Assembly: GCF_000701345.1 (NCBI RefSeq)
Contig: NZ_JNIJ01000034.1
Location: 1 to 64,000, forward strand
Reading direction: 5' to 3'
Length of the DNA: 64,000 nucleotides
Origin: Bradyrhizobium sp. URHD0069
GTDB taxonomy: Bacteria; Pseudomonadota; Alphaproteobacteria; Rhizobiales; Xanthobacteraceae
The notes beneath the pieces are model-generated. The model had not been told where the DNA came from. It saw only the letters and a list, made by a program, of their open reading frames with translations, and searched no databases. This document shows positions 1-64,000 of the stretch, piece after piece (position 1 is the first letter of the stretch; each line of letters starts with the position of its first letter). Made by a program: the position numbers and the translations under genes.

Positions 1-457
1 CGCGACCCGTCTTCGCCAAGAGGCTTCGCCGGGCTGTGCACCTCCGGCGAAACTTTAATGAAAACGGAAGCAACATCGTTCGTCTGCGCGCCGCAAATCG
101 CTCACGAGGTTCAACTCGCCCTGCGATTGCCGATGCGTGCCCGACGCTGCCGCGTCCACCGCATCCCACCCCGCGTCCGTGACGATCGCGATACGCCCCT
201 CTCATGGGGTGAGACGGCGAGGCTTATAAATTTGATTTGGGTCAAACGGGAAGCGGAATATTTTTGCGAACAGGACTAGACAGCCAACTTGCTGATTTGC
301 CCGTCGGGCAAATCAGCCGACCTGCGTGCCGGAGCTCAGAGGGCGGTGACTGAAGGCTCACTATGGCGGTGCTCACCGAAGCCAACACAGTGATCATGCA
401 GCTTAAGCGGTGCAATATCGGCGTTGATTGCCCAGACCTCTCACGAGCACGGCTGCA
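1..457. other. Noncoding, repeat-like stretch with a strong palindrome
   Basis: I see no supportable gene here. A short open frame at 58-279 has no recognisable domain, no clear ribosome binding site and unconvincing composition. The stretch resembles noncoding sequence I recall as recurring in Bradyrhizobium genomes, ending with a near-perfect palindrome at 293-315. That recollection is the only basis for calling it dispersed. The first bases could be the 3' flank of a gene outside the window. Confidence 0.4.
293..315. repeat. 23-bp palindrome (10-bp arms, 3-base centre)
   Basis: The arms tgatttgccc and gggcaaatca are perfect inverted repeats around gtc. No T-run follows, so a classical intrinsic terminator is unlikely. 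It lies in gene-free DNA and I take it as part of a dispersed repeat. Confidence 0.6.
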
Positions 458-1006
458 TTAATGAGGAAATCGTATTTTTCTTGTTGACGTTGGTCGGTTG
501 TAGATGGTGCCGCCGAACAAAATTTCGATTATCGCAAGCGTCATTACGATGGCGATGATCACCATCACTACGCTGCGCGGCGTGACCATCGGCTCGAATT
601 CAATGATGGAAGGCGGCACGGCTTGAACCATATCGACCGAGCGCGCAACAATGGGGAGTTGTAGTGGCTCGATATCTATCCAGCGATCGATCCATGGTGT
701 TTGTACAGGTTCTTCATCGAGCGACATCTCCGACATCGCTGTCTGCCACTTGGGCTGATCGATGGGTTGCCGAACTTTATGGATCTGATCCGCTTCCTGA
801 ACTTTAGGGATCTGGATCTTTTTCTGAACTTTATAGATCCGATGACGTCGGCGTGTCGGTGTCGCGTCCCAGCAACGATTATTGCCGTGCCAATAGATGT
901 GTACCGAACCGAAATGCTGACGCGCTTCGGTCTTGGTCATGCAGGACTTCGAAGCTTCTGATGGTGTGCTCACCACCAAGATCACAGCAATCATCGCGAC
1001 GCGCAT
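458..1006 (-). CDS. Secreted/membrane hypothetical protein with YWHG-Cys motif
   Basis: A 182-residue protein of unknown function. The ATG at 1006 is preferred over the upstream start at 1060 because it begins directly with a signal peptide (MRVAMIAVILVV..., cleavage likely near residue 18-20). The mature N-terminus carries SCMTKTEARQHFG followed by HIYWHGNNRCWDA, so two cysteines frame a Tyr-Trp-His-Gly segment. I recall this motif from many Bradyrhizobium secreted proteins but know no function for it. A basic, Lys/Gln-rich middle follows, then a hydrophobic segment at about residues 145-166 that could anchor the C-terminus. Orientation across the membrane is uncertain. It stands alone, with no operon partner. 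Confidence 0.72.
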   Translation of the reverse strand: MRVAMIAVILVVSTPSEASKSCMTKTEARQHFGSVHIYWHGNNRCWDATPTRRRHRIYKVQKKIQIPKVQEADQIHKVRQPIDQPKWQTAMSEMSLDEEPVQTPWIDRWIDIEPLQLPIVARSVDMVQAVPPSIIEFEPMVTPRSVVMVIIAIVMTLAIIEILFGGTIYNRPTSTRKIRFPH

Positions 1007-1527
1007 GCGGTCGCTCCGCCTTACATCACTACAGACGTTGCTCCGGCCTAAAAATCGCAAGACCGACGAGCTTAAGTCTAGAAACGTCGGATTGCAAATT
1101 ATCCAAGATTCTTAAAGGACAATATGTATGTCCTATTAGCTTGTTTGCAGTCACCGCCCCAGCGAATGCTCTGGCTTTCTCTTTCGCATCTCACGCCAAC
1201 AGTGCGATCTCTTTCAAACGTGAATCTCTATGCCTTACAACGGAAAGGATGGTCTGATTGGTTCGGCGTTCGAGGTGGCAAAAAACGCAAGGCAAAGTCG
1301 AGAGCCCATCGGCGAACGAATTCCGCGGCTTGTTCAGAGAAACGGCTTGGTTAGAGAAATCGTGCTCGAAGGCTCCCGCCCAGGTTCCTGAGCTCGCGAA
1401 CTGGGCGGCTACTTTAGGAACCGGGCCCGACGCACGACGTTGTCCGGACGATACACGTCGGGCCCAGCCAAACCGCCGGGGGTTGAGATACCTTTGGGAT
1501 GGCCGAATCAAAACATAAGCCAACATC
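1007..1527. other. Gap without a supportable gene
   Basis: About 520 bases with overlapping short frames on both strands, none with a recognised domain or a convincing ribosome binding site. It contains an inverted repeat at 1116-1134 that could be an operator. A 16-base near-tandem duplication (aaaaaatccgagggc twice) spans about 1531-1562, just at the start of the next gene. Confidence 0.4.
1116..1134. promoter_or_regulatory. Inverted repeat AGGACA-N7-TGTCCT, possible operator
   Basis: Perfect 6-base arms separated by 7 AT-rich bases in otherwise GC-rich DNA. It lies about 110 bp upstream of the minus-strand gene starting at 1006. Spacing and symmetry fit a dimeric repressor site, but the cognate regulator is unknown. 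Confidence 0.25.
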
Positions 1528-1845
1528 GTGGCAAAAAATCCGAGGGCCAAAAAATCCGAGGGCTCTGCCGCAACGCCGTTCTCGACCCCAATAACCGCTC
1601 AAAGCTCCGGCTCCGGGTCACCCATGCCAACTGTGAAAGCCCTTGCGTCCAGGATCCTCGGCGAGTTCGAGCAAGCCCAGGCTGAGCTGGTCGGCAAGGC
1701 CGTGATCCTCACCGACGGAAAGGCCGGTACGGTGGAGAACGTTTGGCTTGACGAAATGCACGGGTTGCGAATCTCTATCAGGGGCCACGATGGGAAGTGG
1801 CCTGTCTCCACCATCAAGTTCGCGCAGCGGGCTGAAATCGGTTAG
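1528..1845 (+). CDS. Small hypothetical protein, PRC-barrel-like core
   Basis: Up to 105 residues from a GTG at 1528. A shorter 73-residue form would start at the ATG at 1624 (MPTVKALASRILGEFEQ). The conserved-looking part is the last 70 residues: a helix, then a beta-rich segment with LVGKAVILTDGKAGTVENVW and HGLRISIRGHDGKWPVSTIKF, which reads like the short beta-barrel of PRC-barrel or ribosome-maturation-type domains. The Ser/Ala/Pro-rich N-terminal part is low complexity and may not be translated. Function is unknown. No neighbour in the same operon is evident. Confidence 0.55.
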   Translation: MAKNPRAKKSEGSAATPFSTPITAQSSGSGSPMPTVKALASRILGEFEQAQAELVGKAVILTDGKAGTVENVWLDEMHGLRISIRGHDGKWPVSTIKFAQRAEIG

Positions 1846-2061
1846 GCTGGGACGGGTACGACCGAGACGATCCACCGAGACGATCCAGTGGGTCGGAAGC
1901 CGTCGTCGATTGAGCATCACCGCTCCCGCTCCTCCTCATCGGGATGCACCCAGACGTAGCGCAGCGTTTGTCACCGTCCGGCGACGACCGGCGCGATGCG
2001 CCATGCCATCTGGGAAGATCGACGGCAAGCAATCCCCAGCTGCAGCGTGAAAGAACCGGTG

Positions 2062-2958
2062 CTAGCGCACGGGCATCGGCGGCCGCGGCACCGATGACGA
2101 CTCTGGTTCGGCCTGCGGCTGATCCGCGGCTTGCGGCTGTGGTTCAACTTGCCGCGGCACGGAAGGCGAAGCGGCTTGCGTGGGCGGATATGGCGGCATC
2201 GGCCTGCGCGCCGGCGCGGCGGCCGATCGCGGCGGAGGCGCTGCTGTCCTGGGCCGCAGGTTCTGCTCGGAAGCCTTGTTCTGCTCGGAAACCTTGGCAA
2301 CGTCGCGGGACATTTGTTCCTGGCTGGCCTTGAGCTGCTCGATGCTGGCCTTGAGCTGCTCGATCTGTTGCCCCACCGTTGCGAGATCGCGCGCCATCGA
2401 TTGGAGCAACTGCGCCGATTCCGGAGATGGGGCGACGGCGGTCGCTACGACGCCTTCCGGTACCGTCTGAGCCAGAGGTGCCGGTTGCGGAGGTGCTGCC
2501 TTTGCCGCGGTCGCCTGAACGGCAGGTGGGGTCGCTCGCTCGGCCAGCCCCGGGTTTTCCAGCGGCCGCGATGAAGTCTGTACGAGCTGCGGCGCCCACT
2601 TCGCAATAATCGCTTTGGCCGCCTCCCCGTGGGACTGCCAAGCGATGGCAGCCACACCGATGCACGCTGCCAACAGCAAGGCCGTGAAGGCGCGTAATGC
2701 CCGCCTGCCAATCGACCGCCGGTGGCCGGGGACCTGGACATTGTTGACGGCAGGGCGAAACGTCGTAACGACCGGTGGAACCGGTGGGCCAGCGGAGAAG
2801 CCGGATCCTGTATGGGTCTGCGGATCCGAAAGATGGCGCGCGGCATCGCGCAACACATTGGTAAGCTCATCCCCGGGCGCGGCCACAACGGCATCGGACG
2901 CGACCTCAAGGACATCGTGCGGATCATCGGTTTGTTTCGGCTTCAGCGTGGAATGCAT
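2062..2958 (-). CDS. Single-pass membrane protein with coiled coil and Pro-rich tail
   Basis: A 298-residue protein of a type I recall as multicopy in Bradyrhizobium; function unknown. Residues 1-80 are a polar cytoplasmic-looking region (DDPHDVLEVASDAVVAAPGDEL). Residues 90-108 are one transmembrane helix preceded by arginines (RRSIGRRALR), suggesting N-in topology. Residues 183-233 are a Gln/Lys/Glu-rich coiled coil with internal duplications (IEQLKAS twice, SEQN twice). The last 60 residues are Pro/Ala/Gln-rich and disordered. No catalytic motif is visible. The gene is monocistronic and isolated. Confidence 0.7.
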   Translation of the reverse strand: MHSTLKPKQTDDPHDVLEVASDAVVAAPGDELTNVLRDAARHLSDPQTHTGSGFSAGPPVPPVVTTFRPAVNNVQVPGHRRSIGRRALRAFTALLLAACIGVAAIAWQSHGEAAKAIIAKWAPQLVQTSSRPLENPGLAERATPPAVQATAAKAAPPQPAPLAQTVPEGVVATAVAPSPESAQLLQSMARDLATVGQQIEQLKASIEQLKASQEQMSRDVAKVSEQNKASEQNLRPRTAAPPPRSAAAPARRPMPPYPPTQAASPSVPRQVEPQPQAADQPQAEPESSSVPRPPMPVR

Positions 2959-3465
2959 TGGCGCTCCATACTCGGTCCAATGTCACCGGCAAAAGAAAGC
3001 CGGCGGATTTACGCTAGGTCGACGACGACCTGCCCCACCCTTCATTCCGGTTTGACCAAAGCATGGCGATACGATGGAGAGTATAGGGCCGTGAGCGTCG
3101 CGATCGTGGGTGTTCTAGCTTCTCCGGGGAGAGCGTCTGCTTAGGATGCCGGCGTGAGTGGCATTCCTCCGGCGCCTGCGAATGCGCGGGGACTCAACAA
3201 CTCGGTCAACGATCCGAGCGGCACCGGGAATGCGGCCAGAGTGCCTGCGATACCGCCGCCGGCAATAACTCCCCTTACACCACCCACTCTAGCCCCTCCT
3301 GCTGCTTACCGAACGGTTCCGGTGCAAAGGGCGGTAAAGATAAGACGAACGCGAGTTGCGACATCCGGATCTCATCGCCCGGCGACCGGAGCTGCCGTCA
3401 GGGAGCAAGACAAGCGGCTCGACCGCAAGAATATAAGCATCTGCAGGGGATGCTGAACTATACGG
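2959..3465. other. Gap without a supportable gene
   Basis: About 500 bases between the membrane protein and the tandem repeat. A plus-strand frame at 3154-3456 is Pro/Ala-rich with no domain and is not called. Nothing else stands out. Confidence 0.4.
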
Positions 3466-4105
3466 ACCTCATCCTGAGGAGCTTGCGAAGCAAGCGTCTC
3501 GAAGGATGGATGCAACGCAGGGACTCGCGGCCATCCTTCGAGACGCGCGCAAGAGCGCTCCTCCAGCGATAACGGCGAAGCCGTTACGCCGGGATGAGGT
3601 CGGAGACGCGCGCAAGGACGCGCTCCTCCAGCGATAACGGCGAGGCCGTTACGCAGGGGATGAGGTCGGAGATATATTTACAAGCTCTTCGCGGGCTCGG
3701 ATCAATCGCTGACGCCTCGGAATACCGGATCGCCGGTCGGAGCGTGTGAAGGATACTGACCTCATCCTGAGGAGCTTGCGAAGCAAGCGTCTCGAAGGAT
3801 GGACGCAACGCAGGGACTCGCGGCCATCCTTCGAGACGCGCGCAAGGGCGCGCTCCTCCGGCGATAACGGCGAGGCCGTTACGCAGGGGATGAGGTCGGA
3901 GATATACTCACAAGCTCCTTCGCGGGCTCGGATCAATCGCTGACGCCTCGGAATACCGGATCGCCGGTCGGAGCGTGTGAAGGATACTGACCTCATCCTG
4001 AGGAGCTTGCGGAGCAAGCGTCTCGAAGGATGGACGCAACGCAGGGACTCGCGGCCATCCTTCGAGACGCGCGCAAGGGCGCGCTCCTCAGGATAAGGTC
4101 GGAGA
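3466..4105. repeat. 231-bp tandem repeat containing palindromic elements
   Basis: The phrase acctcatcctgaggagctt begins copies at 3466, 3759 and 3990. Copies 2 and 3 are 231 bp apart. The first interval is 293 bp because a subunit of about 62 bp (the gcgataacggcgag...ggatgaggtcgg part) is itself duplicated at about 3547-3668. Each copy holds inverted arms (cgtctcgaaggatgg versus ccatccttcgagacg) typical of rhizobial palindromic elements, plus a nonpalindromic spacer. The last copy is truncated at about 4105. Long frames through it on the minus strand are products of the repeat. Confidence 0.85.
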
Positions 4106-4137
4106 CGGCGCAAGGCGCCGCGCAATGTCGTAGGTTT

Positions 4138-5085
4138 TCACCCCAGCGGCTTCAGGCCGGCCTCGATTTGCGCGCGGCGCGGCTCCAGAAACGGCGGCAG
4201 CGCCAGTTTTTCGCCGAGCGCCTCCATCGGCTCGTCGGTGGCGAAGCCGGGCCCGTCGGTGGCGATCTCGAACAGGATGCCGTTCGGCTCGCGGAAATAA
4301 AGGCTTCGAAAATAGAACCGGTCGATCTCGCCGCTGTTGCGCACGCCTGACGCGTTCAGCCGCTGCGTCCAGCCATGATATTGCGCTTCGTCCGGGGTGC
4401 GAAACGCGACGTGATGCACCCCGCCGGCGCCCTGCCGCGCCATCGGCAAATCCTTCTGCTCGATCACGTGCAGCTCCGCAGCCGGACCGCCCTCGCCCAT
4501 CGCGAACACGTGAATCCGGGCTGCTGCGTCCGGAGCGGCATAGTCGCGCTCCCTGCGCATATTCATAACGCCGGTCAGAACCTGCTCGGTAAGTGCAAGA
4601 TCCTGCACGTTGAGCACGATCGGACCGAGACCGCGAATTTGGTGCTCCGCCGGCACCGGGCTGCGCTCCCACGGTGAGGCTGAACCCATTCCGCCATCGT
4701 CGACCAGCACCAGCCGCTGGCCTTCGCTATCTTCAAACGGCAGCGTCAACCGGCCGTCGACTTCGGTGACGTCGCCGGTGTGGCCGCCCGCCTTCTTCAG
4801 GCGATCCCGCCAATAGCCCAGGCTTTTCTCGCCGGCGACTCGCAAGCCGGTGCGCGAAATGCTGTTGCTGCCGCGCCGCTCCGGCGCTGCCGGAAAGTCG
4901 AAGAACGTGAGATCGCTGCCGGGATTGGCCTTTCCGTCGGCGTAGAACAGATGATAGGCGCTGACGTCGTCCTGATTGACGGTTTTCTTGACCAGCCGCA
5001 TGCCGAGCACGCCGGTATAAAACGCCAGATTCTCCCGCGGTTTCGCCGAAATGGCCGTCAGATGGTGGATTCCGGTCAACTGCAT
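4138..5085 (-). CDS. VOC-family ring-cleaving dioxygenase
   Basis: A 315-residue protein of the vicinal oxygen chelate superfamily, resembling MhqO/PcpA-type hydroquinone-cleaving dioxygenases. Two VOC modules are visible: residues 4-130 ([20 protein letters not shown]) and from about 150 ([19 protein letters not shown]). Metal-ligand candidates are His7 in GIHHLT, the His in GGVHHVAF, and the Glu in GILFEIAT. The start at 5085 is chosen over 5193 because ATG follows a gaggatgac ribosome site and begins with the conserved [10 protein letters not shown]. It probably oxidatively opens a hydroquinone or related aromatic, or acts in quinone detoxification; the substrate cannot be told from sequence. 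It is divergent from the enoyl-CoA hydratase gene. Confidence 0.85.
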
Positions 5086-5222
5086 CACGTCATCCTCACG
5101 CGTCGTTGCGCCACGTTGAAAACCGGTGTGGCCGGTTTCGGGCGCCGTCGCAGATGATGTAGGATATGCTTCGAGGACTCGCCAGCCACGCACACACGCG
5201 CGCTTGCCAAGGGGACAATACC

Positions 5223-5984
5223 ATGACCGGGCACCTGATAGTCACCGACGAAGACGCGACGCGGGTGATCACGCTGCGGCGGCCCGAAAAGAAGAACGCG
5301 ATCACCCAGGAAATGTATCGCGCGATGAGCGATGCGATCAACACGGCGCAGAACGATCCGGCGATCCGCTGCCTCATCATCACCGGCGGCTCGGGCGTAT
5401 TCACCGCCGGCAACGATCTCGAGGACTTCCTGAAGGACGGCACCTCCAACACCGACACCCTGCGCGCCTCCAACGCCACGAAGTTTCTTTATTCGCTCGC
5501 ACACAACGTCAAGCCGATCATCGCCGCGGTCGACGGCGTCGCGATCGGTATCGGCACCACCATGCTGTTCCATTGCGACTACGTTCTCGCCAGCACGGCG
5601 GCGACATTCTCGACGCCCTTCATTCATCTCGGTCTGGTTCCGGAAGGCGCCTCCAGCCTGCTGATGCCGCGCACCATGGGACATCAGCGCGCATTCGCCA
5701 CGTTGGTGATGGGACGCACCGTTACCGCCGAAGACGCACGCGTCGCGGGCTTCGTCAACGTGGTGGTAGCGCCCGGTCACACCGAAGCCGAGGCGCGCAA
5801 GGTGGCGCGCGAGATCTGCGCGTTGCCGGCGGAAGCGGTCGCGATCTCCCGCAAGCTTCTGAAACTGCCGCCTGAAGATCTCACCCGCAGGATCGATCAG
5901 GAGGGCCATCTGTTCGGCGAACGCATGCGCTCGAAAGAGGCCGTGGCCGCGTTCAAGGCGTTCTTTTCGCGCAAGAAGGCGTGA
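5223..5984 (+). CDS. Enoyl-CoA hydratase/isomerase family protein
   Basis: A 253-residue crotonase-fold protein. The oxyanion-hole segments are present: [11 protein letters not shown] with [13 protein letters not shown], and [15 protein letters not shown]. The position usually holding catalytic Glu in hydratases reads [15 protein letters not shown], with the second acidic site retained as PEG. It probably hydrates or isomerises enoyl-CoA in beta-oxidation or aromatic-acid catabolism. The ATG at 5223 is preferred to 5166 because it has aggggac upstream and starts with the family N-terminus. Its stop codon lies in the first unit of a 16-bp tandem repeat. Confidence 0.88.
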
Positions 5985-6052
5985 AGCCAAGCTCCGTGAA
6001 ATCCAAGCTTTGTGAAATCCAAGCTTTGTGAAATCCAAACTTTGTGAAATCA
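5981..6052 (+). repeat. 16-bp short tandem repeat
   Basis: Units gtgaaatccaagcttt at 5996, 6012 and (one mismatch) 6028, preceded by a diverged unit at 5981 and followed by a partial one at 6044. It spans the enoyl-CoA hydratase stop codon and provides an alternative GTG start for the downstream nucleotidase. Confidence 0.85.
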
Positions 6053-6078
6053 TTGTGCTGCCGCGCCATCGCAAAATC

Positions 6079-7749
6079 ATGAGACATTCGCTTTCGCCGA
6101 TCCTCGCAGCCGTGATGCTGGTGATGGCGCTCGACCCCGCCTCGCGCGCCATAGCTCAAGCCGCGTCGGTCGATGTGAAGATCCTGGCGATCAACGACTT
6201 TCATGGTTACCTTCGGCCGCCGCCGGCCGGAATCACGATCGCCGATCCCGACGACAAGGCCAAGAAGATCATCGTGCCGGCCGGCGGCGCCGAGCACATG
6301 GCGACGCTGGTCAAGCAACTCCGCGAGCGAAACAAGAACACGATCTTCGTCGCCGCCGGAGACCTGATCGGCGCCAGCCCGTTTCTGTCGGCGATGTTTC
6401 ACGATGAGCCGACGATCGAATCCTTATCCATGATGGGGCTTGAGGTGGCTTCGGTCGGCAATCACGAATTCGACGAGGGCAAGGACGAACTGCTGCGGAT
6501 GCAGCATGGTGGCTGTCATCCCGTCGACAATTGCCAGGGGCCGCATCCGTTCCTTGGCGCGAAGTTTCGCTATCTCGCGGCCAGCACGATCGAAAAGAGC
6601 ACCGGCAAGACGCTATTTCCGCCCTACGAGATCAAGCAGTTCGACGGCATTCCCGTTGCTTTCATCGGCCTGACGTTGAAAGGCACGCCTGGTCTCGTCT
6701 CACCGGTCGGCGTTTCCACGTTGGAATTCCGTGACGAGACCGACACCGTAAACGCGCTGGTGCCGGAGCTGAAGGCGCGCGGCGTCGAGGCCATCGTCGT
6801 GCTGATCCATGAAGGCGGTTTTCCGACCGGCGATTATAATGAATGCCCCGGGATATCCGGGCCCATCGTCGACATCGTCAAGAAGTTCGACCGGGCGGTC
6901 GACCTGGTGATCAGCGGCCACACCCATCAAGCCTATGTCTGCGAGATCGACGGACGGCTGGTCACCAGCGGCGACAAATACGGCACCCTCGTCACCGCGA
7001 TCGACCTCAAGCTCGATCCTGCGACGCGCGATATCATCAGCGCCAAGGCTGACAACATCATCGTCCGCACCGCCGCCTATGCCAGGGATCCGGAGCAGAC
7101 CGCGTTGCTGGAGTCCTACGACAAATTTGCCGCGCCGATCGCCAACCGCCGCGCGGGCTCGATCACCGAAACGCTGTCGCGGATGCCCAACAGCGCCGGC
7201 GAGAGCGCGCTCGGCGATATCGTCGCCGACGCCCAGCTGGCCGCGACCCGCGCCGATGCCAACGGCGGAGCCGTGATCGCGTTCACCAATCCGGGCGGCG
7301 TCCGCGCCGACATTCCGAGGAATGAAGATGGGGCGGTGACCTACGCCGAAATATTCGCGAGCCAGCCGTTCCGGAATCAACTGGTCACGCTGACGCTGAC
7401 GGGAGTCCAGATCAAGAACATGCTCGAGCAGCAATGGCTCGATCCGAAGCGGCCGCGGATCCTTCAGGTCTCGAACGGTTTCAGCTACGCGTGGGATGGC
7501 GCCAAGCCGTACGGCGATCGCGTCATGGCGGATCGCGTGTCGCTGAACGGCCGGCGCATCGATCCCGCGATGAGCTATCGCGTGACGGTGAACAACTTTC
7601 TCTCGGCCGGAGGCGACGGCTTCACCGTCTTGAAGGAAGGGACTAACCAGCAATTCGGCATCTACGACGTCGAGGCCTTGTACGCCTACTTCCAGGCCAA
7701 CAGCCCGATCGCGCCGACGCCAGCCGACCGCATTACGCGAATGAACTGA
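6079..7749 (+). CDS. Secreted 5'-nucleotidase / UshA-type metallophosphoesterase
   Basis: A 556-residue periplasmic enzyme that would hydrolyse nucleotides or nucleotide esters. A signal peptide starts at the ATG at 6079 (MRHSLSPILAAVMLVMALD...AIAQA). An in-frame GTG at 6028 would add 17 residues encoded partly by a tandem repeat and is less likely. The calcineurin-like domain shows the dimetal signatures NDFHGYL, AAGDLIGASP, VGNHEFDEG and SGHTHQAY. The C-terminal 5'-nucleotidase domain shows GDIVADAQLAATRAD, NPGGVRADI and NNFLSAGGDGF. Length fits UshA/CpdB-like enzymes. Phosphate scavenging is the likely role; 3'-nucleotidase or cyclic phosphodiesterase activity is possible. Confidence 0.9.
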   Translation: MRHSLSPILAAVMLVMALDPASRAIAQAASVDVKILAINDFHGYLRPPPAGITIADPDDKAKKIIVPAGGAEHMATLVKQLRERNKNTIFVAAGDLIGASPFLSAMFHDEPTIESLSMMGLEVASVGNHEFDEGKDELLRMQHGGCHPVDNCQGPHPFLGAKFRYLAASTIEKSTGKTLFPPYEIKQFDGIPVAFIGLTLKGTPGLVSPVGVSTLEFRDETDTVNALVPELKARGVEAIVVLIHEGGFPTGDYNECPGISGPIVDIVKKFDRAVDLVISGHTHQAYVCEIDGRLVTSGDKYGTLVTAIDLKLDPATRDIISAKADNIIVRTAAYARDPEQTALLESYDKFAAPIANRRAGSITETLSRMPNSAGESALGDIVADAQLAATRADANGGAVIAFTNPGGVRADIPRNEDGAVTYAEIFASQPFRNQLVTLTLTGVQIKNMLEQQWLDPKRPRILQVSNGFSYAWDGAKPYGDRVMADRVSLNGRRIDPAMSYRVTVNNFLSAGGDGFTVLKEGTNQQFGIYDVEALYAYFQANSPIAPTPADRITRMN

Positions 7750-7848
7750 ATTGCAAACCATATCGGCGGGTTCGGCTCTTTCGGAGCAGCCGGCGACCGC
7801 CTAGATTAGCCCCCTCTCGCAAAGCGCGTTGACGCGCCAGGGTATTGC

Positions 7849-8778
7849 ATGACGACGCTTCTTCTTACTCACCGCTCATGTCTCGACCATGCCACGCCTC
7901 CCGGACACCCGGAACGCGCCGACCGGCTGCGTGCGATCGGCGAGGTGCTGGCGGAAGAGCGTTTCGGCAAACTGGTACGCGGCGAGGCGCCGGAAGGCAG
8001 TCTGGATTCGGTCACGCTCTGTCATAACGAGCATTATATCGGAGAACTCCGGCATATCGCACCGTCGAGCGGGCTGATCTATATCGACGGCGACACCTCG
8101 ATGTCTCCCGGCACCTGGGAGGCGGTGATGCGCGGCGTCGGCGGTGCGGTCGCCGCCACCGACGCTGTGATGTCGGGCGTTCATAAAAATGCGTTCGTCG
8201 CGATCCGGCCTCCCGGCCATCACGCCGAAATCAGCAAGCCGATGGGCTTTTGCTTTTTCGACAACGCCGCCATTGCCGCGCGTCACGCCCAGCGCACATA
8301 CGGCATCGGCCGCGCCGCCCTGGTCGATTTCGATGTCCATCACGGCAATGGCACCCAGGATATCTTCTGGGCCGATCCGACGGTAATGTACTGCTCGACC
8401 CACCAGATGCCGCTGTTTCCCGGCACCGGCGCCAGCGGCGAGCGCGGCGAGCACGACACCATCGTCAACGCGCCGCTGGCCGCGGAAGACGGCAGCGCCA
8501 AATTCCGCGCCGCGTTCGAAAACCTGATCCTGCCGCAGTTGCAGAAATTTTCCCCCGAGCTGATCATCATCTCGGCCGGGTTCGACGCGCATTATCGAGA
8601 TCCGCTGGCGTCGCTCAATCTCAGGGCGGACGACTTCGGCTGGGTCACGCGCAAACTGATGGATATCGCCGACTCAAGCGCCGGCGGCCGAATCGTTTCG
8701 GTGCTCGAAGGCGGCTATGATTTGCAAGGGTTGAAAGAATCGGTCGCGGCGCACGTCACCGCATTGATGGACGGGTGA
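7849..8778 (+). CDS. Histone deacetylase family / acetylpolyamine amidohydrolase-like
   Basis: A 309-residue zinc deacetylase of the HDAC superfamily, class II-like. The charge-relay pair is in RPPGHHAE (His124-His125). Zinc ligands are Asp162 and His164 in DFDVHHGNGTQ and Asp246 in SAGFDAH. The catalytic Tyr290 is in EGGYD. Full family length. Bacterial members deacetylate acetylpolyamines or acetyl-lysine; the substrate here is not decidable. It sits 73 bp upstream of xseB on the same strand, an arrangement I recall from Bradyrhizobiaceae. Confidence 0.92.
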   Translation: MTTLLLTHRSCLDHATPPGHPERADRLRAIGEVLAEERFGKLVRGEAPEGSLDSVTLCHNEHYIGELRHIAPSSGLIYIDGDTSMSPGTWEAVMRGVGGAVAATDAVMSGVHKNAFVAIRPPGHHAEISKPMGFCFFDNAAIAARHAQRTYGIGRAALVDFDVHHGNGTQDIFWADPTVMYCSTHQMPLFPGTGASGERGEHDTIVNAPLAAEDGSAKFRAAFENLILPQLQKFSPELIIISAGFDAHYRDPLASLNLRADDFGWVTRKLMDIADSSAGGRIVSVLEGGYDLQGLKESVAAHVTALMDG

Positions 8779-8851
8779 ATTCCCGCCACAATACGCCCGC
8801 AAAAATTAGTTTGAATCTGCGCCGGTGAAAGGGCGCATCCGGGAAAGCAGT

Positions 8852-9103
8852 ATGACCGAGAACACCCAAGTGGACGTCAAGAAGCTGAGCTTCGAGCGCG
8901 CGATCGAGGAGCTTGAATCGATTGTAAAACGGCTCGAGGAAGGCAAGGTGCCGCTGGAGGAATCCGTCGCCATCTACGAGCGCGGCGAGGCCTTGAAACG
9001 GCGATGCGAGGAATTGCTTCGGCAGGCGGAGGCGCGGGTCGACAAGATCACCACCGACGCCAACGGCCAGCCGACCGGCACCGAGCCGCTCGACGTTCAG
9101 TGA
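8852..9103 (+). CDS. xseB: Exodeoxyribonuclease VII small subunit
   Basis: An 83-residue XseB, the small helical subunit that binds XseA to form the single-strand exonuclease VII. The hallmark helix pair is visible: SFERAIEELESIVKRLEEG, then PLEESVAIYERGEALKRRCEE. The ATG at 8852 (MTENTQVDVKK) is preferred to 8825, which would add an atypical basic leader. xseB upstream of dxs is a common proteobacterial order; here a hydrolase gene is inserted between them. Confidence 0.93.
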   Translation: MTENTQVDVKKLSFERAIEELESIVKRLEEGKVPLEESVAIYERGEALKRRCEELLRQAEARVDKITTDANGQPTGTEPLDVQ

Positions 9104-9262
9104 GATCGGGCCATCCGGCATGCGGGTACACGTCGCTCCCGGGCAACAGTTGAGAATATTAAGTCAAACCGACACCAAACCACCCCGACGAGGGCGGAAA
9201 TAGCTCTTGGCGCGTTACACGGCCTGATATAGTCCCGGCGTGAGCCTGGGGATCAGCCGTTA

Positions 9263-10561
9263 GTGCGCGTTCAGCACCGCCATATCATCTATGTGCAGGG
9301 ATACGATCCGCGCGGCCTCGCGCAATACTATCGCATGTTCCGAACCGAACTGCGGAAGTTTGGTCGGCTCTATCACCTCAGCGCCAGCATCAGCCGGCCG
9401 CAAGTAGCGCCCGACGGCGAGACCGCGTCCTGGACCATCGAGACCAAGGCAGGCGACTGGCAGACCCGCACCAGTTACGATTTTCTGCGCTGGGAAGACC
9501 TAATCCAGCGCGATCTTGCCGCGCCAATCTGGGCGACGGTGTTCCACGCCATGTGGATCTATTGGCGGCTGGTCTTCAGCGGCACGATTGCGCGATTCTG
9601 GAAGGCGCATTGGCGGTTCGCGACCTTCATTACCTACCCGCATCTCGTGCTGCTGGTCGAAGCCCTGTGCGTTGCGGGCCTTGCCTTCGCCTTCGAGAAA
9701 GGCCTCGATGCCCTTGGCATTCCTGACCCGTTCAGTATCGCCGCGGCGGCCGCCCTGTTCATCGCCGTACTCGGTACCGTTCTGAAATACACGGAAAACC
9801 AGACATATTTGCTCTATCTGCTGTCGGACACAATCTGGACCTGGGAATTCTCTCACCGCCAGCGGCCGGAGTGGGACGAGCGCATCGACCGTTTTGCGCA
9901 ATACCTCGCCAAGGTCGCCCGCTCCAGCGACGCCGAGGAAATTGTCGTCGTCGGTCACAGTTCGGGATCGTTTTTGGGGGCCGAGATCCTGGCGCGCGCG
10001 CTCAAGCTCGATCCGGCGCTCGGGCGGCACGGCCCGCGCATTGTCCTGCTCACGATCGGCGGCAATTTCCCGATCGTCGGATTTCATGCGGCCTCGCAGG
10101 ATTTCCGCGATCACCTTCGCCTGCTGGCGATCGAACCTTCGATCGACTGGATCGACTGTCAATCGCGCAAGGACGTGATGAATTTCTACCCGTTCGATCC
10201 GATCACAGGCCAGGGCATCGACGCCGGAAGCTCCCGACGCAACCCTACGATTGTGCCGGTCCGGTTCCGCGAGATCATCAAGGCCGAACACTACAACCTG
10301 TTCCGCTGGAAGTTCTTTCGGGTGCATTTCCAGTTCGTGATGGCCAATGAGCGGCCGCATGCCTACGATTTCTTTATGATCGTCTGCGGGCCAATTCCAT
10401 TGAGCGAACGCATGGCTCGCCCCGAGGCGGCGCTGGCGATCGCGACCGGCGACGCCGCCGCCCGCGAATGGGCCTGGAAAAGCCTGGAAATGGCGGTCGC
10501 CAAGCGAATGGACGCCGCCGATTTAGTGGAGATGGAACGTTCGGCACGCTGCCGGGGTTAG
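9263..10561 (+). CDS. Alpha/beta-hydrolase-like protein with membrane insertion
   Basis: A 432-residue protein starting at a GTG. The first strand reads HIIYVQGYDPRG, like the oxyanion strand of alpha/beta hydrolases. A nucleophile elbow occurs at IVVVGHSSGSFLGAEI (Ser233 in GHSSG). Between them, residues 122-176 form two hydrophobic segments (FITYPHLVLLVEALCVAGLAF and FSIAAAAALFIAVLGTVL) that look like a membrane hairpin. Acid and His partners are not certain; the His in RPHAYDFF near residue 370 is a candidate. The substrate is unknown; lipid or ester hydrolysis at the membrane is an inference. It lies between xseB and dxs. Confidence 0.75.
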   Translation: MRVQHRHIIYVQGYDPRGLAQYYRMFRTELRKFGRLYHLSASISRPQVAPDGETASWTIETKAGDWQTRTSYDFLRWEDLIQRDLAAPIWATVFHAMWIYWRLVFSGTIARFWKAHWRFATFITYPHLVLLVEALCVAGLAFAFEKGLDALGIPDPFSIAAAAALFIAVLGTVLKYTENQTYLLYLLSDTIWTWEFSHRQRPEWDERIDRFAQYLAKVARSSDAEEIVVVGHSSGSFLGAEILARALKLDPALGRHGPRIVLLTIGGNFPIVGFHAASQDFRDHLRLLAIEPSIDWIDCQSRKDVMNFYPFDPITGQGIDAGSSRRNPTIVPVRFREIIKAEHYNLFRWKFFRVHFQFVMANERPHAYDFFMIVCGPIPLSERMARPEAALAIATGDAAAREWAWKSLEMAVAKRMDAADLVEMERSARCRG

Positions 10562-10883
10562 CCAAGTTGCGCCGCGGCAGGGCCCTGCGGGTTGGCTTTG
10601 ACCGCGGCTTTAGTGTAAAGCTACAGGGCTATGGACTGTTCAAAGCGGCCTACCGCCGGTCCTCGCGGCAGTAAGCGCTTCAAATCGCTGACAAAATGAT
10701 TAATGAGGGCGAAGCCGCCGAAAGTGATGTACGTCACATTGAACGAACCCGGAGCGCATCTAAGCTTTCGAACCAGGCTTCGGCCTGCTCAGGTGGCATC
10801 CGGCGTCTTTTTGTTGCGCCGATAGGGTGCAACCCAACTCACGTCGGGCGACTTGTCCCGACATGCAAAATTGGAATATCGCC
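10562..10883. other. Intergenic region upstream of dxs
   Basis: About 320 bases with no gene. It holds a CRP/FNR-like dyad at 10723-10738 and presumably the dxs promoter. Short frames here show no domain. Confidence 0.4.
10723..10738. promoter_or_regulatory. CRP/FNR-like dyad upstream of dxs
   Basis: GTGA and TCAC half-sites are spaced by 6 bases (agtgatgtacgtcaca), the geometry of CRP-family operators. It lies about 145 bp before the dxs start, far for a direct activator site. A chance occurrence cannot be excluded. Confidence 0.22.
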
Positions 10884-12809
10884 GTGACCGTATTCAGTAA
10901 AACGCCGCTTCTCGACACGATCCACACCCCGGACGATCTGCGCCGGCTCAAGGTGGAACAGATCCGGCAAGTCGCCGATGAGCTGCGCCAGGAAACCATC
11001 GACGCCGTCTCGGTTACCGGCGGGCATTTCGGCGCCGGGCTTGGAGTCGTCGAATTGACGACGGCTTTGCACTACGTGTTCGACACCCCGCGCGATCGCC
11101 TGATCTGGGACGTCGGCCACCAGGCCTATCCGCACAAAATCCTGACCGGCCGCCGCGATCGCATTCGCACGCTGCGCACCGGTGGCGGGCTGTCCGGTTT
11201 CACCAAGCGAACCGAAAGCGACTACGATCCGTTCGGCGCCGCCCACTCCTCGACCTCGATCTCGGCGGCGCTGGGCATGGCGGTGGCGCGCGACCTCTCC
11301 GGCGGCAAGAATAATGTCATCGCCGTGATCGGCGACGGCGCGATGTCCGCCGGCATGGCCTACGAGGCCATGAACAATGCCGGCGCGATGAATTCCCGGC
11401 TGATCGTCATTCTCAACGACAACGACATGTCGATTGCGCCGCCGGTCGGCGCGATGTCCGCCTATCTGTCGCGGCTCTATTCAGGCAAGACCTATCGTTC
11501 GCTGCGCGAGGCGGCCAAGCAAATTAACAAGCATCTGCCAAAAGTGCTGGCCGACCGCGCCAATCGCGCCGAAGAATATTCCCGCGGCTTCATGGTCGGC
11601 GGCGGCACCCTGTTCGAGGAACTCGGCTTCTACTACGTCGGCCCGATCGACGGCCATAACCTCGACCATCTGCTGCCCGTGCTCAAGAACGTCCGCGACA
11701 TGGAAACCGGCCCGATTCTGGTTCACGTCGTGACGCAGAAGGGCAAGGGCTACGGCCCGGCGGAAGCCTCCGCCGACAAGTATCACGCCGTGGTCAAATT
11801 CGACGTCGCGACCGGCGCGCAGGCCAAGGCCAAGCCGAACGCTCCCGCCTATCAGAACGTGTTCGGCCAGAGCCTCGTCAAGGAAGCCGAGAAGGACGAC
11901 AAGATCGTTGGTATTACCGCGGCGATGCCGTCGGGCACCGGGATCGATATTTTCGCCAAGTCCTTCCCGGAGCGTACTTTCGATGTCGGCATCGCCGAGC
12001 AGCATGCGGTGACGTTCGCCGCCGGTCTGGCGACGGAGGGCTACAAGCCGTTCTGCGCGATCTATTCGACCTTCCTGCAGCGCGGCTATGACCAGGTCGT
12101 ACACGACGTGGCGATCCAGAGCCTGCCGGTACGCTTCGCCATCGATCGCGCCGGCCTCGTCGGCGCCGATGGTGCGACCCATGCCGGATCGTTCGACAAC
12201 GCCTATCTCGGCTGCCTGCCCAATTTCGTCATCATGGCGGCTTCCGATGAGGCCGAGATGGTTCACATGGTCGCGACCCAGGTCGCGATCAACGATCGCC
12301 CGAGCGCGCTGCGCTATCCGCGCGGCGAAGGCCGCGGCGTCGAGATGCCCGAAGTCGGTATTCCGCTCGAGATCGGAAAAGGCCGCGTCGTTCGACAGGG
12401 CACCAAGATCGCGCTGCTGTCGTTCGGCACCCGTCTTGCCGAATGCGAGAAGGCTGCCGACGAGCTGGCGGCCCACGGCCTATCCACCACCATCGCCGAC
12501 GCGCGCTTCATGAAGCCCCTCGACGTCGACATGATCCTGAAACTCGCGCGCGAGCATGAAATCCTGCTGACCATCGAGGAAGGCGCGATCGGCGGCTTCG
12601 GCTCCCATGTCATGCAGATGCTGGCGGACCACGGCATGCTCGACGGCGACCTGCGGATGCGGTCGATGGTCATGCCCGACGCGTTCCTGGATCACGATTC
12701 GCCGAACGCGATGTACGCCCGCGCCGGCCTCGACGCCAAAGGCATCGTAGCCAAGGTGTTCGAGACGCTCGGCAAGGATTTCAAGGCCGAGACGGTGAAG
12801 CTCGCCTGA
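10884..12809 (+). CDS. dxs: 1-deoxy-D-xylulose-5-phosphate synthase
   Basis: A 641-residue thiamine-diphosphate transketolase-like enzyme that condenses pyruvate with glyceraldehyde 3-phosphate, the first step of the MEP isoprenoid pathway. The N-terminal domain has [25 protein letters not shown] and the ThDP motif [17 protein letters not shown] followed by LNDNDMSI. The pyrimidine-binding domain has [17 protein letters not shown], and the C-terminal domain [15 protein letters not shown] chose the GTG at 10884 because it gives the family N-terminus ([13 protein letters not shown]); ATG at 10863 and an earlier start at 10827 are also open. tlyA follows, separated by a gene remnant. Confidence 0.96.
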
Positions 12810-12850
12810 CGCATCCGAGCCGGCTGCTGCCGACTTCGACAATGATAGTG

Positions 12851-12875
12851 CCGAACTCGGGTAAACCGAGTTCGG
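12851..12875. terminator. Hairpin after dxs, possible terminator
   Basis: Perfect 10-bp stem ccgaactcgg / ccgagttcgg with a 5-base loop, 42 bases after the dxs stop. No T-run follows, so termination is tentative. A second palindrome follows at 12889-12907 (arms gatgtgcaa / ttgcacatc). Confidence 0.4.
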
Positions 12876-12911
12876 TTCGCGCATCCACGATGTGCAATTT
12901 GCACATCGGGA

Positions 12912-13166
12912 ATGACAGGAATTTGTCTAGCCGGCCCCGACGTTTTTCTGCCCGATGCCCTTGATATCGGACGACCCAAGGTCGAGTTGTGTAAGCGTCA
13001 CGGGCGGATCGGCCTGTATCCGCTGGACAATGCGATCGACCCCGCAGCCAACGACGCCTCGCTGACGATACTTCGCGGCAATGAAAACATGATAATCGAG
13101 GCCGAGACTTGCGAGCGCATGGCAGCCGAGCGACTGGCGTCTACGCACATGCCTGCATCGAGTTGA
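12912..13166 (+). pseudogene. Internally deleted nucleoside 2-deoxyribosyltransferase-like gene
   Basis: The frame from ATG 12912 begins with ICLAGPDVFLPDALDIGR, then KVELCKRHGRIGLYPLDN and DPAANDASLTILRGNENMI. This matches the N-terminal half of nucleoside 2-deoxyribosyltransferase-family proteins as I know them. After about 60 residues it jumps to ETCERMAAERLAS and stops, at 84 residues in total against roughly 150-190. The region that should carry the catalytic Glu (GTxxELG type) is missing, so an internal deletion is likely. It sits between dxs and tlyA, and its end overlaps candidate tlyA starts. Confidence 0.65.
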
Positions 13167-13918
13167 ACTTGACCAAGGGCGATCGAACCTCACCCCGCAA
13201 GCGCGCGGACCTGTTGCTGGTCGAGCGCGGCCTGTTCGAGAGCCGGGCGCGGGCCCAGGCCGCGATCGAAGCCGGCCTCGTTATGGCCGATAACAAGCCG
13301 GTGCTGAAGCCATCCGAGAGCATTGCCGCCGACGCCGTGCTGCAGGCGCAGCCCGCGCATCCCTTTGTCTCACGCGGCGGCGTTAAACTGGCGGGCGCGC
13401 TCGAGCAATATCCGATCGAAATCGAGGGTCATGTCTGCCTCGACGTCGGCGCATCGACCGGCGGCTTCACCGAGGTCTTGCTCGCCAACGGCGCCAGCCT
13501 GGTGTTCGCCATCGATGTCGGGCGCGAGCAACTGCATCCGTCGCTGCGCGGCCATCCCAAGGTCGTTTCGATGGAAGAAACCGATATCCGCGATTTTGAG
13601 GGCAAGCGCCTGCCGGCGCGTCCGGATGTCGTCGTCATCGACGTCAGTTTCATTTCCCTGAAAGCGGTGCTGCCGGTTGCGCTGTCGCTGGCGGCGGCGC
13701 CGATGCATCTGCTGGCGCTGATCAAGCCGCAATTCGAGGCGCCGCGTAAGCATTCCAAGCGCGGCATCATCCGCAATGCGATGGTGCATCAGGAAATCTG
13801 CGACGATATCGCGGCGTTCGCGGCTTCGCTCGGATGCACCGGCATCCAGGTGTTTCCGTCCTCGATCAAAGGCGGCGACGGCAACATCGAATTCTTCATC
13901 GGCGCGCGCCGTGGTTGA
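13163..13918 (+). CDS. tlyA: TlyA-family rRNA 2'-O-methyltransferase / hemolysin-like
   Basis: About 251 residues. An N-terminal S4 RNA-binding domain ([21 protein letters not shown]) is followed by an FtsJ-type Rossmann methyltransferase: SAM motif [16 protein letters not shown], then [11 protein letters not shown] and [15 protein letters not shown]. Family members methylate ribosomal RNA ribose; membrane-damaging activity has also been reported for some. The start is uncertain: TTG codons at 13109, 13163 and 13169 are all open and none has a strong ribosome site. I chose 13163 because it keeps the S4 domain close to the N-terminus. It overlaps the next gene by 8 bases, indicating coupling. 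Confidence 0.85.
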
Positions 13919-15155
13919 ACGTCTGGTCATCGATCACGTCGGTCATCGCGGCGACGGTGTCGCCTTGGTCGACGGACAGACCGTGTATGTGCCGTACACG
14001 CTTGGCGGCGAGACCGTCGAGGCTGCGCCTGTGGCTGGCCATCCCGACCGCCGGCGCCTGCTCGGGGTCGAGCATGCAAGCCCGGAGCGGATCACGCCAT
14101 TTTGCCCGCATTTCGGAGTCTGCGGCGGCTGCGCGATTCAGCATTGGGAGGCCGAGCGCTACCGCGCATGGAAACGCGATCTCGTGATCGAGACGCTGGC
14201 GCAGGCGAAGATCGATTGTGAAGTGGCTCCCCTGGTCGATGCCCATGGCCTCGGTCGGCGGCGGATCACCCTCCACGCCCGGATGGGCACGCATGACGTG
14301 CTCAAGGTGGGCTACGCCGAGGCAAATTCGCACGACATCATTCCGGTCGATCGCTGTCCAATTCTCGATCCTGCATTAAACGGTGCGCTGGAAGCCGCGT
14401 GGGCCATCGCCGAGCCGCTGATATCGATCGGAAAGCCGCTCGACATCCAGATTACCGCTGCGGATAACGGCCTCGATGTCGACGTGCGCGGCTCGGGGCC
14501 GCTGCCGGCGAAGCTGATCGCAACCCTGTCGCGCGTTGCGGAGCGACACCGCCTGGCGCGGCTGACACGCCACGGCGAGCTGGTGCTGATGCGGGCGCCG
14601 CCGACAATCACCATCGGCAATGCGCAGGTACCCCTGCCGGCGGGCTCGTTCCTGCAGGCCACGACCGCCGGCGAGCAAGCGCTGGCGGAGCTCGTGGCCG
14701 GACATTGCAAGCGCGCCAAGCACATCGCCGACCTGTTTTGCGGGGTCGGACCGTTCGCGTTGCGGCTCGCGGCAAAATCGCGAATTGCAGCATTCGACAG
14801 CGACCCGGGCGCGATCACCGCGCTGCAGAAAGCGGCGACCTCGACCCCTGGACTGAAGCCGCTCAAGGCCGAGGCACGCGATCTGTTCCGGCGTCCGCTG
14901 ATGCCGCAGGAGTTGCGCGACTACGATACGGTCGTCTTCGATCCGCCCCGGCAGGGCGCGCAGGCGCAAGTGCTTCAGCTCGCGGCGAGCAAAGTTCCGG
15001 TGGTGGTTGCGGTATCATGCAACGTCGCAACGTTTGCGCGCGATGCGCGGATTCTGATCGATGGCGGCTACAGGCCAGAAAGCGTAACGCCGGTCGACCA
15101 ATTCCGCCACACCCCGCATGTGGAACTGGTCGCACGATTTGTGCTGAAACGTTGA
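13911..15155 (+). CDS. TrmA/RlmD-type RNA (uracil-C5) methyltransferase
   Basis: A 414-residue SAM-dependent RNA methyltransferase. An N-terminal TRAM-like segment ([18 protein letters not shown]) leads to an iron-sulfur cysteine cluster [10 protein letters not shown] (CX5CX2C). The SAM domain has [26 protein letters not shown] and the nucleophile loop [14 protein letters not shown]. The loop reads SCNV where many relatives have SCNP. The GTG at 13911 overlaps the end of tlyA, and the protein begins at once with the TRAM strand. The target is probably a uridine of 23S rRNA (RlmD/RlmC type); tRNA U54 is less likely. Confidence 0.88.
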
Positions 15156-15347
15156 ACCTGTTTTGCGGGCCGATGACCTACGCATGGGAAGCGGTCACAG
15201 GGCCGGTCGATCGCGTTTTGGTTCCAGTGATCGCCGATCCAGCATTCCACGGCATGCCGACGGATTGAGCAACACAGACGGCCGAATGCCGCGTGAGATC
15301 CGGGCAAGTCACGCCGTTGAAGACAGTTGACTTCACAGGAGATCATT

Positions 15348-16406
15348 ATGGACGTCAATCCTGACAAGCTAAATGCATTCGTCGGAAAGATGCTGGGCGA
15401 CGTCGGTGCGGCGATGAACGCTTCGCTGATGCTGATCGGCGACAAGCTCGGCCTCTACAAGACGCTTGCGGCCAAGGGACCCCTCACCTCGGCGGAACTT
15501 GCCCAAGCGACGAACACCAGCGAACGCTATGTCCGCGAATGGCTCGCCGCCCAGGCCGCATCCGGCTATGTCGATTACGACACGGCGTCCGGCGAATTCT
15601 CGATGACGCCGGAGCAGGATATGGTTCTCGGCAACGAGGACAGCCCAGTGTTCATGGGTGCGGTCGGCAGTCTAATTTCAGCGACGTTCCTCGACGAATC
15701 CAAGATTTCCGACGCGTTCAAGACCGGCAAGGGCGTCGGGTGGAATCAGCGTAGCGAATGCCTGTTCTGCGGTACGGCGCGTTTCTTCCGCACAGGCTAC
15801 AAGCACCATCTGGTGCAGGAATGGCTGCCCGCGCTGGATGGCGTCGTCGAGAAGCTCAAGCGCGGCGCAGCGGTTGCCGACGTCGGCTGCGGACACGGAA
15901 TTTCCACGCGGCTGATGGCGGAGGCGTTTCCGAATTCACGATTTTTCGGATTCGACTATCATCCGGGTTCGATCGAGGCCGCGCGCCAGGCAGCAAAGGA
16001 TGCCGGGCTTGGCGAACGCGTGCGTTTCGACGTTCACTCTGCCAAGACGTTTCCAGCCGCGGGCTATGATCTCGTCTGTTTCTTCGACTGCCTGCACGAC
16101 ATGGGCGATCCGGTCGGCGCAATGAAACACGTGCGGGAGACCATGTCGGACGATGGCACCTGCATGCTGGTTGAGCCGTTTGCCAACGACCGACTTGAGG
16201 ACAATCTCAATCCAGTCGGACGCATCTTTTACGCCGCGTCGACGGTGGTCTGCACGCCCGCCTCGCTCGATCAGGAGGTCGGCTTGGCGCTCGGCGCGCA
16301 GGCCGGTGAAGCGCGCCTTCGCGAAGTCGCTCGGCAAGGCGGGCTGACCCGATTCCGCCGCGCCACCGAAACGCCTTTCAACTTGATTCTGGAAGCGCGG
16401 GCGTAA
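15348..16406 (+). CDS. Class I SAM-dependent methyltransferase with N-terminal winged helix
   Basis: A 352-residue protein. Residues 1-100 form a winged-helix dimerisation-like domain (LGLYKTLAAKGPLTSAELAQ, NTSERYVREWLAAQAASGYV) as in small-molecule O-methyltransferases. The catalytic domain has SAM motif I VADVGCGHGISTRL, acidic FGFDYHPGSIE, and CFFDCLHDMGDP. The start at 15348 has caggagatc upstream. The substrate is unknown; small-molecule methylation is the family norm. It is separated by about 190 bp from the RNA methyltransferase, so it is probably its own unit. Confidence 0.8.
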   Translation: MDVNPDKLNAFVGKMLGDVGAAMNASLMLIGDKLGLYKTLAAKGPLTSAELAQATNTSERYVREWLAAQAASGYVDYDTASGEFSMTPEQDMVLGNEDSPVFMGAVGSLISATFLDESKISDAFKTGKGVGWNQRSECLFCGTARFFRTGYKHHLVQEWLPALDGVVEKLKRGAAVADVGCGHGISTRLMAEAFPNSRFFGFDYHPGSIEAARQAAKDAGLGERVRFDVHSAKTFPAAGYDLVCFFDCLHDMGDPVGAMKHVRETMSDDGTCMLVEPFANDRLEDNLNPVGRIFYAASTVVCTPASLDQEVGLALGAQAGEARLREVARQGGLTRFRRATETPFNLILEARA

Positions 16407-16421
16407 TCGAAAACCTGCGTT

Positions 16422-16457
16422 GGGGTTGACGTCGGGGTTTACGTCGGGGTTTACGTC
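16422..16457 (+). repeat. 12-bp direct repeat, three copies
   Basis: ggggttgacgtc followed by two copies of ggggtttacgtc, just after the methyltransferase stop codon. No function is evident. Confidence 0.8.
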
Positions 16458-16545
16458 GTCCTGGCGCTCCCCGGCCCCGTAAAGAACGGCCTCGTGGTCG
16501 AGACGGCGCGCAAGGGCTTTTCTCGCCACGAAGCTGCCTAACCTC

Positions 16546-17397
16546 TCACCGCCCCCAGCGATCTTGCCAGATTTTTTCGCCGATCATGCAATTCACCCGC
16601 GGCTCCTTCTCGGCCACCGGGACGATCGGGCGCTCGGGCGTCCGGCCGGCGACTTCGAGCAGCAGTTTAGTCCGGATCGCCTCCTTGAATTTGTCGCGAT
16701 CCTTGATCGTCACCACAAACGAGCCGGGGCCTCCGATCACGCAGTCCTCGTAGTAAAAATCCAGATTGTCGATGTCCATGGTCGAATAGGACGGCTCCTT
16801 CACCATGATGGGCAGGCCGTTGATGACGATGCCCTTCTCCAGCGCCGCGTCGCGCGCGCCGGTGACCGGCGCGCCGTTATTGTTGGGGCCGTCCCCGGAA
16901 ATATCGATGACGCGCCTCAAACCGCGATAGGGATTCTCCTCGAACAAAGGCATCGCGAAATGGATCGCACCTGAGATCGAGGTGCGCGACGCCCGGCGGA
17001 TCGGCGTTTTCATGATTTCATTGGCGACGGCATCCGCCGTTTCCGGGCCATCGATCAACCGCCAGGGAATGATGATCTTCTGGTCGCTGGATGCCGCCCA
17101 TTCGAAATAGGTCACGGCAATCTTGCCGTTAGGGCCGGTTTTTAGCGCCTGCAGAAATTCCTTGGAAACGATGGCCTGGGCGTAGCCCTCTCGCTGGATC
17201 GCAAGTTCGTCAATGTCCATCGAATAGGAGACATCGACGGCGAGAACCAGTTCGACATCGACAGGCGACCCCGCGTCCTTGTCGGCAAAGTGATGGCCTG
17301 CTTGATTGCTTGGGTTCGGCGCGGCGATACCCGCTACGTCACCTCCGGCCATCGCCCCCGCGACAAGCACCGCCCCGATCGAGACATACCAGCGCAT
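16546..17397 (-). CDS. DUF1194 (von Willebrand A-like) secreted protein
   Basis: A 283-residue exported protein. ATG 17397 follows gggaggg and gives a signal peptide (MRWYVSIGAVLVAGAMAGG). An earlier start at 17478 would bury it. The mature part is VWA-like: VELVLAVDVSYSMDIDE carries the DxSxS metal-adhesion motif, with RRASRTSISGAIHFAM and VIDISGDGPNNNG further on. DUF1194 proteins have no established function; a Mg-dependent protein-binding role in the periplasm is inferred from the fold. Monocistronic. Confidence 0.85.
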   Translation of the reverse strand: MRWYVSIGAVLVAGAMAGGDVAGIAAPNPSNQAGHHFADKDAGSPVDVELVLAVDVSYSMDIDELAIQREGYAQAIVSKEFLQALKTGPNGKIAVTYFEWAASSDQKIIIPWRLIDGPETADAVANEIMKTPIRRASRTSISGAIHFAMPLFEENPYRGLRRVIDISGDGPNNNGAPVTGARDAALEKGIVINGLPIMVKEPSYSTMDIDNLDFYYEDCVIGGPGSFVVTIKDRDKFKEAIRTKLLLEVAGRTPERPIVPVAEKEPRVNCMIGEKIWQDRWGR

Positions 17398-17664
17398 AGC
17401 GGCCCTCCCGTCGTCTGACGCGATGGTGACACGCAAATCGGACTTCGAAAAGCGGGAACATCGATTGTCGCTACACATTCAAGTCAGTCAAACCGCTGCC
17501 TTAATTGCGACGGGACTCCATTTACCACCGACGCGAGGAAGCGGATTCGGGCGATATCATCGCCTGCCGCCCACCGTGCTGCCGCACCAGTGACCCGGAT
17601 TGAACGAATCCAGCGGTGAGGCGACAGATGTAGCGCGCGAAAAAGTGCGCGGATCGGCACAGAT

Positions 17665-18981
17665 ATGGTTACACCCCCTGCGATTCCCGCAAACGATGGT
17701 CGGCCGCCACGGACGCGCGCGACCGTTTGGTGGGCCGTTTTGTTGGCGGTGATCGGCGCTGTCGTTGTGCTATTTCTGTCGCCGCTGTGGCCAGAGGTGA
17801 GTGAGCCCGCCGCTGCGACATCGAGTGAACCGCTAACAGCGGCCTCGGCCGGCGAAACCTGCCTCCGCCTTTCCGATCATGCATCGGAGTATCTCGGCGA
17901 CGAGGCAATTCGGCGCCGCACCGAACTACGGATCTCGAGTTGCAATATGGCGTTCGCAGCTCAACCGGAGAATCCCCGCTTCAAGGTAGCCGTGGCGCGG
18001 GCCATGCCGCACGCCCAAAGAGCGGAGTCGCTTGCGCTCCTGCGCGAGGTGGCGGCGCAAAACGACGCCGAGGCCTATTACGAGATCTATGAATCCCATA
18101 AATCATGGGATCGCGGCGATCTCGACAAGGCGCCGCTGGTGCCGCGCGCCGAGGCCGATCACGCGCTGCGCAAAGCCGCCGAGCTCGGGCATCCCTATTC
18201 CACGCAGATGCTCGCCGTATTGCTTGACCGCGGCGGCACCGTAAAGCGCGACGCGGCCGCCGCGCGATATTGGGCGGAGCGCGCGCTTGCCAATCCCGCG
18301 AAAGACGAGAGCCGCGGAAATCTCCTGGTGCTGCTCGGGCGCTTGCTGGCGAAATCCGACAATCCGGACGAAGCAGCCCGTGGCGTTGACCTGCTCGAGA
18401 CACTGAGCAAGGCGGGGCAGTCTGGCGCCAAGACGCATTTGGCGCTCGCAATCCGCAAGGACGATCCCATGCGCGCGCGGTCATTGCTGGAAGAATCCCG
18501 GCGTCCCGATCCCGGCGGCGCGATCCCGCCTTTGGCGGAAATGCTGATCGCCGGCGAAGGCGGCCCGGCGGACCCGAAGCGCGCGTTGTCCCTGCTGCAA
18601 GCCCCCTCAGACACCGTAAAGGTCAAGGGTGTACTCGGGCAGCTCTATCTCGAAGGCAAACTGGTGCCCCGCGACGTCCAGGAGGCGGTGCGGCTGGTCG
18701 ATCTCGCCGGCCAGTGGGATCTCGACGCGCGCCTGCAGGTGTTGCAGTTGCTCGCGGCCAATCCCGACGTGCGGGTCAAATATCCGAGGAACTTACTTTA
18801 CGGCGCCGTCGAGGCCGCGGAACTCGACGAGCCCGGCGCGATAACGGCCCTGATTGCCCTGAAACTGTCACCGAATGCCCAGTTCCAGGACAAGCCAGGA
18901 GCCTGTAAACTCATCGAGACGGCCGTCAACCGTGGCGATCAGAGCATGAAGCCGCGTCTGGCGGAGTGCCGCGCCAACTGA
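17665..18981 (+). CDS. Membrane-anchored Sel1/TPR-like repeat protein
   Basis: A 438-residue protein. Residues 20-43 are one hydrophobic helix (VWWAVLLAVIGAVVVLFLSPLW). The rest is helical repeats with Sel1-like spacing: HALRKAAELGHPYSTQMLAVLL, AAARYWAERALA, IPPLAEMLIAGEGGPADPKRALSLL and VLGQLYLEGKLVPRDVQEAVRLV. Such proteins are usually scaffolds in the periplasm or at the membrane. It ends 36 bp before clpS on the same strand, but clpS has its own strong ribosome site and no functional link is evident. Confidence 0.75.
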   Translation: MVTPPAIPANDGRPPRTRATVWWAVLLAVIGAVVVLFLSPLWPEVSEPAAATSSEPLTAASAGETCLRLSDHASEYLGDEAIRRRTELRISSCNMAFAAQPENPRFKVAVARAMPHAQRAESLALLREVAAQNDAEAYYEIYESHKSWDRGDLDKAPLVPRAEADHALRKAAELGHPYSTQMLAVLLDRGGTVKRDAAAARYWAERALANPAKDESRGNLLVLLGRLLAKSDNPDEAARGVDLLETLSKAGQSGAKTHLALAIRKDDPMRARSLLEESRRPDPGGAIPPLAEMLIAGEGGPADPKRALSLLQAPSDTVKVKGVLGQLYLEGKLVPRDVQEAVRLVDLAGQWDLDARLQVLQLLAANPDVRVKYPRNLLYGAVEAAELDEPGAITALIALKLSPNAQFQDKPGACKLIETAVNRGDQSMKPRLAECRAN

Positions 18982-19017
18982 CCAAAGCGTGCGCCGCCGT
19001 GAGGAGGTGCTGCCGGA

Positions 19018-19323
19018 ATGATCGATGCCGTCACCAAGCCGAAAACCAAGGTCAAGACCAAGACCAAACGGCCGCGCCTGCACAAGGTCATCCTCGTCAA
19101 CGACGATTACACGCCCCGTGAATTTGTCGTCACAGTCCTGAAGGCGGAATTCCGCATGACCGAAGATCAGGCCCACAAGGTCATGATCACGGCGCATCGG
19201 CGCGGCGTATGCGTGGTCGCCGTCTTCACCAAGGACGTTGCCGAGACCAAGGCAACGCGCGCCACCGACGCCGGCCGCGCCAAGGGCTACCCGCTGCTGT
19301 TCACCACCGAGCCGGAGGAATAG
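19018..19323 (+). CDS. clpS: ClpS2-like N-end rule adaptor of ClpAP
   Basis: A 101-residue adaptor that delivers substrates with N-terminal destabilising residues to ClpA. The N-degron pocket segment is VNDDYTPREFVV (residues 27-38). In E. coli ClpS the corresponding gate residue is Met40; here it is Arg34. That change marks the ClpS2-like alphaproteobacterial paralogue as I recall it from Agrobacterium. ITAHRRGVCVVAVFTKDVAETK completes the fold. The N-terminus is a Lys/Thr-rich run. The ribosome site ggaggtg is strong. No clpA is adjacent, consistent with a second copy. Confidence 0.88.
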   Translation: MIDAVTKPKTKVKTKTKRPRLHKVILVNDDYTPREFVVTVLKAEFRMTEDQAHKVMITAHRRGVCVVAVFTKDVAETKATRATDAGRAKGYPLLFTTEPEE

Positions 19324-19402
19324 AGCGTTTTCAAACGAAGTGGAGACCGGTTCACATCAAGAAAACGCGTCAATCAAGAATCGAGAGCCAAGTTTCGATT
19401 CT
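19324..19402. repeat. Dispersed rhizobial-type repeat with two hairpins
   Basis: Immediately after the clpS stop, gcgtttt (19325) pairs with aaaacgc (19362). A second hairpin has arms agaatcga / tcgattct at 19377-19402. The first resembles a repeat I recall often in Bradyrhizobium intergenic DNA. It may also act as a weak terminator between the convergent genes. Confidence 0.55.
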
Positions 19403-19450
19403 ATCAAAACGGAAAAGGCTCCAACAGGCGATGACCGGCTGTTCCCGAGT

Positions 19451-20635
19451 TCAAGCCGCAGGGGTCTCATCTACCAAGCCATAGACGCGCTGGGCATTTG
19501 AAAAGCCAGCGATCGGAAACTCGCCCAAATCAGCCCAGCTGCCTGCGCAAATTCCAGCGAACCCGGCAGACGCGACAATCGTTCGATTGAGGCGGCCGGC
19601 GATTTTCTCCAGCCGCGCGGCGAGGTTGACGGCCGGACCGATGCAGGTGAAGTCGAGCCGGTTGCCGCCGCCGATATTGCCGTACAGGATTTTTCCGACA
19701 TGCAGCGCGACCCCGAAGCGGAAGCGCTCGACGGCATCGCCGATCGGGTACTGCATCGCCTCGACGCTGGCGCGGGATTCGCGCGCGGCTTCCAGCACTT
19801 GGCCGCAGACCTGCTGGACGTCGCCGACATATTCATCGATCGGAAACACCGCGAGCAGCCCGTCGCCCATGAACTTCAGCACTTCCCCTCCGTGCGTCCG
19901 GATCGCGGCCACCTGGCAGTCGAAATAGCCGTTGAGGATATCGACCACGGTCTCGGCCGGCAGCCGGTCCGACAACGCGGTAAAACCGCGTAAGTCCGAC
20001 AGCCAGATCGCGGCATCCATCGTATCGGTGTGGCCGCGCCGTATCTGCCCGCCGAGAATCCGCTCGCCGGCGCGGTTGCCGACATAGGTGTCGAGCAGGA
20101 TCGAGGCGGTGCGGCGCAGGCTGATGATCTCGATGACCCGCGCCAGTGGCGTCACTATCGCTCGCAGTGCGGCCAACTCGTCATCGCTGAAGCCGTCCGG
20201 CCGTTTCGTGGTGAAGCTCGATGCGTGGATCGAGCCGTCGAGGAACAGAAGCGGCAGCGCGATATAGTCGGTGACGCCTTCGGCGCGCATGTCGTCGAGA
20301 AAAGGAAAGCGGTCGCTTGCCGGATCGTCGAGGCGGCATCTGACCTCCCGCCCCTCGTGAAATACGATCGCCAGCGGGCTGCTTTTGAATTCCGGCGAAT
20401 TCCGAATATCAAAATCCACAGTGCCGACGGTGACTTCGGCTCCCGGCCGCCAAATGAAATTGCGGCCGAAAATATCGGGATGCAGAGTCCGGACGAAGAC
20501 ACCGACGCGCCACAGCGGCAAGCCTGCCTGCACCACGCGCTCGCAAGTGTCCGCCATCATTCTGGATGGGCTGGGCGCGGACCTGGCGCCATCGATCAGC
20601 CAGTCGGCGATTTTCTGCAGGTCGGATGTATTCAT
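19451..20635 (-). CDS. Class III adenylate/guanylate cyclase with N-terminal GAF-like domain
   Basis: A 394-residue cytoplasmic protein. Residues 1-175 look like a GAF-type sensor (ERVVQAGLPLWRVGVFVRTLHP ... DYIALPLLFLDGSIH). The cyclase domain has the first metal Asp in AIWLSDLRGFTALSDRLP, second-metal and base segments HGGEVLKFMGDGLLAVFP, and RFGVALHVGKILYGNIGG and FTCIGPAVNLAARLE. The lysine and aspartate positions fit ATP use. It would make cAMP in response to an unknown ligand. ATG 20635 follows an overlapping GTG at 20638. It lies 59 bp downstream of aroC on the same strand. Confidence 0.88.
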   Translation of the reverse strand: MNTSDLQKIADWLIDGARSAPSPSRMMADTCERVVQAGLPLWRVGVFVRTLHPDIFGRNFIWRPGAEVTVGTVDFDIRNSPEFKSSPLAIVFHEGREVRCRLDDPASDRFPFLDDMRAEGVTDYIALPLLFLDGSIHASSFTTKRPDGFSDDELAALRAIVTPLARVIEIISLRRTASILLDTYVGNRAGERILGGQIRRGHTDTMDAAIWLSDLRGFTALSDRLPAETVVDILNGYFDCQVAAIRTHGGEVLKFMGDGLLAVFPIDEYVGDVQQVCGQVLEAARESRASVEAMQYPIGDAVERFRFGVALHVGKILYGNIGGGNRLDFTCIGPAVNLAARLEKIAGRLNRTIVASAGFAGICAGSWADLGEFPIAGFSNAQRVYGLVDETPAA

Positions 20636-20694
20636 CACGGTCGCATTTGCCGCGCAAGTTCGCGGCCCGTCAATGAGATAACTTACCGATATGG

Positions 20695-21783
20695 CTAACC
20701 GCCGACCTGCCCGCGATGCCGCAGAAAATGATCGGCGAGCACGCAGGCCATCATGGCTTCGCTCACCGGCACCGCGCGGATGCCGACGCAGGGGTCGTGG
20801 CGGCCCTTAGTCATGATATCGGTGTCGGCGCCGCTGCGATCCACAGTGCGGCGCGGCGACAGGATCGAGGAGGTCGGCTTCACCGCGAAGCGCGCCACCA
20901 CCGGCTGCCCGGTGGAGATGCCGCCCAGAATGCCGCCGGCATGATTTGACAGGAAGCTGACGCCCTGATTGCCCATCCGCATTTCGTCGGCGTTTTCCTC
21001 GCCGGATAATTCGGCAGCGCCAAAGCCGGCGCCGATCTCGACGCCTTTCACCGCGTTGATGCTCATCAGCGCCGCGGCCAAGTCGGCATCGAGCTTGGCG
21101 TAGATCGGCGCGCCCAGTCCCGCCGGCACGCCTCCCGCGACGACCTCAATCACCGCGCCGATCGACGATCCCTTCTTTCTGATATCGTCGAGGTAGCCCT
21201 CGAAGAACGCAGCCTTGTCCTTGTCCGGGCAGAAAAACGGATTGCGCGCGATCTCGTCCCAGTCCCATTTTTCGCGATCGATCTTGTGCGGACCCATCTG
21301 CACCAGGGCACCGCGCACGGTCATCTCGGGAACGATCTTGCGGGCGATGGCGCCGGCCGCGACCCGCGTCGCGGTCTCGCGAGCGGAGGAGCGGCCGCCG
21401 CCGCGATAATCGCGCAGGCCGTATTTGGCCTCATAGGTGAAATCGGCATGGCCCGGACGAAACTTGTCCTTGATGTCGGAATAGTCCTTCGAGCGCTGAT
21501 CGGTGTTCTCGATCAACAGCGCGATCGGCGTGCCGGTCGTCACCTGCACGCCGGTCTCCGGATGCGCCATCACGCCGGAGAGAATCTTTACCGCATCTAG
21601 CTCCTGGCGCTGGGTGGTGAAGCGCGACTGTCCGGGACGGCGGCGATCGAGATCGCGCTGGATGTCTTCGTTGGCCAGCGGCAGCAACGGCGGGCAGCCA
21701 TCGACCACGCAGCCGATCGCGATCCCATGGCTCTCGCCGAAGGTCGTGACCCGGAACATGTGGCCGAAGGTGTTGAAGGACAT
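20695..21783 (-). CDS. aroC: Chorismate synthase
   Basis: A 362-residue FMN-dependent enzyme converting EPSP to chorismate, the last shikimate-pathway step. Signatures are [14 protein letters not shown] near the N-terminus, [54 protein letters not shown], and the C-terminal [18 protein letters not shown]. The ATG at 21783 gives the canonical [10 protein letters not shown]; a TTG at 21792 is not needed. Same strand as fabI and the histidine phosphatase, so a loose cluster, with a 219-bp repeat-containing gap upstream. Confidence 0.97.
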
Positions 21784-21863
21784 TTTTGACAATCCGCAGG
21801 GCGGTTGAAAGTCAACAGCGCCTTGTCGTAACGCGGGGGACTTGGCCGGTCAAACCTCTCGTT

Positions 21864-21894
21864 CGTCATGGCCGGGACAAGCCCGGCCATGACG
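21864..21894. repeat. Perfect 13-bp-arm palindrome
   Basis: Arms cgtcatggccggg / cccggccatgacg around acaag, between aroC and the phosphatase gene. It matches a dispersed palindromic element I recall in Bradyrhizobium. Transcripts crossing it would form a very stable hairpin. Confidence 0.8.
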
Positions 21895-22002
21895 GTGGGG
21901 AGATCTCGCTACCGGCGCGGAATACTGGATGCCCGACGGAGCCTGTCATCGAGCGGCCCATCGGCCGACCGGTTGGCGGGCATGATGGTCGCGATTGTGC
22001 CC

Positions 22003-22602
22003 TTAACTATATTTCGTCAATCCAGCCTCGTTGAACACGTAGACCACGCCCTGCCCGATCGGCGTCTCGGCGGCCTCAAGCGGCATCGCGATGCCAAGGG
22101 CGACCATCAGCGCCCGCATGGTGCCGCCATGGGCGACAGTGACGGTGTCGACGGGAAGGGAATCGAACCACTCGCGCATGCGCAGCGTGACGCTCGCATA
22201 GCTCTCGCCCGATGGCGCCGCGACGCCCCATTTGTCCTCGTGGCGGGCTGCGAACGTGACCGCGTCGTGCAACTCCATCTCGGGCAGCGTCAAACCTTCC
22301 CACTGGCCATAGCCGATCTCGCGCAGCCGATCGTCAACGGCGTAATCGTCGGGCGGCAATTGCAGCGTGCCGCGCACAAGCTCCATCGTCAGCCGCGCGC
22401 GGCCAAGCGGACTGGCCACGAATGCCAGGGACGATGCCTCACTCCCATCGCGCGCCAACAAATCGGCGAGAATACCGCCGGCCGCAACAGCCTGGGTGCG
22501 TCCGAGGTCGTTTAGTGGAATATCCTGCGAGCCCTGGAAGCGTCCCGCGGCATTCCATGCTGTTTCGCCATGGCGAATGTAGTAGATCGTCGGCACGGGC
22601 AT
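22003..22602 (-). CDS. Histidine phosphatase (phosphoglycerate mutase-like)
   Basis: A 199-residue enzyme of the histidine phosphatase superfamily. The phosphorylated His is in YYIRHGETAWN, with NDLGRTQA, VASPLGRARLTMEL and VTVAHGGTMRAL supplying the Arg, Glu and second His positions. The substrate is unknown; annotation as phosphoglycerate mutase would be too specific. It starts 11 bp after the fabI stop, so it is very likely cotranscribed with fabI. Confidence 0.9.
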   Translation of the reverse strand: MPVPTIYYIRHGETAWNAAGRFQGSQDIPLNDLGRTQAVAAGGILADLLARDGSEASSLAFVASPLGRARLTMELVRGTLQLPPDDYAVDDRLREIGYGQWEGLTLPEMELHDAVTFAARHEDKWGVAAPSGESYASVTLRMREWFDSLPVDTVTVAHGGTMRALMVALGIAMPLEAAETPIGQGVVYVFNEAGLTKYS

Positions 22603-22613
22603 CGTACGCTTGG

Positions 22614-23432
22614 CTATTCCTTGCTCAGCGACATGTCCGGCGCCTCCGGACGCTTCATGCCGACGACATGATAGCCGGAATCGACGTGATGCACTTCGCC
22701 GGTGACGCCGCGCGACAGGTCCGAAAGCAGATACAGCGCGCTGTCGCCGACCTCCTCGATGGTGACGTTACGACGCATCGGCGCGTTGATTTCGTTCCAC
22801 TTCAGGAGATAGCGGGAGTCGGCGATGCCGGCAAACGCCAGCGTCTTGATCGGTCCCGCCGAAATCGCGTTGACGCGGATGTTCTTCTCGCCAAGATCGG
22901 CCGCGAGATAGCGCACGCTGGCCTCCAGCGCCGCTTTCGCAACCCCCATCACGTTGTAATGCGGCATCCATTTCTCCGCGCCGTAGTAGGTCAGCGTCAG
23001 GATCGAGCCGCCATCGGTCAAAAGCTTTTCGGCGCGCTGCGCGATCGCGGTCAGCGAGTAGCAGCTGATCAGCATGGTCTTTGAAAAATTATCCGCCGAC
23101 GTTTCGAGATAGCGGCCGTCGAGCTGGTCCTTGTCGGAGAACGCGATCGCGTGCACCACGAAGTCGATCTTGCCCCATTTCTCTTTCAGCACCTCGAACG
23201 CCGCATCGATGGTTGCGGGTTCGGTGACGTCGCAGTGGCCGAGCAGGACGCCATTGAGTTCCTTGGCCAGCGGCTCGACGCGCTTCTTCAGCGCATCGCC
23301 CTGCCAGGTGAGCGCGATCTCCGCGCCTGCCGCGTGGCAGGCCTTGGCGATGCCCCAGGCGATCGAGCGGTTATTGGCGACGCCGAGGATCACCCCGCGC
23401 TTGCCCTGCATCAGACCTGAAATGTGCGGCAT
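22614..23432 (-). CDS. fabI: Enoyl-[acyl-carrier-protein] reductase (NADH)
   Basis: A 272-residue FabI, the last reduction in each fatty-acid elongation cycle. NAD-binding segment GKRGVILGVANNRSIAWGIA, then DVTEPATIDAAF. The catalytic Tyr-x6-Lys is in YYGAEKWMPHYNVMGVAK. The C-terminal substrate loop is ISAGPIKTLAFAGI. ATG 23432 begins MPHISGLMQGKRG, right for the family; the longer frame to 23681 adds non-homologous sequence. It heads the fabI-phosphatase unit and diverges from the sigma factor gene. Confidence 0.97.
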   Translation of the reverse strand: MPHISGLMQGKRGVILGVANNRSIAWGIAKACHAAGAEIALTWQGDALKKRVEPLAKELNGVLLGHCDVTEPATIDAAFEVLKEKWGKIDFVVHAIAFSDKDQLDGRYLETSADNFSKTMLISCYSLTAIAQRAEKLLTDGGSILTLTYYGAEKWMPHYNVMGVAKAALEASVRYLAADLGEKNIRVNAISAGPIKTLAFAGIADSRYLLKWNEINAPMRRNVTIEEVGDSALYLLSDLSRGVTGEVHHVDSGYHVVGMKRPEAPDMSLSKE

Positions 23433-23490
23433 CCAAGTTTCCAATCGACCTTGATCAGGTCTGGAGGTACACCAGCCCCACCGGCCGGTA

Positions 23491-23518
23491 CAGCCCAAAT
23501 CCGCCTCGGATTGGGCTG
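23491..23518. repeat. Bulged hairpin between divergent fabI and sigma factor genes
   Basis: cagcccaaatccg pairs with cggattgggctg with one bulged base. It lies in the 185-bp divergent intergenic region and could be an operator or an RNA hairpin in either leader. Confidence 0.4.
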
Positions 23519-23617
23519 TTCGGCGCGCAGCCGGAATAGCCGCGATATTTCGGTGTTCTATTGGTTGAGGCGTTGGCGATATTCGACGCCCACGGACGTG
23601 TCCGAGATCGGGCGTTA

Positions 23618-24106
23618 ATGAACGCGTTTCGCCAGAGTGTCGAAGCCATGATTCCGGCCCTGCGGCGGTACGCGCGTGCATTGGCGCGCGATGCCGATGT
23701 CGCCGACGATCTGGTGCAGGATACGCTGGTGCGGGCGCTGCGTTCGGAACGGCTGTTCCTCGGCGGCGACGTCAGGAACTGGCTCTATGCCATCCTGACC
23801 AACCTCAACAAGAACCGGAGGCGATCGCTGGCGCGGCGGCCGCAGTTCATGCCGCTGCTCGACAACAATCCCGACGCCAGCGGCACCGAAGCGGAAGGCC
23901 GCGACATCGCCCGCGCGCTGGCGACCTTGGTGGAGGAGCAGCGTTCGGTGCTGCTTTTGGTGATGCTGGAAGGGTTGAGCTATCGCGAGGTCTCCGACAT
24001 TCAGGGGGTGCCGATCGGCACCGTGATGTCACGGCTCGCCCGTGCCCGCGCCCATGTGAAAGCCGTGCTTGAGGGCGAACGCCCGGCGCTGCGGCGGGTG
24101 AAATGA
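23618..24106 (+). CDS. ECF-type RNA polymerase sigma factor
   Basis: A 162-residue group-4 sigma factor. Region 2 is ALRRYARALARDADVADDLVQD with RNWLYAILTNLNKNRRR. Region 4 is a helix-turn-helix (LSYREVSDIQGVPIGTVMSRLARARAHV) recognising the -35 element. The ATG at 23618 gives the usual length; a TTG at 23561 is also open. The next gene is a membrane anti-sigma factor, so it is probably held inactive until a cell-envelope or stress signal. No PhyR/NepR genes are near, so it is not an obvious EcfG general-stress factor. Confidence 0.9.
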   Translation: MNAFRQSVEAMIPALRRYARALARDADVADDLVQDTLVRALRSERLFLGGDVRNWLYAILTNLNKNRRRSLARRPQFMPLLDNNPDASGTEAEGRDIARALATLVEEQRSVLLLVMLEGLSYREVSDIQGVPIGTVMSRLARARAHVKAVLEGERPALRRVK

Positions 24107-24249
24107 TGGCAACTATTAACCACGCAGGCGTAACGAACGATGTGATGAACGGGTTTGAATTGCGATGTTTTCGCATTTTTCCCCGCGTTGGGAAGACCGC
24201 TGACAGCCGACAAGCAATTTTCGATTAAGATCAGACAGAGACAACGACG

Positions 24250-25020
24250 ATGACCGATCCAAAAATTCCTGTCACCGAGGACGAGCTGCACGCCTATGTC
24301 GACAACGAACTGCCGGCGGAGCGTCGCGGCGATGTCGAAGCATGGCTCGCAGCCCACCCTGACGACGCCGAGCGGGTGCGATCATGGAGCGCGATGGCGG
24401 AGGGGCTGCGTGCGCGGTATGACGCGGTCGCCGACGAGCCGGTGCCGAAGCGGCTTGAGATCGAGCGGCTGGTGCGGCAACCGCGCCAATGGATCTACGG
24501 CGCGATCGCAGCAGCGCTGGTGGCGTTCATCGCCGGCGGCGGCGTCGGCTGGCTGGCGCGTGGCGCGGCCGCTTCGCCATCGGCGTTGCAGAATTTCACG
24601 CGGGATGCGCTGGATGCGCACCGGCTCTATGTGGTCGAGGTCCGCCATCCCGTCGAGGTGCCCGGAAGCGAGCGCGCTCATCTCCAGCAATGGCTGACCA
24701 AGCGCTGCGGCTGGGACGTTCGTGCCCCGGAGCTGGACGCGACCGGGTTGAAGCTCGTCGGAGGACGGCTGCTGCCCGGCCCTACCGGACCTGCATCGTT
24801 TCTGATGTATGAGAGCGCGTCGGGTGAACGCTTTACGGTCTACGCCGCGCGAGCGGCAGCGGAGACCACGCAGATGCGGTACGCCAACCAGGATAACAAC
24901 GGCGCGCTTTTTTGGTCCGACCGCGGTGTCGGATACGTGGTCAGCGGCAGCAGCGACCGCGAGCGCCTGACGCAGGTCGCCCGTCTGGTTTACGACCAGA
25001 CCGAAAAGAGCGGCGGCTAA
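24250..25020 (+). CDS. Membrane anti-sigma factor
   Basis: A 256-residue partner of the upstream sigma factor. The N-terminal anti-sigma fold is TEDELHAYVDNELPAERRGDVEAWL. It has no cysteines, so it is not a zinc-binding (HxxxCxxC) type. One transmembrane helix lies at about residues 78-98 (WIYGAIAAALVAFIAGGGVGWL). The C-terminal 150 residues would be periplasmic and end with a domain resembling that of ChrR/RsiW-like membrane regulators of unknown ligand. The 143-bp gap between the two genes is long for coupled partners, and the anti-sigma gene may have its own promoter. Confidence 0.85.
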   Translation: MTDPKIPVTEDELHAYVDNELPAERRGDVEAWLAAHPDDAERVRSWSAMAEGLRARYDAVADEPVPKRLEIERLVRQPRQWIYGAIAAALVAFIAGGGVGWLARGAAASPSALQNFTRDALDAHRLYVVEVRHPVEVPGSERAHLQQWLTKRCGWDVRAPELDATGLKLVGGRLLPGPTGPASFLMYESASGERFTVYAARAAAETTQMRYANQDNNGALFWSDRGVGYVVSGSSDRERLTQVARLVYDQTEKSGG

Positions 25021-25411
25021 GCGCTGCTCACGAGGTGCAGGCGGGTCATAGCGGAGCGCAATCCGGGTCAGTCTCCGCGCCTGCGGTGTCGCCCGGGACG
25101 AAATCGCGCCGATAGTGGGCCAGCTTGGCAGCCTATCCCGGATTCGCTTCGCTCCATCCGGATACGGGCCAAAAACACTACCAAAGATAGCGGCTAGACT
25201 GGGTCATCATTTCTGTCCCAATTCCGACATCGAAAATCTGGAATCAAGACATCGGCGGGTCTCAAAATCGCACCGCATGTCACGCGAAATGTGACGCGCT
25301 CGATCCGCCGATCGACGCAACCGGCCTCGATCGGGGTTTTTGTACCGCGCTGGTCCCCCGGTCGAGGCCGTACACTTTCGGCCTGACTTGAAGCAATCAG
25401 GCCAGAAAGAA
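25021..25411. other. Intergenic gap with repeat-like sequence
   Basis: About 390 bases between convergent genes. Around 25060-25185 it reads like the dispersed element with cccggattcgcttcgctccatccgg that I recall in Bradyrhizobium. A minus-strand frame at 25194-25457 lacks any domain and overlaps the DnaJ gene. No clear terminator. Confidence 0.4.
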
Positions 25412-26371
25412 TCAGGTCAGATCGCTGCGCGGATTGTAGGGATGTCCCTCGCGCCACTTCTGCATCAAGGCCTCGAGCGCGCTGTCGTGCCCGTCCGGCA
25501 GGATGATGCGGGTGGTGACGAACAGGTCGCCGGTACCGCCGGTCGCAGTCGGCAGCCCCTTGCCCTTCAGGCGAAAGGTCCGGCCGCTCGAAGTGTTCTT
25601 CGGAATAGACAATTCGACCGCGCTGCCGAGCGTCGGCACCCGAACCTTGCCCCCGAGCACAGCTTCATACAGGGTGATCGGCAGATCGACGCGAAGGTCG
25701 CTGCCGTCGACCTTGAAGAATGGATGCGGCGCGATATTGACCGTGATCAGGAGATCGCCGGAGCGGTGGCCGGGCGCGGTCTCGCCCTGCCCCTTCAGCC
25801 GGATCTGCTGACCCGCGGTGACACCGGCGGGAATCCTGACGTTAAGTTCCTTGCCGGTCGGTAGCCGGACGCGCTTCTCCACGCCCTTCACCGCCTCTTC
25901 GAGCGACACCGTCATCGCCACGCTGAGATCGAGATCAAGCGCTATGCCGCCGGTATCGAACTCGAAGGCGCTGCCTGCGCCGCGCCGTGCGCCCCGCGCC
26001 GCGGCGCCGGCAAACATGCTGTTGAGAATGTCCTCGAAGCCGCCGCCGCCAAAGCCTCCGGGGCCGGCACCGCCGGTGCGGAATGTATGGCTCTCGAAGC
26101 CGCCCCCGCGCGCACGCGGGTCGCCGCCCGGAAAGCCCTGGAAGCGCGGCTTACCGTCGGCGTCGATTTCGCCGCGATCGAACTGCTTGCGCTTCTCCTC
26201 GTCGCCAACGATCTCGTTGGCCGAATTGATCTCGGAGAAGCGTGCCGCGGATTTCGGATCGTTCTTGTTGTTGTCCGGATGATGCTTCTTGGCGAGCTTG
26301 CGATAGGCGCTCTTGATCGCCGCAGCGCTGGCGCCCCGCGGCACCCCCAAGACCTCATAGGGGTCGCGCAT
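25412..26371 (-). CDS. CbpA-like DnaJ co-chaperone
   Basis: A 319-residue J-domain protein that stimulates DnaK. Residues 1-65 are the J domain with the HPD motif (KKHHPDNNKND). A Gly/Phe-rich linker follows (GGFESHTFRTGGAGPGGFGGGGFED). The C-terminal substrate-binding domains then start (ALDLDLSVAMTVSLEEAVKGVEKRV). There is no cysteine zinc-finger region, so it is class II (CbpA/DjlA-like), not canonical DnaJ. It is downstream of the lipoprotein gene on the same strand. Confidence 0.9.
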   Translation of the reverse strand: MRDPYEVLGVPRGASAAAIKSAYRKLAKKHHPDNNKNDPKSAARFSEINSANEIVGDEEKRKQFDRGEIDADGKPRFQGFPGGDPRARGGGFESHTFRTGGAGPGGFGGGGFEDILNSMFAGAAARGARRGAGSAFEFDTGGIALDLDLSVAMTVSLEEAVKGVEKRVRLPTGKELNVRIPAGVTAGQQIRLKGQGETAPGHRSGDLLITVNIAPHPFFKVDGSDLRVDLPITLYEAVLGGKVRVPTLGSAVELSIPKNTSSGRTFRLKGKGLPTATGGTGDLFVTTRIILPDGHDSALEALMQKWREGHPYNPRSDLT

Positions 26372-26474
26372 TCGTTAAGTCTCCTTACGGGATTTCCGAT
26401 GTTAAATTTTCGGGCTGTCGGCCCATTTCAGTTTCATCTGGGATCTTCGTGGCATTTTTGCAACTGCCGAACGT

Positions 26475-26987
26475 TCAACCCCGCCTCCACGGCTTTAACG
26501 TATGAATTTCCCATCGGCCATGGTCGGTGCGGCAGGCGGCGCCCTGCAGCCAGCTTTCCAACCGGCCATTAACATAACTCGCCAAAAAATCCCGGCAGGT
26601 GCGTCCCTCCGAGGAATAGGCCTGCGCCAGAGGCGTCACTGAACCCCGTGCGCCGGTCGCTGGATTTTCCCAGGGCTGGCTGGAATCCCTGTCGCCCTTG
26701 GTCAGCACATCGGAGGCCGCATTGCGGGCAAAGGCAAGATCGCTCTCGGTCGGCGCCGACCCGCTGGTTGGGACCGCAAGCGAGCCCGTCACCTCGTTGT
26801 CGTTCATTTTGGCAAAAGCGCCGTCGGTCCGGGACAGGCCGCAGCCGCCCGCGCCGACGCCGATTAGAATCCATGTCAAGACGACCCCGGTCGGCCCGAT
26901 CGCCGATAGGCCAACGCGTCCCCATGCCCTATATAGGGCGAGCCCACATCGGGGCTGCAACGCACTTTGGACCGCAGGCGGACGCAA
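26475..26987 (-). CDS. RT0821/Lpp0805-family lipoprotein
   Basis: About 170 residues as drawn. A hydrophobic stretch ends in a lipobox-like GVGAGGCGLSR, so a lipid-anchored outer-membrane or periplasmic protein is likely. The C-terminal half (ASDVLTKGDRDSSQPWENPATGARG, then TCRDFLASYVNG) matches the RT0821/Lpp0805 surface-protein family, which lacks a known function. The start is poorly supported: the TTG at 26987 is the only long option and the true start may be closer to the signal sequence. It diverges from pdxH. Confidence 0.72.
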   Translation of the reverse strand: MRPPAVQSALQPRCGLALYRAWGRVGLSAIGPTGVVLTWILIGVGAGGCGLSRTDGAFAKMNDNEVTGSLAVPTSGSAPTESDLAFARNAASDVLTKGDRDSSQPWENPATGARGSVTPLAQAYSSEGRTCRDFLASYVNGRLESWLQGAACRTDHGRWEIHTLKPWRRG

Positions 26988-27001
26988 CTCGGAACCCCTG
27001 A

Positions 27002-27643
27002 ATGACCGACACGACCTCCATCAAACACCCGACACCATTAACATCCGGTGATTTCACCGCGGCCGAGGAGCCGTTTGCGTTGTTTGGCGACTGGTTTGCG
27101 GAAGCCGTGAAGGCCGAACCCAACGACCCCAACGCCATGTCACTGGCTACCGTCGATGCCGACGGCTTGCCCGACGCGCGAATGGTGCTGATGAAGGGCT
27201 ATGACGCCGCCGGTTTCGTGTTCTATAGCCACATCGCCAGCCAGAAGGGCCACGAGCTCGCCACAAATCCTAAGGCGGCGTTACTGTTTCACTGGAAGTC
27301 GCTGCGTCGGCAGGTCCGCATCCGCGGCAACGTGTCGCCGGTGACGGAAGCGGAAGCCGACGCCTATTTCGCGACACGGCCGAAGCAGGCCCAGATCGGC
27401 GCCTGGGCCAGCAAGCAATCGCAGCCGCTGGAAAGCCGCTTTGCCTTCGAACAGGCGATCGCCAGGATCGCCGCCAAGTACATCGTCGGCGAGGTACCGC
27501 GTCCAGCGGGCTGGAGCGGCTGGCGCATCGCGCCGATACAGTTCGAATTCTGGCATGATCGGCCGTTCCGCCTGCACGATCGCATCGAATTCCGCCGCGC
27601 GGCGCCGGATCAGCCATGGTCCAAGACGCGACTTTATCCGTAG
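27002..27643 (+). CDS. pdxH: Pyridoxamine/pyridoxine 5'-phosphate oxidase
   Basis: A 213-residue FMN enzyme oxidising PNP or PMP to pyridoxal 5'-phosphate. Motifs: [33 protein letters not shown], read as separate strands; [25 protein letters not shown] and ASKQSQPL. The C-terminal signature is [20 protein letters not shown], continuing to WSKTRLYP. Length and ending are canonical. The ATG at 27002 has no strong ribosome site but no alternative fits better. Confidence 0.96.
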
Positions 27644-27789
27644 AGTAATAGGTCGTCATGGCCGGCCCAATCGCGAACCACGTCTCTCGCTATTGTCCCG
27701 GACAGCCAGGTCTTTCTTCTGCAACTGCCAAAGTAAGACGTGGACGCGCGGCACAAGCCCGGGAATGACTGAGGACGAGAGAACCGTTT

Positions 27790-28545
27790 ATGCCCACTTC
27801 ATCGAACAATGGGCCGCGGCGCACGCTGCTTCTGACCGGAGCCAGCCGCGGCATCGGCCATGCCACCGTGATCCGCTTTTCCAGCGCCGGCTGGCGCGTC
27901 ATCACCTGTTCGCGACATGCCTTCCCGGAAGAATGCCCGTGGGGCGCCGGCCCTGAGGATCACATCCAGGTCGACCTGGCCGATCATGCCGACACCACGC
28001 GGGCGATTTCCGAAATCCGCGAGCGGCTTGAAGGCGGCACGTTGCACGCGCTGGTCAACAACGCCGCGATTTCGCCGAAGGCTGCAGGCGGCGGTCGGCT
28101 CGGCTCTATCGATACCGACATCGAGACCTGGAGCCACGTATTCCGCGTCAACTTCTTCGCGCCGATCATGATGGCGCGCGGCCTGATCGAGGAATTGAAG
28201 GCCGCGAAGGGCTCGGTGGTGAACGTCACCTCGATCGCGGGCTCGCGGGTGCATCCATTCGCAGGCGCAGCCTACGCGACCTCGAAGGCGGCGCTGGCTT
28301 CATTGACCCGCGAGATGGCGTCGGATTTCGGCCGCGTCGGTATCCGCGTCAATTCGATCGCGCCGGGCGAGATCGACACCTCGATCCTGTCGCCGGGCAC
28401 CGAAAAGATCGTCGAGCAGCAGATCCCGCTGCATCGGCTGGGCACGCCGGACGAAGTGGCGAAGATCATCTATGTGCTGTGCACGGAGACGAGTTCCTAC
28501 GTGAACGGCGCCGAGATCCACATCAACGGCGGTCAGCACGTTTAG
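27790..28545 (+). CDS. SDR-family NAD(P)-dependent oxidoreductase
   Basis: A 251-residue short-chain dehydrogenase/reductase. The cofactor loop is LLLTGASRGIGHATV (about residues 13-27), NNAAIS is conserved, Ser is in NVTSIAGS, and Tyr/Lys are in AAYATSKAALASL. The C-terminus ending NGAEIHINGGQHV is typical of the classical type. The substrate is unknown. It is separated from pdxH by 146 bp. Confidence 0.9.
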   Translation: MPTSSNNGPRRTLLLTGASRGIGHATVIRFSSAGWRVITCSRHAFPEECPWGAGPEDHIQVDLADHADTTRAISEIRERLEGGTLHALVNNAAISPKAAGGGRLGSIDTDIETWSHVFRVNFFAPIMMARGLIEELKAAKGSVVNVTSIAGSRVHPFAGAAYATSKAALASLTREMASDFGRVGIRVNSIAPGEIDTSILSPGTEKIVEQQIPLHRLGTPDEVAKIIYVLCTETSSYVNGAEIHINGGQHV

Positions 28546-28550
28546 CGCTT

Positions 28551-28657
28551 CCTCATCCCGAAGGAGCGGCCTCTCGGCCGCGTCTCAAAGGAGAGCAGGA
28601 AGAACGGCCCCGTTGCCATCCTTCGAGACGCCGCTTTCGCGGCTCCTCAGGGTGAGG
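28551..28657. repeat. Palindromic dispersed element (RPE-like)
   Basis: Inverted arms cctcatcccgaaggagcgg ... and ... cggctcctcagggtgagg, with internal cgtctcaaagga / tccttcgagacg. It shares the core of the elements in the 3466-4105 array. Confidence 0.7.
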
Positions 28658-28676
28658 CTGGTGTTTGCGGCTCAAC

Positions 28677-28898
28677 TCAATCCGCGTAAAATTTTCGCGG
28701 CGCACCGCGCAGACGCGGCGCCTCGAAATTGAAGGCGCTGGAGCATTCGTCTTCGCTCTCGCCCTCCGAAAGCATCGCGCCGCAGTGCCGGCAGACCCGC
28801 GCCGAGATCGCAAGCGCCTTGTCGGCAGCCTTGCGGCCCCGGTGATAGCGCGCGAAATCGACCACATTGCGGGGTGACGTTATAATTCTTTCAACCAT
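28677..28898 (-). CDS. Small Cys-containing hypothetical protein
   Basis: A 73-residue protein with a CRHCGAMLSEGESEDEC stretch (CxxC followed by a third Cys), suggesting a small metal- or redox-active site, though too few ligands are visible to call a zinc ribbon. Composition is basic at the N-terminus (SPRNVVDFARYHRGRKAAD) and typical of Rhizobiales small conserved proteins. Function unknown. It is isolated between a repeat and corA, all on the minus strand. Confidence 0.65.
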   Translation of the reverse strand: MVERIITSPRNVVDFARYHRGRKAADKALAISARVCRHCGAMLSEGESEDECSSAFNFEAPRLRGAPRKFYAD

Positions 28899-29036
28899 TG
28901 CTGTCCTCGCGGCTTGAGGCCAGCGTTATGGCAGACAAGTTTCGCTCAAACGTTCAGCGCACCGCTCAAATTTTAGCAGAGAAATTGAGGCAGGAATCGT
29001 CCAGGAATCGTCAAGGCGCGTCGCCCTTTTCCTTAA

Positions 29037-30017
29037 CTACAACCACTTTTTCCATTTGAAGAGCATGTACGGCAATACCGCTGCAAGCAGCATCGCCATC
29101 AGCGCGAAGGGATAGCCGAGCTGCCAATCGAGCTCGGGCATGAGCTTGAAATTCATGCCGTAGATCGAGGCGATCAGGGTCGGCGGCATCAACACCACGG
29201 CCATCACCGAAAACAGCTTGATGATGTTGTTCTGCTCGAGATTGACGACGCCGAGCATCGCGTCCAACACAAAGGTGATCTTGTTGGAAAGATAGGAGGC
29301 GTGGTCGGTCAGCGAGGTCACGTCGCGCTGCATGGTCTTAAGCTGCTCGCGCATGTCCTTGGACCATTTGACGCCATCGACCGCGGCGGCGACGAATGTC
29401 ACCACCCGCCCGATCGACACCAGGCTCTCACGCACTTTGGAGGTAAGGTCGCCCTTGCGGCCGATCGCGATCAGGATGTCGGAATAGCGCTTGGCGTGGC
29501 CGGTGCGCGCCGCCCCCGCCGGCTCGAAAATATCGTGGCTGATCGAGTCCATGTCGCTGCCGGCGCGTTCCAGAATATCGGCGTTGCGATCGATCACCGC
29601 ATCAAGCAGCTCCATCAGCACCATTTCCCCGGTGATCCCCGCCGCGCAGGAGCGCGCCAGCTTGTTCTCCACCAGCATGAATGGCTTTGGCTCGTCGTAG
29701 CGCACGGTTACCAGGCGATGGCTGGCAAGAATGAAGGTCACCGCGGTGGTGCGCGGATTCTCGGTATCGGCTGCGCACATCAGTGTCGCCGTCATGTAGC
29801 GCGCGCCGTTCTCGATATAGAGCCGGCTGGAAATCTCGATTTCCTGCATGTCCTCCCGTGTCGGAACCGCAATTCCGGCCAGCCGCTCGACGGCTTTGTC
29901 CTCCGCCGCGGTCGGCTTCACCAGGTCGATCCAGACCGCGCTTTCGGGCAGCTTGGCCGGGTCACCATCAGTTAGTCTCTTCAGCGAGGATTCGGAGGGG
30001 ACGAACACCGATAACAT
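29037..30017 (-). CDS. corA: CorA-family magnesium/divalent cation transporter
   Basis: A 326-residue inner-membrane channel. A long cytoplasmic funnel (residues 1-260) leads to two C-terminal transmembrane helices. The pore signature YGMNF occurs at the end of the first (VLMPPTLIASIYGMNFK), and the protein ends with the basic FKWKKWL. The second helix is YPFALMAMLLAAVLPYMLF. Length and topology are standard for CorA. Monocistronic and divergent from the L,D-transpeptidase gene. Confidence 0.93.
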   Translation of the reverse strand: MLSVFVPSESSLKRLTDGDPAKLPESAVWIDLVKPTAAEDKAVERLAGIAVPTREDMQEIEISSRLYIENGARYMTATLMCAADTENPRTTAVTFILASHRLVTVRYDEPKPFMLVENKLARSCAAGITGEMVLMELLDAVIDRNADILERAGSDMDSISHDIFEPAGAARTGHAKRYSDILIAIGRKGDLTSKVRESLVSIGRVVTFVAAAVDGVKWSKDMREQLKTMQRDVTSLTDHASYLSNKITFVLDAMLGVVNLEQNNIIKLFSVMAVVLMPPTLIASIYGMNFKLMPELDWQLGYPFALMAMLLAAVLPYMLFKWKKWL

Positions 30018-30358
30018 GCAAGACTCCGGGACCGAGCGCGCGATCTACCCAACAGGACTTAGCTCGATTCTGGCAAGCGCTTCATGACCCGCGCATTAAC
30101 CGCCGGTCCATATTTTGCGGCGGCGCGGTGACGGCAGGTGACGGTAGTGGGCGGCGACACCGCTCTTGGCCAAAAAATCAGCCGAAAACCGCAAGATTTG
30201 CGGCAAAAAAGACACAGCTAGCATGCCGCGATGCGGGGCAAGCATCTAAGTTCTGGAATTGTGACCGATTTCGGCGATAATGTGACAAATCGAATGGTGC
30301 GTTTTTGCATCGCAAGCTTGCGGTGGAATCGGCGCTCCGGTCACTTGGAACAAAAAAA
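30018..30358. other. Divergent intergenic region corA / L,D-transpeptidase
   Basis: About 340 bases, no supportable gene. It is AT-richer towards the right-hand gene and includes a short hairpin ccgcaa-gat-ttgcgg near 30188. It must hold promoters for both flanking genes; no clear -35/-10 pair or riboswitch is recognised. Confidence 0.4.
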
Positions 30359-31045
30359 ATGTCGGGCTTCCGGACAAAACTCGCGATTCTCGCCGCTGGC
30401 GTGATGCTTTCTGGCTGCATGCAGGCCACTACCTATCAGGCCGCGCCGGAAGCTACTCTCAAGCCGACGGACAAGGTCCAACTCGCAAAGGCGCGTTACG
30501 CCAAGGTCGCGCCCGCCGAGCCGTTCCGGCGCGCCATCGTCGACTATCACCGCAAGGAAATGCCCGGCACTATCGTGGTCGATTCTGACAATCACTATCT
30601 CTATCTGGTGCAGGACGGCGGCAAAGCTATCCGCTACGGCGTGACCGTCGGCGAGGAAGCACTCGCCTTTTCCGGCATCGCTCGCGTCGGCAACATGGCG
30701 GAATGGCCGAAATGGACGCCGACCGCGGACATCCACAAGCGCATCGAAGGCTTGCCTGCCTCGGTGCCCGGCGGCATCGATAATCCGCTGGGCGCCCGCG
30801 CGCTCTACCTTTACCAGGGCAGCCGCGACACCCTGTTCCGGATCCATGGCACTAACCAGCCGGAATATATCGGCGCTTCGATTTCCTCGGGTTGCATCCG
30901 CATGACCAACGAGGACGTCATCGATCTCTACACCCGAGTGAAGCAGGGCACGGTCGTCGTCGTGCTCGAACCCAAGCAAGGCGACTCGCCATACAATTCC
31001 AAGATGGCGCTGCAGGGCGGCGGTGGCAGCCCAATGATGCAATAG
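30359..31045 (+). CDS. L,D-transpeptidase lipoprotein (YkuD domain)
   Basis: A 228-residue peptidoglycan cross-linking or protein-anchoring enzyme. ATG 30359 opens a signal peptide with lipobox GVMLSGC (Cys20), so it is probably lipid-anchored. The YkuD domain begins at GTIVVDSDNHYLYLVQDGG. The catalytic site is FRIHGTNQPEYIGASIS followed by SGCIRMTNEDVIDLY, with the nucleophile Cys in SSGCIRM. Upstream start 30305 is TTG and would bury the lipobox. It is followed at once by a degraded duplicate of its own 3' end. Confidence 0.9.
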   Translation: MSGFRTKLAILAAGVMLSGCMQATTYQAAPEATLKPTDKVQLAKARYAKVAPAEPFRRAIVDYHRKEMPGTIVVDSDNHYLYLVQDGGKAIRYGVTVGEEALAFSGIARVGNMAEWPKWTPTADIHKRIEGLPASVPGGIDNPLGARALYLYQGSRDTLFRIHGTNQPEYIGASISSGCIRMTNEDVIDLYTRVKQGTVVVVLEPKQGDSPYNSKMALQGGGGSPMMQ

Positions 31046-31179
31046 ACAATGGAATCGTGATCGATCTCTATCAGCGCGTCGGTATAGGCACAGTCATGGT
31101 GGTGCTGGAACCGAAACACGGCGATTCGCCATTCAATTCGAAGATGGCGCTGCGGGGCGGCGGCAGCAACGCGTTCTGA
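31046..31179 (+). pseudogene. Duplicated 3' fragment of the L,D-transpeptidase gene
   Basis: In a different frame from the preceding gene, this stretch encodes VIDLYQRVGIGTVMVVLEPK and HGDSPFNSKMALRGGGS. It closely mirrors the transpeptidase C-terminus (VIDLYTRVKQGTVVVVLEPK, QGDSPYNSKMALQGGGGS). It lacks start, signal peptide and catalytic site, so it is a tandem partial duplication or recombination scar and not a gene. Confidence 0.85.
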
Positions 31180-31204
31180 TCGGGGCGGCACCTTCCGAAC
31201 ATAC

Positions 31205-32296
31205 TCAAAAGCGCCGGTCTTGCCGGCGCTTTTTCGCTGGCGGTTTGCTCTTGCCGGCGTCCGGCCCGGCAGCATCGGATTTCGAAGGCGCGGATGCCGC
31301 CTCGGATTTCGCCGCCTCGGATTTGGCGGTGACCTCGCGCGGCGGGGCTTCCTCCGGCCGCTCGGCCGGCAGCAACGGCGCGAGCTGCGGCAGCGGGTCC
31401 CACACGTCCCACTGACAGATTCTGTAATTGTTGCGCCGCTCCATCAGGTCGAGATGAATGTGGTCCTCGTGGTACCAGTCCGAGCCAGGCCCCAGCACCG
31501 TCGAGAACCGCGCGCACGCCGAATGCAGCACGCTTTCGCGCAACTCGCGCGATACCGTGCGATCGGTCAGCGAGATCGACCGGCCGTTGGCGAGCTTTAA
31601 GGCACGGACGTCGAGCGCGTTGGCGCGGCCGTGCTCGGACAATCTGGCACCGATCACGCGGTTGCGGCCGCGGCATTCGAACGAGTCGAAACTGTCGAGG
31701 TCGCTGATGACGCTGCCGAGGTTCGCCGCCAGCGGCGCGATGTCGGCGCGGATCCAGTCCGCGATCGCCGACGCCATCGGGCAGCGCAGGATCGCTGCCG
31801 GTTTTATCAAAACCCGATGCTTGTCCGGCAGCACCACCGCCTCTAGCCGGACCAGGTCCTGGCCGCCACAGCCGTTCGCGCCATGGATGTCGGGGATGCT
31901 GGGGGCGATGGCGATCTCATCGGTCAGCGCCAGCCGACAGGCCGAGGGCGGCGGCGGCGCGGGGGCGGCCTGTTCGGCCGGCTTGTCGGGTTCCGCGGGC
32001 TTCTGCTTTCCCGCCACGGGCTTGTCGGGCCCGGTTGGCGGCGCTTCGGCCGGACGAGGCTTAGGCAACGGCACCGAAACAGGGAGCGCAACCCGGCGCG
32101 TCTTCGGCTTGTTCTCCCTGAACAGGCCGCTCCAGGGTCCCTGCGACCAGGCGCCGGATTTTCGCGCCGCGGCAGTCGGTGCCGTTTGCGTGAAAAGCAG
32201 CAGCAGCACGGCGACAGCGGTAACTACTAGCCTTTTGCCGCACGCCAAAGCGCCACAAGGCCATTTGCGGCGTGCTTTCCCCGCGCTAAACTTCAT
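31205..32296 (-). CDS. Extensin-like family secreted protein
   Basis: A 363-residue protein. The N-terminus has a hydrophobic signal/anchor (LVVTAVAVLLLLFTQTAPTAA), followed by a Pro/Lys/Ala-rich low-complexity spacer to about residue 115. The extensin-like C-domain contains SEHGRANALDVRAL and SDWYHEDHIHLDL, a His/Asp arrangement like that of zinc D,D-peptidases, so peptidoglycan hydrolysis is plausible. The tail is Lys/Ala-rich. ATG 32296 is preferred to 32347 because it starts the signal sequence. It diverges from the acyl-CoA ligase. Confidence 0.85.
   Translation of the reverse strand: MKFSAGKARRKWPCGALACGKRLVVTAVAVLLLLFTQTAPTAAARKSGAWSQGPWSGLFRENKPKTRRVALPVSVPLPKPRPAEAPPTGPDKPVAGKQKPAEPDKPAEQAAPAPPPPSACRLALTDEIAIAPSIPDIHGANGCGGQDLVRLEAVVLPDKHRVLIKPAAILRCPMASAIADWIRADIAPLAANLGSVISDLDSFDSFECRGRNRVIGARLSEHGRANALDVRALKLANGRSISLTDRTVSRELRESVLHSACARFSTVLGPGSDWYHEDHIHLDLMERRNNYRICQWDVWDPLPQLAPLLPAERPEEAPPREVTAKSEAAKSEAASAPSKSDAAGPDAGKSKPPAKKRRQDRRF
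31207..31233. terminator. Bidirectional intrinsic terminator
   Basis: Stem aaaagcgccgg / ccggcgctttt (11 bp, 5-base loop) with T-runs on both strands between convergent genes. It overlaps the stop codon and last codons of the extensin-like gene. Confidence 0.8.
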
Positions 32297-32360
32297 GACA
32301 ATTCCAAGGCTCGACAATTCCGAGGCTCGCCGCAAGCGACAACACATTCTGGAGGAACGT

Positions 32361-33989
32361 ATGCGTGGATTGATGCAAGACTGGCCTTTGCTTTGTCACC
32401 GGATTATCGAGCACGCTGCCGCGGTTCATGGCACGCAAGAGGTCGTGACGCGATCGGTCGAAGGCCCCATCCACCGCACCAATTACGCCGAGATTCGCAA
32501 CCGCGCACTGAAGGTCTCGCAATGCCTCGATCGCGACCGCATCAAACTCGGCGACCGGGTCGCCACCATCGCCTGGAACACCTGGCGCCATCTCGAAGCC
32601 TGGTACGGCATCATGGGGATCGGCGCGATCTGTCATACCGTCAATCCACGGTTGTTTCCCGAACAGATCGCCTGGATCATCAACCATGCGGAAGACCGCG
32701 TGGTGATGACCGATCTTACCTTCATTCCGATCCTGGAGAAAATCGCCGACAAACTGCCGAGCGTGGAACGCTACATCGTCTTCACCGACAAGGCGCACAT
32801 GCCGCAGACCACGCTGAAGAACGCGATCGCCTATGAAGACTGGATCGCGCAAGCCGACGGCAATTTCAAGTGGAAGACCTTTGACGAAAATACCGCGGCC
32901 GCGATGTGCTACACCTCCGGCACTACCGGCGATCCCAAGGGGGTATTGTATTCGCATCGCTCCAACGTACTGCATGCGTTGATGGCCAACTCCGGCGATT
33001 CCCTCGGCGCGAATGCTACCGATACAATGCTGCCGGTGGTTCCGCTGTTCCATGCCAACAGCTGGGGCATCGCGTTCTCGGCGCCCTCGATGGGCACCAA
33101 GCTGGTGTTGCCCGGCGCGAAACTCGACGGCGCTTCAGTCTACGAACTATTGGATACCGAGAAGGTGACGCATACCGCCGGCGTTCCGACGGTATGGCTG
33201 ATGCTGCTCAATCATATTGCCGCCAACAATCTGAAGCTGCCGCACCTGAGAATGGTGGTGTGCGGCGGCTCGGCGATGCCGCGCTCGATGATCAAATCGT
33301 TCCTCGACATGGGGGTGCAGGTGCGCCACGCCTGGGGCATGACCGAAATGAGTCCGATCGGCACCCTTGCCGCGTTGAAGCCTCCGTACTCGGAGTTCAC
33401 GGGCGAGAGCCGACTCGATATCCTGCAAACCCAGGGCTATCCGCCGTTCGGCGTCCAGATGAAGATCACCGACGATGCCGACAAGGAACTGCCGTGGGAC
33501 GGCAAGACGTTCGGCCGGCTGAAGGTCAGCGGCCCGGCGGTGTCGCAGGCTTATTTCCGCGTCGATGCCAACATTCTCGACGAGGAAGGCTATTTCGACA
33601 CCGGCGATGTCGCGACCATCGACAAGCACGGATACATGCGGATCACCGATCGCTCGAAGGATGTGATCAAATCCGGCGGCGAGTGGATTTCATCGATCGA
33701 TCTGGAAAATCTCGCCGTCGGACATCCCGCAGTGGCGGAAGCAGCCGTGATCGGCGTCTATCATCCGAAATGGGACGAGCGTCCGCTGTTGATCGTCCAG
33801 CTCAAGCAGGGCCAGAGCGCGACGCGCGAGGACATCCTGAAATTCATGGATGGCAAGATCGCCAAATGGTGGATGCCTGACGATATCGTGTTCGTCGATT
33901 CGATTCCGCACACCGCGACCGGAAAGATCCTGAAGACCGCGCTGCGCGACCAGTTCAAGACGTACAATTTTCCGACCGCGGCGGCCTAG
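32361..33989 (+). CDS. Long-chain fatty-acid-CoA ligase-like enzyme
   Basis: A 542-residue adenylate-forming enzyme that activates a carboxylic acid with ATP and CoA. Motifs: P-loop [18 protein letters not shown]5 [13 protein letters not shown]7 [17 protein letters not shown]8 [19 protein letters not shown], and A10 [12 protein letters not shown]. The start at 32361 has a strong ggaggaacgt ribosome site. An open frame continues far upstream, antisense to the extensin-like gene, and is not real. Medium- or long-chain fatty acids are the likely substrates. Confidence 0.92.
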
Positions 33990-33999
33990 GGTCCTATTT

Positions 34000-34090
34000 C
34001 CCTCTCCCCTTGTGGGAGAGGGGCGGCCTCCGGCCACCGTTCCTGGGTGAAGTCGCCGATGCTTCGCATCGGCTACGGACGCGTCGCGGA
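34000..34090. repeat. Dispersed repeat with 24-bp palindrome
   Basis: ccctctcccc / gggagagggg palindrome at 34000-34023, followed by cggcctccggccaccg and a gcttcgcatcggctacggacgc segment. It resembles a repeat I recall from Bradyrhizobium intergenic regions. It lies between the ligase and DUF1499 genes. Confidence 0.55.
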
Positions 34091-34221
34091 CGGGTGAGGG
34101 CTGGCCCACCGGACAGGCCAAAGTCCCTTGAATTCGCCGCAGGTCCGTGGTCTCAAACGAGCCAGTTTGCAAGCCTGGCGCATTCCGCCCGGCAACGCTC
34201 CAACCCGGCAGATTCTGACCG

Positions 34222-35067
34222 ATGGCCCGCAGGTTTTCCGCTCCCTATCAGTCGGAGCCCGTGTCCAGCCTCGCCTCATGGGCGCGCAATCTCGCGGTGT
34301 TCTCGCTGGTTGCGGTGCTGGGTTCGATCATCATCGTCCGCTTCGATTTCCTGGAAATGAAACCGGCGCTGGCGACCTTCTTCGGCGCCCTCGCCTGCGC
34401 CGGTCTTTCCATTCTGGTCGGCTTGGCCGCTTTTGTCGCGATCTGGCAGAACGGTTCGCGCGGCATGAGCCGCATCCTGCTGGCGCTGCTGATCAATGCG
34501 ATGATCCTCGCCTATCCGGTCTATCTCGCCCTGCAATATCGCAAGCTGCCGCCGATCTACGACGTCACGACGGACCCGATTGATCCGCCGCGCTTCGAGG
34601 CGCTGTCGCGCCTGCGCACCGGCGACGGCGCCAATTCCCCCGTCTATGCCGGGCTGTATTCCGCCGAACAGCAGCGGCTAGCCTATCCCGATATCGAGAC
34701 CGTGGAACTCGAGGTTCCCGTACAGCGAGCCTATGAGGTAACGCTGCGTTTGGTCCACAAGCGAAAATGGCTTGTCATCGACGAGCGCCCTCCGCAGTTT
34801 CCGCGCCGCATCGCCCGGATCGAGGCGGTGGCGCGGACGCCGATCATGGGGTTCCGCGAGGATGTGTCGATCCGCGTCATGCCCGACGGCGAGGCCTCGC
34901 GCGTCGATATCCGCTCGTCGTCCCGCTATTTCGAGAGCGATCTCGGCAGCAACGCCGCGCGCATCACCAAGCTGATCGACGAAATCAACGACGCCGTCGA
35001 CAACGCCAAGCCGGTGAAGAAGCCGCAGGCACCGGCCAAGGTGCAGGCCAAGACGGTGAAGAAGTGA
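34222..35067 (+). CDS. DUF1499 membrane protein
   Basis: A 281-residue protein. Three hydrophobic helices occupy residues 22-105 (LAVFSLVAVLGSIIIVRF; LATFFGALACAGLSILVGLAAFVAI; ILLALLINAMILAYPVYLAL). The C-terminal soluble part has the DUF1499 features: EVTLRLVHKRKWLVIDE, RIEAVARTPIMGFREDVSIR, DIRSSSRYFESDLGSN and ARITKLIDEIND. Function is unknown; family members lie near lipid or envelope genes in many genomes. The C-terminus is Lys/Pro/Ala-rich. Confidence 0.82.
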   Translation: MARRFSAPYQSEPVSSLASWARNLAVFSLVAVLGSIIIVRFDFLEMKPALATFFGALACAGLSILVGLAAFVAIWQNGSRGMSRILLALLINAMILAYPVYLALQYRKLPPIYDVTTDPIDPPRFEALSRLRTGDGANSPVYAGLYSAEQQRLAYPDIETVELEVPVQRAYEVTLRLVHKRKWLVIDERPPQFPRRIARIEAVARTPIMGFREDVSIRVMPDGEASRVDIRSSSRYFESDLGSNAARITKLIDEINDAVDNAKPVKKPQAPAKVQAKTVKK

Positions 35068-35074
35068 GGGGGTA

Positions 35075-35181
35075 AGGGGCGAATGGCGAGTGGCGAATAG
35101 CGAATGGAAAGCGGGGTAACTCGCGCCAAACCTTCTTCCCTATTCGCCACTCGCTACTCGCTATTCGCCCTGACTATTCGC
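35075..35181. repeat. gcgaatagcgagt-type inverted repeat between convergent genes
   Basis: gcgaatggcgagtggcgaat at 35079 is mirrored by attcgccactcgctactcgc at about 35140-35165. Further short attcgcc units continue into the end of the MBL gene, whose stop codon lies inside the repeat. Confidence 0.75.
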
Positions 35182-36093
35182 CAATCTGTAACTCCCCCCG
35201 ATCACCGGGTCGCCCTCCGTCGCCACGATGCCGCGCGCGACCAGATCCTCCAAATGCGCCAGCACGGAATAGCCGGCCGCGTCCGTCAGCCGTGGGTCGA
35301 TGCCGATATAGATCGCGCGCACCATGGTCGGGATATCGGCTTCGCCTTTGCCGAGACGATGCAGGATCGAGGCTTCGCGGGCCTGACGGTGCCGGATCAG
35401 GAAACGCGCGTAGCGCGGCCCTTGCGGGATTTCCGGCCCGTGGCCTGAAAAATACAAATCCTCGTCGCGTTGCGTCAGTTTCTCGAGCGAGGCCATGTAG
35501 TCGATCATCGATCCGTCCGGCGGCGCCACGATCGACGTCGACCAGCCCATCACATGATCGCCCACGAAGGATATCTTTCGGTCCCGCCACGCGAACGCCA
35601 GGTGATTGGCGGTGTGGCCCGGCGTCGCCACCGCCTGCAGCGTCCACCCCGCACCTTCGATGACGTCGCCGTCGCGTACCTCGATGTCGGGCTTGAAGTC
35701 GCGGTCGGCGCCGGATTCGGAGGATATCTTTTCGCTCTCATAGCGCGGCCGCGATGCGCGATGCGGACCTTCGGCATAGACCGTGGCACCGGTGGCAGCC
35801 TTGATCCGCGCGGTGTTCGGCGAGTGGTCGCGGTGGGTGTGGGTAACCAGAATATGCGTCACGGTTTCGCCGCGCACGGCGTCCAGCAGCGCCGCCGCGT
35901 GGACCTCACTATCCGGACCGGGATCGATGATCGCGACCTGGCCTTGACCGACGATGTAACTCACCGTGCCGGTGAAAGTGAACGGGCTTGGATTGTTGCA
36001 CAGAACCCGCCGCACGCCGGGACGGACTGCATCGACCACGCCGGGCTGAAGCGGAAAATCGCGATTGAACGGGATGTCGTCGTAGTCGGTCAT
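35161..36093 (-). CDS. Metallo-beta-lactamase-fold hydrolase
   Basis: A 310-residue MBL-fold hydrolase (beta-lactamase-like 2/LACTB2-like). Zinc-binding motif VTHTHRDHS (HxHxDH), further His in TPGHTANH, Asp in VGDHVMGWS, His in SGHGPEI. A C-terminal winged-helix segment (YSVLAHLEDLVARGIV) is typical of this subfamily. The substrate is unknown. ATG 36093 begins MTDYDDIPFNRDFP. The last residues (LANSQGE) are encoded by an intergenic repeat, so the C-terminus has probably been remodelled. Confidence 0.87.
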   Translation of the reverse strand: MTDYDDIPFNRDFPLQPGVVDAVRPGVRRVLCNNPSPFTFTGTVSYIVGQGQVAIIDPGPDSEVHAAALLDAVRGETVTHILVTHTHRDHSPNTARIKAATGATVYAEGPHRASRPRYESEKISSESGADRDFKPDIEVRDGDVIEGAGWTLQAVATPGHTANHLAFAWRDRKISFVGDHVMGWSTSIVAPPDGSMIDYMASLEKLTQRDEDLYFSGHGPEIPQGPRYARFLIRHRQAREASILHRLGKGEADIPTMVRAIYIGIDPRLTDAAGYSVLAHLEDLVARGIVATEGDPVIGGSYRLANSQGE

Positions 36094-36146
36094 GGGGGAT
36101 TCCCTACTCAAAGCGAGTTGCACAGCCCGAAGAACTCGCAACTGTC

Positions 36147-36244
36147 GTCATACCCCGCGAAAGCGGGGTATCCAGTAGTCGCTGACATCAGAGATAAAAT
36201 GAGGCGCCTCGGAGTACTGGATCGTCCGCTTTCGCGGACGATGC
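36147..36244. repeat. Two-hairpin dispersed element
   Basis: Hairpin taccccgc-gaaa-gcggggta at 36151-36170 and hairpin cgtccgc-tttc-gcggacg at 36223-36240 flank a tactggat motif. It lies in the gap between gcdH and the MBL gene. Confidence 0.7.
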
Positions 36245-36287
36245 CAGTGGGATTCATGGCCACGCTGGCAATCCTAAGAACAGCGCC

Positions 36288-37502
36288 TTACGAAAACGCC
36301 TGAATGCCGGTGATGGCGCGACCCAGGATCAGCGCGTGGACGTCGTGGGTGCCTTCATAGGTGTTTACGGTTTCCAGGTTCGCGGTGTGGCGCATCACGT
36401 GATATTCGATCTGGATGCCGTTGCCGCCGTGCATGTCGCGCGAGACGCGCGCGATGTCGAGCGCCTTGCCGCAATTGTTGCGCTTGACGATGGAAATCAT
36501 CTCCGGCGCCACCTTGCCTTCATCCATCAGCCGCCCGACCCGCAGCGAGGCCTGCAGGCCCAGCGCGATCTCGGTCTGCATGTCCGCAAGCTTCTTCTGC
36601 ACCAGCTGCGTCGCCGCCAGCGGACGATTGAACTGCTTGCGGTCGAGCGTGTATTGCCGCGCCCGGTGCATGCAGTCTTCGGCAGCCCCCATCGCGCCCC
36701 AGGAAATGCCGTAGCGGGCGCGGTTGAGGCAGCCGAACGGTCCCTTCAGGCCCGATACGTTGGGCAATAGCGCGCTCTCCGGCACCACCACGCCATCCAT
36801 CACCACTTCGCCGGTCACGGATGCGCGAAGCGAGAGCTTGCCGCCGATCTTCGGTGCCGAAAGACCCTTCATGCCCTTTTCGAGAATGAAGCCGCGGATA
36901 TGGTTGTTATGCTCGGCGGATTTCGCCCATACCACGAACACGTCGGCGATCGGGGCGTTGGAAATCCACATCTTGGTGCCGGTCAGCCGGTAACCGTCGG
37001 AAACCTTTTCGGCTCGCGTCTTCATGCCGCCGGGATCGGAGCCGGCGTCCGGCTCGGTCAGGCCGAAACAGCCGACCCATTCGCCGGTGGCCAGCTTGGG
37101 CAGATATTTCTTGCGCTGGTTCTCGTCGCCATAGGCATAGATCGGATGCATCACCAGCGACGACTGCACCGAATTCATCGAGCGATAGCCGGAATCGACG
37201 CGCTCGATTTCGCGCGCCACCAGGCCATAGGCGACGTAGCTCGCGTTGGCGCAGCCATATTCTTCCGGAAGCGTGATGCCGATCAAGCCGAGCCCGCCCA
37301 TCTCGTGAAAGATGTCGCGATCGACCTTCTCTTCCAGATAGGCCTTGGTCACGCGCGGCAGCAACTTGTCCTGCGCATAGGCGCGCGCGGTGTCGCGGAT
37401 CATGCGCTCGTCTTCGGTGAGCTGCTCGTCGAGCATGAACGGATCGTCCCACTGGAAATTCACCGGGGACGGCTTGTCCTTGGTCTGAGGGCGCACACTC
37501 AT
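36288..37502 (-). CDS. gcdH: Glutaryl-CoA dehydrogenase
   Basis: A 404-residue FAD acyl-CoA dehydrogenase that dehydrogenates and decarboxylates glutaryl-CoA to crotonyl-CoA in lysine and tryptophan breakdown. Diagnostic segments: [57 protein letters not shown]. The catalytic Glu is in [19 protein letters not shown]. Length matches GcdH. Start ATG 37502. It is preceded by a repeat and then ribB on the same strand, without a close operon link. Confidence 0.93.
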
Positions 37503-37577
37503 GAAACTTCCTTTCGGGTCACTGTATTTATTTTAGAGCGCGACGGGCGGGAGCGCAATTGAATTGGATGGACCTCA

Positions 37578-37704
37578 GTTTCCGTCATTCCGGGCGCGCA
37601 AGAGCGCGAACCCGGACTCTCGTGCAAAAAAGTTGAGAACGAGATTCCCCGATGTCCAATTGCACATCTGAGGTCTGGCTCTTCGAGCCATCCCGGAATG
37701 ATGA
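37578..37704. repeat. Dispersed inverted repeat between gcdH and ribB
   Basis: tcattccgggcgcgc and ccatcccggaatga at the ends form an inverted repeat. Inside is gatgtccaattgcacatc, similar to the palindrome found after dxs at 12889-12907. Confidence 0.55.
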
Positions 37705-37709
37705 AGGCC

Positions 37710-38786
37710 CTAGACTTCAAGCTGTTCGTTGGAGACGATCTCGATGCCAAAGCCGGACAGTCCCTTGTAGTCGTGCACCGACGACGTCAAATGACGGATC
37801 GAGGTGACGCCGAGGTCGCGCAAAATCTGCGCGCCGACGCCGACCTCTCGCCATTGCCGGTGGCGGTCGGCTTCGGCGGAATTCTGCTCCGGCAGCGGCG
37901 CAACCGGAACGCCGGCGGCGCCGTCGCGCAGATAAACCAGCACGCCGCTGCCGGCCTTTTTGAAATGTTCGAGTACGGCCTGCATGCGCTTCGGCCCGGT
38001 GAAAATGTCCCTGACGATATTGGGCTTGTGGAACCGGGTAAGCACGTTCTTGCCGTCGCCGACGCCATTGTAGACAAAAGCGACATGGGCGATGGAATCG
38101 AACGGCGAGCGATAGGCATAGCCCTGCAGCGGCCCGATCGGACTGTCTGTGGTGAATGTCGCGACCCGCTCGATCAGCTTCTCGCGCGCCTGGCGGTAGG
38201 CGATCATATCGGCGATGGTGACGTGCTTGAGCTTGTGGGCGGCCGCGAACCGCGCCACCTGCTCGCCCTTCATCACCGTGCCGTCGTCGTTCATCAACTC
38301 GCTGATGACGCCGACCGGCGGCAGTCCGCTCAGCTTGCAGAGATCGACCGCGGCCTCGGTGTGACCCGAGCGCAGCAGGACGCCGCCGTCGCGCGCGATC
38401 AGCGGAAACACGTGGCCGGGCCGCGCGAAATCGTTGGCGCCGACATTTGGGTTGGCCAGCGCGCGGCAGCAGGAGGCACGTTCGTCTGCCGAAATCCCGG
38501 TGCCGCCATCCGGTTTGTAGTCGATCGACACCGTAAAGGCGGTCGTATGACTGGATTCGTTACGCGCCACCATTGGATCGAGCCGCAGCCGGCGCGCGTC
38601 TTCGGTAGTGATCGGCGCGCAGACGATACCCGAGGTGTGGCGGATGATAAACGCCATCTTTTCGGCGGTGCACAGCGACGCCGCGACGATCAGATCGCCC
38701 TCGCCTTCGCGGTCGTCGTCATCGGTGACGACAACGAGTTCGCCATGTGCGAAAGCTTGCAAAACTTCCTGGATCGCATCGGCCAT
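37710..38786 (-). CDS. ribB: 3,4-dihydroxy-2-butanone-4-phosphate synthase with degenerate cyclohydrolase II domain
   Basis: A 358-residue bifunctional-looking riboflavin enzyme. The N-terminal DHBP synthase is intact: acidic loop DDDDREGEGDL (residues 22-32), RSGHTEAAVDL (139-149). It converts ribulose 5-phosphate to the four-carbon riboflavin precursor. The C-terminal half aligns with GTP cyclohydrolase II (SPIGPLQGYAYRS, GVLVYLRDG, VGVGAQILRDLGV). However, the zinc site that should be a three-cysteine CHSECLTGD...CDC segment is RFHKPNIVRDIFTG (251-264), and the RGIGL loop is replaced. GCHII activity is therefore probably lost (RibBX-type). I saw no convincing FMN riboswitch upstream. Confidence 0.9.
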   Translation of the reverse strand: MADAIQEVLQAFAHGELVVVTDDDDREGEGDLIVAASLCTAEKMAFIIRHTSGIVCAPITTEDARRLRLDPMVARNESSHTTAFTVSIDYKPDGGTGISADERASCCRALANPNVGANDFARPGHVFPLIARDGGVLLRSGHTEAAVDLCKLSGLPPVGVISELMNDDGTVMKGEQVARFAAAHKLKHVTIADMIAYRQAREKLIERVATFTTDSPIGPLQGYAYRSPFDSIAHVAFVYNGVGDGKNVLTRFHKPNIVRDIFTGPKRMQAVLEHFKKAGSGVLVYLRDGAAGVPVAPLPEQNSAEADRHRQWREVGVGAQILRDLGVTSIRHLTSSVHDYKGLSGFGIEIVSNEQLEV

Positions 38787-39014
38787 TTAGGGGTCTCGCT
38801 TTTGTGCTGGGAGCATTAGCCGGACTCGTCAGCCTGCGCCAGCTTCATTACGCAGGGCGGAACGGTGCTGTCGGGGCACCGCGCCAGGCCGCCTTCTTAC
38901 CAAGATGGGGTCCCTGGATTTGTCTGAAAAGCCCGATCCCAAGCCGGCTGCCGGGCCGCGCCGATCCTCCTTGCCGAGGCCATGGCGCGGGGGGCGCGAG
39001 AAGGCAGCCTAACC

Positions 39015-40742
39015 CTACGGCAACACTTCGCGGCGCTCGCTCAGTTGCGCATCCATCTCGGCGCGCTTGTCTTCCAGCAGTCCGGCATCGGCGGCCTCGA
39101 TCACCGTGAAAAGTTCATGGGCGTCGCTGAGCCGGGTCACGGTCACATAGTCGGCGCCGGCCGCATAAAGATCATTCACGTCGGACAGCAGATCAGCGGT
39201 GGCGACGATCTTGGCTTTCGGATTGAGCGAACGCACATGGCGAGCCAGCTTCTCGTTATTGGCGCCTTTCAACAGCGAGTCGGGAACGCTCAAAATGATG
39301 ATCTCGGCCTTGCCGATTCCCGCATGCAGCAACGTGTCCACATTGCTGATATCGCCGTAAATCACATGCAGACCGCGATTCGCCAGGGTCTTGAACACAT
39401 TCGGATTGAAATCGACCACGGTGATCTGATCGAGCAGGGATTGGTTCTGCCGCTCGATCTCGCTCAGCAAGGCGCTCGCGGCGCGGAAAAAGCCGAGGAT
39501 GACGATCCGCCGCGCCTCGCCGTGCCCTGCTTCGTGCCCGGCGTCGGCCGCATGGACGTGGTCCAGATCGCGAACACCGATCCGCTTCAGCGCCCCAATG
39601 GCAAGCCGCGTGATCTGGTCGCTGCGCATGATCGCGAATGTGCTCAGCACCGCCAGAATTACGAATGCGAAAGACACCGCATTCGCGGTCTGGGTCTGGA
39701 TATGACCCGCCACAACGCCGGTCTGAATCACCACCAGAGAAAATTCGCTGATCTGTGCGAGATTGATCGCCGGCAACAGGCTGGCGCGCAGGCCCTGCTT
39801 CATCAGGTAAAGCGGCGCAAACGTCGTCGCCACGCGGCTGATCACGGTGAACGCGGCTATGATCAACGCGAGCCCTATCACCGACAAATTGGGGATCGGA
39901 ATCGTCATGCCCAGCGCGACAAAGAACAGCGTGATGAAGAAGTCGCGCAACGTCGTGACCTTGGCGGTGACGTCGAGTGCGTACGGGAACGTCGACAGCG
40001 ACACCCCGGCGACCAGCGAACCCATTTCGCGCGACAGATGAAGTCGTTCGGCGATCTCACCGATCAGGAAGCACCACGCCAGCGCGCCCAGCAGGATCAG
40101 TTCCGGACGGCGCGCGATCTGGTGAAACAGCCGCGGCAAAACGTAGCGACTGAGCACCAGCGCCGTTGCCACAAGCACCCCGACACGGCCGATCGAGAGC
40201 AGGATCACGCCGATCTGAAGATTCGCGAGGCTTGGCTGCACCGCCAGAAACAGGATCGCAAAGATGTCCTGCAGCACCAGCACGCCGAGCGTAATGCGCC
40301 CGGGCAGCGTATCGAGCTCGCGTTTTTCGTACAGCACCTTGACGATAATGACCGTGCTGCTCAGGGCGCAAGCGATACAGAGATACAGCGCGTCGAAGCC
40401 GCCGCCGCCCATCGACAGCCCGATGGCCACGAAGAACAGGATGCCAAGCACGCAGCCGCCCGCCAATTGCCCGCCGGCTGCAAACAGGATGACCCGACCG
40501 GCGCGCACAATCTTCTTCAGATCGATTTCCAGCCCGATCATGAACAGCATGAAGATGAGGCCAAGCTCCGAGATGACACTGATCGATTCCTGGGACTTGA
40601 CCCACCCCACACCGAATGGACCAATGAAAAAGCCGGCGATAAGGTAAGCGAGGATCAGCGGCTGCCGGAAGAAATGGGCCAAGAGCCCAAGCACCCACGC
40701 GAACAGGATGCATAAAGTGATATCGCCAATAAGCTCGTGCAT
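39015..40742 (-). CDS. CPA2-family cation:proton antiporter with TrkA-N domain
   Basis: A 575-residue inner-membrane protein. About 12 transmembrane helices occupy residues 1-400 (FFRQPLILAYLIAGFFIGPFG; CALSSTVIIVKVLYEKRELDTL; VLVLQDIFAILFL). Then comes a cytoplasmic nucleotide-binding RCK/TrkA-N domain (RRIVILGFFRAASALLSEIE ... DFNPNVFKTLANRGLHVIYGD). It resembles YbaL/KefB K+(Na+)/H+ exchangers. The RCK glycine motif reads GFFRAA, not GxGxxG, so classical NAD binding may be altered. ATG 40742 gives MHELIGDITLC. Confidence 0.9.
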   Translation of the reverse strand: MHELIGDITLCILFAWVLGLLAHFFRQPLILAYLIAGFFIGPFGVGWVKSQESISVISELGLIFMLFMIGLEIDLKKIVRAGRVILFAAGGQLAGGCVLGILFFVAIGLSMGGGGFDALYLCIACALSSTVIIVKVLYEKRELDTLPGRITLGVLVLQDIFAILFLAVQPSLANLQIGVILLSIGRVGVLVATALVLSRYVLPRLFHQIARRPELILLGALAWCFLIGEIAERLHLSREMGSLVAGVSLSTFPYALDVTAKVTTLRDFFITLFFVALGMTIPIPNLSVIGLALIIAAFTVISRVATTFAPLYLMKQGLRASLLPAINLAQISEFSLVVIQTGVVAGHIQTQTANAVSFAFVILAVLSTFAIMRSDQITRLAIGALKRIGVRDLDHVHAADAGHEAGHGEARRIVILGFFRAASALLSEIERQNQSLLDQITVVDFNPNVFKTLANRGLHVIYGDISNVDTLLHAGIGKAEIIILSVPDSLLKGANNEKLARHVRSLNPKAKIVATADLLSDVNDLYAAGADYVTVTRLSDAHELFTVIEAADAGLLEDKRAEMDAQLSERREVLP

Positions 40743-41016
40743 GACAAAAAGGCCCCTCACCCCAACTTAAAGGCATGAGCGTGCAGGTCAAACAAGCAAT
40801 TTTTCACCACCCGATCGGGCGCCTCTTCCGCGCATCCCTGCTGTGCCTCCTGACGGTGGCTGCGCGTGCGGCCAAGGGCCAAACCGCCGGTATCGAGCAA
40901 GCCTTTTCCGGTTCGCTGACCGCGATGCCGTCGGAAAATCTCGGGGTAACCGGCGCGCCACAGGGAAGCCGCTGTATCCGGCTCCTTCAACAAGAAAATC
41001 AATGGGGATGAACGTC

Positions 41017-42258
41017 ATGACATCAGCGCAATTCGACTTCGCACCACTGCTCCCGGCGGGATTGCCGGCGCCAGCGGCGAAATGGACCGGGCTTGCAAAA
41101 TACAGCTTTGTCGGCGGCAACAACGACCCGGCAGAGGTCCCGGTCGACGGTCTGATCGAGGCTGTCAACGCCGTCCTCAAGCGCGAGGGCAAGACGCTCG
41201 CCACCTACGGGCTTGCCAGCGGTCCGCAGGGTTACCGCCCCTTGCGCGAATTTCTCACGGGCAAGTTGAAGCGCGATGCGGGCATCGACTGCGTCGCCGA
41301 CGATATCCTGATCGTCTCCGGCTCGCTGCAAGCGCTCGACCTCGTCAACCAGTCGCTGCTGGCGCACGGCGATACCGTTGTTATCGAGCAGGATACCTAT
41401 CAGGGCTCGCTGAACCGGTTGATCCGGCTCGGCGTCAATGTGGTCGGCATTCCGCTCGATGATCGGGGCATGCGCATGGACGCGCTGGCGGAGGCGCTCG
41501 CCGACCTCGAGCGCCGCCGCATCACGCCGAAATACATCTACACCATCCCGACCGTACAGAACCCGACCGGCACCATCATGCCCGAGGGGCGCCGCGCCGA
41601 ACTGCTCAAGCTGTCGCAACAATATGGCGTGCCGATCTTCGAGGACGATTGCTACGCCGATCTGATCTGGGACGGCAAACGCCCGCCCGCGCTCTATGCA
41701 ATGAGCAACAACGGCGGCGTCATCCACATCGGCTCGTTCTCCAAATCGATCGCGCCGGCGTTGCGGGTCGGTTTCATCGTCGCGCCATGGCAGATGCTGT
41801 CGCGAATGCTGGCGCTGAAAACCGACGCCGGTTCCGGCGCGCTCGAGCAGATGGTGCTTGCGGAATATTGCGCGCCGCATTTCACTTCACATGTGCCGAA
41901 GCTGACGCGCGGCCTGCGCGCCAAGCTCGACACGCTGATGGAGGCGCTCAACGAGCAATTCGGTACGGCTGCGGAATTCGAAGATCCCAAAGGCGGTATC
42001 TTCCTGTGGGTGAAGCTGCCGGACAATGTCGATACGCTGAAACTCTATCAGTCCGCGCTCGCCGCCGGGGTCGCCATCAATCCGGGACCCGAATGGTCCA
42101 CCGACAAGGCCTATGCCCGCAGCCGCTTAAGGCTGTGCTTCGCCAGCCCATCCCATGAGCAAATCCGCGAAGGCGTCGCCGTGCTGGCCGACGTCTGCCG
42201 CAGGGAATTCGGCGTGCCGGCGAGAAGCGCCAACGTGGAGAAGCGGACGCGGACGTAA
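41017..42258 (+). CDS. PLP-dependent aminotransferase (class I/II, 2-aminoadipate-type)
   Basis: A 413-residue fold-type I PLP enzyme. Motifs: TYGLASGPQGYRPLREFLTG, IVSGSLQALDLVNQSLL, IPTVQNPTGTIMPEGRR, FEDDCYADLIWDG. The Schiff-base Lys is in IGSFSKSIAPALRVGFI; PLP-phosphate Arg follows. It lacks the N-terminal winged helix of MocR regulators, so it is an enzyme, like LysN/2-aminoadipate transaminases. The amino donor is unknown. ATG 41017 has gggga 8 bases upstream; in-frame ATGs at 41002 and 41008 are alternatives. Confidence 0.9.
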   Translation: MTSAQFDFAPLLPAGLPAPAAKWTGLAKYSFVGGNNDPAEVPVDGLIEAVNAVLKREGKTLATYGLASGPQGYRPLREFLTGKLKRDAGIDCVADDILIVSGSLQALDLVNQSLLAHGDTVVIEQDTYQGSLNRLIRLGVNVVGIPLDDRGMRMDALAEALADLERRRITPKYIYTIPTVQNPTGTIMPEGRRAELLKLSQQYGVPIFEDDCYADLIWDGKRPPALYAMSNNGGVIHIGSFSKSIAPALRVGFIVAPWQMLSRMLALKTDAGSGALEQMVLAEYCAPHFTSHVPKLTRGLRAKLDTLMEALNEQFGTAAEFEDPKGGIFLWVKLPDNVDTLKLYQSALAAGVAINPGPEWSTDKAYARSRLRLCFASPSHEQIREGVAVLADVCRREFGVPARSANVEKRTRT

Positions 42259-42492
42259 TGCCGATTTTCGGCGGAACGTTTTGCCTCGCTCATCGCTGAC
42301 GTTTGCTTGCCACGGGTTCAGATCGTTGCCTTCCCACGGCGGGTGCTCCAGGTGCGGGGTAACTTCTTTTGGGCCCAAATTGTGAGCGGATGAGCTTTAC
42401 AACAATACACATCCGGTCTCGAATGCGCTGGCCGAGCGATATCCGATCTGATGAGAGCGAGAGGCGCGCCGCGTCGTTCGCGGGAGGACTGG

Positions 42493-43593
42493 ATGGCTTT
42501 CGAGAAACTCACATTCCGGTCGGTGACGGTTCGGCCAGTGCTGGTACCGCTTCGCAGGCCGGTGGTTTCCAAGGTCGGCCTGTTCGATCAATGGCCCATT
42601 ATTCTCATCGACCTCGCAACCGAGGAAGGTGTTGTCGGTCGCAGCTATCTCGAGCCCTATTTGAAGCATTCGGCGCGCTATATCGTGCCCGCGATTCACG
42701 ATCTTGCCGAGCCGCGGAAGGGCCAGGCAATCCGCCCGATTGAGGATTTTCAGAACGCGCGCAGAGCGCTGAACCTGATAGGCTACGAAGGCGTGTCGAT
42801 GATCGCTGTATCCGGGCTCGACATGGCGTCATGGGACGCCTTGGCGAAGGCGGCCGGTATGCCGCTCGCTGTCTTGTTAGGCGGCTCGACCGGGCCGGTG
42901 CCGGCCTATAACAGCAATGGCCTGTGGCTTACCGACGTAGCCGGTTTGGGTGATGACGCCCGAGCGCTCGTGGCCGAAGGTGCCTTCAAGGGACTCAAAT
43001 TGCGGCTGGGCCGCGACAGATTGGCTGACGATCTCGCCGCGATAGATGCTGTGCGCACCGCGGTGGGCCCGGATATCAAGTTGATGGTGGATTTTAACCA
43101 AGGCCTCAGTCTCGGCGACGCACTGCACCGCTGTCACGCGCTCGACCGGCAAGGCCTCTACTGGTTCGAGGAACCCATCACTTACGACAATCTCGCAGGA
43201 TACGCACAGCTCAGCCGGGAGCTGACGACGCCCGTGCAACTCGGCGAGAACTTCTACGGGCCGCGCGCATTGCATCAGGCTCTGTCGATGGGCGCCGGAG
43301 ACTATGTCATGCCCGATCTCATGCGTATAGGTGGCGTAACGGGCTGGATGCGCGCGGCTTCGATAGCCGGCGCGGCCGGCGTCGAGATGTCGACGCACCT
43401 CTATCCCGAATTCGCGGCCCATCTGATGCGCGTCACGGAAACCGCTCATTGGCTGGAATGGCAGGATTGGGCCGACCCGATCCTCGCCGCGCCCTTTGAA
43501 CTTTCAGACGGTTTCCTCATGATCCCGAACCAGCCCGGCGCGGGCGTGGAGTGGAACGAGGATGCCGTGAGGCGCTACCAGTACGACGCGTAG
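42493..43593 (+). CDS. Enolase-superfamily enzyme (mandelate racemase/muconate lactonizing type)
   Basis: A 366-residue enzyme. N-terminal capping domain, then the barrel: KGLKLRLGRDRL (Lys-x-Arg base position), metal ligands Asp in VDFNQGLSL, Glu in YWFEEPITYD, Glu in QLGENFYGP, and the His base in EMSTHLYPEFAAHL. This points to a mandelate racemase-like mechanism (proton abstraction alpha to a carboxylate), probably sugar-acid dehydration or racemisation. The start at 42493 has ggagg upstream. The adjacent Tat-exported amidohydrolase is convergent, not cotranscribed. Confidence 0.88.
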   Translation: MAFEKLTFRSVTVRPVLVPLRRPVVSKVGLFDQWPIILIDLATEEGVVGRSYLEPYLKHSARYIVPAIHDLAEPRKGQAIRPIEDFQNARRALNLIGYEGVSMIAVSGLDMASWDALAKAAGMPLAVLLGGSTGPVPAYNSNGLWLTDVAGLGDDARALVAEGAFKGLKLRLGRDRLADDLAAIDAVRTAVGPDIKLMVDFNQGLSLGDALHRCHALDRQGLYWFEEPITYDNLAGYAQLSRELTTPVQLGENFYGPRALHQALSMGAGDYVMPDLMRIGGVTGWMRAASIAGAAGVEMSTHLYPEFAAHLMRVTETAHWLEWQDWADPILAAPFELSDGFLMIPNQPGAGVEWNEDAVRRYQYDA

Positions 43594-43691
43594 TCCAGGC
43601 GCCTCGCCGCGCTGTGCCGCGGGAATTGGCGCGCCGGCGCAGATCGCGAATCTCGAAAAGGTGCTGGCGTAGCTTAGGCCAGCGGGATCGT

Positions 43692-44984
43692 CTACCTCAC
43701 CGCGAACGGCGCCTGATACGGCCGGCCGAACGGCACGCCGTTGATCACGGTCTGGACCGGCTTCAAATAGGCCTTGCCGTCGCGCTTGTTGTTGCGGGTA
43801 TCGACGAACGACACCGGCCCTTCCACCAGCTCCATGATCGCGATGTCGCCGGGCGCGCCGATCTGCAGCGTGCCGATCTTCGGCGCGCGGTTGATGATCT
43901 TCGCCGGCGCCGTGGTCGCCATCGCCACCACCTGCTCCAGCGAAAAGCCCAGCATCATGAACTTGCTCATCACGTTCGGCAGATACGGCATGCCCGGCGA
44001 ATTGCCTGAAAATACGTGAATGTCGGACGAGATGGTGTCAGGCGCGCAGCCGCCGGGAATCGCCACGTCCGCCACGGTGAAATCGAAGCTGCCGCCGCCA
44101 TGCCCGACATCGAACATCACGCCGCGCTGCTTGGCGGCGAGCGCCGCCGGCAAGAGCTTGCCGTCTTGCACGATGTTGGTGAAGGCGCCGCCGATGTTCG
44201 GCGCGCCGGAATAGGAATGGGTCAGCACGTCGCCGGGCCGCAGCAAGTCCAGAATCTGCGACATCAGCTCCTTGGTTTCGACGCCGCCGATATGCACCAT
44301 CATTCTGGCTGGCCAGCCGCACATCTCGCAGGCCTGGATGCCGCGCTTCAGCGGCTCCAGACCATGCTTGAAGATCACGTTCTCCGACATCCGCACTTTT
44401 ACGCCGATCAGGAAATCCGGATTTTCCGCCAGCGCCATCGCGCAGGCCTCCATCTGCGCGTTGTCGATATTGTAAAGCTCGGCGACCGGGAAGGCCGACA
44501 GTCCGTTATTGGCGATATGGACGAATGCATAAATCCGCGCACGCGACTGCGCCACGATATAGCGGCGCAGCGCCGCAAGATTGTTGACGCCGGCGTCGCC
44601 CGCCGACACCACCGTGGTGGTGCACTGATGCTGCACGAGTTCGTCGGCGGGAATGCCGATCGCGGAGCCGTAGGGATAGACGTGGCAATGCAGATCGATC
44701 AGGCCTGATGTCACGAGCTTGCCGGTGGCGTCGATGGTCTTCAATGCGCGGGCGGCTGCAATCTCCGGCTCGATGGCTTCGATCACTCCCCAGCGGATGC
44801 CGATGTCGCGCCTGCCGCGCAGCGACTGGCTGGGATCGAGCACGTCGCCGCCCTTGATGACGAGATCGAACTTGTCGGCGGGACCCATCGCCGCCTCGGC
44901 GGACGTGGTGAGGCGCCCCGACAGCGTTGCGGCAGTGGCCGATCCCGTAAGAGCAAGAAAATCGCGCCGTGACCATCCGGACAT
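43692..44984 (-). CDS. Tat-exported amidohydrolase/deacetylase family protein
   Basis: A 430-residue amidohydrolase-superfamily protein. ATG 44984 follows gggagg and opens a twin-arginine signal (SRRDFLALTGSATAATLSG), so it is folded before export to the periplasm. Metal motifs: DLHCHVYPYG (HxH), VKVRMSE (carboxylated-Lys candidate), MVHIGG, THSYSG and SSDIHVF. Closest known type is the dihydroorotase-like deacetylase family. The substrate is unknown; hydrolysis of cyclic amides or N-acetyl groups is a family-level inference. A longer frame to 45155 would bury the Tat motif. Confidence 0.87.
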   Translation of the reverse strand: MSGWSRRDFLALTGSATAATLSGRLTTSAEAAMGPADKFDLVIKGGDVLDPSQSLRGRRDIGIRWGVIEAIEPEIAAARALKTIDATGKLVTSGLIDLHCHVYPYGSAIGIPADELVQHQCTTTVVSAGDAGVNNLAALRRYIVAQSRARIYAFVHIANNGLSAFPVAELYNIDNAQMEACAMALAENPDFLIGVKVRMSENVIFKHGLEPLKRGIQACEMCGWPARMMVHIGGVETKELMSQILDLLRPGDVLTHSYSGAPNIGGAFTNIVQDGKLLPAALAAKQRGVMFDVGHGGGSFDFTVADVAIPGGCAPDTISSDIHVFSGNSPGMPYLPNVMSKFMMLGFSLEQVVAMATTAPAKIINRAPKIGTLQIGAPGDIAIMELVEGPVSFVDTRNNKRDGKAYLKPVQTVINGVPFGRPYQAPFAVR

Positions 44985-45236
44985 GGCATCCTCCCAAATG
45001 ATTTTTATCGATCGATGATGCTCCGCGCGTTGGCTTTCCGCAAGCACCGATGACGAGCGCCTCGCGCATTTGCGCGACAGCAATTCGCTGCAGCAGCGCC
45101 AGGTTCGTCGCAATCTGAATGCGCGTTGTTGTGCGTGCTCATCGATCCTGAACAACCATTCAGAATTCTCCTGGAATTCCGGCGGAACGTTCCGCCGGAT
45201 GTGATGTTAGGTTTTCACTGAAAAAGGAGAACAAAC

Positions 45237-45455
45237 ATGAAGCTTGGATACGTTATCGCCGCGCTTGGTGCCATCGCCATCGCGGCGCCGTCGATGGCAA
45301 GTGCTGAGACCGTCGTGATCAAGGGCGGCGGCCATCATTACGGCTACGGCGCGCGTGCCGAGATGCATCGTGATCATGGATGGCACCGCGGTTGGCGTCA
45401 TCGCCACGCCGATAAGGTGGTGGTCGTCAAGAAGCGTCATTATCATCACTACTGA
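45237..45455 (+). CDS. His-rich small secreted protein
   Basis: A 72-residue protein with a clear signal peptide (MKLGYVIAALGAIAIAAPSMASA) and a mature part of about 49 residues with many histidines and tyrosines (GGGHHYGYGARAEMHRD, HGWHRGWRHRHAD, KRHYHHY). It could bind divalent metals or heme, or act as a polycationic envelope protein; no family function is known. The ribosome site is aaaaggag. A strong terminator follows. Confidence 0.75.
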   Translation: MKLGYVIAALGAIAIAAPSMASAETVVIKGGGHHYGYGARAEMHRDHGWHRGWRHRHADKVVVVKKRHYHHY

Positions 45456-45465
45456 GGCGACACGA

Positions 45466-45494
45466 GAATGGCCCCGCAAGGGGCCATTCTTCTT
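45466..45494 (+). terminator. Intrinsic terminator after the His-rich gene
   Basis: Perfect 10-bp stem gaatggcccc / ggggccattc with a gcaa tetraloop, then ttcttgt. It lies 11 bases after the stop codon. Confidence 0.85.
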
Positions 45495-45504
45495 GTATAA
45501 GTAA

Positions 45505-45625
45505 CACCAGCGACATCATCCCGAGCAGCCGCGTTCTTTGCGCGGCGTCTCGAATGACGCGCAAGCCATCCTGCGAGGCTCGCAAGGGCTCGCATCTCCA
45601 GCGATAACGGCTCGGCCCTGCGCCA
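45505..45625. repeat. Palindromic dispersed element remnant
   Basis: Contains catcccgag, cgtctcgaatgacgcgc, ccatcctgcgaggctcgc and ccagcgataacggc segments, the last shared with the 3466-4105 array. Diverged from the other copies. Confidence 0.5.
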
Positions 45626-45784
45626 GCGGACAATAGGCCAGCAGCGGGATCGATTTCGCCGCCGGAATGAGCAACCGGCGATGTGACGCGAATCAGATGT
45701 TGCGTTAATAGGGGATTGAGACGGCGTGTCAGCCGTTTGATGGTCTGCCCGGCAACGGAAGCTCCAAATCAAGATCGAGTTGCG

Positions 45785-45913
45785 ATGGTTAAAGCATTAC
45801 GACGATGGCTGGAAGCGAACGAACTGTTCGCGATTGTCGCCGGCGTGCTCGGCGCGCTCATCGCACTGTCGATGCTGCTGGTATTGGGCGGCTATCTGAT
45901 CGTGGCGCGCTGA
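45785..45913 (+). CDS. Small single-helix membrane protein
   Basis: A 42-residue frame from ATG 45785: basic start (MVKALRRWLEANE) and one long hydrophobic helix (LFAIVAGVLGALIALSMLLVLGGYLIVA). It would be an N-in single-span peptide. Function unknown. The ribosome site is weak and no homolog is recalled, so it may be spurious. A longer frame from 45683 is less likely. Confidence 0.4.
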   Translation: MVKALRRWLEANELFAIVAGVLGALIALSMLLVLGGYLIVAR

Positions 45914-45932
45914 GCCGGTTTTCTGAAACAGG

Positions 45933-47519
45933 TCAAATATGCTGAGTAAGGATTCTTCCCGGGCGGGCGTCCGGTCGCGGCGCGATATCGACCGACCACA
46001 GCGCACGATCATCGACATCCTTCAAGGTCACCGTCATGACGCCGGACTGACCGTCGATATCGACGCGGCCGAAGAACTGCAGCCCAAAACACGGGGCGAG
46101 ATTTTCGCCTTGTTGCGTGCTGCAGCCCTTCTGAAACATCGCCGCCGGGCCGAACGTGTTATCCAGTTCGGCAGGGGGCCATGTCCCCGCATGAAGCGGA
46201 CCCGAGACGAATTCCCAGAACGGTTCGAACTCCTGAAATACCGCGCGGTTCGGATCGTAGTAATGTGCGGCGGTGTAATGCATGTCGGCCGTCAGCCACA
46301 CGGTATTTCGGATGCCGGCGCGTTTCATGAATGACAACAGATCGGCAATTTCGTGCTCGCGCCGTTCCGGCGGTCCATAGCCGAGCGCGATCGCGTCTTC
46401 GCTGATCAATCCGATCGGCAGGTCCGCGGCAATGACCTTCCAGGTCGCGTCGGATGCCGCGAGTTCGCGCTTCAACCAGGCCAATTGGGCCCGGCCCAGA
46501 ATGAAAGTGTCGCTGCGGTCGTCGCGCTTGTTCCAGCTCGAATCGCGGTAGCTGCGCATGTCGATCAGAAATACATCGAGCAGCGGTCCGTATCCTATCC
46601 TGCGATAGACGCGGCCGGCCTGGCTGGAGATGGCGCGGATCGGCATGAATTCATGAAACGCACGGCGTCCGCGCTCAACCAGTCTGGATGCGCCGTCCTC
46701 GGCGTAACCGGTCTCGTCGGCGGTACCGATCGGCGACCAGTCGTTGGTCACTTCGTGGTCATCCCACTGCGCCAACATCGGCACCTGCGCATTGAAGGCG
46801 CGCAGATTGTCATCGAGCAGGTTGTATTTGTAGTTGCCGCGAAACTGCGCCAGGCTGTGGGCAACTGCGGATTTCTCTTCTATCACGATATTGCGCCAGA
46901 TTTCTCCGTTTGGAAGTTTCAACTCGGAAGGAATCGGACAGTCGGCGTAGATGTGATCGCCGGAATGGATGAAAAAATCCGGACGGTTTTCCAGCATGGT
47001 CTTGTAGGTTCGCATGCCGCCGCGGGTAGGATCGATGCCCCAGCCCTGGCCTGCGCTATCGCCCGACCAGACAAACGATATCGAAGCTGGCTCGAGCGGC
47101 GCTGTCCGGAAATGCCCGACCTGCGTCTCTCCTGATATCCCGCTTTCACCGATGTCTTCAAACCGCACGCGGTAGAAAATGTCCTGACCGGGCGGGAGAC
47201 CTTCAAGCAGCACCTTCGAAGTGAAGTCATGCTCCGGCAATGCTTCCGATGATGCGACGCGAAAAATTGACTTTAAGCTCTCGACGGTCGAGCATTCCAC
47301 CCGCAGGCGCGCCGGGCGATCGGCTCGCGCCCACACTACCGCGGAGCCCGCGGATACGTCGCCCGATGCAAGTCCGCTGGCGATCTGTGGACGATCTGCG
47401 GCGCGGCTGAGATAGGGTTTGGCGAGACCTCCCAATCCCACCAATGCGACCGTGGATGCTGAGCGGACCAGCAGCTGACGTCTGGTCAGAGCTTGCTTCG
47501 CACGTATCGCAATCGCCAT
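45933..47519 (-). CDS. phoD: Alkaline phosphatase D / PhoD-like phosphodiesterase
   Basis: A 528-residue Tat-exported phosphatase. The signal TRRQLLVRSASTVALVGLGG is a twin-arginine type. An N-terminal Ig-like domain (SGLASGDVSAGSAVVWARAD) precedes the PhoD catalytic domain: SGDSAGQGWGID, HSGDHIYADCPIP, WDDHEVTNDW, DMRSYR, and LTADMHYTAAHYYDP near the C-terminus. PhoD hydrolyses phosphate mono- and diesters in the periplasm for phosphate scavenging. No Pho box was identified. Full length. Confidence 0.92.
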   Translation of the reverse strand: MAIAIRAKQALTRRQLLVRSASTVALVGLGGLAKPYLSRAADRPQIASGLASGDVSAGSAVVWARADRPARLRVECSTVESLKSIFRVASSEALPEHDFTSKVLLEGLPPGQDIFYRVRFEDIGESGISGETQVGHFRTAPLEPASISFVWSGDSAGQGWGIDPTRGGMRTYKTMLENRPDFFIHSGDHIYADCPIPSELKLPNGEIWRNIVIEEKSAVAHSLAQFRGNYKYNLLDDNLRAFNAQVPMLAQWDDHEVTNDWSPIGTADETGYAEDGASRLVERGRRAFHEFMPIRAISSQAGRVYRRIGYGPLLDVFLIDMRSYRDSSWNKRDDRSDTFILGRAQLAWLKRELAASDATWKVIAADLPIGLISEDAIALGYGPPERREHEIADLLSFMKRAGIRNTVWLTADMHYTAAHYYDPNRAVFQEFEPFWEFVSGPLHAGTWPPAELDNTFGPAAMFQKGCSTQQGENLAPCFGLQFFGRVDIDGQSGVMTVTLKDVDDRALWSVDIAPRPDARPGRILTQHI

Positions 47520-47655
47520 TCGGGAACCCTCGTCGAATCACGACGAAGGTTGCCTACTCGATTTGACTCTGGGTCGACGGTTTTGCGACAGGCGGATGAC
47601 TCAAATGAGACGTGAGCGCGCCGTTGCGAGCCCGATCACGCGGGATTCAATCTTT

Positions 47656-48066
47656 CTAGCGCTTCCAGTTGCAGATGCCGCCCGACCTGCATGGCCAGAC
47701 CTGAATCCGCGTATCGAACGCCTGGGCATCGAGCGGATTGTGATGTCGCCGCGCCAGTGTCGTTCGAACCGCGCCGCGCGGCTTTTCCGCGGGCGCATGC
47801 ACAACCCGGGTTTTGTGATCAACGACTTTGGGCTCAGCTCCCGGCTCGGCCCGTGCCTGCGTGCGCTCGTTGCCGCGATCGCCGTTTGCTTCGACCGCAA
47901 CCGGCGCGAATTCGGTAGGAGGCCCAAGCGGCTTCGGCGAAAGCAGCGCCTTGGAAAGGTCGAGGCTGAGGAACTCGTCGGCACGATATTCATCCGCCGT
48001 CGACCGGCCGCTCCATACCGAGAGCGTCGTGCAGATGATGACGATGCCAACATTTTTCAGGACCAT
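47656..48066 (-). CDS. Small secreted hypothetical protein
   Basis: A 136-residue protein. ATG 48066 follows aggaggcctcca, and the first residues (MVLKNVGIVIICTTLSVWSG) are a signal sequence. The rest has RTTLARRHHNPLDAQAFDTRIQVWP and two cysteines near the end (PCRSGGICNWK), possibly a disulfide. No known domain. Start 48099 is also open but has no ribosome site. Small secreted proteins of this kind are common in Bradyrhizobium. Confidence 0.6.
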   Translation of the reverse strand: MVLKNVGIVIICTTLSVWSGRSTADEYRADEFLSLDLSKALLSPKPLGPPTEFAPVAVEANGDRGNERTQARAEPGAEPKVVDHKTRVVHAPAEKPRGAVRTTLARRHHNPLDAQAFDTRIQVWPCRSGGICNWKR

Positions 48067-48106
48067 TGGAGGCCTCCTGAAATACTCAAAAGCTAACACC
48101 GCTCAT

Positions 48107-48301
48107 TTAGGAAACGGAATGCGCAATTCCAGCGGATGTGCCGACATGGTTACCGCGCGATATCGCCCGATCGCACACCACGGCCCCCGAGATCGCCCCC
48201 AGAGCAGCATCGCTACCGCGGCCCTGAGCCCACGCTCCCATCGGGACAAACGCGAAAGCCACCACCGCCACAACCAGCCTTTTCTTTTTCTTATGTGTCA
48301 T
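48107..48301 (-). CDS. Tiny secreted protein, possibly truncated glycine-zipper protein
   Basis: A 64-residue frame with a signal peptide (MTHKKKKRLVVAVVAFAFVPMGAWA). GRGSDAALGAISGAVV follows, which reads like the start of a glycine-zipper membrane segment. The normal continuation (GxxGAVAG... type) is replaced by CDRAISRGNHVGTS, suggesting a frameshift or small deletion. I recall intact relatives in Bradyrhizobium, but this is from memory. Confidence 0.5.
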   Translation of the reverse strand: MTHKKKKRLVVAVVAFAFVPMGAWAQGRGSDAALGAISGAVVCDRAISRGNHVGTSAGIAHSVS

Positions 48302-48672
48302 ATGTGCTTCCCGAAAAAAGCTTCCGCGAAGCGGCTACGACCGAATTACGGCCCTTCGAAGGAAGCATTTGCCGAGCTTCAGGCAAGGACATTCGGTTCA
48401 AAACGGCGGCGGGCGCAACAGCGCCGTGCGCGTACTGCTCGCAGCCCGGATGGAGCAAAGCGAAATCGTTGTGGTCCCCGATTTCCGGGATTTTCAAATG
48501 ACAACGGCGCTCTGTACGACGCATGCAATCGATGTCGGCCATCCCGACTTTTCGGAAACCGGAACAATCGGCGCGAACCAGTGTTGCATCATGACCACCA
48601 ACGGAGAACCCGGCCGGTCAACATGTTCACGCCTGCTTTCCGCTGTCTCTCTCCCATGTTCGAACGATTGAC
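48302..48672. other. Intergenic region upstream of the PLD/VTT gene
   Basis: About 370 bases. Short frames exist on both strands but lack domains. A stretch near 48440-48500 (gcagcccggatggagcaaagc) resembles the dispersed element with cccggatggagcgaagc. The downstream promoter must be here. Confidence 0.4.
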
Positions 48673-50754
48673 ATGTTGACGGAGGGCAAAACGGTTTGGC
48701 GCCGGGCCAACGCGCACCGAGTCAGTGTCCTGAACGACGGCGCGGCATACTTTGGCACTCTGAGGCGCTGCTTGCTCGCCGCGCAGCGGTCGGTATTCAT
48801 CATTGGTTGGGACATCCATAGCGAAACGCGATTGGTCGGGCCGAGCGGCAAAGCAAGCGACGGATGGCCCGAGCAACTGGGCGAACTGTTCGAAGCTCTC
48901 CTGGCGCGACGCCCGGATTTGAAAATTTACCTGCTCATTTGGAAGTGGCCGATTTTATACGCGAGCGAGCGCGAGTGGTTCCCCGCCTTGAAATTTGGCA
49001 AAGCAGGTAATCAGAGGCTGAAACTCTGTCTCGATGATTGCCTGCCGATCGGATCTGCCCAACACCAGAAAGTCGTCGTCGTGGACGATGCTGTGGGTTT
49101 TGTCGGCGGCTGCGATCTTACAATCCGGCGTTGGGACACTAGCGCGCATCTTCCGACTTCGAAGTCCCGCGTCGACCCTCACGGGGTCCCCTACCCGCCC
49201 TTCCATGACGTCGAAATGATTATTGATGGCGAAGCCGCACGAAACCTTGCTGAATTGGCTCGCTATCGATGGTCCTGCGCCAATTGCGGAGAAATTCCAC
49301 CGATCGCGCCGGTGGGGGACCCATGGCCCACGGATCTTGTGCCTGATTTCCGGGATGTGATGGTCGGAATAGCGCGAACGGAACCCGCATGCGATGGCCG
49401 AGCGGGCATCACCGAAGTGGAGAAGCTGTTCCTCGCTTCAATCGATGTCGCCGAACAAGCAATCTATATCGAGAATCAATTTCTCAGTTCCGAGACGATC
49501 GCCAAAGCGCTCGTGAAGCGATTGCGAGAAAGACCGGCGCTGGAGGTCTTGTTGGTCGCGCCGAAAACGCATGCATCCTGGCTCGAAGCGAGGACCATGC
49601 GGAACGGACGCCTCGCCTTCATGAAGGTATTTGACGAGGCCGGACTTCGAGATCGGGTGCAGTTGCTCTATCCGGAGACGTGCGACGGGAAAGCAACCGC
49701 GGCCGTCATGGTTCACGCCAAGGTCATGATTGTCGACGACCGAATCCTTCGCGTGGGCTCTGCCAATCTCAACAACCGCTCCATGGGCGCGGATTCGGAA
49801 TGTGACCTCGCCATCGAAGCTCGTACCGACGCCGAACGAGAGAGGATCGCTGAAATACGGAATATGCTGCTGGGAACATATTGCGGGGTCAACGCCGCTG
49901 CCATCCGGGAGCAACTGACCGGCAATACTTCGCTGTTGAGCATCGCCGCAAATCTTTCGGCAGACGGATATAGGCTCCGACCGGTCGAGGACGGCAAGCC
50001 GGATCGGGCGGAGATCACTCAAGTTGTAACGCCTGTGGCGGACCCTCCCGGTCCATTAGGCCTTGAGCGCGCCGCGGCTGCGACATTTCCGGCATCGATG
50101 AAGATCATTGCACTCCTCGTTGGGATCTGCCTGCTTGCTGCGAGTTGGCGCTTCACGCCACTTGACGCGTACACTGACTCAGAAGCATTGATGCGAGCCT
50201 TTCGGTCATTTCAGGGATCGCCGATCGCGCCGCTTATTGCCATCGCTGCATTCGTCCTGGGCGGCTTCATCCTGTTTCCCGTGACGGTGCTTATTGCTGT
50301 CACGGCAGCCGCACTTGGCCCTTGGCTTGGGTTCACCTCGGCAGCGAGCGGCGTATTGGCGAGCGCTTCGCTGATCTATGCGATTGGGCGAATCCGTGGC
50401 CTCGAACCGATGAAGTCGCTGCTTGGCCCTCGCCTGATTCGCATTCAAAAGAACATCGTCGGAAACGGGGTCATGGCTGTCGCACTGATCCGGATGATTC
50501 CGGTGGCGCCATTCTCGCTTGTTAACATCGCAGCCGGAGCAATGGGCATCAGGTTTGTCGACTTTATCGTCGGCACCGTGTTGGGCATGACGCCGGGGCT
50601 GCTGGCGATGTCAGCCTTTGGCGCTCAGATTTCCGATCTTCTGGCGCGACCCACCTGGTCCAATGTAGCAATCCTTTTGATATGTGTGACCGCATGGCTG
50701 CTGTTCTCGATCACCGCCCAGTTCGTTGTAACCCGATTGAGTCGGCACTCGTGA
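48673..50754 (+). CDS. Phospholipase D-like / VTT-domain membrane fusion protein
   Basis: A 693-residue protein with two parts. Residues 1-470 are a PLD-superfamily phosphatidyltransferase/hydrolase with both HKD motifs: HQKVVVVDD (His131, Lys133, Asp138) and HAKVMIVDD (His348, Lys350, Asp355), each followed by a GG/GSAN-type strand (VGSANLNNRSMG). Residues 475-690 are a VTT (TVP38/TMEM64/DedA-like) membrane domain with about 5-6 helices and the signature LIRMIPVAPFSLVNIAAGAM. It may make or cleave phospholipid head groups (for example cardiolipin) and move lipid across the inner membrane; this is inference. It overlaps the EEP gene by 4 bases. Confidence 0.93.
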   Translation: MLTEGKTVWRRANAHRVSVLNDGAAYFGTLRRCLLAAQRSVFIIGWDIHSETRLVGPSGKASDGWPEQLGELFEALLARRPDLKIYLLIWKWPILYASEREWFPALKFGKAGNQRLKLCLDDCLPIGSAQHQKVVVVDDAVGFVGGCDLTIRRWDTSAHLPTSKSRVDPHGVPYPPFHDVEMIIDGEAARNLAELARYRWSCANCGEIPPIAPVGDPWPTDLVPDFRDVMVGIARTEPACDGRAGITEVEKLFLASIDVAEQAIYIENQFLSSETIAKALVKRLRERPALEVLLVAPKTHASWLEARTMRNGRLAFMKVFDEAGLRDRVQLLYPETCDGKATAAVMVHAKVMIVDDRILRVGSANLNNRSMGADSECDLAIEARTDAERERIAEIRNMLLGTYCGVNAAAIREQLTGNTSLLSIAANLSADGYRLRPVEDGKPDRAEITQVVTPVADPPGPLGLERAAAATFPASMKIIALLVGICLLAASWRFTPLDAYTDSEALMRAFRSFQGSPIAPLIAIAAFVLGGFILFPVTVLIAVTAAALGPWLGFTSAASGVLASASLIYAIGRIRGLEPMKSLLGPRLIRIQKNIVGNGVMAVALIRMIPVAPFSLVNIAAGAMGIRFVDFIVGTVLGMTPGLLAMSAFGAQISDLLARPTWSNVAILLICVTAWLLFSITAQFVVTRLSRHS

Positions 50755-51491
50755 TACCGGCCACGATCCGCCTCATGACCTGGAACGTGCACGGCACATT
50801 CAGTCTCAATCCACGATTCGACCTCGAAGGCGCCATTGCCGTTATCCAGAAATGGTCTCCACAAATTGTGGGGCTTCAGGAGATCGATTCACGAGGCCGG
50901 AATGACAATCCGTTTGCGGTGCTGGAGGACGCTCTAGGCGGCCATAGCGTGGGCGCTAAATCCATTGTGACTACCGATGGCGACTATGGCCAGATGCTGA
51001 TCAGCCGCTGGCCCTGGGTAAAACCGCCCCTCGTCGAGGACATCTCGTACCGTGAACGGGAGCCGCGTCGAGCCATCGCTGCAGATATTTCGACGCCTTT
51101 TGGTGGATTGCGGGTGATCTCGACCCATCTGGGTTTGAGCATTCGTGAACGTCACGAGCAAGCTCAGCGGCTCCTGCAACTAGCCAGTGAGACAGGGTAT
51201 CCAGCTATCGTGCTTGGAGATTTCAATGATTGGTTCTGGATCAATTCAGTCCGCGGCGCGCTTGCCGAAAGATTTCCAGTTCGGACACAGCATAGGTCAT
51301 TTCCGTCCCGGCTGCCGCTCATGAGACTTGATCGAATTTACGGCTATCGAGTTCGGCTGGTCCGCACCTTTGCGGATTCGGCGGCCCGTTCTATTTCAGA
51401 CCACCTGCCGGTTATCGCGGACATCACGCCGCTTCACATCCTCAATGCTGCCGAGCCGTCCATAGGCGGACTGCGCGCCGAATCCCTTTAG
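50751..51491 (+). CDS. EEP-family phosphodiesterase (endonuclease/exonuclease/phosphatase)
   Basis: A 246-residue metal-dependent phosphodiesterase. GTG 50751 overlaps the PLD/VTT stop codon as GTGA, so the two are translationally coupled. Motifs: MTWNVHGTF (Asn), VGLQEIDS (metal Glu), VISTHLGLS, AIVLGDFNDWF (Asp/Asn), and SDHLPVIADI (catalytic Asp-His). Many EEP proteins hydrolyse phospholipid head groups, inositol phosphates or DNA. Coupling to a PLD/VTT protein favours a lipid or phosphate-ester substrate. No signal peptide is seen, so it is probably cytoplasmic. Confidence 0.92.
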   Translation: MIPATIRLMTWNVHGTFSLNPRFDLEGAIAVIQKWSPQIVGLQEIDSRGRNDNPFAVLEDALGGHSVGAKSIVTTDGDYGQMLISRWPWVKPPLVEDISYREREPRRAIAADISTPFGGLRVISTHLGLSIRERHEQAQRLLQLASETGYPAIVLGDFNDWFWINSVRGALAERFPVRTQHRSFPSRLPLMRLDRIYGYRVRLVRTFADSAARSISDHLPVIADITPLHILNAAEPSIGGLRAESL

Positions 51492-51752
51492 CTCCCATCA
51501 GCGGAGATGTTTTGAAACCGAAGGCAAGTCGCCGATGGTTACCGATGATCTCATCCGAACGAGTTCGAGATCGATGTCAGGGTACAGCAGCATTACGATG
51601 GAACGCCCCTTCGGCTGCCGCAGTTGATGGCGCCCGTTGCCCCGCTTGCTCGGTAAGGCATCCAAACCAGGCGGAATCGCCGCGTTCGCCGCAGCGAATC
51701 CGTTGAACCTTGAAAGCCATTGGGAAAACAGGCAAAAAGCCTGACGTTTAAG

Positions 51753-51829
51753 TGGTCGGAGTGGCAGGATTTGAACCTGCGACCCCTGCGTCCCGAACGC
51801 AGTGCTCTACCGGGCTGAGCCACACTCCG
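51753..51829 (-). tRNA. tRNA-Pro (CGG)
   Basis: Read on the minus strand it folds as a 77-nt cloverleaf with acceptor stem CGGAGTG / CACTCCG. The anticodon arm is ctgcg-ttcggga-cgcag with anticodon CGG, and the T-loop is GGTTCAAATCC. An encoded CCA end is present. A long protein frame crossing it is not real. Confidence 0.95.
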
Positions 51830-51897
51830 ACAAGAACGCGGCTTATAGCCTTGGCTTTCACGCACCGCAAGAAGCCGAATTGAGGACGCCAATCTCC

Positions 51898-52890
51898 GTG
51901 AATGTAGGCCTGAAAACGCAGATTCTGCCGGCCGGCGAGGCCGCCGTGGCCGCGGCGGGCCGGGCTCTCGCGGAAGGCGCTCTGGTCGCGTTCCCGACCG
52001 AGACGGTCTATGGCCTCGGCGCCGATGCCACCAACCCGGCAGCGATTGCGCGGCTCTATGAGGCCAAGGGCCGGCCCGCGTTCAATCCGCTGATCACCCA
52101 TGTCGGCGACCTCAGCGCTGCGACCCGGATCGGGCGCTTCGACGCCCGAGCAATCGCGCTGGCGGAAGCATTCTGGCCGGGGCCGCTGACCCTGGTATTG
52201 CCGAAGACAGGGGACTGCACGGTGGCCGATCTCGCCACCGCCGGGCTCGATAGCATCGCGATCCGGGTACCCGCCCATCCGGTGGCGCGGGACATTTTGC
52301 GGGCGTTCGGCGGGCCGGTGGTGGCGCCATCGGCCAATTTGTCGGGCCACGTCTCGCCGACGACCGCAGCCCATGTGCAAAGCGACCTCGCCGGGCGCAT
52401 CGATCTGATCGTCGACGGCGGCGCGGTCGCGGTCGGGGTCGAATCCACCATTGTCGGCTGTTTTGACGAACCGATGCTGCTGCGTCCCGGCGGTGTGCCG
52501 CGCGGCGAGATCGAGCGCGTGCTCGGCCGCGCGCTGCTGCAGCCGCCTGAGGATGCCAACAGCGATACGGGCCAGCCTTTGGCGCCGGGCATGCTGGCCT
52601 CGCACTACGCGCCGCGCACGCGCGTGCGGCTCAATGCCGGGAGGATTGACGCCGGCGAGGCGCTGCTGGCGTTTGGCTCCAATGCGGTGCCGGGAGTTGA
52701 CGCGGCGACCGCGGTGCTGAATTTGTCCGCGCAGGGCGATCTCACCGAGGCCGCCGCCAATCTTTTCGGTTATCTTCGCGCGCTCGACGCCAAGGGCGCG
52801 CGGGCCATCGCGGTGATGCCGGTGCCGCATCACGGGCTCGGTGAAGCCATCAATGACCGGTTGCGCCGCGCTGCGGTGGGGCGCGAGTGA
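51898..52890 (+). CDS. tsaC: L-threonylcarbamoyladenylate synthase (Sua5/TsaC)
   Basis: A 330-residue protein that makes threonylcarbamoyl-AMP for tRNA t6A37 modification. YrdC-type domain: LVAFPTETVYGLGADATNP, YEAKGRPAFNPLITHV, FWPGPLTLVLPKT, VPAHPVARDIL, APSANLSGHVSPTT. A C-terminal Sua5 domain is also present (PGMLASHYAPRTRVRL), so it is the long Sua5 type. The GTG at 51898 begins MNVGLKTQI; upstream starts run into tRNA-Pro. It leads to the FAD oxidase with a 4-bp gap, suggesting cotranscription. Confidence 0.92.
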   Translation: MNVGLKTQILPAGEAAVAAAGRALAEGALVAFPTETVYGLGADATNPAAIARLYEAKGRPAFNPLITHVGDLSAATRIGRFDARAIALAEAFWPGPLTLVLPKTGDCTVADLATAGLDSIAIRVPAHPVARDILRAFGGPVVAPSANLSGHVSPTTAAHVQSDLAGRIDLIVDGGAVAVGVESTIVGCFDEPMLLRPGGVPRGEIERVLGRALLQPPEDANSDTGQPLAPGMLASHYAPRTRVRLNAGRIDAGEALLAFGSNAVPGVDAATAVLNLSAQGDLTEAAANLFGYLRALDAKGARAIAVMPVPHHGLGEAINDRLRRAAVGRE

Positions 52891-52894
52891 GTAA

Positions 52895-54337
52895 ATGCAT
52901 GAGACAAAGATGAATATCGCAAAGCCCGCCGCGCCGCCGCTGCCGCCCGAACTGATCGCGCGTTTTCGTGAAGTTGTCGGCGACAAATATGCGGTAACCG
53001 ACGCGGCTGAGATCGCGCCTTACGTCACCGAAGAGCGCGACCTGTTTCACGGACGCTCTCCGCTGGTTTTGCGGCCGGGTTCGACGGCGGAAGTCTCCGC
53101 CATTTGCAAGCTTGCCAGCGAACATCGGATCGCGCTGGTGCCGCAGGGCGGCAATACCGGCCTGGTCGGCGGACAGACGCCGCATCATGGCGAGGTCGTC
53201 ATTTCGATGCGGAGGATGGACAAGATCCGCGACATCGACACCGCCTCCAACACCATGACCTGCGAGGCCGGCGTCGTGCTGCAGGTCGCCCAGCAGCGCG
53301 CCAGCGAGGCCGACCGGCTGTTTCCGCTATCGCTCGGCGCGGAAGGAAGCTGCACCATCGGCGGCAATCTCTCCACCAATGCCGGCGGCACCACGGCGCT
53401 GGCCTATGGGGTGGCGCGCGAGATGGCACTCGGGCTGGAGGTGGTGTTGGCCGACGGGCGCATTTTGAATACATTGTCGAAGCTGAAGAAGGACAACACC
53501 GGTTACGATTTGCGCAACCTCTTCATCGGCGCCGAGGGCACGCTCGGCATCATCACCGCGGCGACGCTAAAACTCTTTCCAAAACCGCGCGCGGTGGAAA
53601 CCGCCTTCGTCGGCCTCAAATCGCCTGCGGCAGCGCTCAAGCTACTGTCGATCTCGCAGAACGAGGCGGCCGGCACGCTCACCAGCTTCGAACTGCTTGC
53701 CGACATCGCGGTGGATTTCAGCGTCCGTCACGGCATCGACATCCGCGATCCCCTGGGCAGCAAGCATCCCTGGTACGTGCTGATGGAGTTGTCCTCGCCG
53801 GGCAATGACGCCCGAGCCACCCTGGAGTCGATTCTCGCCAAGGGTCTGGACGACGGCATCGTCGACGACGCGGTGATCGCGGCCAATCTTGCCCAGCGCA
53901 TGGCTTTCTGGAAACTGCGCGATGAAATGTCCGCGGCGCAAAAGCCGGAAGGCGGCTCGATCAAGCACGACATTTCGGTGCCGGTCGTCGCGGTGCCTGA
54001 TTTCATCGAACAAGCCAATGCGGCCGTGGTAAAGCTGATACCGGGCGCGCGGCCAGTGCCGTTCGGGCATCTCGGCGACGGCAATATCCATTACAATGTC
54101 AGTCAGCCGATCGGCGGCGACACCGCGGATTTCATGGGCCGATGGCACGAGGTCAATGCGGTGGTATTCGAGATCGTTTTGCGAATGGGTGGATCGATCT
54201 CCGCCGAGCACGGCATCGGCGTGCTCAAACGTGACGAATTGCCTGGTGTGAAGGACAAGGTCGCAATCGAGCTGATGCGCGCCATCAAGGCGATGCTCGA
54301 CCCGCTCGGCATCATGAACCCAGGCAAGGTGCTGTAG
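52895..54337 (+). CDS. FAD-linked oxidase (2-hydroxyacid dehydrogenase type)
   Basis: A 480-residue flavoprotein of the D-lactate/D-2-hydroxyglutarate dehydrogenase group. FAD_binding_4 domain: ALVPQGGNTGLVGGQTPHHG, GAEGSCTIGGNLSTNAGG, LFIGAEGTLGIITAATLKL. C-terminal FAD-oxidase domain: FGHLGDGNIHYNVSQP and AEHGIGVLKRDEL, ending LGIMNPGKVL. The substrate is a D-2-hydroxy acid by family, not proven. A second in-frame ATG at 52910 is possible. It follows tsaC by 4 bases. Confidence 0.92.
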   Translation: MHETKMNIAKPAAPPLPPELIARFREVVGDKYAVTDAAEIAPYVTEERDLFHGRSPLVLRPGSTAEVSAICKLASEHRIALVPQGGNTGLVGGQTPHHGEVVISMRRMDKIRDIDTASNTMTCEAGVVLQVAQQRASEADRLFPLSLGAEGSCTIGGNLSTNAGGTTALAYGVAREMALGLEVVLADGRILNTLSKLKKDNTGYDLRNLFIGAEGTLGIITAATLKLFPKPRAVETAFVGLKSPAAALKLLSISQNEAAGTLTSFELLADIAVDFSVRHGIDIRDPLGSKHPWYVLMELSSPGNDARATLESILAKGLDDGIVDDAVIAANLAQRMAFWKLRDEMSAAQKPEGGSIKHDISVPVVAVPDFIEQANAAVVKLIPGARPVPFGHLGDGNIHYNVSQPIGGDTADFMGRWHEVNAVVFEIVLRMGGSISAEHGIGVLKRDELPGVKDKVAIELMRAIKAMLDPLGIMNPGKVL

Positions 54338-54340
54338 TTG

Positions 54341-54408
54341 GCGTAGGGCGGGCAAGGCCACCGGGTCGCGCGAATGCGCGCCCGATGATAAACTCCGCGT
54401 GCCCACCA
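54341..54408. repeat. Dispersed gtgggca-type repeat
   Basis: gtagggcgggcaa at the left and cgtgcccacca at the right are inverted relatives. A related unit lies at 61147-61220. Confidence 0.6.
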
Positions 54409-54488
54409 ATCAGTGACAAGGTTCTGAAACGTCGGGATGTGGTTGGACCCGGCGCAGGTGCGCCGTTGCCACCCTCCGATTCCACGAT

Positions 54489-55253
54489 TCAAAACAACGA
54501 GCCCTGCCCGTCATCGGATGCCAGCGGCGCCGGCTTGCGCGGTGCGGCTTTCTTCGCCGGCTTCGGCTGTTCGGCCGCCATCTCTTCAGCCGTAATCGGC
54601 AGGGTGAGTTGCGCGTCGTCGTTGGCGACGCGATTGACCCGCGTCGAGACTTCATGCCAGACGAATTCGCCCTCGGCGGGCGCGGTCAGTAACGCCATCG
54701 CCGCCTCGTCATCGTGCGCGCCGCAATCGAGCCAGCGCTCGAAATCGCCCGGCGCGATGGTCACGGGCACGCGGGGATGCAGCACGCCGAGATCGGCGCT
54801 CGCCGGCGCGGTGACGATCGCCACCGTATCGAGTTCCTCGCCGTTCGGGCCGATCCAGGTTTCCGCGAGCCCTGCAAGGCCGATCGGCTGACCATCGCGG
54901 CGATGAATGAAGTGGGGGCGCTTACGTCTCTCGGAAGACTGCCATTCATAGTAGCCGTCCGCCGGGATCAGGCAGCGCCGCCGCTTCATCGCGTTCTTGA
55001 ACGCAGGTTTATCCTTTGCCGTTTCGGAACGCGCATTGAACACCAGGGCGAATTTCCGGGGGTCCTTGACCCAGGCCGGCAACAGGCCCCAGCGCATCAG
55101 GTGAAAATGCCTGGTGCCGTTCTCGATGATGACCACTGGTATCGGTTGTGTCGGCGCAATATTGTGTCTGGGCGGGAAATTGGGCTGCTCGACATAGCCG
55201 AAAATCTGCCGCAAGGCCTCCGGAGGCGAGGTGATTACGAAGCGTCCACACAT
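54489..55253 (-). CDS. SRAP / YedK-type SOS response-associated protein (HMCES)
   Basis: A 254-residue DNA-abasic-site shielding protein. It starts MCGRFVIT with Cys2 as the crosslinking nucleophile, followed by PRHNIAPTQ (conserved Asn), ARSETAKDKPAFKNA, PADGYYEWQ (Glu), and LHPRVPVTI (His). It forms a thiazolidine link to abasic sites in single-stranded DNA. The C-terminal tail (EQPKPAKKAAPRKPAPLASD) is disordered. I looked for the alphaproteobacterial SOS box (GTTC-N7-GTTC) upstream and saw no perfect match. Confidence 0.93.
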   Translation of the reverse strand: MCGRFVITSPPEALRQIFGYVEQPNFPPRHNIAPTQPIPVVIIENGTRHFHLMRWGLLPAWVKDPRKFALVFNARSETAKDKPAFKNAMKRRRCLIPADGYYEWQSSERRKRPHFIHRRDGQPIGLAGLAETWIGPNGEELDTVAIVTAPASADLGVLHPRVPVTIAPGDFERWLDCGAHDDEAAMALLTAPAEGEFVWHEVSTRVNRVANDDAQLTLPITAEEMAAEQPKPAKKAAPRKPAPLASDDGQGSLF

Positions 55254-55315
55254 TCTATGGCCAAAATAGGCATTTGTTCAGCACCTTTTAACCCCGAACG
55301 TTAACACTGCGCGAG

Positions 55316-55825
55316 ATGACCTCAACGGCCGCCAAGACCACCCTATCCCACCGCCCGGCGCCAGTTAAGGTTGGCGGCGATGGTGCGCGGGCTGCCCAGT
55401 TGCGGGCCGCCAACATCAATCCCCGCACCGGGCTCGCCACCGACTATCTGAATCATTTCAACGAAGCCATCATGCTGCTTGAGATGATTCCTGACATGCC
55501 GGAATGCGCGGAGGATTTCCTGAGCTGGCAGCCGCTATCCTATCGCGAACATTTCAGGGCCTCAAATTTCAAAGCGCGCGACCTCGCCATCGAAGCCTAT
55601 GATTCCGCCAACGAGGTCATCCGCACCGAGTTCGAGAATATCACCAGTGCCATGACCTCGATCCTCATGGCGGTCGGCGCGGCGATACGCGACGCCCGGC
55701 AGGAAAAGACCCGCGCCACGCTGGCCGAGCAGGCCACCGGCTGGGTCAAGCCCCTGGTGGCGCTGGCCGGCGGCATCATCAATGGCGGCAGCGAAGCCGA
55801 CATCGACTACATCATGACCCACTGA
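55316..55825 (+). CDS. Hypothetical Rhizobiales protein
   Basis: A 169-residue protein of unknown function. A disordered N-terminus (residues 1-35) leads to mainly helical sequence: ATDYLNHFNEAIMLLEMIPD, YREHFRASNFKARDLAIEAYD and RTEFENITSAMTSILMAVGAAIRD, then a short hydrophobic VKPLVALAGGIINGG. The stop codon overlaps the NUDIX start (TGATG), so both are likely cotranscribed. No catalytic motif is visible. Confidence 0.75.
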   Translation: MTSTAAKTTLSHRPAPVKVGGDGARAAQLRAANINPRTGLATDYLNHFNEAIMLLEMIPDMPECAEDFLSWQPLSYREHFRASNFKARDLAIEAYDSANEVIRTEFENITSAMTSILMAVGAAIRDARQEKTRATLAEQATGWVKPLVALAGGIINGGSEADIDYIMTH

Positions 55826-56256
55826 TGTCAGTGGCGTCCCCCGTTCAGCCATCGCATCCCCAGCTTGCCGTCAGCGCCGCGATCTTCCGCGATGGCAAAG
55901 TCCTGCTGGTGCGGCGCGCGCGTTCGCCGGCCAAGGGCTTCTATTCGCTGCCCGGCGGCCGGGTCGAATTCGGCGAGACGCTGCATGCCGCGCTGCATCG
56001 CGAAGTCGATGAGGAAACCGCACTGAAAATCGCGGTCATCGGCCTCGCCGGATGGCGCGAGGTGCTGCCGGAAACCGCCGGCGGCGGGCACTATCTGATT
56101 ATGTCGTTCGCGGCGCGCTGGGTCGGCGGCGAACCGGTCCTGAACGACGAACTCGACGATTTCAGGTGGGTCGCGCCCGATGCGCTCGGCGATCTCAAGC
56201 TCACCGGCGGCCTGCAGGAAGTCATCCAGTCGGCGTGGCGCCTGCTCCGGGCCTGA
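55825..56256 (+). CDS. NUDIX hydrolase
   Basis: A 143-residue NUDIX hydrolase. Nudix box GGRVEFGETLHAALHRE followed by VDEETAL: Gly, Glu and the REVDEE core are present, and the usual Gly after EE is Ala. Preceded by PAKGFYSLPGGRVEFGE with the typical hydrophobic loop. It probably hydrolyses a nucleoside diphosphate-X; ADP-ribose pyrophosphatase or an 8-oxo-dGTPase-like role is possible. Coupled to the upstream hypothetical gene. Confidence 0.9.
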   Translation: MSVASPVQPSHPQLAVSAAIFRDGKVLLVRRARSPAKGFYSLPGGRVEFGETLHAALHREVDEETALKIAVIGLAGWREVLPETAGGGHYLIMSFAARWVGGEPVLNDELDDFRWVAPDALGDLKLTGGLQEVIQSAWRLLRA

Positions 56257-56498
56257 GCGCGGTTCACATCTTCGAGCCCCGCGCCTTGCTTCCAGCGCAT
56301 TGAAAAGGCATATCACTGGCGCTCCGTTTCCGAAGTCGGGAAACGTTTGCGGCAGCTCTGACACGAACTTCGGAAGCAAAGGGGCGCTGGCAGCTTCATG
56401 TTTCTGGTGCCGCGTTTTCGATTTGACGTTCCTGATGGGAGCTCGCGGCAACAGGTGCAAAACTTCAAATCGGCGGCACCACCGTCCCGGATCCATTC
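56257..56498. other. Intergenic, 242 bases
   Basis: No gene. Short frames cross it but none has a domain. It shows cgcattgaaaaggcatatc and gcgctccgtttccgaagtcg, which look like dispersed-element fragments. Confidence 0.35.
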
Positions 56499-56876
56499 AT
56501 GTCAAAGCACTTTCTGGCCGCCCTCATCCTCATCTCGGCATGCATTTCCGGCCCTGCGCGGGCCCAGGATGCGGCGGCGCCGTTCGATGGCGACCTGCAG
56601 CGGCTGGCCGAAGTCCTCGGCGCCCTGCACTACCTGCGGGGCATTTGCGGATCCAATGAAGGCGCGAAATGGCGCAACGAGATGCAGGCGCTGATCGATG
56701 CCGAAACGCCCTCGGGCAATCGCCGCGCCCGAATGATCGCGGGCTTCAATCGCGGCTATAATGGCTTCCAGCAGACCTACCGGACCTGCACGCCGGCAGC
56801 CACGGTCGCGATCCGCAGATACATCGAGGAAGGCTCGAAGATCTCGCGGGATTTGACGGCGCGTTATGCGAACTAA
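56499..56876 (+). CDS. TIGR02301-family secreted protein
   Basis: A 125-residue exported protein. The signal peptide is MSKHFLAALILISACISGPARA. The mature part (LQRLAEVLGALHYLRGICGSN, WRNEMQALIDAETPSGNRRARMIAGFNRGYNGF, TYRTCTPAATVAIRRYI) matches TIGR02301. The family has a conserved Cys pair (here GICG and RTCTP) likely forming a disulfide. Function unknown. It stands alone. Confidence 0.82.
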   Translation: MSKHFLAALILISACISGPARAQDAAAPFDGDLQRLAEVLGALHYLRGICGSNEGAKWRNEMQALIDAETPSGNRRARMIAGFNRGYNGFQQTYRTCTPAATVAIRRYIEEGSKISRDLTARYAN

Positions 56877-57031
56877 ACGCGGTTGGAATTCGGTCGGGAA
56901 CAATCAATTCATATTGTTCAGCGCCGTTAACCTTTCTTAAAGAAGTGATCTAGGCGGCCCCGTGCCGCATGCTACACCTCGCCCATTCGACGCGCTCCGC
57001 CCTGGAGCCGCGCACAGACTTGTTGAGTTTC

Positions 57032-57298
57032 ATGAGCCGTCCAGCGTCCTTCACAACCGCCCGCGACCCACTACCCGATCACGAGCAGAAACAGGCCGCG
57101 CTCAGCTATCTCAACGAGGCCTGGGCGGAGGCGCGCCACGATGGCGTCGATGGCGACTGCCTGGCGCAGGCAAGCCTGTTCGCGGCATTCGCCGAACTGG
57201 TCGCAACCTATGGCGAAGACGCGGTGGCGAAATTCGTGGAAGGTCTGCCGACCCGTGTCCGCAACGGCGAGTTTTCGATTTCGCTGGCGAAGCAGTAA
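57032..57298 (+). CDS. Small hypothetical protein
   Basis: An 88-residue helical protein starting at ATG 57032 (MSRPASFTTARDPLPDHEQK). The core QAALSYLNEAWAEARHDGVD, CLAQASLFAAFAELVATYG and EDAVAKFVEGLPTRVRNGEF looks like a compact conserved Rhizobiales fold; function unknown. A longer frame from 56969 would add an unrelated leader. Confidence 0.65.
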   Translation: MSRPASFTTARDPLPDHEQKQAALSYLNEAWAEARHDGVDGDCLAQASLFAAFAELVATYGEDAVAKFVEGLPTRVRNGEFSISLAKQ

Positions 57299-57527
57299 AT
57301 TTGCCCCGCGCAAACTGTCATCGCCCGACTTGACCTTGGCTTGACGTTAGCTTGACCTGGCGACCCACTATTTCATCGTGCTGTCACTGCGAGGAGCGCA
57401 AGCGACGTGGCAGCCCACGCTTCCGTTTCGCTTCTTCCGTTTCGCTGCAAATCTGGATTGCTTTGCAGAGCCTGTCATCGGGCGCGCATTCGCGCGACCC
57501 GTTGGCCCGCAATGACGGGAGAAAACG
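57299..57527. repeat. Dispersed element region after the 88-residue gene
   Basis: The part at about 57374-57522 holds gtcactgcgaggagcgcaagcg, aatctggattgctttgc and cgcaatgacgg segments. Together these match the cattgcgaggagcgaagcgac/ctggattgcttcgct/cgcaatgac repeat I recall in Bradyrhizobium. The first 75 bases show nothing. Confidence 0.55.
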
Positions 57528-58865
57528 TCACCCCGCCTTCAGCGTCTCCAGAAACCGCACCGGCTCCCCGGTCGACGGCGTCGCCAACTCGCCCTGCCAC
57601 ATCACCCGCCGTCCGCGCACGAAAGTGCCGACCGGCCAGCCGGTGACGCGCACGCCGTCATAGGGCGTCCAGCCCGCCCGCGAGGCCACCCAATCGTTGG
57701 TGATGGTTTCGCTGCGCTTGAGATCGACGATGGTAAAATCCGCATCGTAGCCCGCCGCGATCCGGCCCTTGCCGGCGATGTTGAACAGCCGCGCCGGACC
57801 TGCGCTGGTGAGATCGACCAAGCGCTTGAGCGACAATCGACCGGCGTTGACGTGATCGAGCATCAGCGGCACCAGCGTCTGCACCCCGGTCATGCCGGAT
57901 GGCGACGCCGGATAGGTCCTGGCCTTCTCCTCCAGCGTATGCGGCGCGTGATCGGAGCCGAGTACGTCGATAATGCCCTGCTCGATGCCGTACCAGATGC
58001 CGTCGCGGTGATCGACCGAGCGCACCGGAGGATTCATCTGCGCGCGGGTGCCGAGCCGCTCGTAGCATTCCGGTGCCACTAGCGTGAGGTGATGCGGCGT
58101 CGCCTCGCAGGAGGCGACATCCTTGTGATCGCGCAGGAATTCGATCTCCTGCTTGGTCGAGATATGCAGCACGTGAATCCGCTTGCCGGTTTCATGGGCG
58201 AGCTTGACGAGACGTTGCGTCGCCATCAGCGCCGCGGTCTCGTCGCGCCACACCGGATGCGAACGCGGATCGCCTTCGACGCGCAGATGCTTGCGTTGGT
58301 TGAGGCGGTATTCATCCTCGGCATGAAACGCCGCGCGGCGTTTGATCACCTGAAAAATCCGCCGCAGGCTTTCGTCATCTTCCACCAGCAGGGCTCCGGT
58401 GGAGGAGCCGATGAACACCTTGACCCCGGCACAGCCGGGCGCGCGTTCGAGCTCCGGCAAATCCTGCACGTTGTCGCGGGTGCCGCCGATGAAGAACGCG
58501 AAATCGCAATGCATGCGGTGACGGCCGCGCTTTACTTTCTCCGTGAAGGCCTGCTCGGTGACGGTCAAGGGATCGGTGTTCGGCATTTCGAACACCGCCG
58601 TCACGCCGCCCATCACAGCGCTGCGCGAGCCGGTTTCCAAATCTTCCTTGTGGGTCAGGCCCGGCTCACGAAAATGGACTTGGGTGTCCATCACGCCCGG
58701 GAGGATGTGCAGACCCTTGCAGTCGATCACCTCCGCGGCCGAGGCCCCTCCAAGCCCGCCGATCGCTGCGATGCGGCCGTTGCTGACGGCAATGTCGCGC
58801 ACGCCCTCGCCGTCCTGATTGACCACGGTGCCGGACTTTAGAATCACGTCAAAGCTCTGGCTCAT
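57528..58865 (-). CDS. pyrC: Dihydroorotase (type I-like)
   Basis: A 445-residue amidohydrolase-superfamily enzyme that cyclises carbamoyl-aspartate in pyrimidine synthesis. Metal site region: LPGVMDTQVHFREPGLTHKE (the usual first His of HxH is Gln, giving QVH), the carboxylated-Lys segment GVKVFIGSSTGALL, His in CEATPHHLTL, and Asp in DVLGSDHAPHTLEE. Length and order match dihydroorotases. The Gln variant is, to my recollection, shared by a subset of alphaproteobacterial DHOases. No pyrB is adjacent within the window. It diverges from ygfZ. Confidence 0.88.
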   Translation of the reverse strand: MSQSFDVILKSGTVVNQDGEGVRDIAVSNGRIAAIGGLGGASAAEVIDCKGLHILPGVMDTQVHFREPGLTHKEDLETGSRSAVMGGVTAVFEMPNTDPLTVTEQAFTEKVKRGRHRMHCDFAFFIGGTRDNVQDLPELERAPGCAGVKVFIGSSTGALLVEDDESLRRIFQVIKRRAAFHAEDEYRLNQRKHLRVEGDPRSHPVWRDETAALMATQRLVKLAHETGKRIHVLHISTKQEIEFLRDHKDVASCEATPHHLTLVAPECYERLGTRAQMNPPVRSVDHRDGIWYGIEQGIIDVLGSDHAPHTLEEKARTYPASPSGMTGVQTLVPLMLDHVNAGRLSLKRLVDLTSAGPARLFNIAGKGRIAAGYDADFTIVDLKRSETITNDWVASRAGWTPYDGVRVTGWPVGTFVRGRRVMWQGELATPSTGEPVRFLETLKAG

Positions 58866-59005
58866 CGTTCCTCGCAGTCAGTTCACATCCTCATGCCGAG
58901 GAGGCCCCAGCTCCGCCTGCTCCTCGGGATGAGGTCGTGCCAGCCCTTGTCGTTTATGACTTGGCGGCTTACGTTCCGCTGCAACATGCCGCAAGAGATT
59001 TTTAC

Positions 59006-59887
59006 ATGAAAGCAGCGTTTCTTGCCGATCGGGGCGTGGTCAAGGTCAGCGGCGAGGACGCCCGCGACTTTCTCAATGGCCTCGTCACCACAGACGTTAC
59101 GCTGCTTCGCCCGGGCCTGGGGCGATTCGGGGCGTTGCTGACACCGCAGGGCAAGATAGTTGTGGATTTTCTGATTACCGAAGCGCCCTCCGGCGATGGC
59201 GGCGGTTTCCTGATCGACTGCCCGCGCGCGCTGGCACAGGGGCTTGCCGATAAACTTGGCTTCTACAAGTTGCGCGCGAAGGTTGCGGTCGAGAATCTGT
59301 CCGATGGTCTCGGCGTACTCGCGGCGTGGGATGGTGATTTTGCGATCAAGCCCGATCTGGCCTTTGCCGATCCGCGCAACACAGCTCTCGGCTGGCGGAT
59401 TCTTGTTCCCGAAGAGCTCAAGCAAAAAATCGCCGATCTGGCTGGCGTGGATCTGGTCGACAGCGCCGCCTATGAGGCGCATCGCATCGCCACCGGCGTG
59501 CCGCGCGGCGGCCTCGACTTTATGTATGGCGATGCATTTCCGCATGAAACCAACATGGACCGGCTGCACGGCGTCGATTTCGAGAAGGGCTGTTACGTCG
59601 GGCAAGAGGTGGTGTCGCGGATGCAGCATCGCGGCACCGCGCGTACGCGAACGCTGCGGGTCATTCTTGAGGGGCCGTCGCCCGAGCCGGGCACCGCGAT
59701 CCTCGCCGGCGACAAACCCGTGGGCACCATGGGTTCGACCGCCGGTCCGAACGCTCTCGCGCTGATCAGGATCGATCGTGCCGCCGATGCGCTGCAAGCC
59801 GGCACGCCCCTGACGGCTGGCGGCCTTGCCATCCGCCTTGCCGAGCCGGATGATTTGCTGACGGCACCCAAGCAGACCGTCGCATGA
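59006..59887 (+). CDS. ygfZ: YgfZ-type folate-binding protein
   Basis: A 293-residue protein related to glycine-cleavage T-protein, acting in iron-sulfur enzyme maturation. It has the YgfZ signature KGCYVGQEVVSRMQHRG, with FLNGLVTTDVTLLRPG at the N-terminus and NMDRLHGVDFEKG before the signature. ATG 59006 is preferred to 58937, which adds a leader unlike the family. It overlaps tag by ATGA, indicating coupling. Confidence 0.88.
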   Translation: MKAAFLADRGVVKVSGEDARDFLNGLVTTDVTLLRPGLGRFGALLTPQGKIVVDFLITEAPSGDGGGFLIDCPRALAQGLADKLGFYKLRAKVAVENLSDGLGVLAAWDGDFAIKPDLAFADPRNTALGWRILVPEELKQKIADLAGVDLVDSAAYEAHRIATGVPRGGLDFMYGDAFPHETNMDRLHGVDFEKGCYVGQEVVSRMQHRGTARTRTLRVILEGPSPEPGTAILAGDKPVGTMGSTAGPNALALIRIDRAADALQAGTPLTAGGLAIRLAEPDDLLTAPKQTVA

Positions 59888-60510
59888 GCCGTTCGGCGCG
59901 CTTGCATGCTGATGGGCTGATGCGGTGTCCCTGGCCGGGTGACGACCCGTTTTATATGGCTTATCATGACACCGAATGGGGCGTGCCGGAATATGACGAC
60001 CGTGCGCTCTATGAGAAGCTCATCCTTGACGGTTTTCAGGCCGGCCTGTCCTGGATCACGATTCTGCGCAAGCGCGAAAACTTCCGCCGCGCCTTCGACG
60101 ATTTTCAGCCCGAAAAGATCACACGCTACAATGCGAAAAAAATTCACGCGCTGATGAACGACGCCGGCATCGTCCGCAATCGCGCCAAGATCGAAGGCAC
60201 CGTCGCAAGCGCTAAATCCTATCTGAAAATCATGGAAGAAGGCCCCGGCTTCTCGAAATTCCTGTGGGATTTCGTCGATGGCAAGCCGAAGGTCAACAAG
60301 TTCAAGACCACGGCCAGCGTACCGGCGTCGACGCCGCTGTCGATCAAGGTTTCAAAGGAACTGGCGGCGCGCGGCTTCAAATTCGTCGGCCCGACCATCG
60401 TCTACGCGTTCATGCAGGCCACCGGTATGGTCAACGACCATCTGGTCACGTGCTTTTGCCATGAAAACTGCGCAGGAAAGCATCGCGCGCCGCGCTTCAA
60501 CGTCAAATGA
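59884..60510 (+). CDS. tag: DNA-3-methyladenine glycosylase I
   Basis: A 208-residue DNA repair glycosylase excising 3-methyladenine. Zinc-site residues: MRCPWPGDDP (Cys), AYHDTEWGVP (His and Glu), and the C-terminal VNDHLVTCFCHENC. The catalytic region GFQAGLSWITILRKRENFRRAF is typical of Tag. Start overlaps ygfZ as ATGA, and stop overlaps the HD gene start the same way, so these three are one unit. Confidence 0.95.
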   Translation: MSRSARLHADGLMRCPWPGDDPFYMAYHDTEWGVPEYDDRALYEKLILDGFQAGLSWITILRKRENFRRAFDDFQPEKITRYNAKKIHALMNDAGIVRNRAKIEGTVASAKSYLKIMEEGPGFSKFLWDFVDGKPKVNKFKTTASVPASTPLSIKVSKELAARGFKFVGPTIVYAFMQATGMVNDHLVTCFCHENCAGKHRAPRFNVK

Positions 60511-61130
60511 CGGCCGAAAAATTGCCTGCGCCTAAAATTTCCACGCGCGTCTGGCAGCGGATGTTATCGGGGCGGCGGCTCGATCTGTTGGACCCCTCGC
60601 CGCTGGATATAGAGATCGCCGATATCGCCCATGGCCTGGCACGGGTGGCGCGCTGGAACGGGCAAACTCGCGGCGCGCATATTTTTTCGGTGGCGCAGCA
60701 CACGCTGTTGGTCGAAGCCGTGATGCGCGAGCAGACGCCGCGCGTCGATGTTAGATTCCGGCTCGCGGCGCTGCTGCACGACGCGCCGGAATATGTCATC
60801 GGCGACATGATCTCGCCGTTCAAGGCGGTGCTTGGTGGAGACTACAAGGCCGTCGAGAAGCGCCTGCTTGCGGCGATCCATATCCGTTTCGGACTGCCGC
60901 CGGTGCTCGGTCCCGAGATCGAGCGGCAGATCAAGGACGCCGACCGGGGCGCGGCCTATCTCGAGGCAACGGAACTGGCGGGCTTTGCACAAGCGGAGGC
61001 GAAACGCCTGTTCGGCCGCGATCCCGGCTTGCCGATGCCGACCCAGCGGGACTATCTCACGCCATGGACGGCTGCGAAGGCAGAGAAGCGGTTCCTGGAG
61101 CGGTTCAAGGCGCTGGCCGGATCATCGTAG
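60507..61130 (+). CDS. HD-domain phosphohydrolase
   Basis: A 207-residue HD-superfamily metal hydrolase. Metal-binding His and HD pair are visible: SVAQHTLLVEAV and ALLHDAPEYVIGDMISPF, with a later Asp in IKDADRGAAYLEATEL. Related to YfbR-like 5'-deoxyribonucleotidases, though the exact nucleotide is unknown. It overlaps tag by 4 bases. Confidence 0.87.
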   Translation: MTAEKLPAPKISTRVWQRMLSGRRLDLLDPSPLDIEIADIAHGLARVARWNGQTRGAHIFSVAQHTLLVEAVMREQTPRVDVRFRLAALLHDAPEYVIGDMISPFKAVLGGDYKAVEKRLLAAIHIRFGLPPVLGPEIERQIKDADRGAAYLEATELAGFAQAEAKRLFGRDPGLPMPTQRDYLTPWTAAKAEKRFLERFKALAGSS

Positions 61131-61146
61131 GCTAGACAACTTGAAG

Positions 61147-61220
61147 CGTGCCCACAAACTTTATGCCGAAAATGATGGTGGGCACGGCGCGACAGGCGGC
61201 TTTGCACACCCTACACGTCG
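61147..61220. repeat. Dispersed gtgggca-type repeat
   Basis: cgtgcccaca at the left pairs with tggtgggcacg at 61176-61186, with a caccctac motif beyond. Related to the unit at 54341-54408. Confidence 0.6.
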
Positions 61221-61283
61221 CTACATGCAGCTTTCGCAAATTGACGTGCAGCCTTATAATCCGGGCAAACTAAAAGGAACGCC

Positions 61284-61790
61284 ATGATTCACGTCTGCTC
61301 GCTCGCCGCACTTCCCGACACCGTCAAGGCCACCGGCGCCAGCCATATCCTCACCGTGATGGCCAACGTCAATCAGGTGCAACGGCCGGAATCGGTTCTG
61401 GAAGCCAATCATCTGAGGGTGCAGATGGACGACATCATCGAACAGATGGACGGCTTTGTCGCGCCCTCGGACTCGCATATCGAGCAGGTCCTGAACTTCG
61501 TGCGCGGCTGGGACCGCGGCGCGCCGCTGGTCGTCCACTGCTATGCCGGTATCAGCCGCTCGACCGCCAGCGCCTTTGCGGCCGCCTGTTTGCTCAATCC
61601 GCATCGCGACGAAATTTCGATCGCGCGGCAAATTCGTGCCGCCTCCCCGATCGCGTCGCCGAACCGGCTGATCGTCAGCCTGGCGGACAAGGCGCTGCAG
61701 CGCGAGGGGCGGATGTTGCGCGCGCTCGACGAAATGGGTCCGGGCACCATGATGGTCGAAGGCCGGCCGTTCCGCATCGATCTCGACTGA
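61284..61790 (+). CDS. Protein-tyrosine-phosphatase-like protein
   Basis: A 168-residue phosphatase with P-loop VVHCYAGISRSTAS (CX5R, Cys86 and Arg92). It is a DUF/PTP-like cytosolic enzyme, small and without a regulatory domain. The substrate may be a phosphoprotein or a phosphorylated small molecule. It is 20 bp upstream of the NrtR-like gene on the same strand. Confidence 0.87.
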   Translation: MIHVCSLAALPDTVKATGASHILTVMANVNQVQRPESVLEANHLRVQMDDIIEQMDGFVAPSDSHIEQVLNFVRGWDRGAPLVVHCYAGISRSTASAFAAACLLNPHRDEISIARQIRAASPIASPNRLIVSLADKALQREGRMLRALDEMGPGTMMVEGRPFRIDLD

Positions 61791-61809
61791 TGCCCTCGAA
61801 CGACGCCAG

Positions 61810-62787
61810 ATGAGCGAAAAGCTTCTGACGCCGATCGAAATCGGCTTGACCGCCGCGATCGTCGCGATCGAAGCCAACGAACCGCTCATCCTCACAGCAT
61901 CCGGCAGCGACCGCGACAAGCTGGCCGGGCTTCCGTTCGGCCCGTTCGATGCGGTCTCGCACCGAACCTTCGAGATCGGCTTGCGCGCCTGGGTGGAAGA
62001 ACAGGCGGGACTGCGGCTAGGCTATGTCGAGCAGCTCTATACGTTCGGCGATCGCGGGCGCCACACCCGGGCCGGCGACACCGACGCCCATGTTGCCTCG
62101 ATCGGCTACCTGGCGCTGACCCGCGCCGCCGATAATGCCTCGCGGGCGCCGGGCGCGACCTTTGAGCCCTGGTATCGGTTTTTCCCGTGGGAAGACTGGC
62201 GGACAGCGCGGCCGGAGACCATCGAGCGCGACATCGTTCCCGAGCTCACGCGCTGGGCTGCCGAGAGCGAGCAACCGGAGACGACGCGCGCGCTCAGCCG
62301 CAAGGATCGCGTGCGGCTGTATTTCGGCACCGAGGGCGCGCATTGGGACGAGGAGCGCGTGCTCGATCGCTACGAGTTGCTCTATGAAGCAGGGTTGATC
62401 GAAGAGGCGCGACGGGACGGACGGCCTGCGGCATTGGCGCGCAAGTCGACTCCCAGCCTCGGCATATCGATGCGCTTCGATCACCGGCGAATCCTGGCCA
62501 CCGCGATCGCGCGGCTGCGTGCCAAATTGAAATATCGACCGGTCGTATTTGAACTTTTACCGCCCGAATTCACACTCACTGAACTGCAACGGACGGTGGA
62601 AGCGATCTCGGGGCGGCATTTGCACAAGCAGAATTTCCGCCGGCTGGTGGAAGCCGGCGCCCTGGTTGAACCCACCGGCGTGATGTCGACACAGACCGGC
62701 GGCCGGCCCGCCGCGCTGTTTCGCTTCCGCCGCGAGGTGCTGCAGGAGCGGCCGGCGCCGGGCCTGCGCGTACGCGGGCGGCGCTGA
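61810..62787 (+). CDS. NrtR-like Nudix-related transcriptional regulator
   Basis: A 325-residue protein. The N-terminal Nudix-like domain (LTAAIVAIEANEPLILTA ... YTFGDRGRHTRAG) lacks the catalytic GX5EX7REUXEEXGU box, so it probably binds but does not hydrolyse a nucleotide. The C-terminal winged helix is unmistakably NrtR-type: FELLPPEFTLTELQRTVEAI, GRHLHKQNFRRLVEAGALVE and TGGRPAALFRFRREV. NrtR/NadQ regulators repress NAD biosynthesis genes and sense ADP-ribose or a related ligand. No nad genes are adjacent here, so the targets would be in trans. Confidence 0.86.
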   Translation: MSEKLLTPIEIGLTAAIVAIEANEPLILTASGSDRDKLAGLPFGPFDAVSHRTFEIGLRAWVEEQAGLRLGYVEQLYTFGDRGRHTRAGDTDAHVASIGYLALTRAADNASRAPGATFEPWYRFFPWEDWRTARPETIERDIVPELTRWAAESEQPETTRALSRKDRVRLYFGTEGAHWDEERVLDRYELLYEAGLIEEARRDGRPAALARKSTPSLGISMRFDHRRILATAIARLRAKLKYRPVVFELLPPEFTLTELQRTVEAISGRHLHKQNFRRLVEAGALVEPTGVMSTQTGGRPAALFRFRREVLQERPAPGLRVRGRR

Positions 62788-63028
62788 AGATTTGACGCGG
62801 TAAGCCCTGACGCCGGGCCGCAGGCAGCCGCCGCCCGTGCCTGTCGCCCAGCCAGGAGCGTAGACCTTTCTGATCGGCCCAGACATTTTCTGAACACAGT
62901 TTAAAATTCAAAGATGATGCTGCTGCCTTTCCGATAGACCATGGCTCTATCATCTGAAATTTCGATCGCCCCGGCACGACAATTGGCGCCTGAGACATTG
63001 CACATGGCGCATGCACGGAGACATCACT

Positions 63029-63550
63029 ATGAGAACGCTCGCTCGGATAACGTGCGCAGCTATTGTCTGCGTACTGCTTGGCGTTGATGCTGCGCCGGCC
63101 CAGCAGGCTACAATGGGGTGCACTTCGGAGCATCCGCCGAACGCGGCGCAAACCCTGCGCTGCCGCGGTAGCGTCACCATCATTGCCGAGGACGGCGCCA
63201 GGTTCACGTTGCAAGATCGCGACAACAATGGCGACGTCGATTCCGTCGATCTTCAAAGCAAGGCCTTGCTGGTCGATGCCCCCAAACAGCGGGGTAAAAA
63301 TCGCTTCGAGGTCAAGACGCCACAAGCCATCGCCGCCGTGCGCGGCACGAAATGGGCGGTAGACGCCCAGCAAACAAGGACGTCGGTGCTGGTCCTGCGA
63401 GGCCAAGTGGCGGTGCGCAGACCCGCCGCTGCCGGCCAGGTGGTTCTTGGCCCGGGCCAAGGTGTCGACGTCGACGAGGCCGGTCCCCTGGTCGTCAAGC
63501 GCTGGCCGCAGGCGCGCGTTACTGCATTGCTGGCACGTCTCGGGCAATGA
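63029..63550 (+). CDS. FecR-domain secreted protein
   Basis: A 173-residue exported protein. The signal peptide (MRTLARITCAAIVCVLLGVDAAPAQQ) starts at ATG 63029 with cggaga upstream. A FecR-like beta domain follows: NRFEVKTPQAIAAVRGTKWAV, TSVLVLRGQVAVR and VVLGPGQGVDVDEAG. It is followed by a CHASE2 protein gene 22 bp later on the same strand. This pairing is seen in other proteobacteria, where the FecR protein probably informs the CHASE2 sensor at the membrane. Confidence 0.85.
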   Translation: MRTLARITCAAIVCVLLGVDAAPAQQATMGCTSEHPPNAAQTLRCRGSVTIIAEDGARFTLQDRDNNGDVDSVDLQSKALLVDAPKQRGKNRFEVKTPQAIAAVRGTKWAVDAQQTRTSVLVLRGQVAVRRPAAAGQVVLGPGQGVDVDEAGPLVVKRWPQARVTALLARLGQ

Positions 63551-63572
63551 CCGTCCTGGGCAATGATCGTCG

Positions 63573-64000
63573 GTGACCGGCCGGAGCTTCCAGACACTGG
63601 TTGCGCTCGTCCTGTCGGCTTGCTGGGCATTGGCTCTGGGATTCGTTCACTGGAAAGGCGACGTTCCATTTCTTGACCGCACCGAGGGCGCGCTGACTGA
63701 TCTGCGCATGATCGCGCGCGGGGAAAGAGCCGCGCCGGACCTGGTCACCATCGTGGCTATCGACGATGTCACGGCGGGGAAGAAAGGCGGCTATCCGCTG
63801 CCGCGCGCCGATCTCGCCGCAATCGTCGATGCGATTGCGCGGTTCGAACCCCGCGTCATCGCGGTCGATTTGCTGCTGCTCGATCACGGGAACGGCCGCG
63901 GCGACGCAGCCCTGGCGCAGGTATTCGACAAACGCCCAACCGCTATCGCCGCGGCCGCAGTCTTTCCCGAAGCAAAACAATTGATCGCTACGGAGGAAGG
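63573..64000 (+). CDS. CHASE2-domain protein, N-terminal part (runs off the window)
   Basis: From GTG 63573 the frame stays open to the window edge (142 codons plus). It starts with a transmembrane helix (TLVALVLSACWALALGFV) and continues as a CHASE2 periplasmic sensor: FLDRTEGALTDLRMIARGE, PDLVTIVAIDD, YPLPRADLAAIVDAIAR, PRVIAVDLLLLD. Such proteins usually end in an adenylate cyclase, kinase or GGDEF domain; the C-terminus is outside the window, so the output is not known. It follows the FecR gene by 22 bp. Confidence 0.82.
   Translation, partial: MTGRSFQTLVALVLSACWALALGFVHWKGDVPFLDRTEGALTDLRMIARGERAAPDLVTIVAIDDVTAGKKGGYPLPRADLAAIVDAIARFEPRVIAVDLLLLDHGNGRGDAALAQVFDKRPTAIAAAAVFPEAKQLIATEE

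Follow-up and report, generated by a model that had tools for sequence, protein, structure and literature searches.

The PLD-VTT fusion gene lies at 48673..50754 on the plus strand of the window, the whole stretch of 64,000 nucleotides that was analyzed; according to its open reading frame and domain calls, it starts with ATG and encodes a protein of 693 aa. It is followed on the same strand by a gene for a 246-aa YbhP-type EEP protein (50751..51491), in which the EEP motifs are intact and there is no hydrophobic segment. The GTG start of this gene and the TGA stop of the PLD-VTT gene share the tetranucleotide GTGA (50751..50754, plus strand). The initial observation of a PLD-VTT fusion with an overlapping EEP gene is confirmed as real. 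Both HKD motifs had been called intact, and they are: the first, HQKVVVVD (49063..49086, residues 131-138), supplies H131, K133, and D138, and the second, HAKVMIVD (49714..49737, residues 348-355), supplies H348, K350, and D355. The HKD pair is kept in 55/55 distinct fused homologues as well as in 25/25 homologues that lack VTT. The motif IYIENQF (49462..49482, residues 264-270) is shared with the aligned chains of P. aeruginosa PLD and human PLD1. Three Pfam matches, to PLDc_2 (54.5 bits), to the PLDc active-site motif (52.4 bits, in two stretches), and to VTT_dom (PF09335, 70.4 bits against a cut-off of 33.9), each exceed the gathering cut-off. The last covers residues 535-651 (50275..50625), which places a VTT membrane domain in the PLD chain, as the initial annotation held. 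All of these features are on the plus strand. The genome that carries the two genes is 6.8 Mb in size and probably belongs to the Bradyrhizobium/Tardiphaga group; among relatives with a name, a MAG of Tardiphaga and one of Bradyrhizobiaceae are the nearest.

By sequence and fold, the PLD part is of the eukaryotic PLD1/PLD2/PldA type. Among solved sequences, it is closest to P. aeruginosa PLD, human PLD1, and human PLD2. An AlphaFold2 model of PLD-VTT has a mean pLDDT of 81, with about 90 in the PLD part, and its best fold matches are human PLD1/PLD2, PldA, and plant PLD-alpha, followed by PLD3/4 nucleases and phosphatidylserine synthase. The protein carries the motifs [IV]Y-x-E-N-Q-[FY] and GS[AS]N[LI]xxRSxxxD[ST]E as strict patterns; so counted, the former is present in 48/55 fused rows and 6/25 VTT-less rows, and the latter in 54/55 and 17/25, respectively. 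We take the YxENQ-type and GS[AS]N-type motifs to be markers of eukaryotic-type PLD, an assumption to which the alignments to P. aeruginosa PLD and human PLD1 lend support. The identity of a ClsA/ClsB cardiolipin synthase was rejected with the NCBIfam cut-offs (29.8 against 281 bits for ClsB and 29.6 against 290 for TIGR04265), and the alignment of E. coli ClsB to PLD-VTT is essentially confined to the surroundings of the HKD motifs. In the window protein, hydrophobic segments start only from residue 467 on, and averaging over the family gives none in the first 440 positions; because no hydrophobic segment or export signal precedes the membrane part, the PLD domain is probably cytoplasmic.

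Profile scores assign the VTT domain to the YdjX/YdjZ type and not to the DedA/YqjA type: the best-domain scores of a fused-VTT profile against the E. coli proteins are 76 bits for YdjX, 62 for YdjZ, 13 for DedA, and 9 for YqjA. YdjX and YdjZ are presumably members of COG0398. In the available text of a study of bacterial DedA proteins (PMC10127716), three subfamilies are distinguished, of which COG0398 is the nearest to the human scramblases TMEM41B and VMP1; its members are described there as putative phospholipid flippases, for which flipping of undecaprenyl phosphate is unlikely. The suggested link between VTT proteins and lipid scrambling is upheld to the extent that this VTT appears, by its YdjX/YdjZ-type scores, to belong to a phospholipid-flippase-like subgroup whose function is itself putative. 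PF09335 is matched by 28/28 PLD-VTT homologues at E <= 0.001. When these 28 are aligned, 20 columns are invariant at residues 520-645, compared with three at residues 388-519, which suggests that VTT is more than a mere membrane anchor. In the model, the helical membrane part extends over approximately residues 464-692. The confidence in the VTT part is modest, with 10-residue means of 51-84 pLDDT and 36 at the extreme end, and this counts against the reading as a lipid module.

The EEP protein matches PF03372 at 72 bits. It is classed as YbhP-type from its alignment to E. coli YbhP (31% identity, 79 bits, most of the length aligned). The likely start is GTG 50751; a longer alternative frame would begin at ATG 50682, and the GTG is favored because 38 of the 54 loci that have EEP offer an in-frame NTG start at the identical overlap position, so that the GTGA overlap reported earlier holds. 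The residues N12, E44, H126, D157, N159, D217, and H218, which we take to be the catalytic residues of EEP enzymes, are invariant in 23/23 EEPs. The initial annotation called the protein an EEP phosphodiesterase. The EEP assignment stands, whereas the word phosphodiesterase goes further than the assignment, since the superfamily spans phosphodiesterases, phosphomonoesterases, and nucleases. The fold of the EEP model (pLDDT 91.5) matches EEPs of uncharacterized function, Tdp2, a mannosyl-6-phosphatase, nocturnin, and sphingomyelinases; the four named kinds all have Z values of 20-25, and the fold does not discriminate the substrate. Two rankings count against a lipid module: VIA-align places Tdp2, which is involved in DNA end processing, above the sphingomyelinases, and the best 50 Foldseek matches include many Tdp2 structures and no sphingomyelinase. 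The EEP profile is also weakly similar to both Tdp2 and exonuclease III. The PGAP2IP EEP domain (PF23226) is matched by 18/23 module EEPs, the window EEP not being among them at E <= 0.01. PGAP2IP acts in the remodeling of GPI lipids. As for YbhP itself, the literature searched yielded no enzymatic activity or tested function.

PLD-VTT and EEP form a conserved unit. EEP lies directly downstream on the identical strand in 54/55 distinct fused loci, a set that excludes a locus cut by a contig end (L030) and a weak one (L034) and that counts L001 and L045 once each, leaving aside their second copies L055 and L060. The lone exception, L022, counts against the unit; its genome has EEP elsewhere, in an 823-aa frame. 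The expectation that similar pairs would be found in other proteobacteria was borne out by these relatives, and Desulfobacterota can be added: 33 relatives turned up when genome contigs were scanned, including Alphaproteobacteria, Desulfobacterota, and one Nitrospinota MAG, and further ones came from 59 related genomes besides the window's own and from a phylum sample of 299 genomes that includes it. Near full-length matches also occur in plasmid records of Azospirillum, Cupriavidus, Caballeronia, Burkholderia, Mycetohabitans, and the gammaproteobacterium Catenovulum (20 of 287 records, with coverage of at least 80%). In four annotated regions, the PGAP-style names "VTT domain-containing protein" and "endonuclease/exonuclease/phosphatase family protein" adjoin each other.

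The survey of co-occurrence and fusion that had been suggested for this pair also bore it out within the genus. The full-length fusion is present in 12 of 35 genomes, and EEP is present in exactly those 12; it is absent at E <= 1e-20 from the 23 genomes without the full-length fusion, one of which (G014) retains a 206-aa PLD fragment (Fisher p = 1.2e-9, inflated by relatedness). In the phylum sample, whose PLD and EEP lists were compared by hand, the PLD family is found in 33/299 genomes (13 fused and 20 without VTT), and EEP accompanies it in 33/33, compared with 89/299 overall (p = 2.9e-20, uncorrected for relatedness). Because the genomes are related, these p-values are inflated, and the co-presence within the genus is the cleaner test of the two. 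The pairing is far beyond chance. The genus-mates possibly overlap with species of the genome-contig scan, yet the 83 rows of the PLD-domain tree are all distinct sequences.

Beyond the pair itself, no conserved third gene was found among the 40 largest clusters of neighboring ORFs at 32 loci: only the two module genes span clades, and the other clusters are confined to one genus-level group or are overlapping frames inside the module. Two Azospirillum plasmids carry eat-eutC-eutB 1.7 kb past EEP, with phaZ in between; this arrangement is confined to one genus, and a link to ethanolamine was therefore given no weight. A PhoD-like gene neighbors the module in the window and prompted the idea of phosphate-starvation control through a Pho box. 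This was rejected: when 31 upstream regions, one from the window and 30 from the 33 genome-contig loci, were scanned with the consensus against single-base shuffles, the window region was no better than its shuffles, and only L011 stood out (12/14 positions, 0/100 shuffles).

The PLD family also occurs without VTT. At 25 such loci, examined with a flank of approximately 7 kb per side where the contig allowed and with much less for L109, EEP is present in eight and YbhN is adjacent in four; both are found in three and neither in 16. These 16 count against an obligatory association, since they indicate that linkage of either partner is dispensable. In L101, L103, L104, L106, and L107, EEP lies beside a VTT-less PLD without an adjacent VTT or YbhN gene, and in L107 a VTT gene stands apart at a distance of 5.7 kb. 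A tree built from 83 PLD domains needs only a single change to separate the 55 fused from the 25 VTT-less rows; this split has support of 65/92 and occurs in 96% of 200 bootstrap trees, and the tree is unrooted and drew a program warning about long branches. Five of the VTT-less rows, which come from the order to which the window belongs, form a clade (support 100/99) in which YbhN adjoins PLD in four; in the fifth (G223), YbhN adjoins EEP on another contig. R. johnstonii pRL12 and S. meliloti pSymB have adjacent genes for PLD, LPG-synthase-TM, and EEP, and a Shinella plasmid combines PLD with YbhN but lacks EEP at that place. YbhN was found near none of the 55 fused loci, 24 of which have only approximately 1.5 kb of flank. 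As the six genomes searched contain two to six YbhN-family genes each, chance is an unlikely cause of the adjacency. To judge from gene arrangement, VTT and YbhN thus seem able to stand in for each other as the membrane partner of PLD plus EEP, and this exchange is the strongest argument for a lipid reading.

YbhP-type EEPs outside the fused units point in the same direction. In E. coli K-12, the gene order is ybhP, clsB, ybhN, and the gene ends overlap. Forty non-fused EEP loci were chosen by hand from 82 matches of the 299-genome sample, with eight others seen separately. A gene for a cardiolipin-synthase-like PLD, found with E. coli ClsB as the query and scoring 116 to 786 bits to it, adjoins EEP in 25/40; YbhN is present too in 10 of those 25, and YbhN alone in 1/40. 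The remaining 14/40, with neither PLD nor YbhN as a neighbor, count against the association. Eight of the 25 neighbors may belong to other Cls types, their scores being only 116-134 bits; one of the eight contains PLDc_N. In the accessible part of a study of Salmonella (PMC9241728), cardiolipin is restored, and made in excess, when a clsABC mutant carries the ybhP-clsB-ybhN operon on a plasmid, and ClsB is credited with a broad transphosphatidylation activity; on these two accounts, the analogous ybhP-clsB-ybhN system is a lipid system. The accessible text of another study (PMC11980842) presents MprF as a promiscuous lipid scramblase, places YbhN near cardiolipin synthesis genes, and terms the transport domains of DedA and MprF "somewhat interchangeable." The window module is a distinct case in keeping with this.

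We consider it rather probable that the two genes constitute a module for phospholipid head-group editing and translocation. Its PLD domain, on the inferred cytoplasmic side, would form a phosphatidyl-enzyme intermediate and exchange or remove the head group of a membrane phospholipid in the inner leaflet. The fused VTT would equilibrate the substrate or product between the leaflets, allowing lipid to reach or leave the PLD site. EEP, probably coupled in translation and also predicted to be cytoplasmic, would hydrolyze a phosphate ester of the same pathway, for which the head group, a by-product, and the product lipid are candidates. The domains, motifs, pairing, co-inheritance, and exchange of partners are features of the loci themselves, from which we infer the activities, topology, substrates, and direction of reaction. 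The lipid role is supported because the PLD part is nearest to lipid PLDs in both sequence and fold, because EEPs of this kind often lie beside cardiolipin-synthase-like enzymes, and because VTT falls in a phospholipid-flippase-like subgroup. The idea of a compact lipid module put forward in the initial annotation thus gains comparative evidence for a lipid role and a conserved EEP partnership, while catalysis and translocation stay predictions; the literature search found no activity measurement for any PLD-VTT fused protein.

A different explanation is that VTT serves only as a membrane anchor, and that the tethered PLD, together with EEP, degrades or remodels inner-leaflet phospholipid without moving lipid. 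The 25 VTT-less loci with both HKD motifs, and the five among them that keep EEP with no VTT or YbhN gene adjacent, fit this explanation. However, residues of the VTT core are invariant across 28 homologues, and a translocase-type protein, YbhN, takes the place of VTT in one clade of relatives, so we regard a pure anchor as unlikely. More doubtful still is a nucleic-acid module at the membrane, in which a NucT- or PLD3-like nuclease would act with an EEP that is a nuclease or Tdp2-like. The nearness of the EEP fold to Tdp2, the weak profile similarity to Tdp2 and exonuclease III, and the presence of PLD3/4 lower among the PLD fold matches fit this proposal, but the PLD part is nearer to lipid PLDs by both measures, the YbhP-type EEP is a neighbor of cardiolipin-synthase-like enzymes in 25/40 loci, and the PGAP2IP profile matches most module EEPs, albeit not the window's. 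An accessory defense system akin to the DISARM protein DrmC, or kinship with secreted PLD effectors, is very improbable: the PLD matches DrmC models of PADLOC (at best 40.5 bits, with 45 residues covered) and the pair is patchy in the genus, but the DrmC identity fails the NCBIfam cut-off by far (33.1 against 133 bits), EEP has no PADLOC match in a scan of the module proteins, and, in the 40 largest neighbor clusters from 32 loci, no third gene is conserved across clades.

The editing and translocation module may also be one form of something wider. Tentatively, and at slightly below even chances, we propose a general, not yet named bacterial "edit and flip" phospholipid system with three exchangeable parts, namely an HKD enzyme, a YbhP-type phosphoesterase, and a scramblase domain. 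The HKD enzyme would be of the cardiolipin-synthase or the eukaryotic PLD type and the scramblase of the YbhN/MprF or the COG0398 VTT type; VTT would be a phospholipid scramblase that serves the HKD enzyme, and EEP would process the lipid or head group that this enzyme releases. Lipid modules that combine an enzyme with a translocase are already known from MprF and, by proximity, from the clsB operon. No paper describing the PLD-VTT fusion was found in the literature searched, to which most subscription papers and preprints did not belong, and the annotated records examined give it domain names only. The substrate and role of COG0398 VTT/DedA proteins are still regarded as open in the available text of PMC10127716. 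Because the fusion ties VTT to a phospholipid-type PLD and a near-constant EEP partner (54/55 loci), it makes a testable prediction of what VTT moves and offers a definite chemistry against which to test a family of membrane proteins that is poorly understood. The unit, common to many proteobacteria, joins a probable lipid-editing enzyme to a probable lipid-flipping protein in one chain and is inherited with a partner that cuts phosphate esters. VTT and YbhN further allow two distinct translocase domains to be compared in one job.

Among known systems, the E. coli ybhP-clsB-ybhN operon likewise has overlapping genes for a YbhP-type EEP, an HKD enzyme that modifies phospholipids, and a membrane domain of the translocase type. 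However, its PLD is from another branch, LPG_synthase_TM stands in place of VTT, and the gene order is not alike; in the window, the membrane domain is fused to the enzyme. The rhizobial clusters of pRL12 and pSymB share the PLD family and the kind of EEP with the window module, but they lack VTT and have instead a YbhN-type gene, separate and on the opposite strand. MprF joins an enzyme for lipid aminoacylation to a scramblase domain; its single chain, according to the accessible text of PMC11980842, both modifies the head group of a lipid and transports that lipid. It offers an analogy for what is predicted of PLD-VTT, although PLD-VTT has neither an aminoacyltransferase nor LPG_synthase_TM among its Pfam matches. 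PLD1/PLD2, plant PLD-alpha, and P. aeruginosa PldA, the nearest solved structures, have in common with the window PLD the catalytic core, the HKD pair, and IYIENQF; unlike them, it is fused to VTT and paired with EEP. Finally, the VTT domain groups by profile score with YdjX and YdjZ of the COG0398 DedA/TVP38 proteins. The fusions of COG0398 reported in the available text of PMC10127716, where the word "phospholipase" occurs 0 times, are commonest with disulfide oxidoreductases, whereas the window VTT is fused to a PLD instead.

The module, which consists of the PLD-VTT fusion gene (48673-50754, + strand) and the YbhP-type EEP gene (50751-51491, + strand), has a GC content of 0.58 and a GC3 of 0.60-0.66. 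Both values are exceeded by those of the gene lying beyond it (51802-52890; GC 0.69, GC3 0.81), which was identified by eye as Sua5/YrdC-like. Because the module has a lower GC than this neighbor and is patchily distributed across the genus, we suggest that it was either gained horizontally or lost repeatedly. A tRNA-Pro(CGG) gene (51753-51829, - strand) is located directly 3' of the module. On the other side, a gene for a PhoD-like phosphatase with a PhoD_N domain (45933-47519, - strand) is transcribed away from the module, and the twin-arginine signal match of its product is sub-threshold. In the window, the region preceding the module contained no outstanding match to a Pho box.

Besides the fusion, the genome of strain URHD0069 contains only one other frame matching the PLDc_2 profile PF13091, which is 778 aa long, is carried on contig C14, and may, judging by its length, be a polyphosphate kinase.

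In one compared genome (G125; L059:395-3213), the VTT-coding part of the fused gene contains an in-frame TAG that interrupts the gene, and the EEP gene is still present downstream. In two Azospirillum plasmids (L186 and L193), phaZ is the next gene after the module, and beyond it lie an ethanolamine permease and ammonia-lyase set in the opposite orientation. A Roseomonas mucosa locus (L017:7515-11840) carries, besides the module EEP, another EEP-like frame that lies downstream of it and is more distant.

The YbhP-type EEP domain also forms the C-terminal end of three long frames of about 810-850 aa each (L171:4288-6726, L176:5989-8532, and L192:4312-6780). These frames contain a partial match of about 60 residues to PF01663, a type I phosphodiesterase family, a sequence resemblance that may hint that the YbhP-type EEP group carries out phosphoester chemistry. 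A stand-alone EEP in another genome (G039, L191:5965-6663) scored 276 bits against the module EEP profile, and no PLD, VTT, or MprF-like YbhN gene was found within about 6 kb of it.

In E. coli K-12 (L085:2929-4501), in what may be a coincidental adjacency, ydjX, which encodes a TVP38-type VTT protein, lies directly 3' of xthA, whose product, exonuclease III, is a member of the EEP superfamily.
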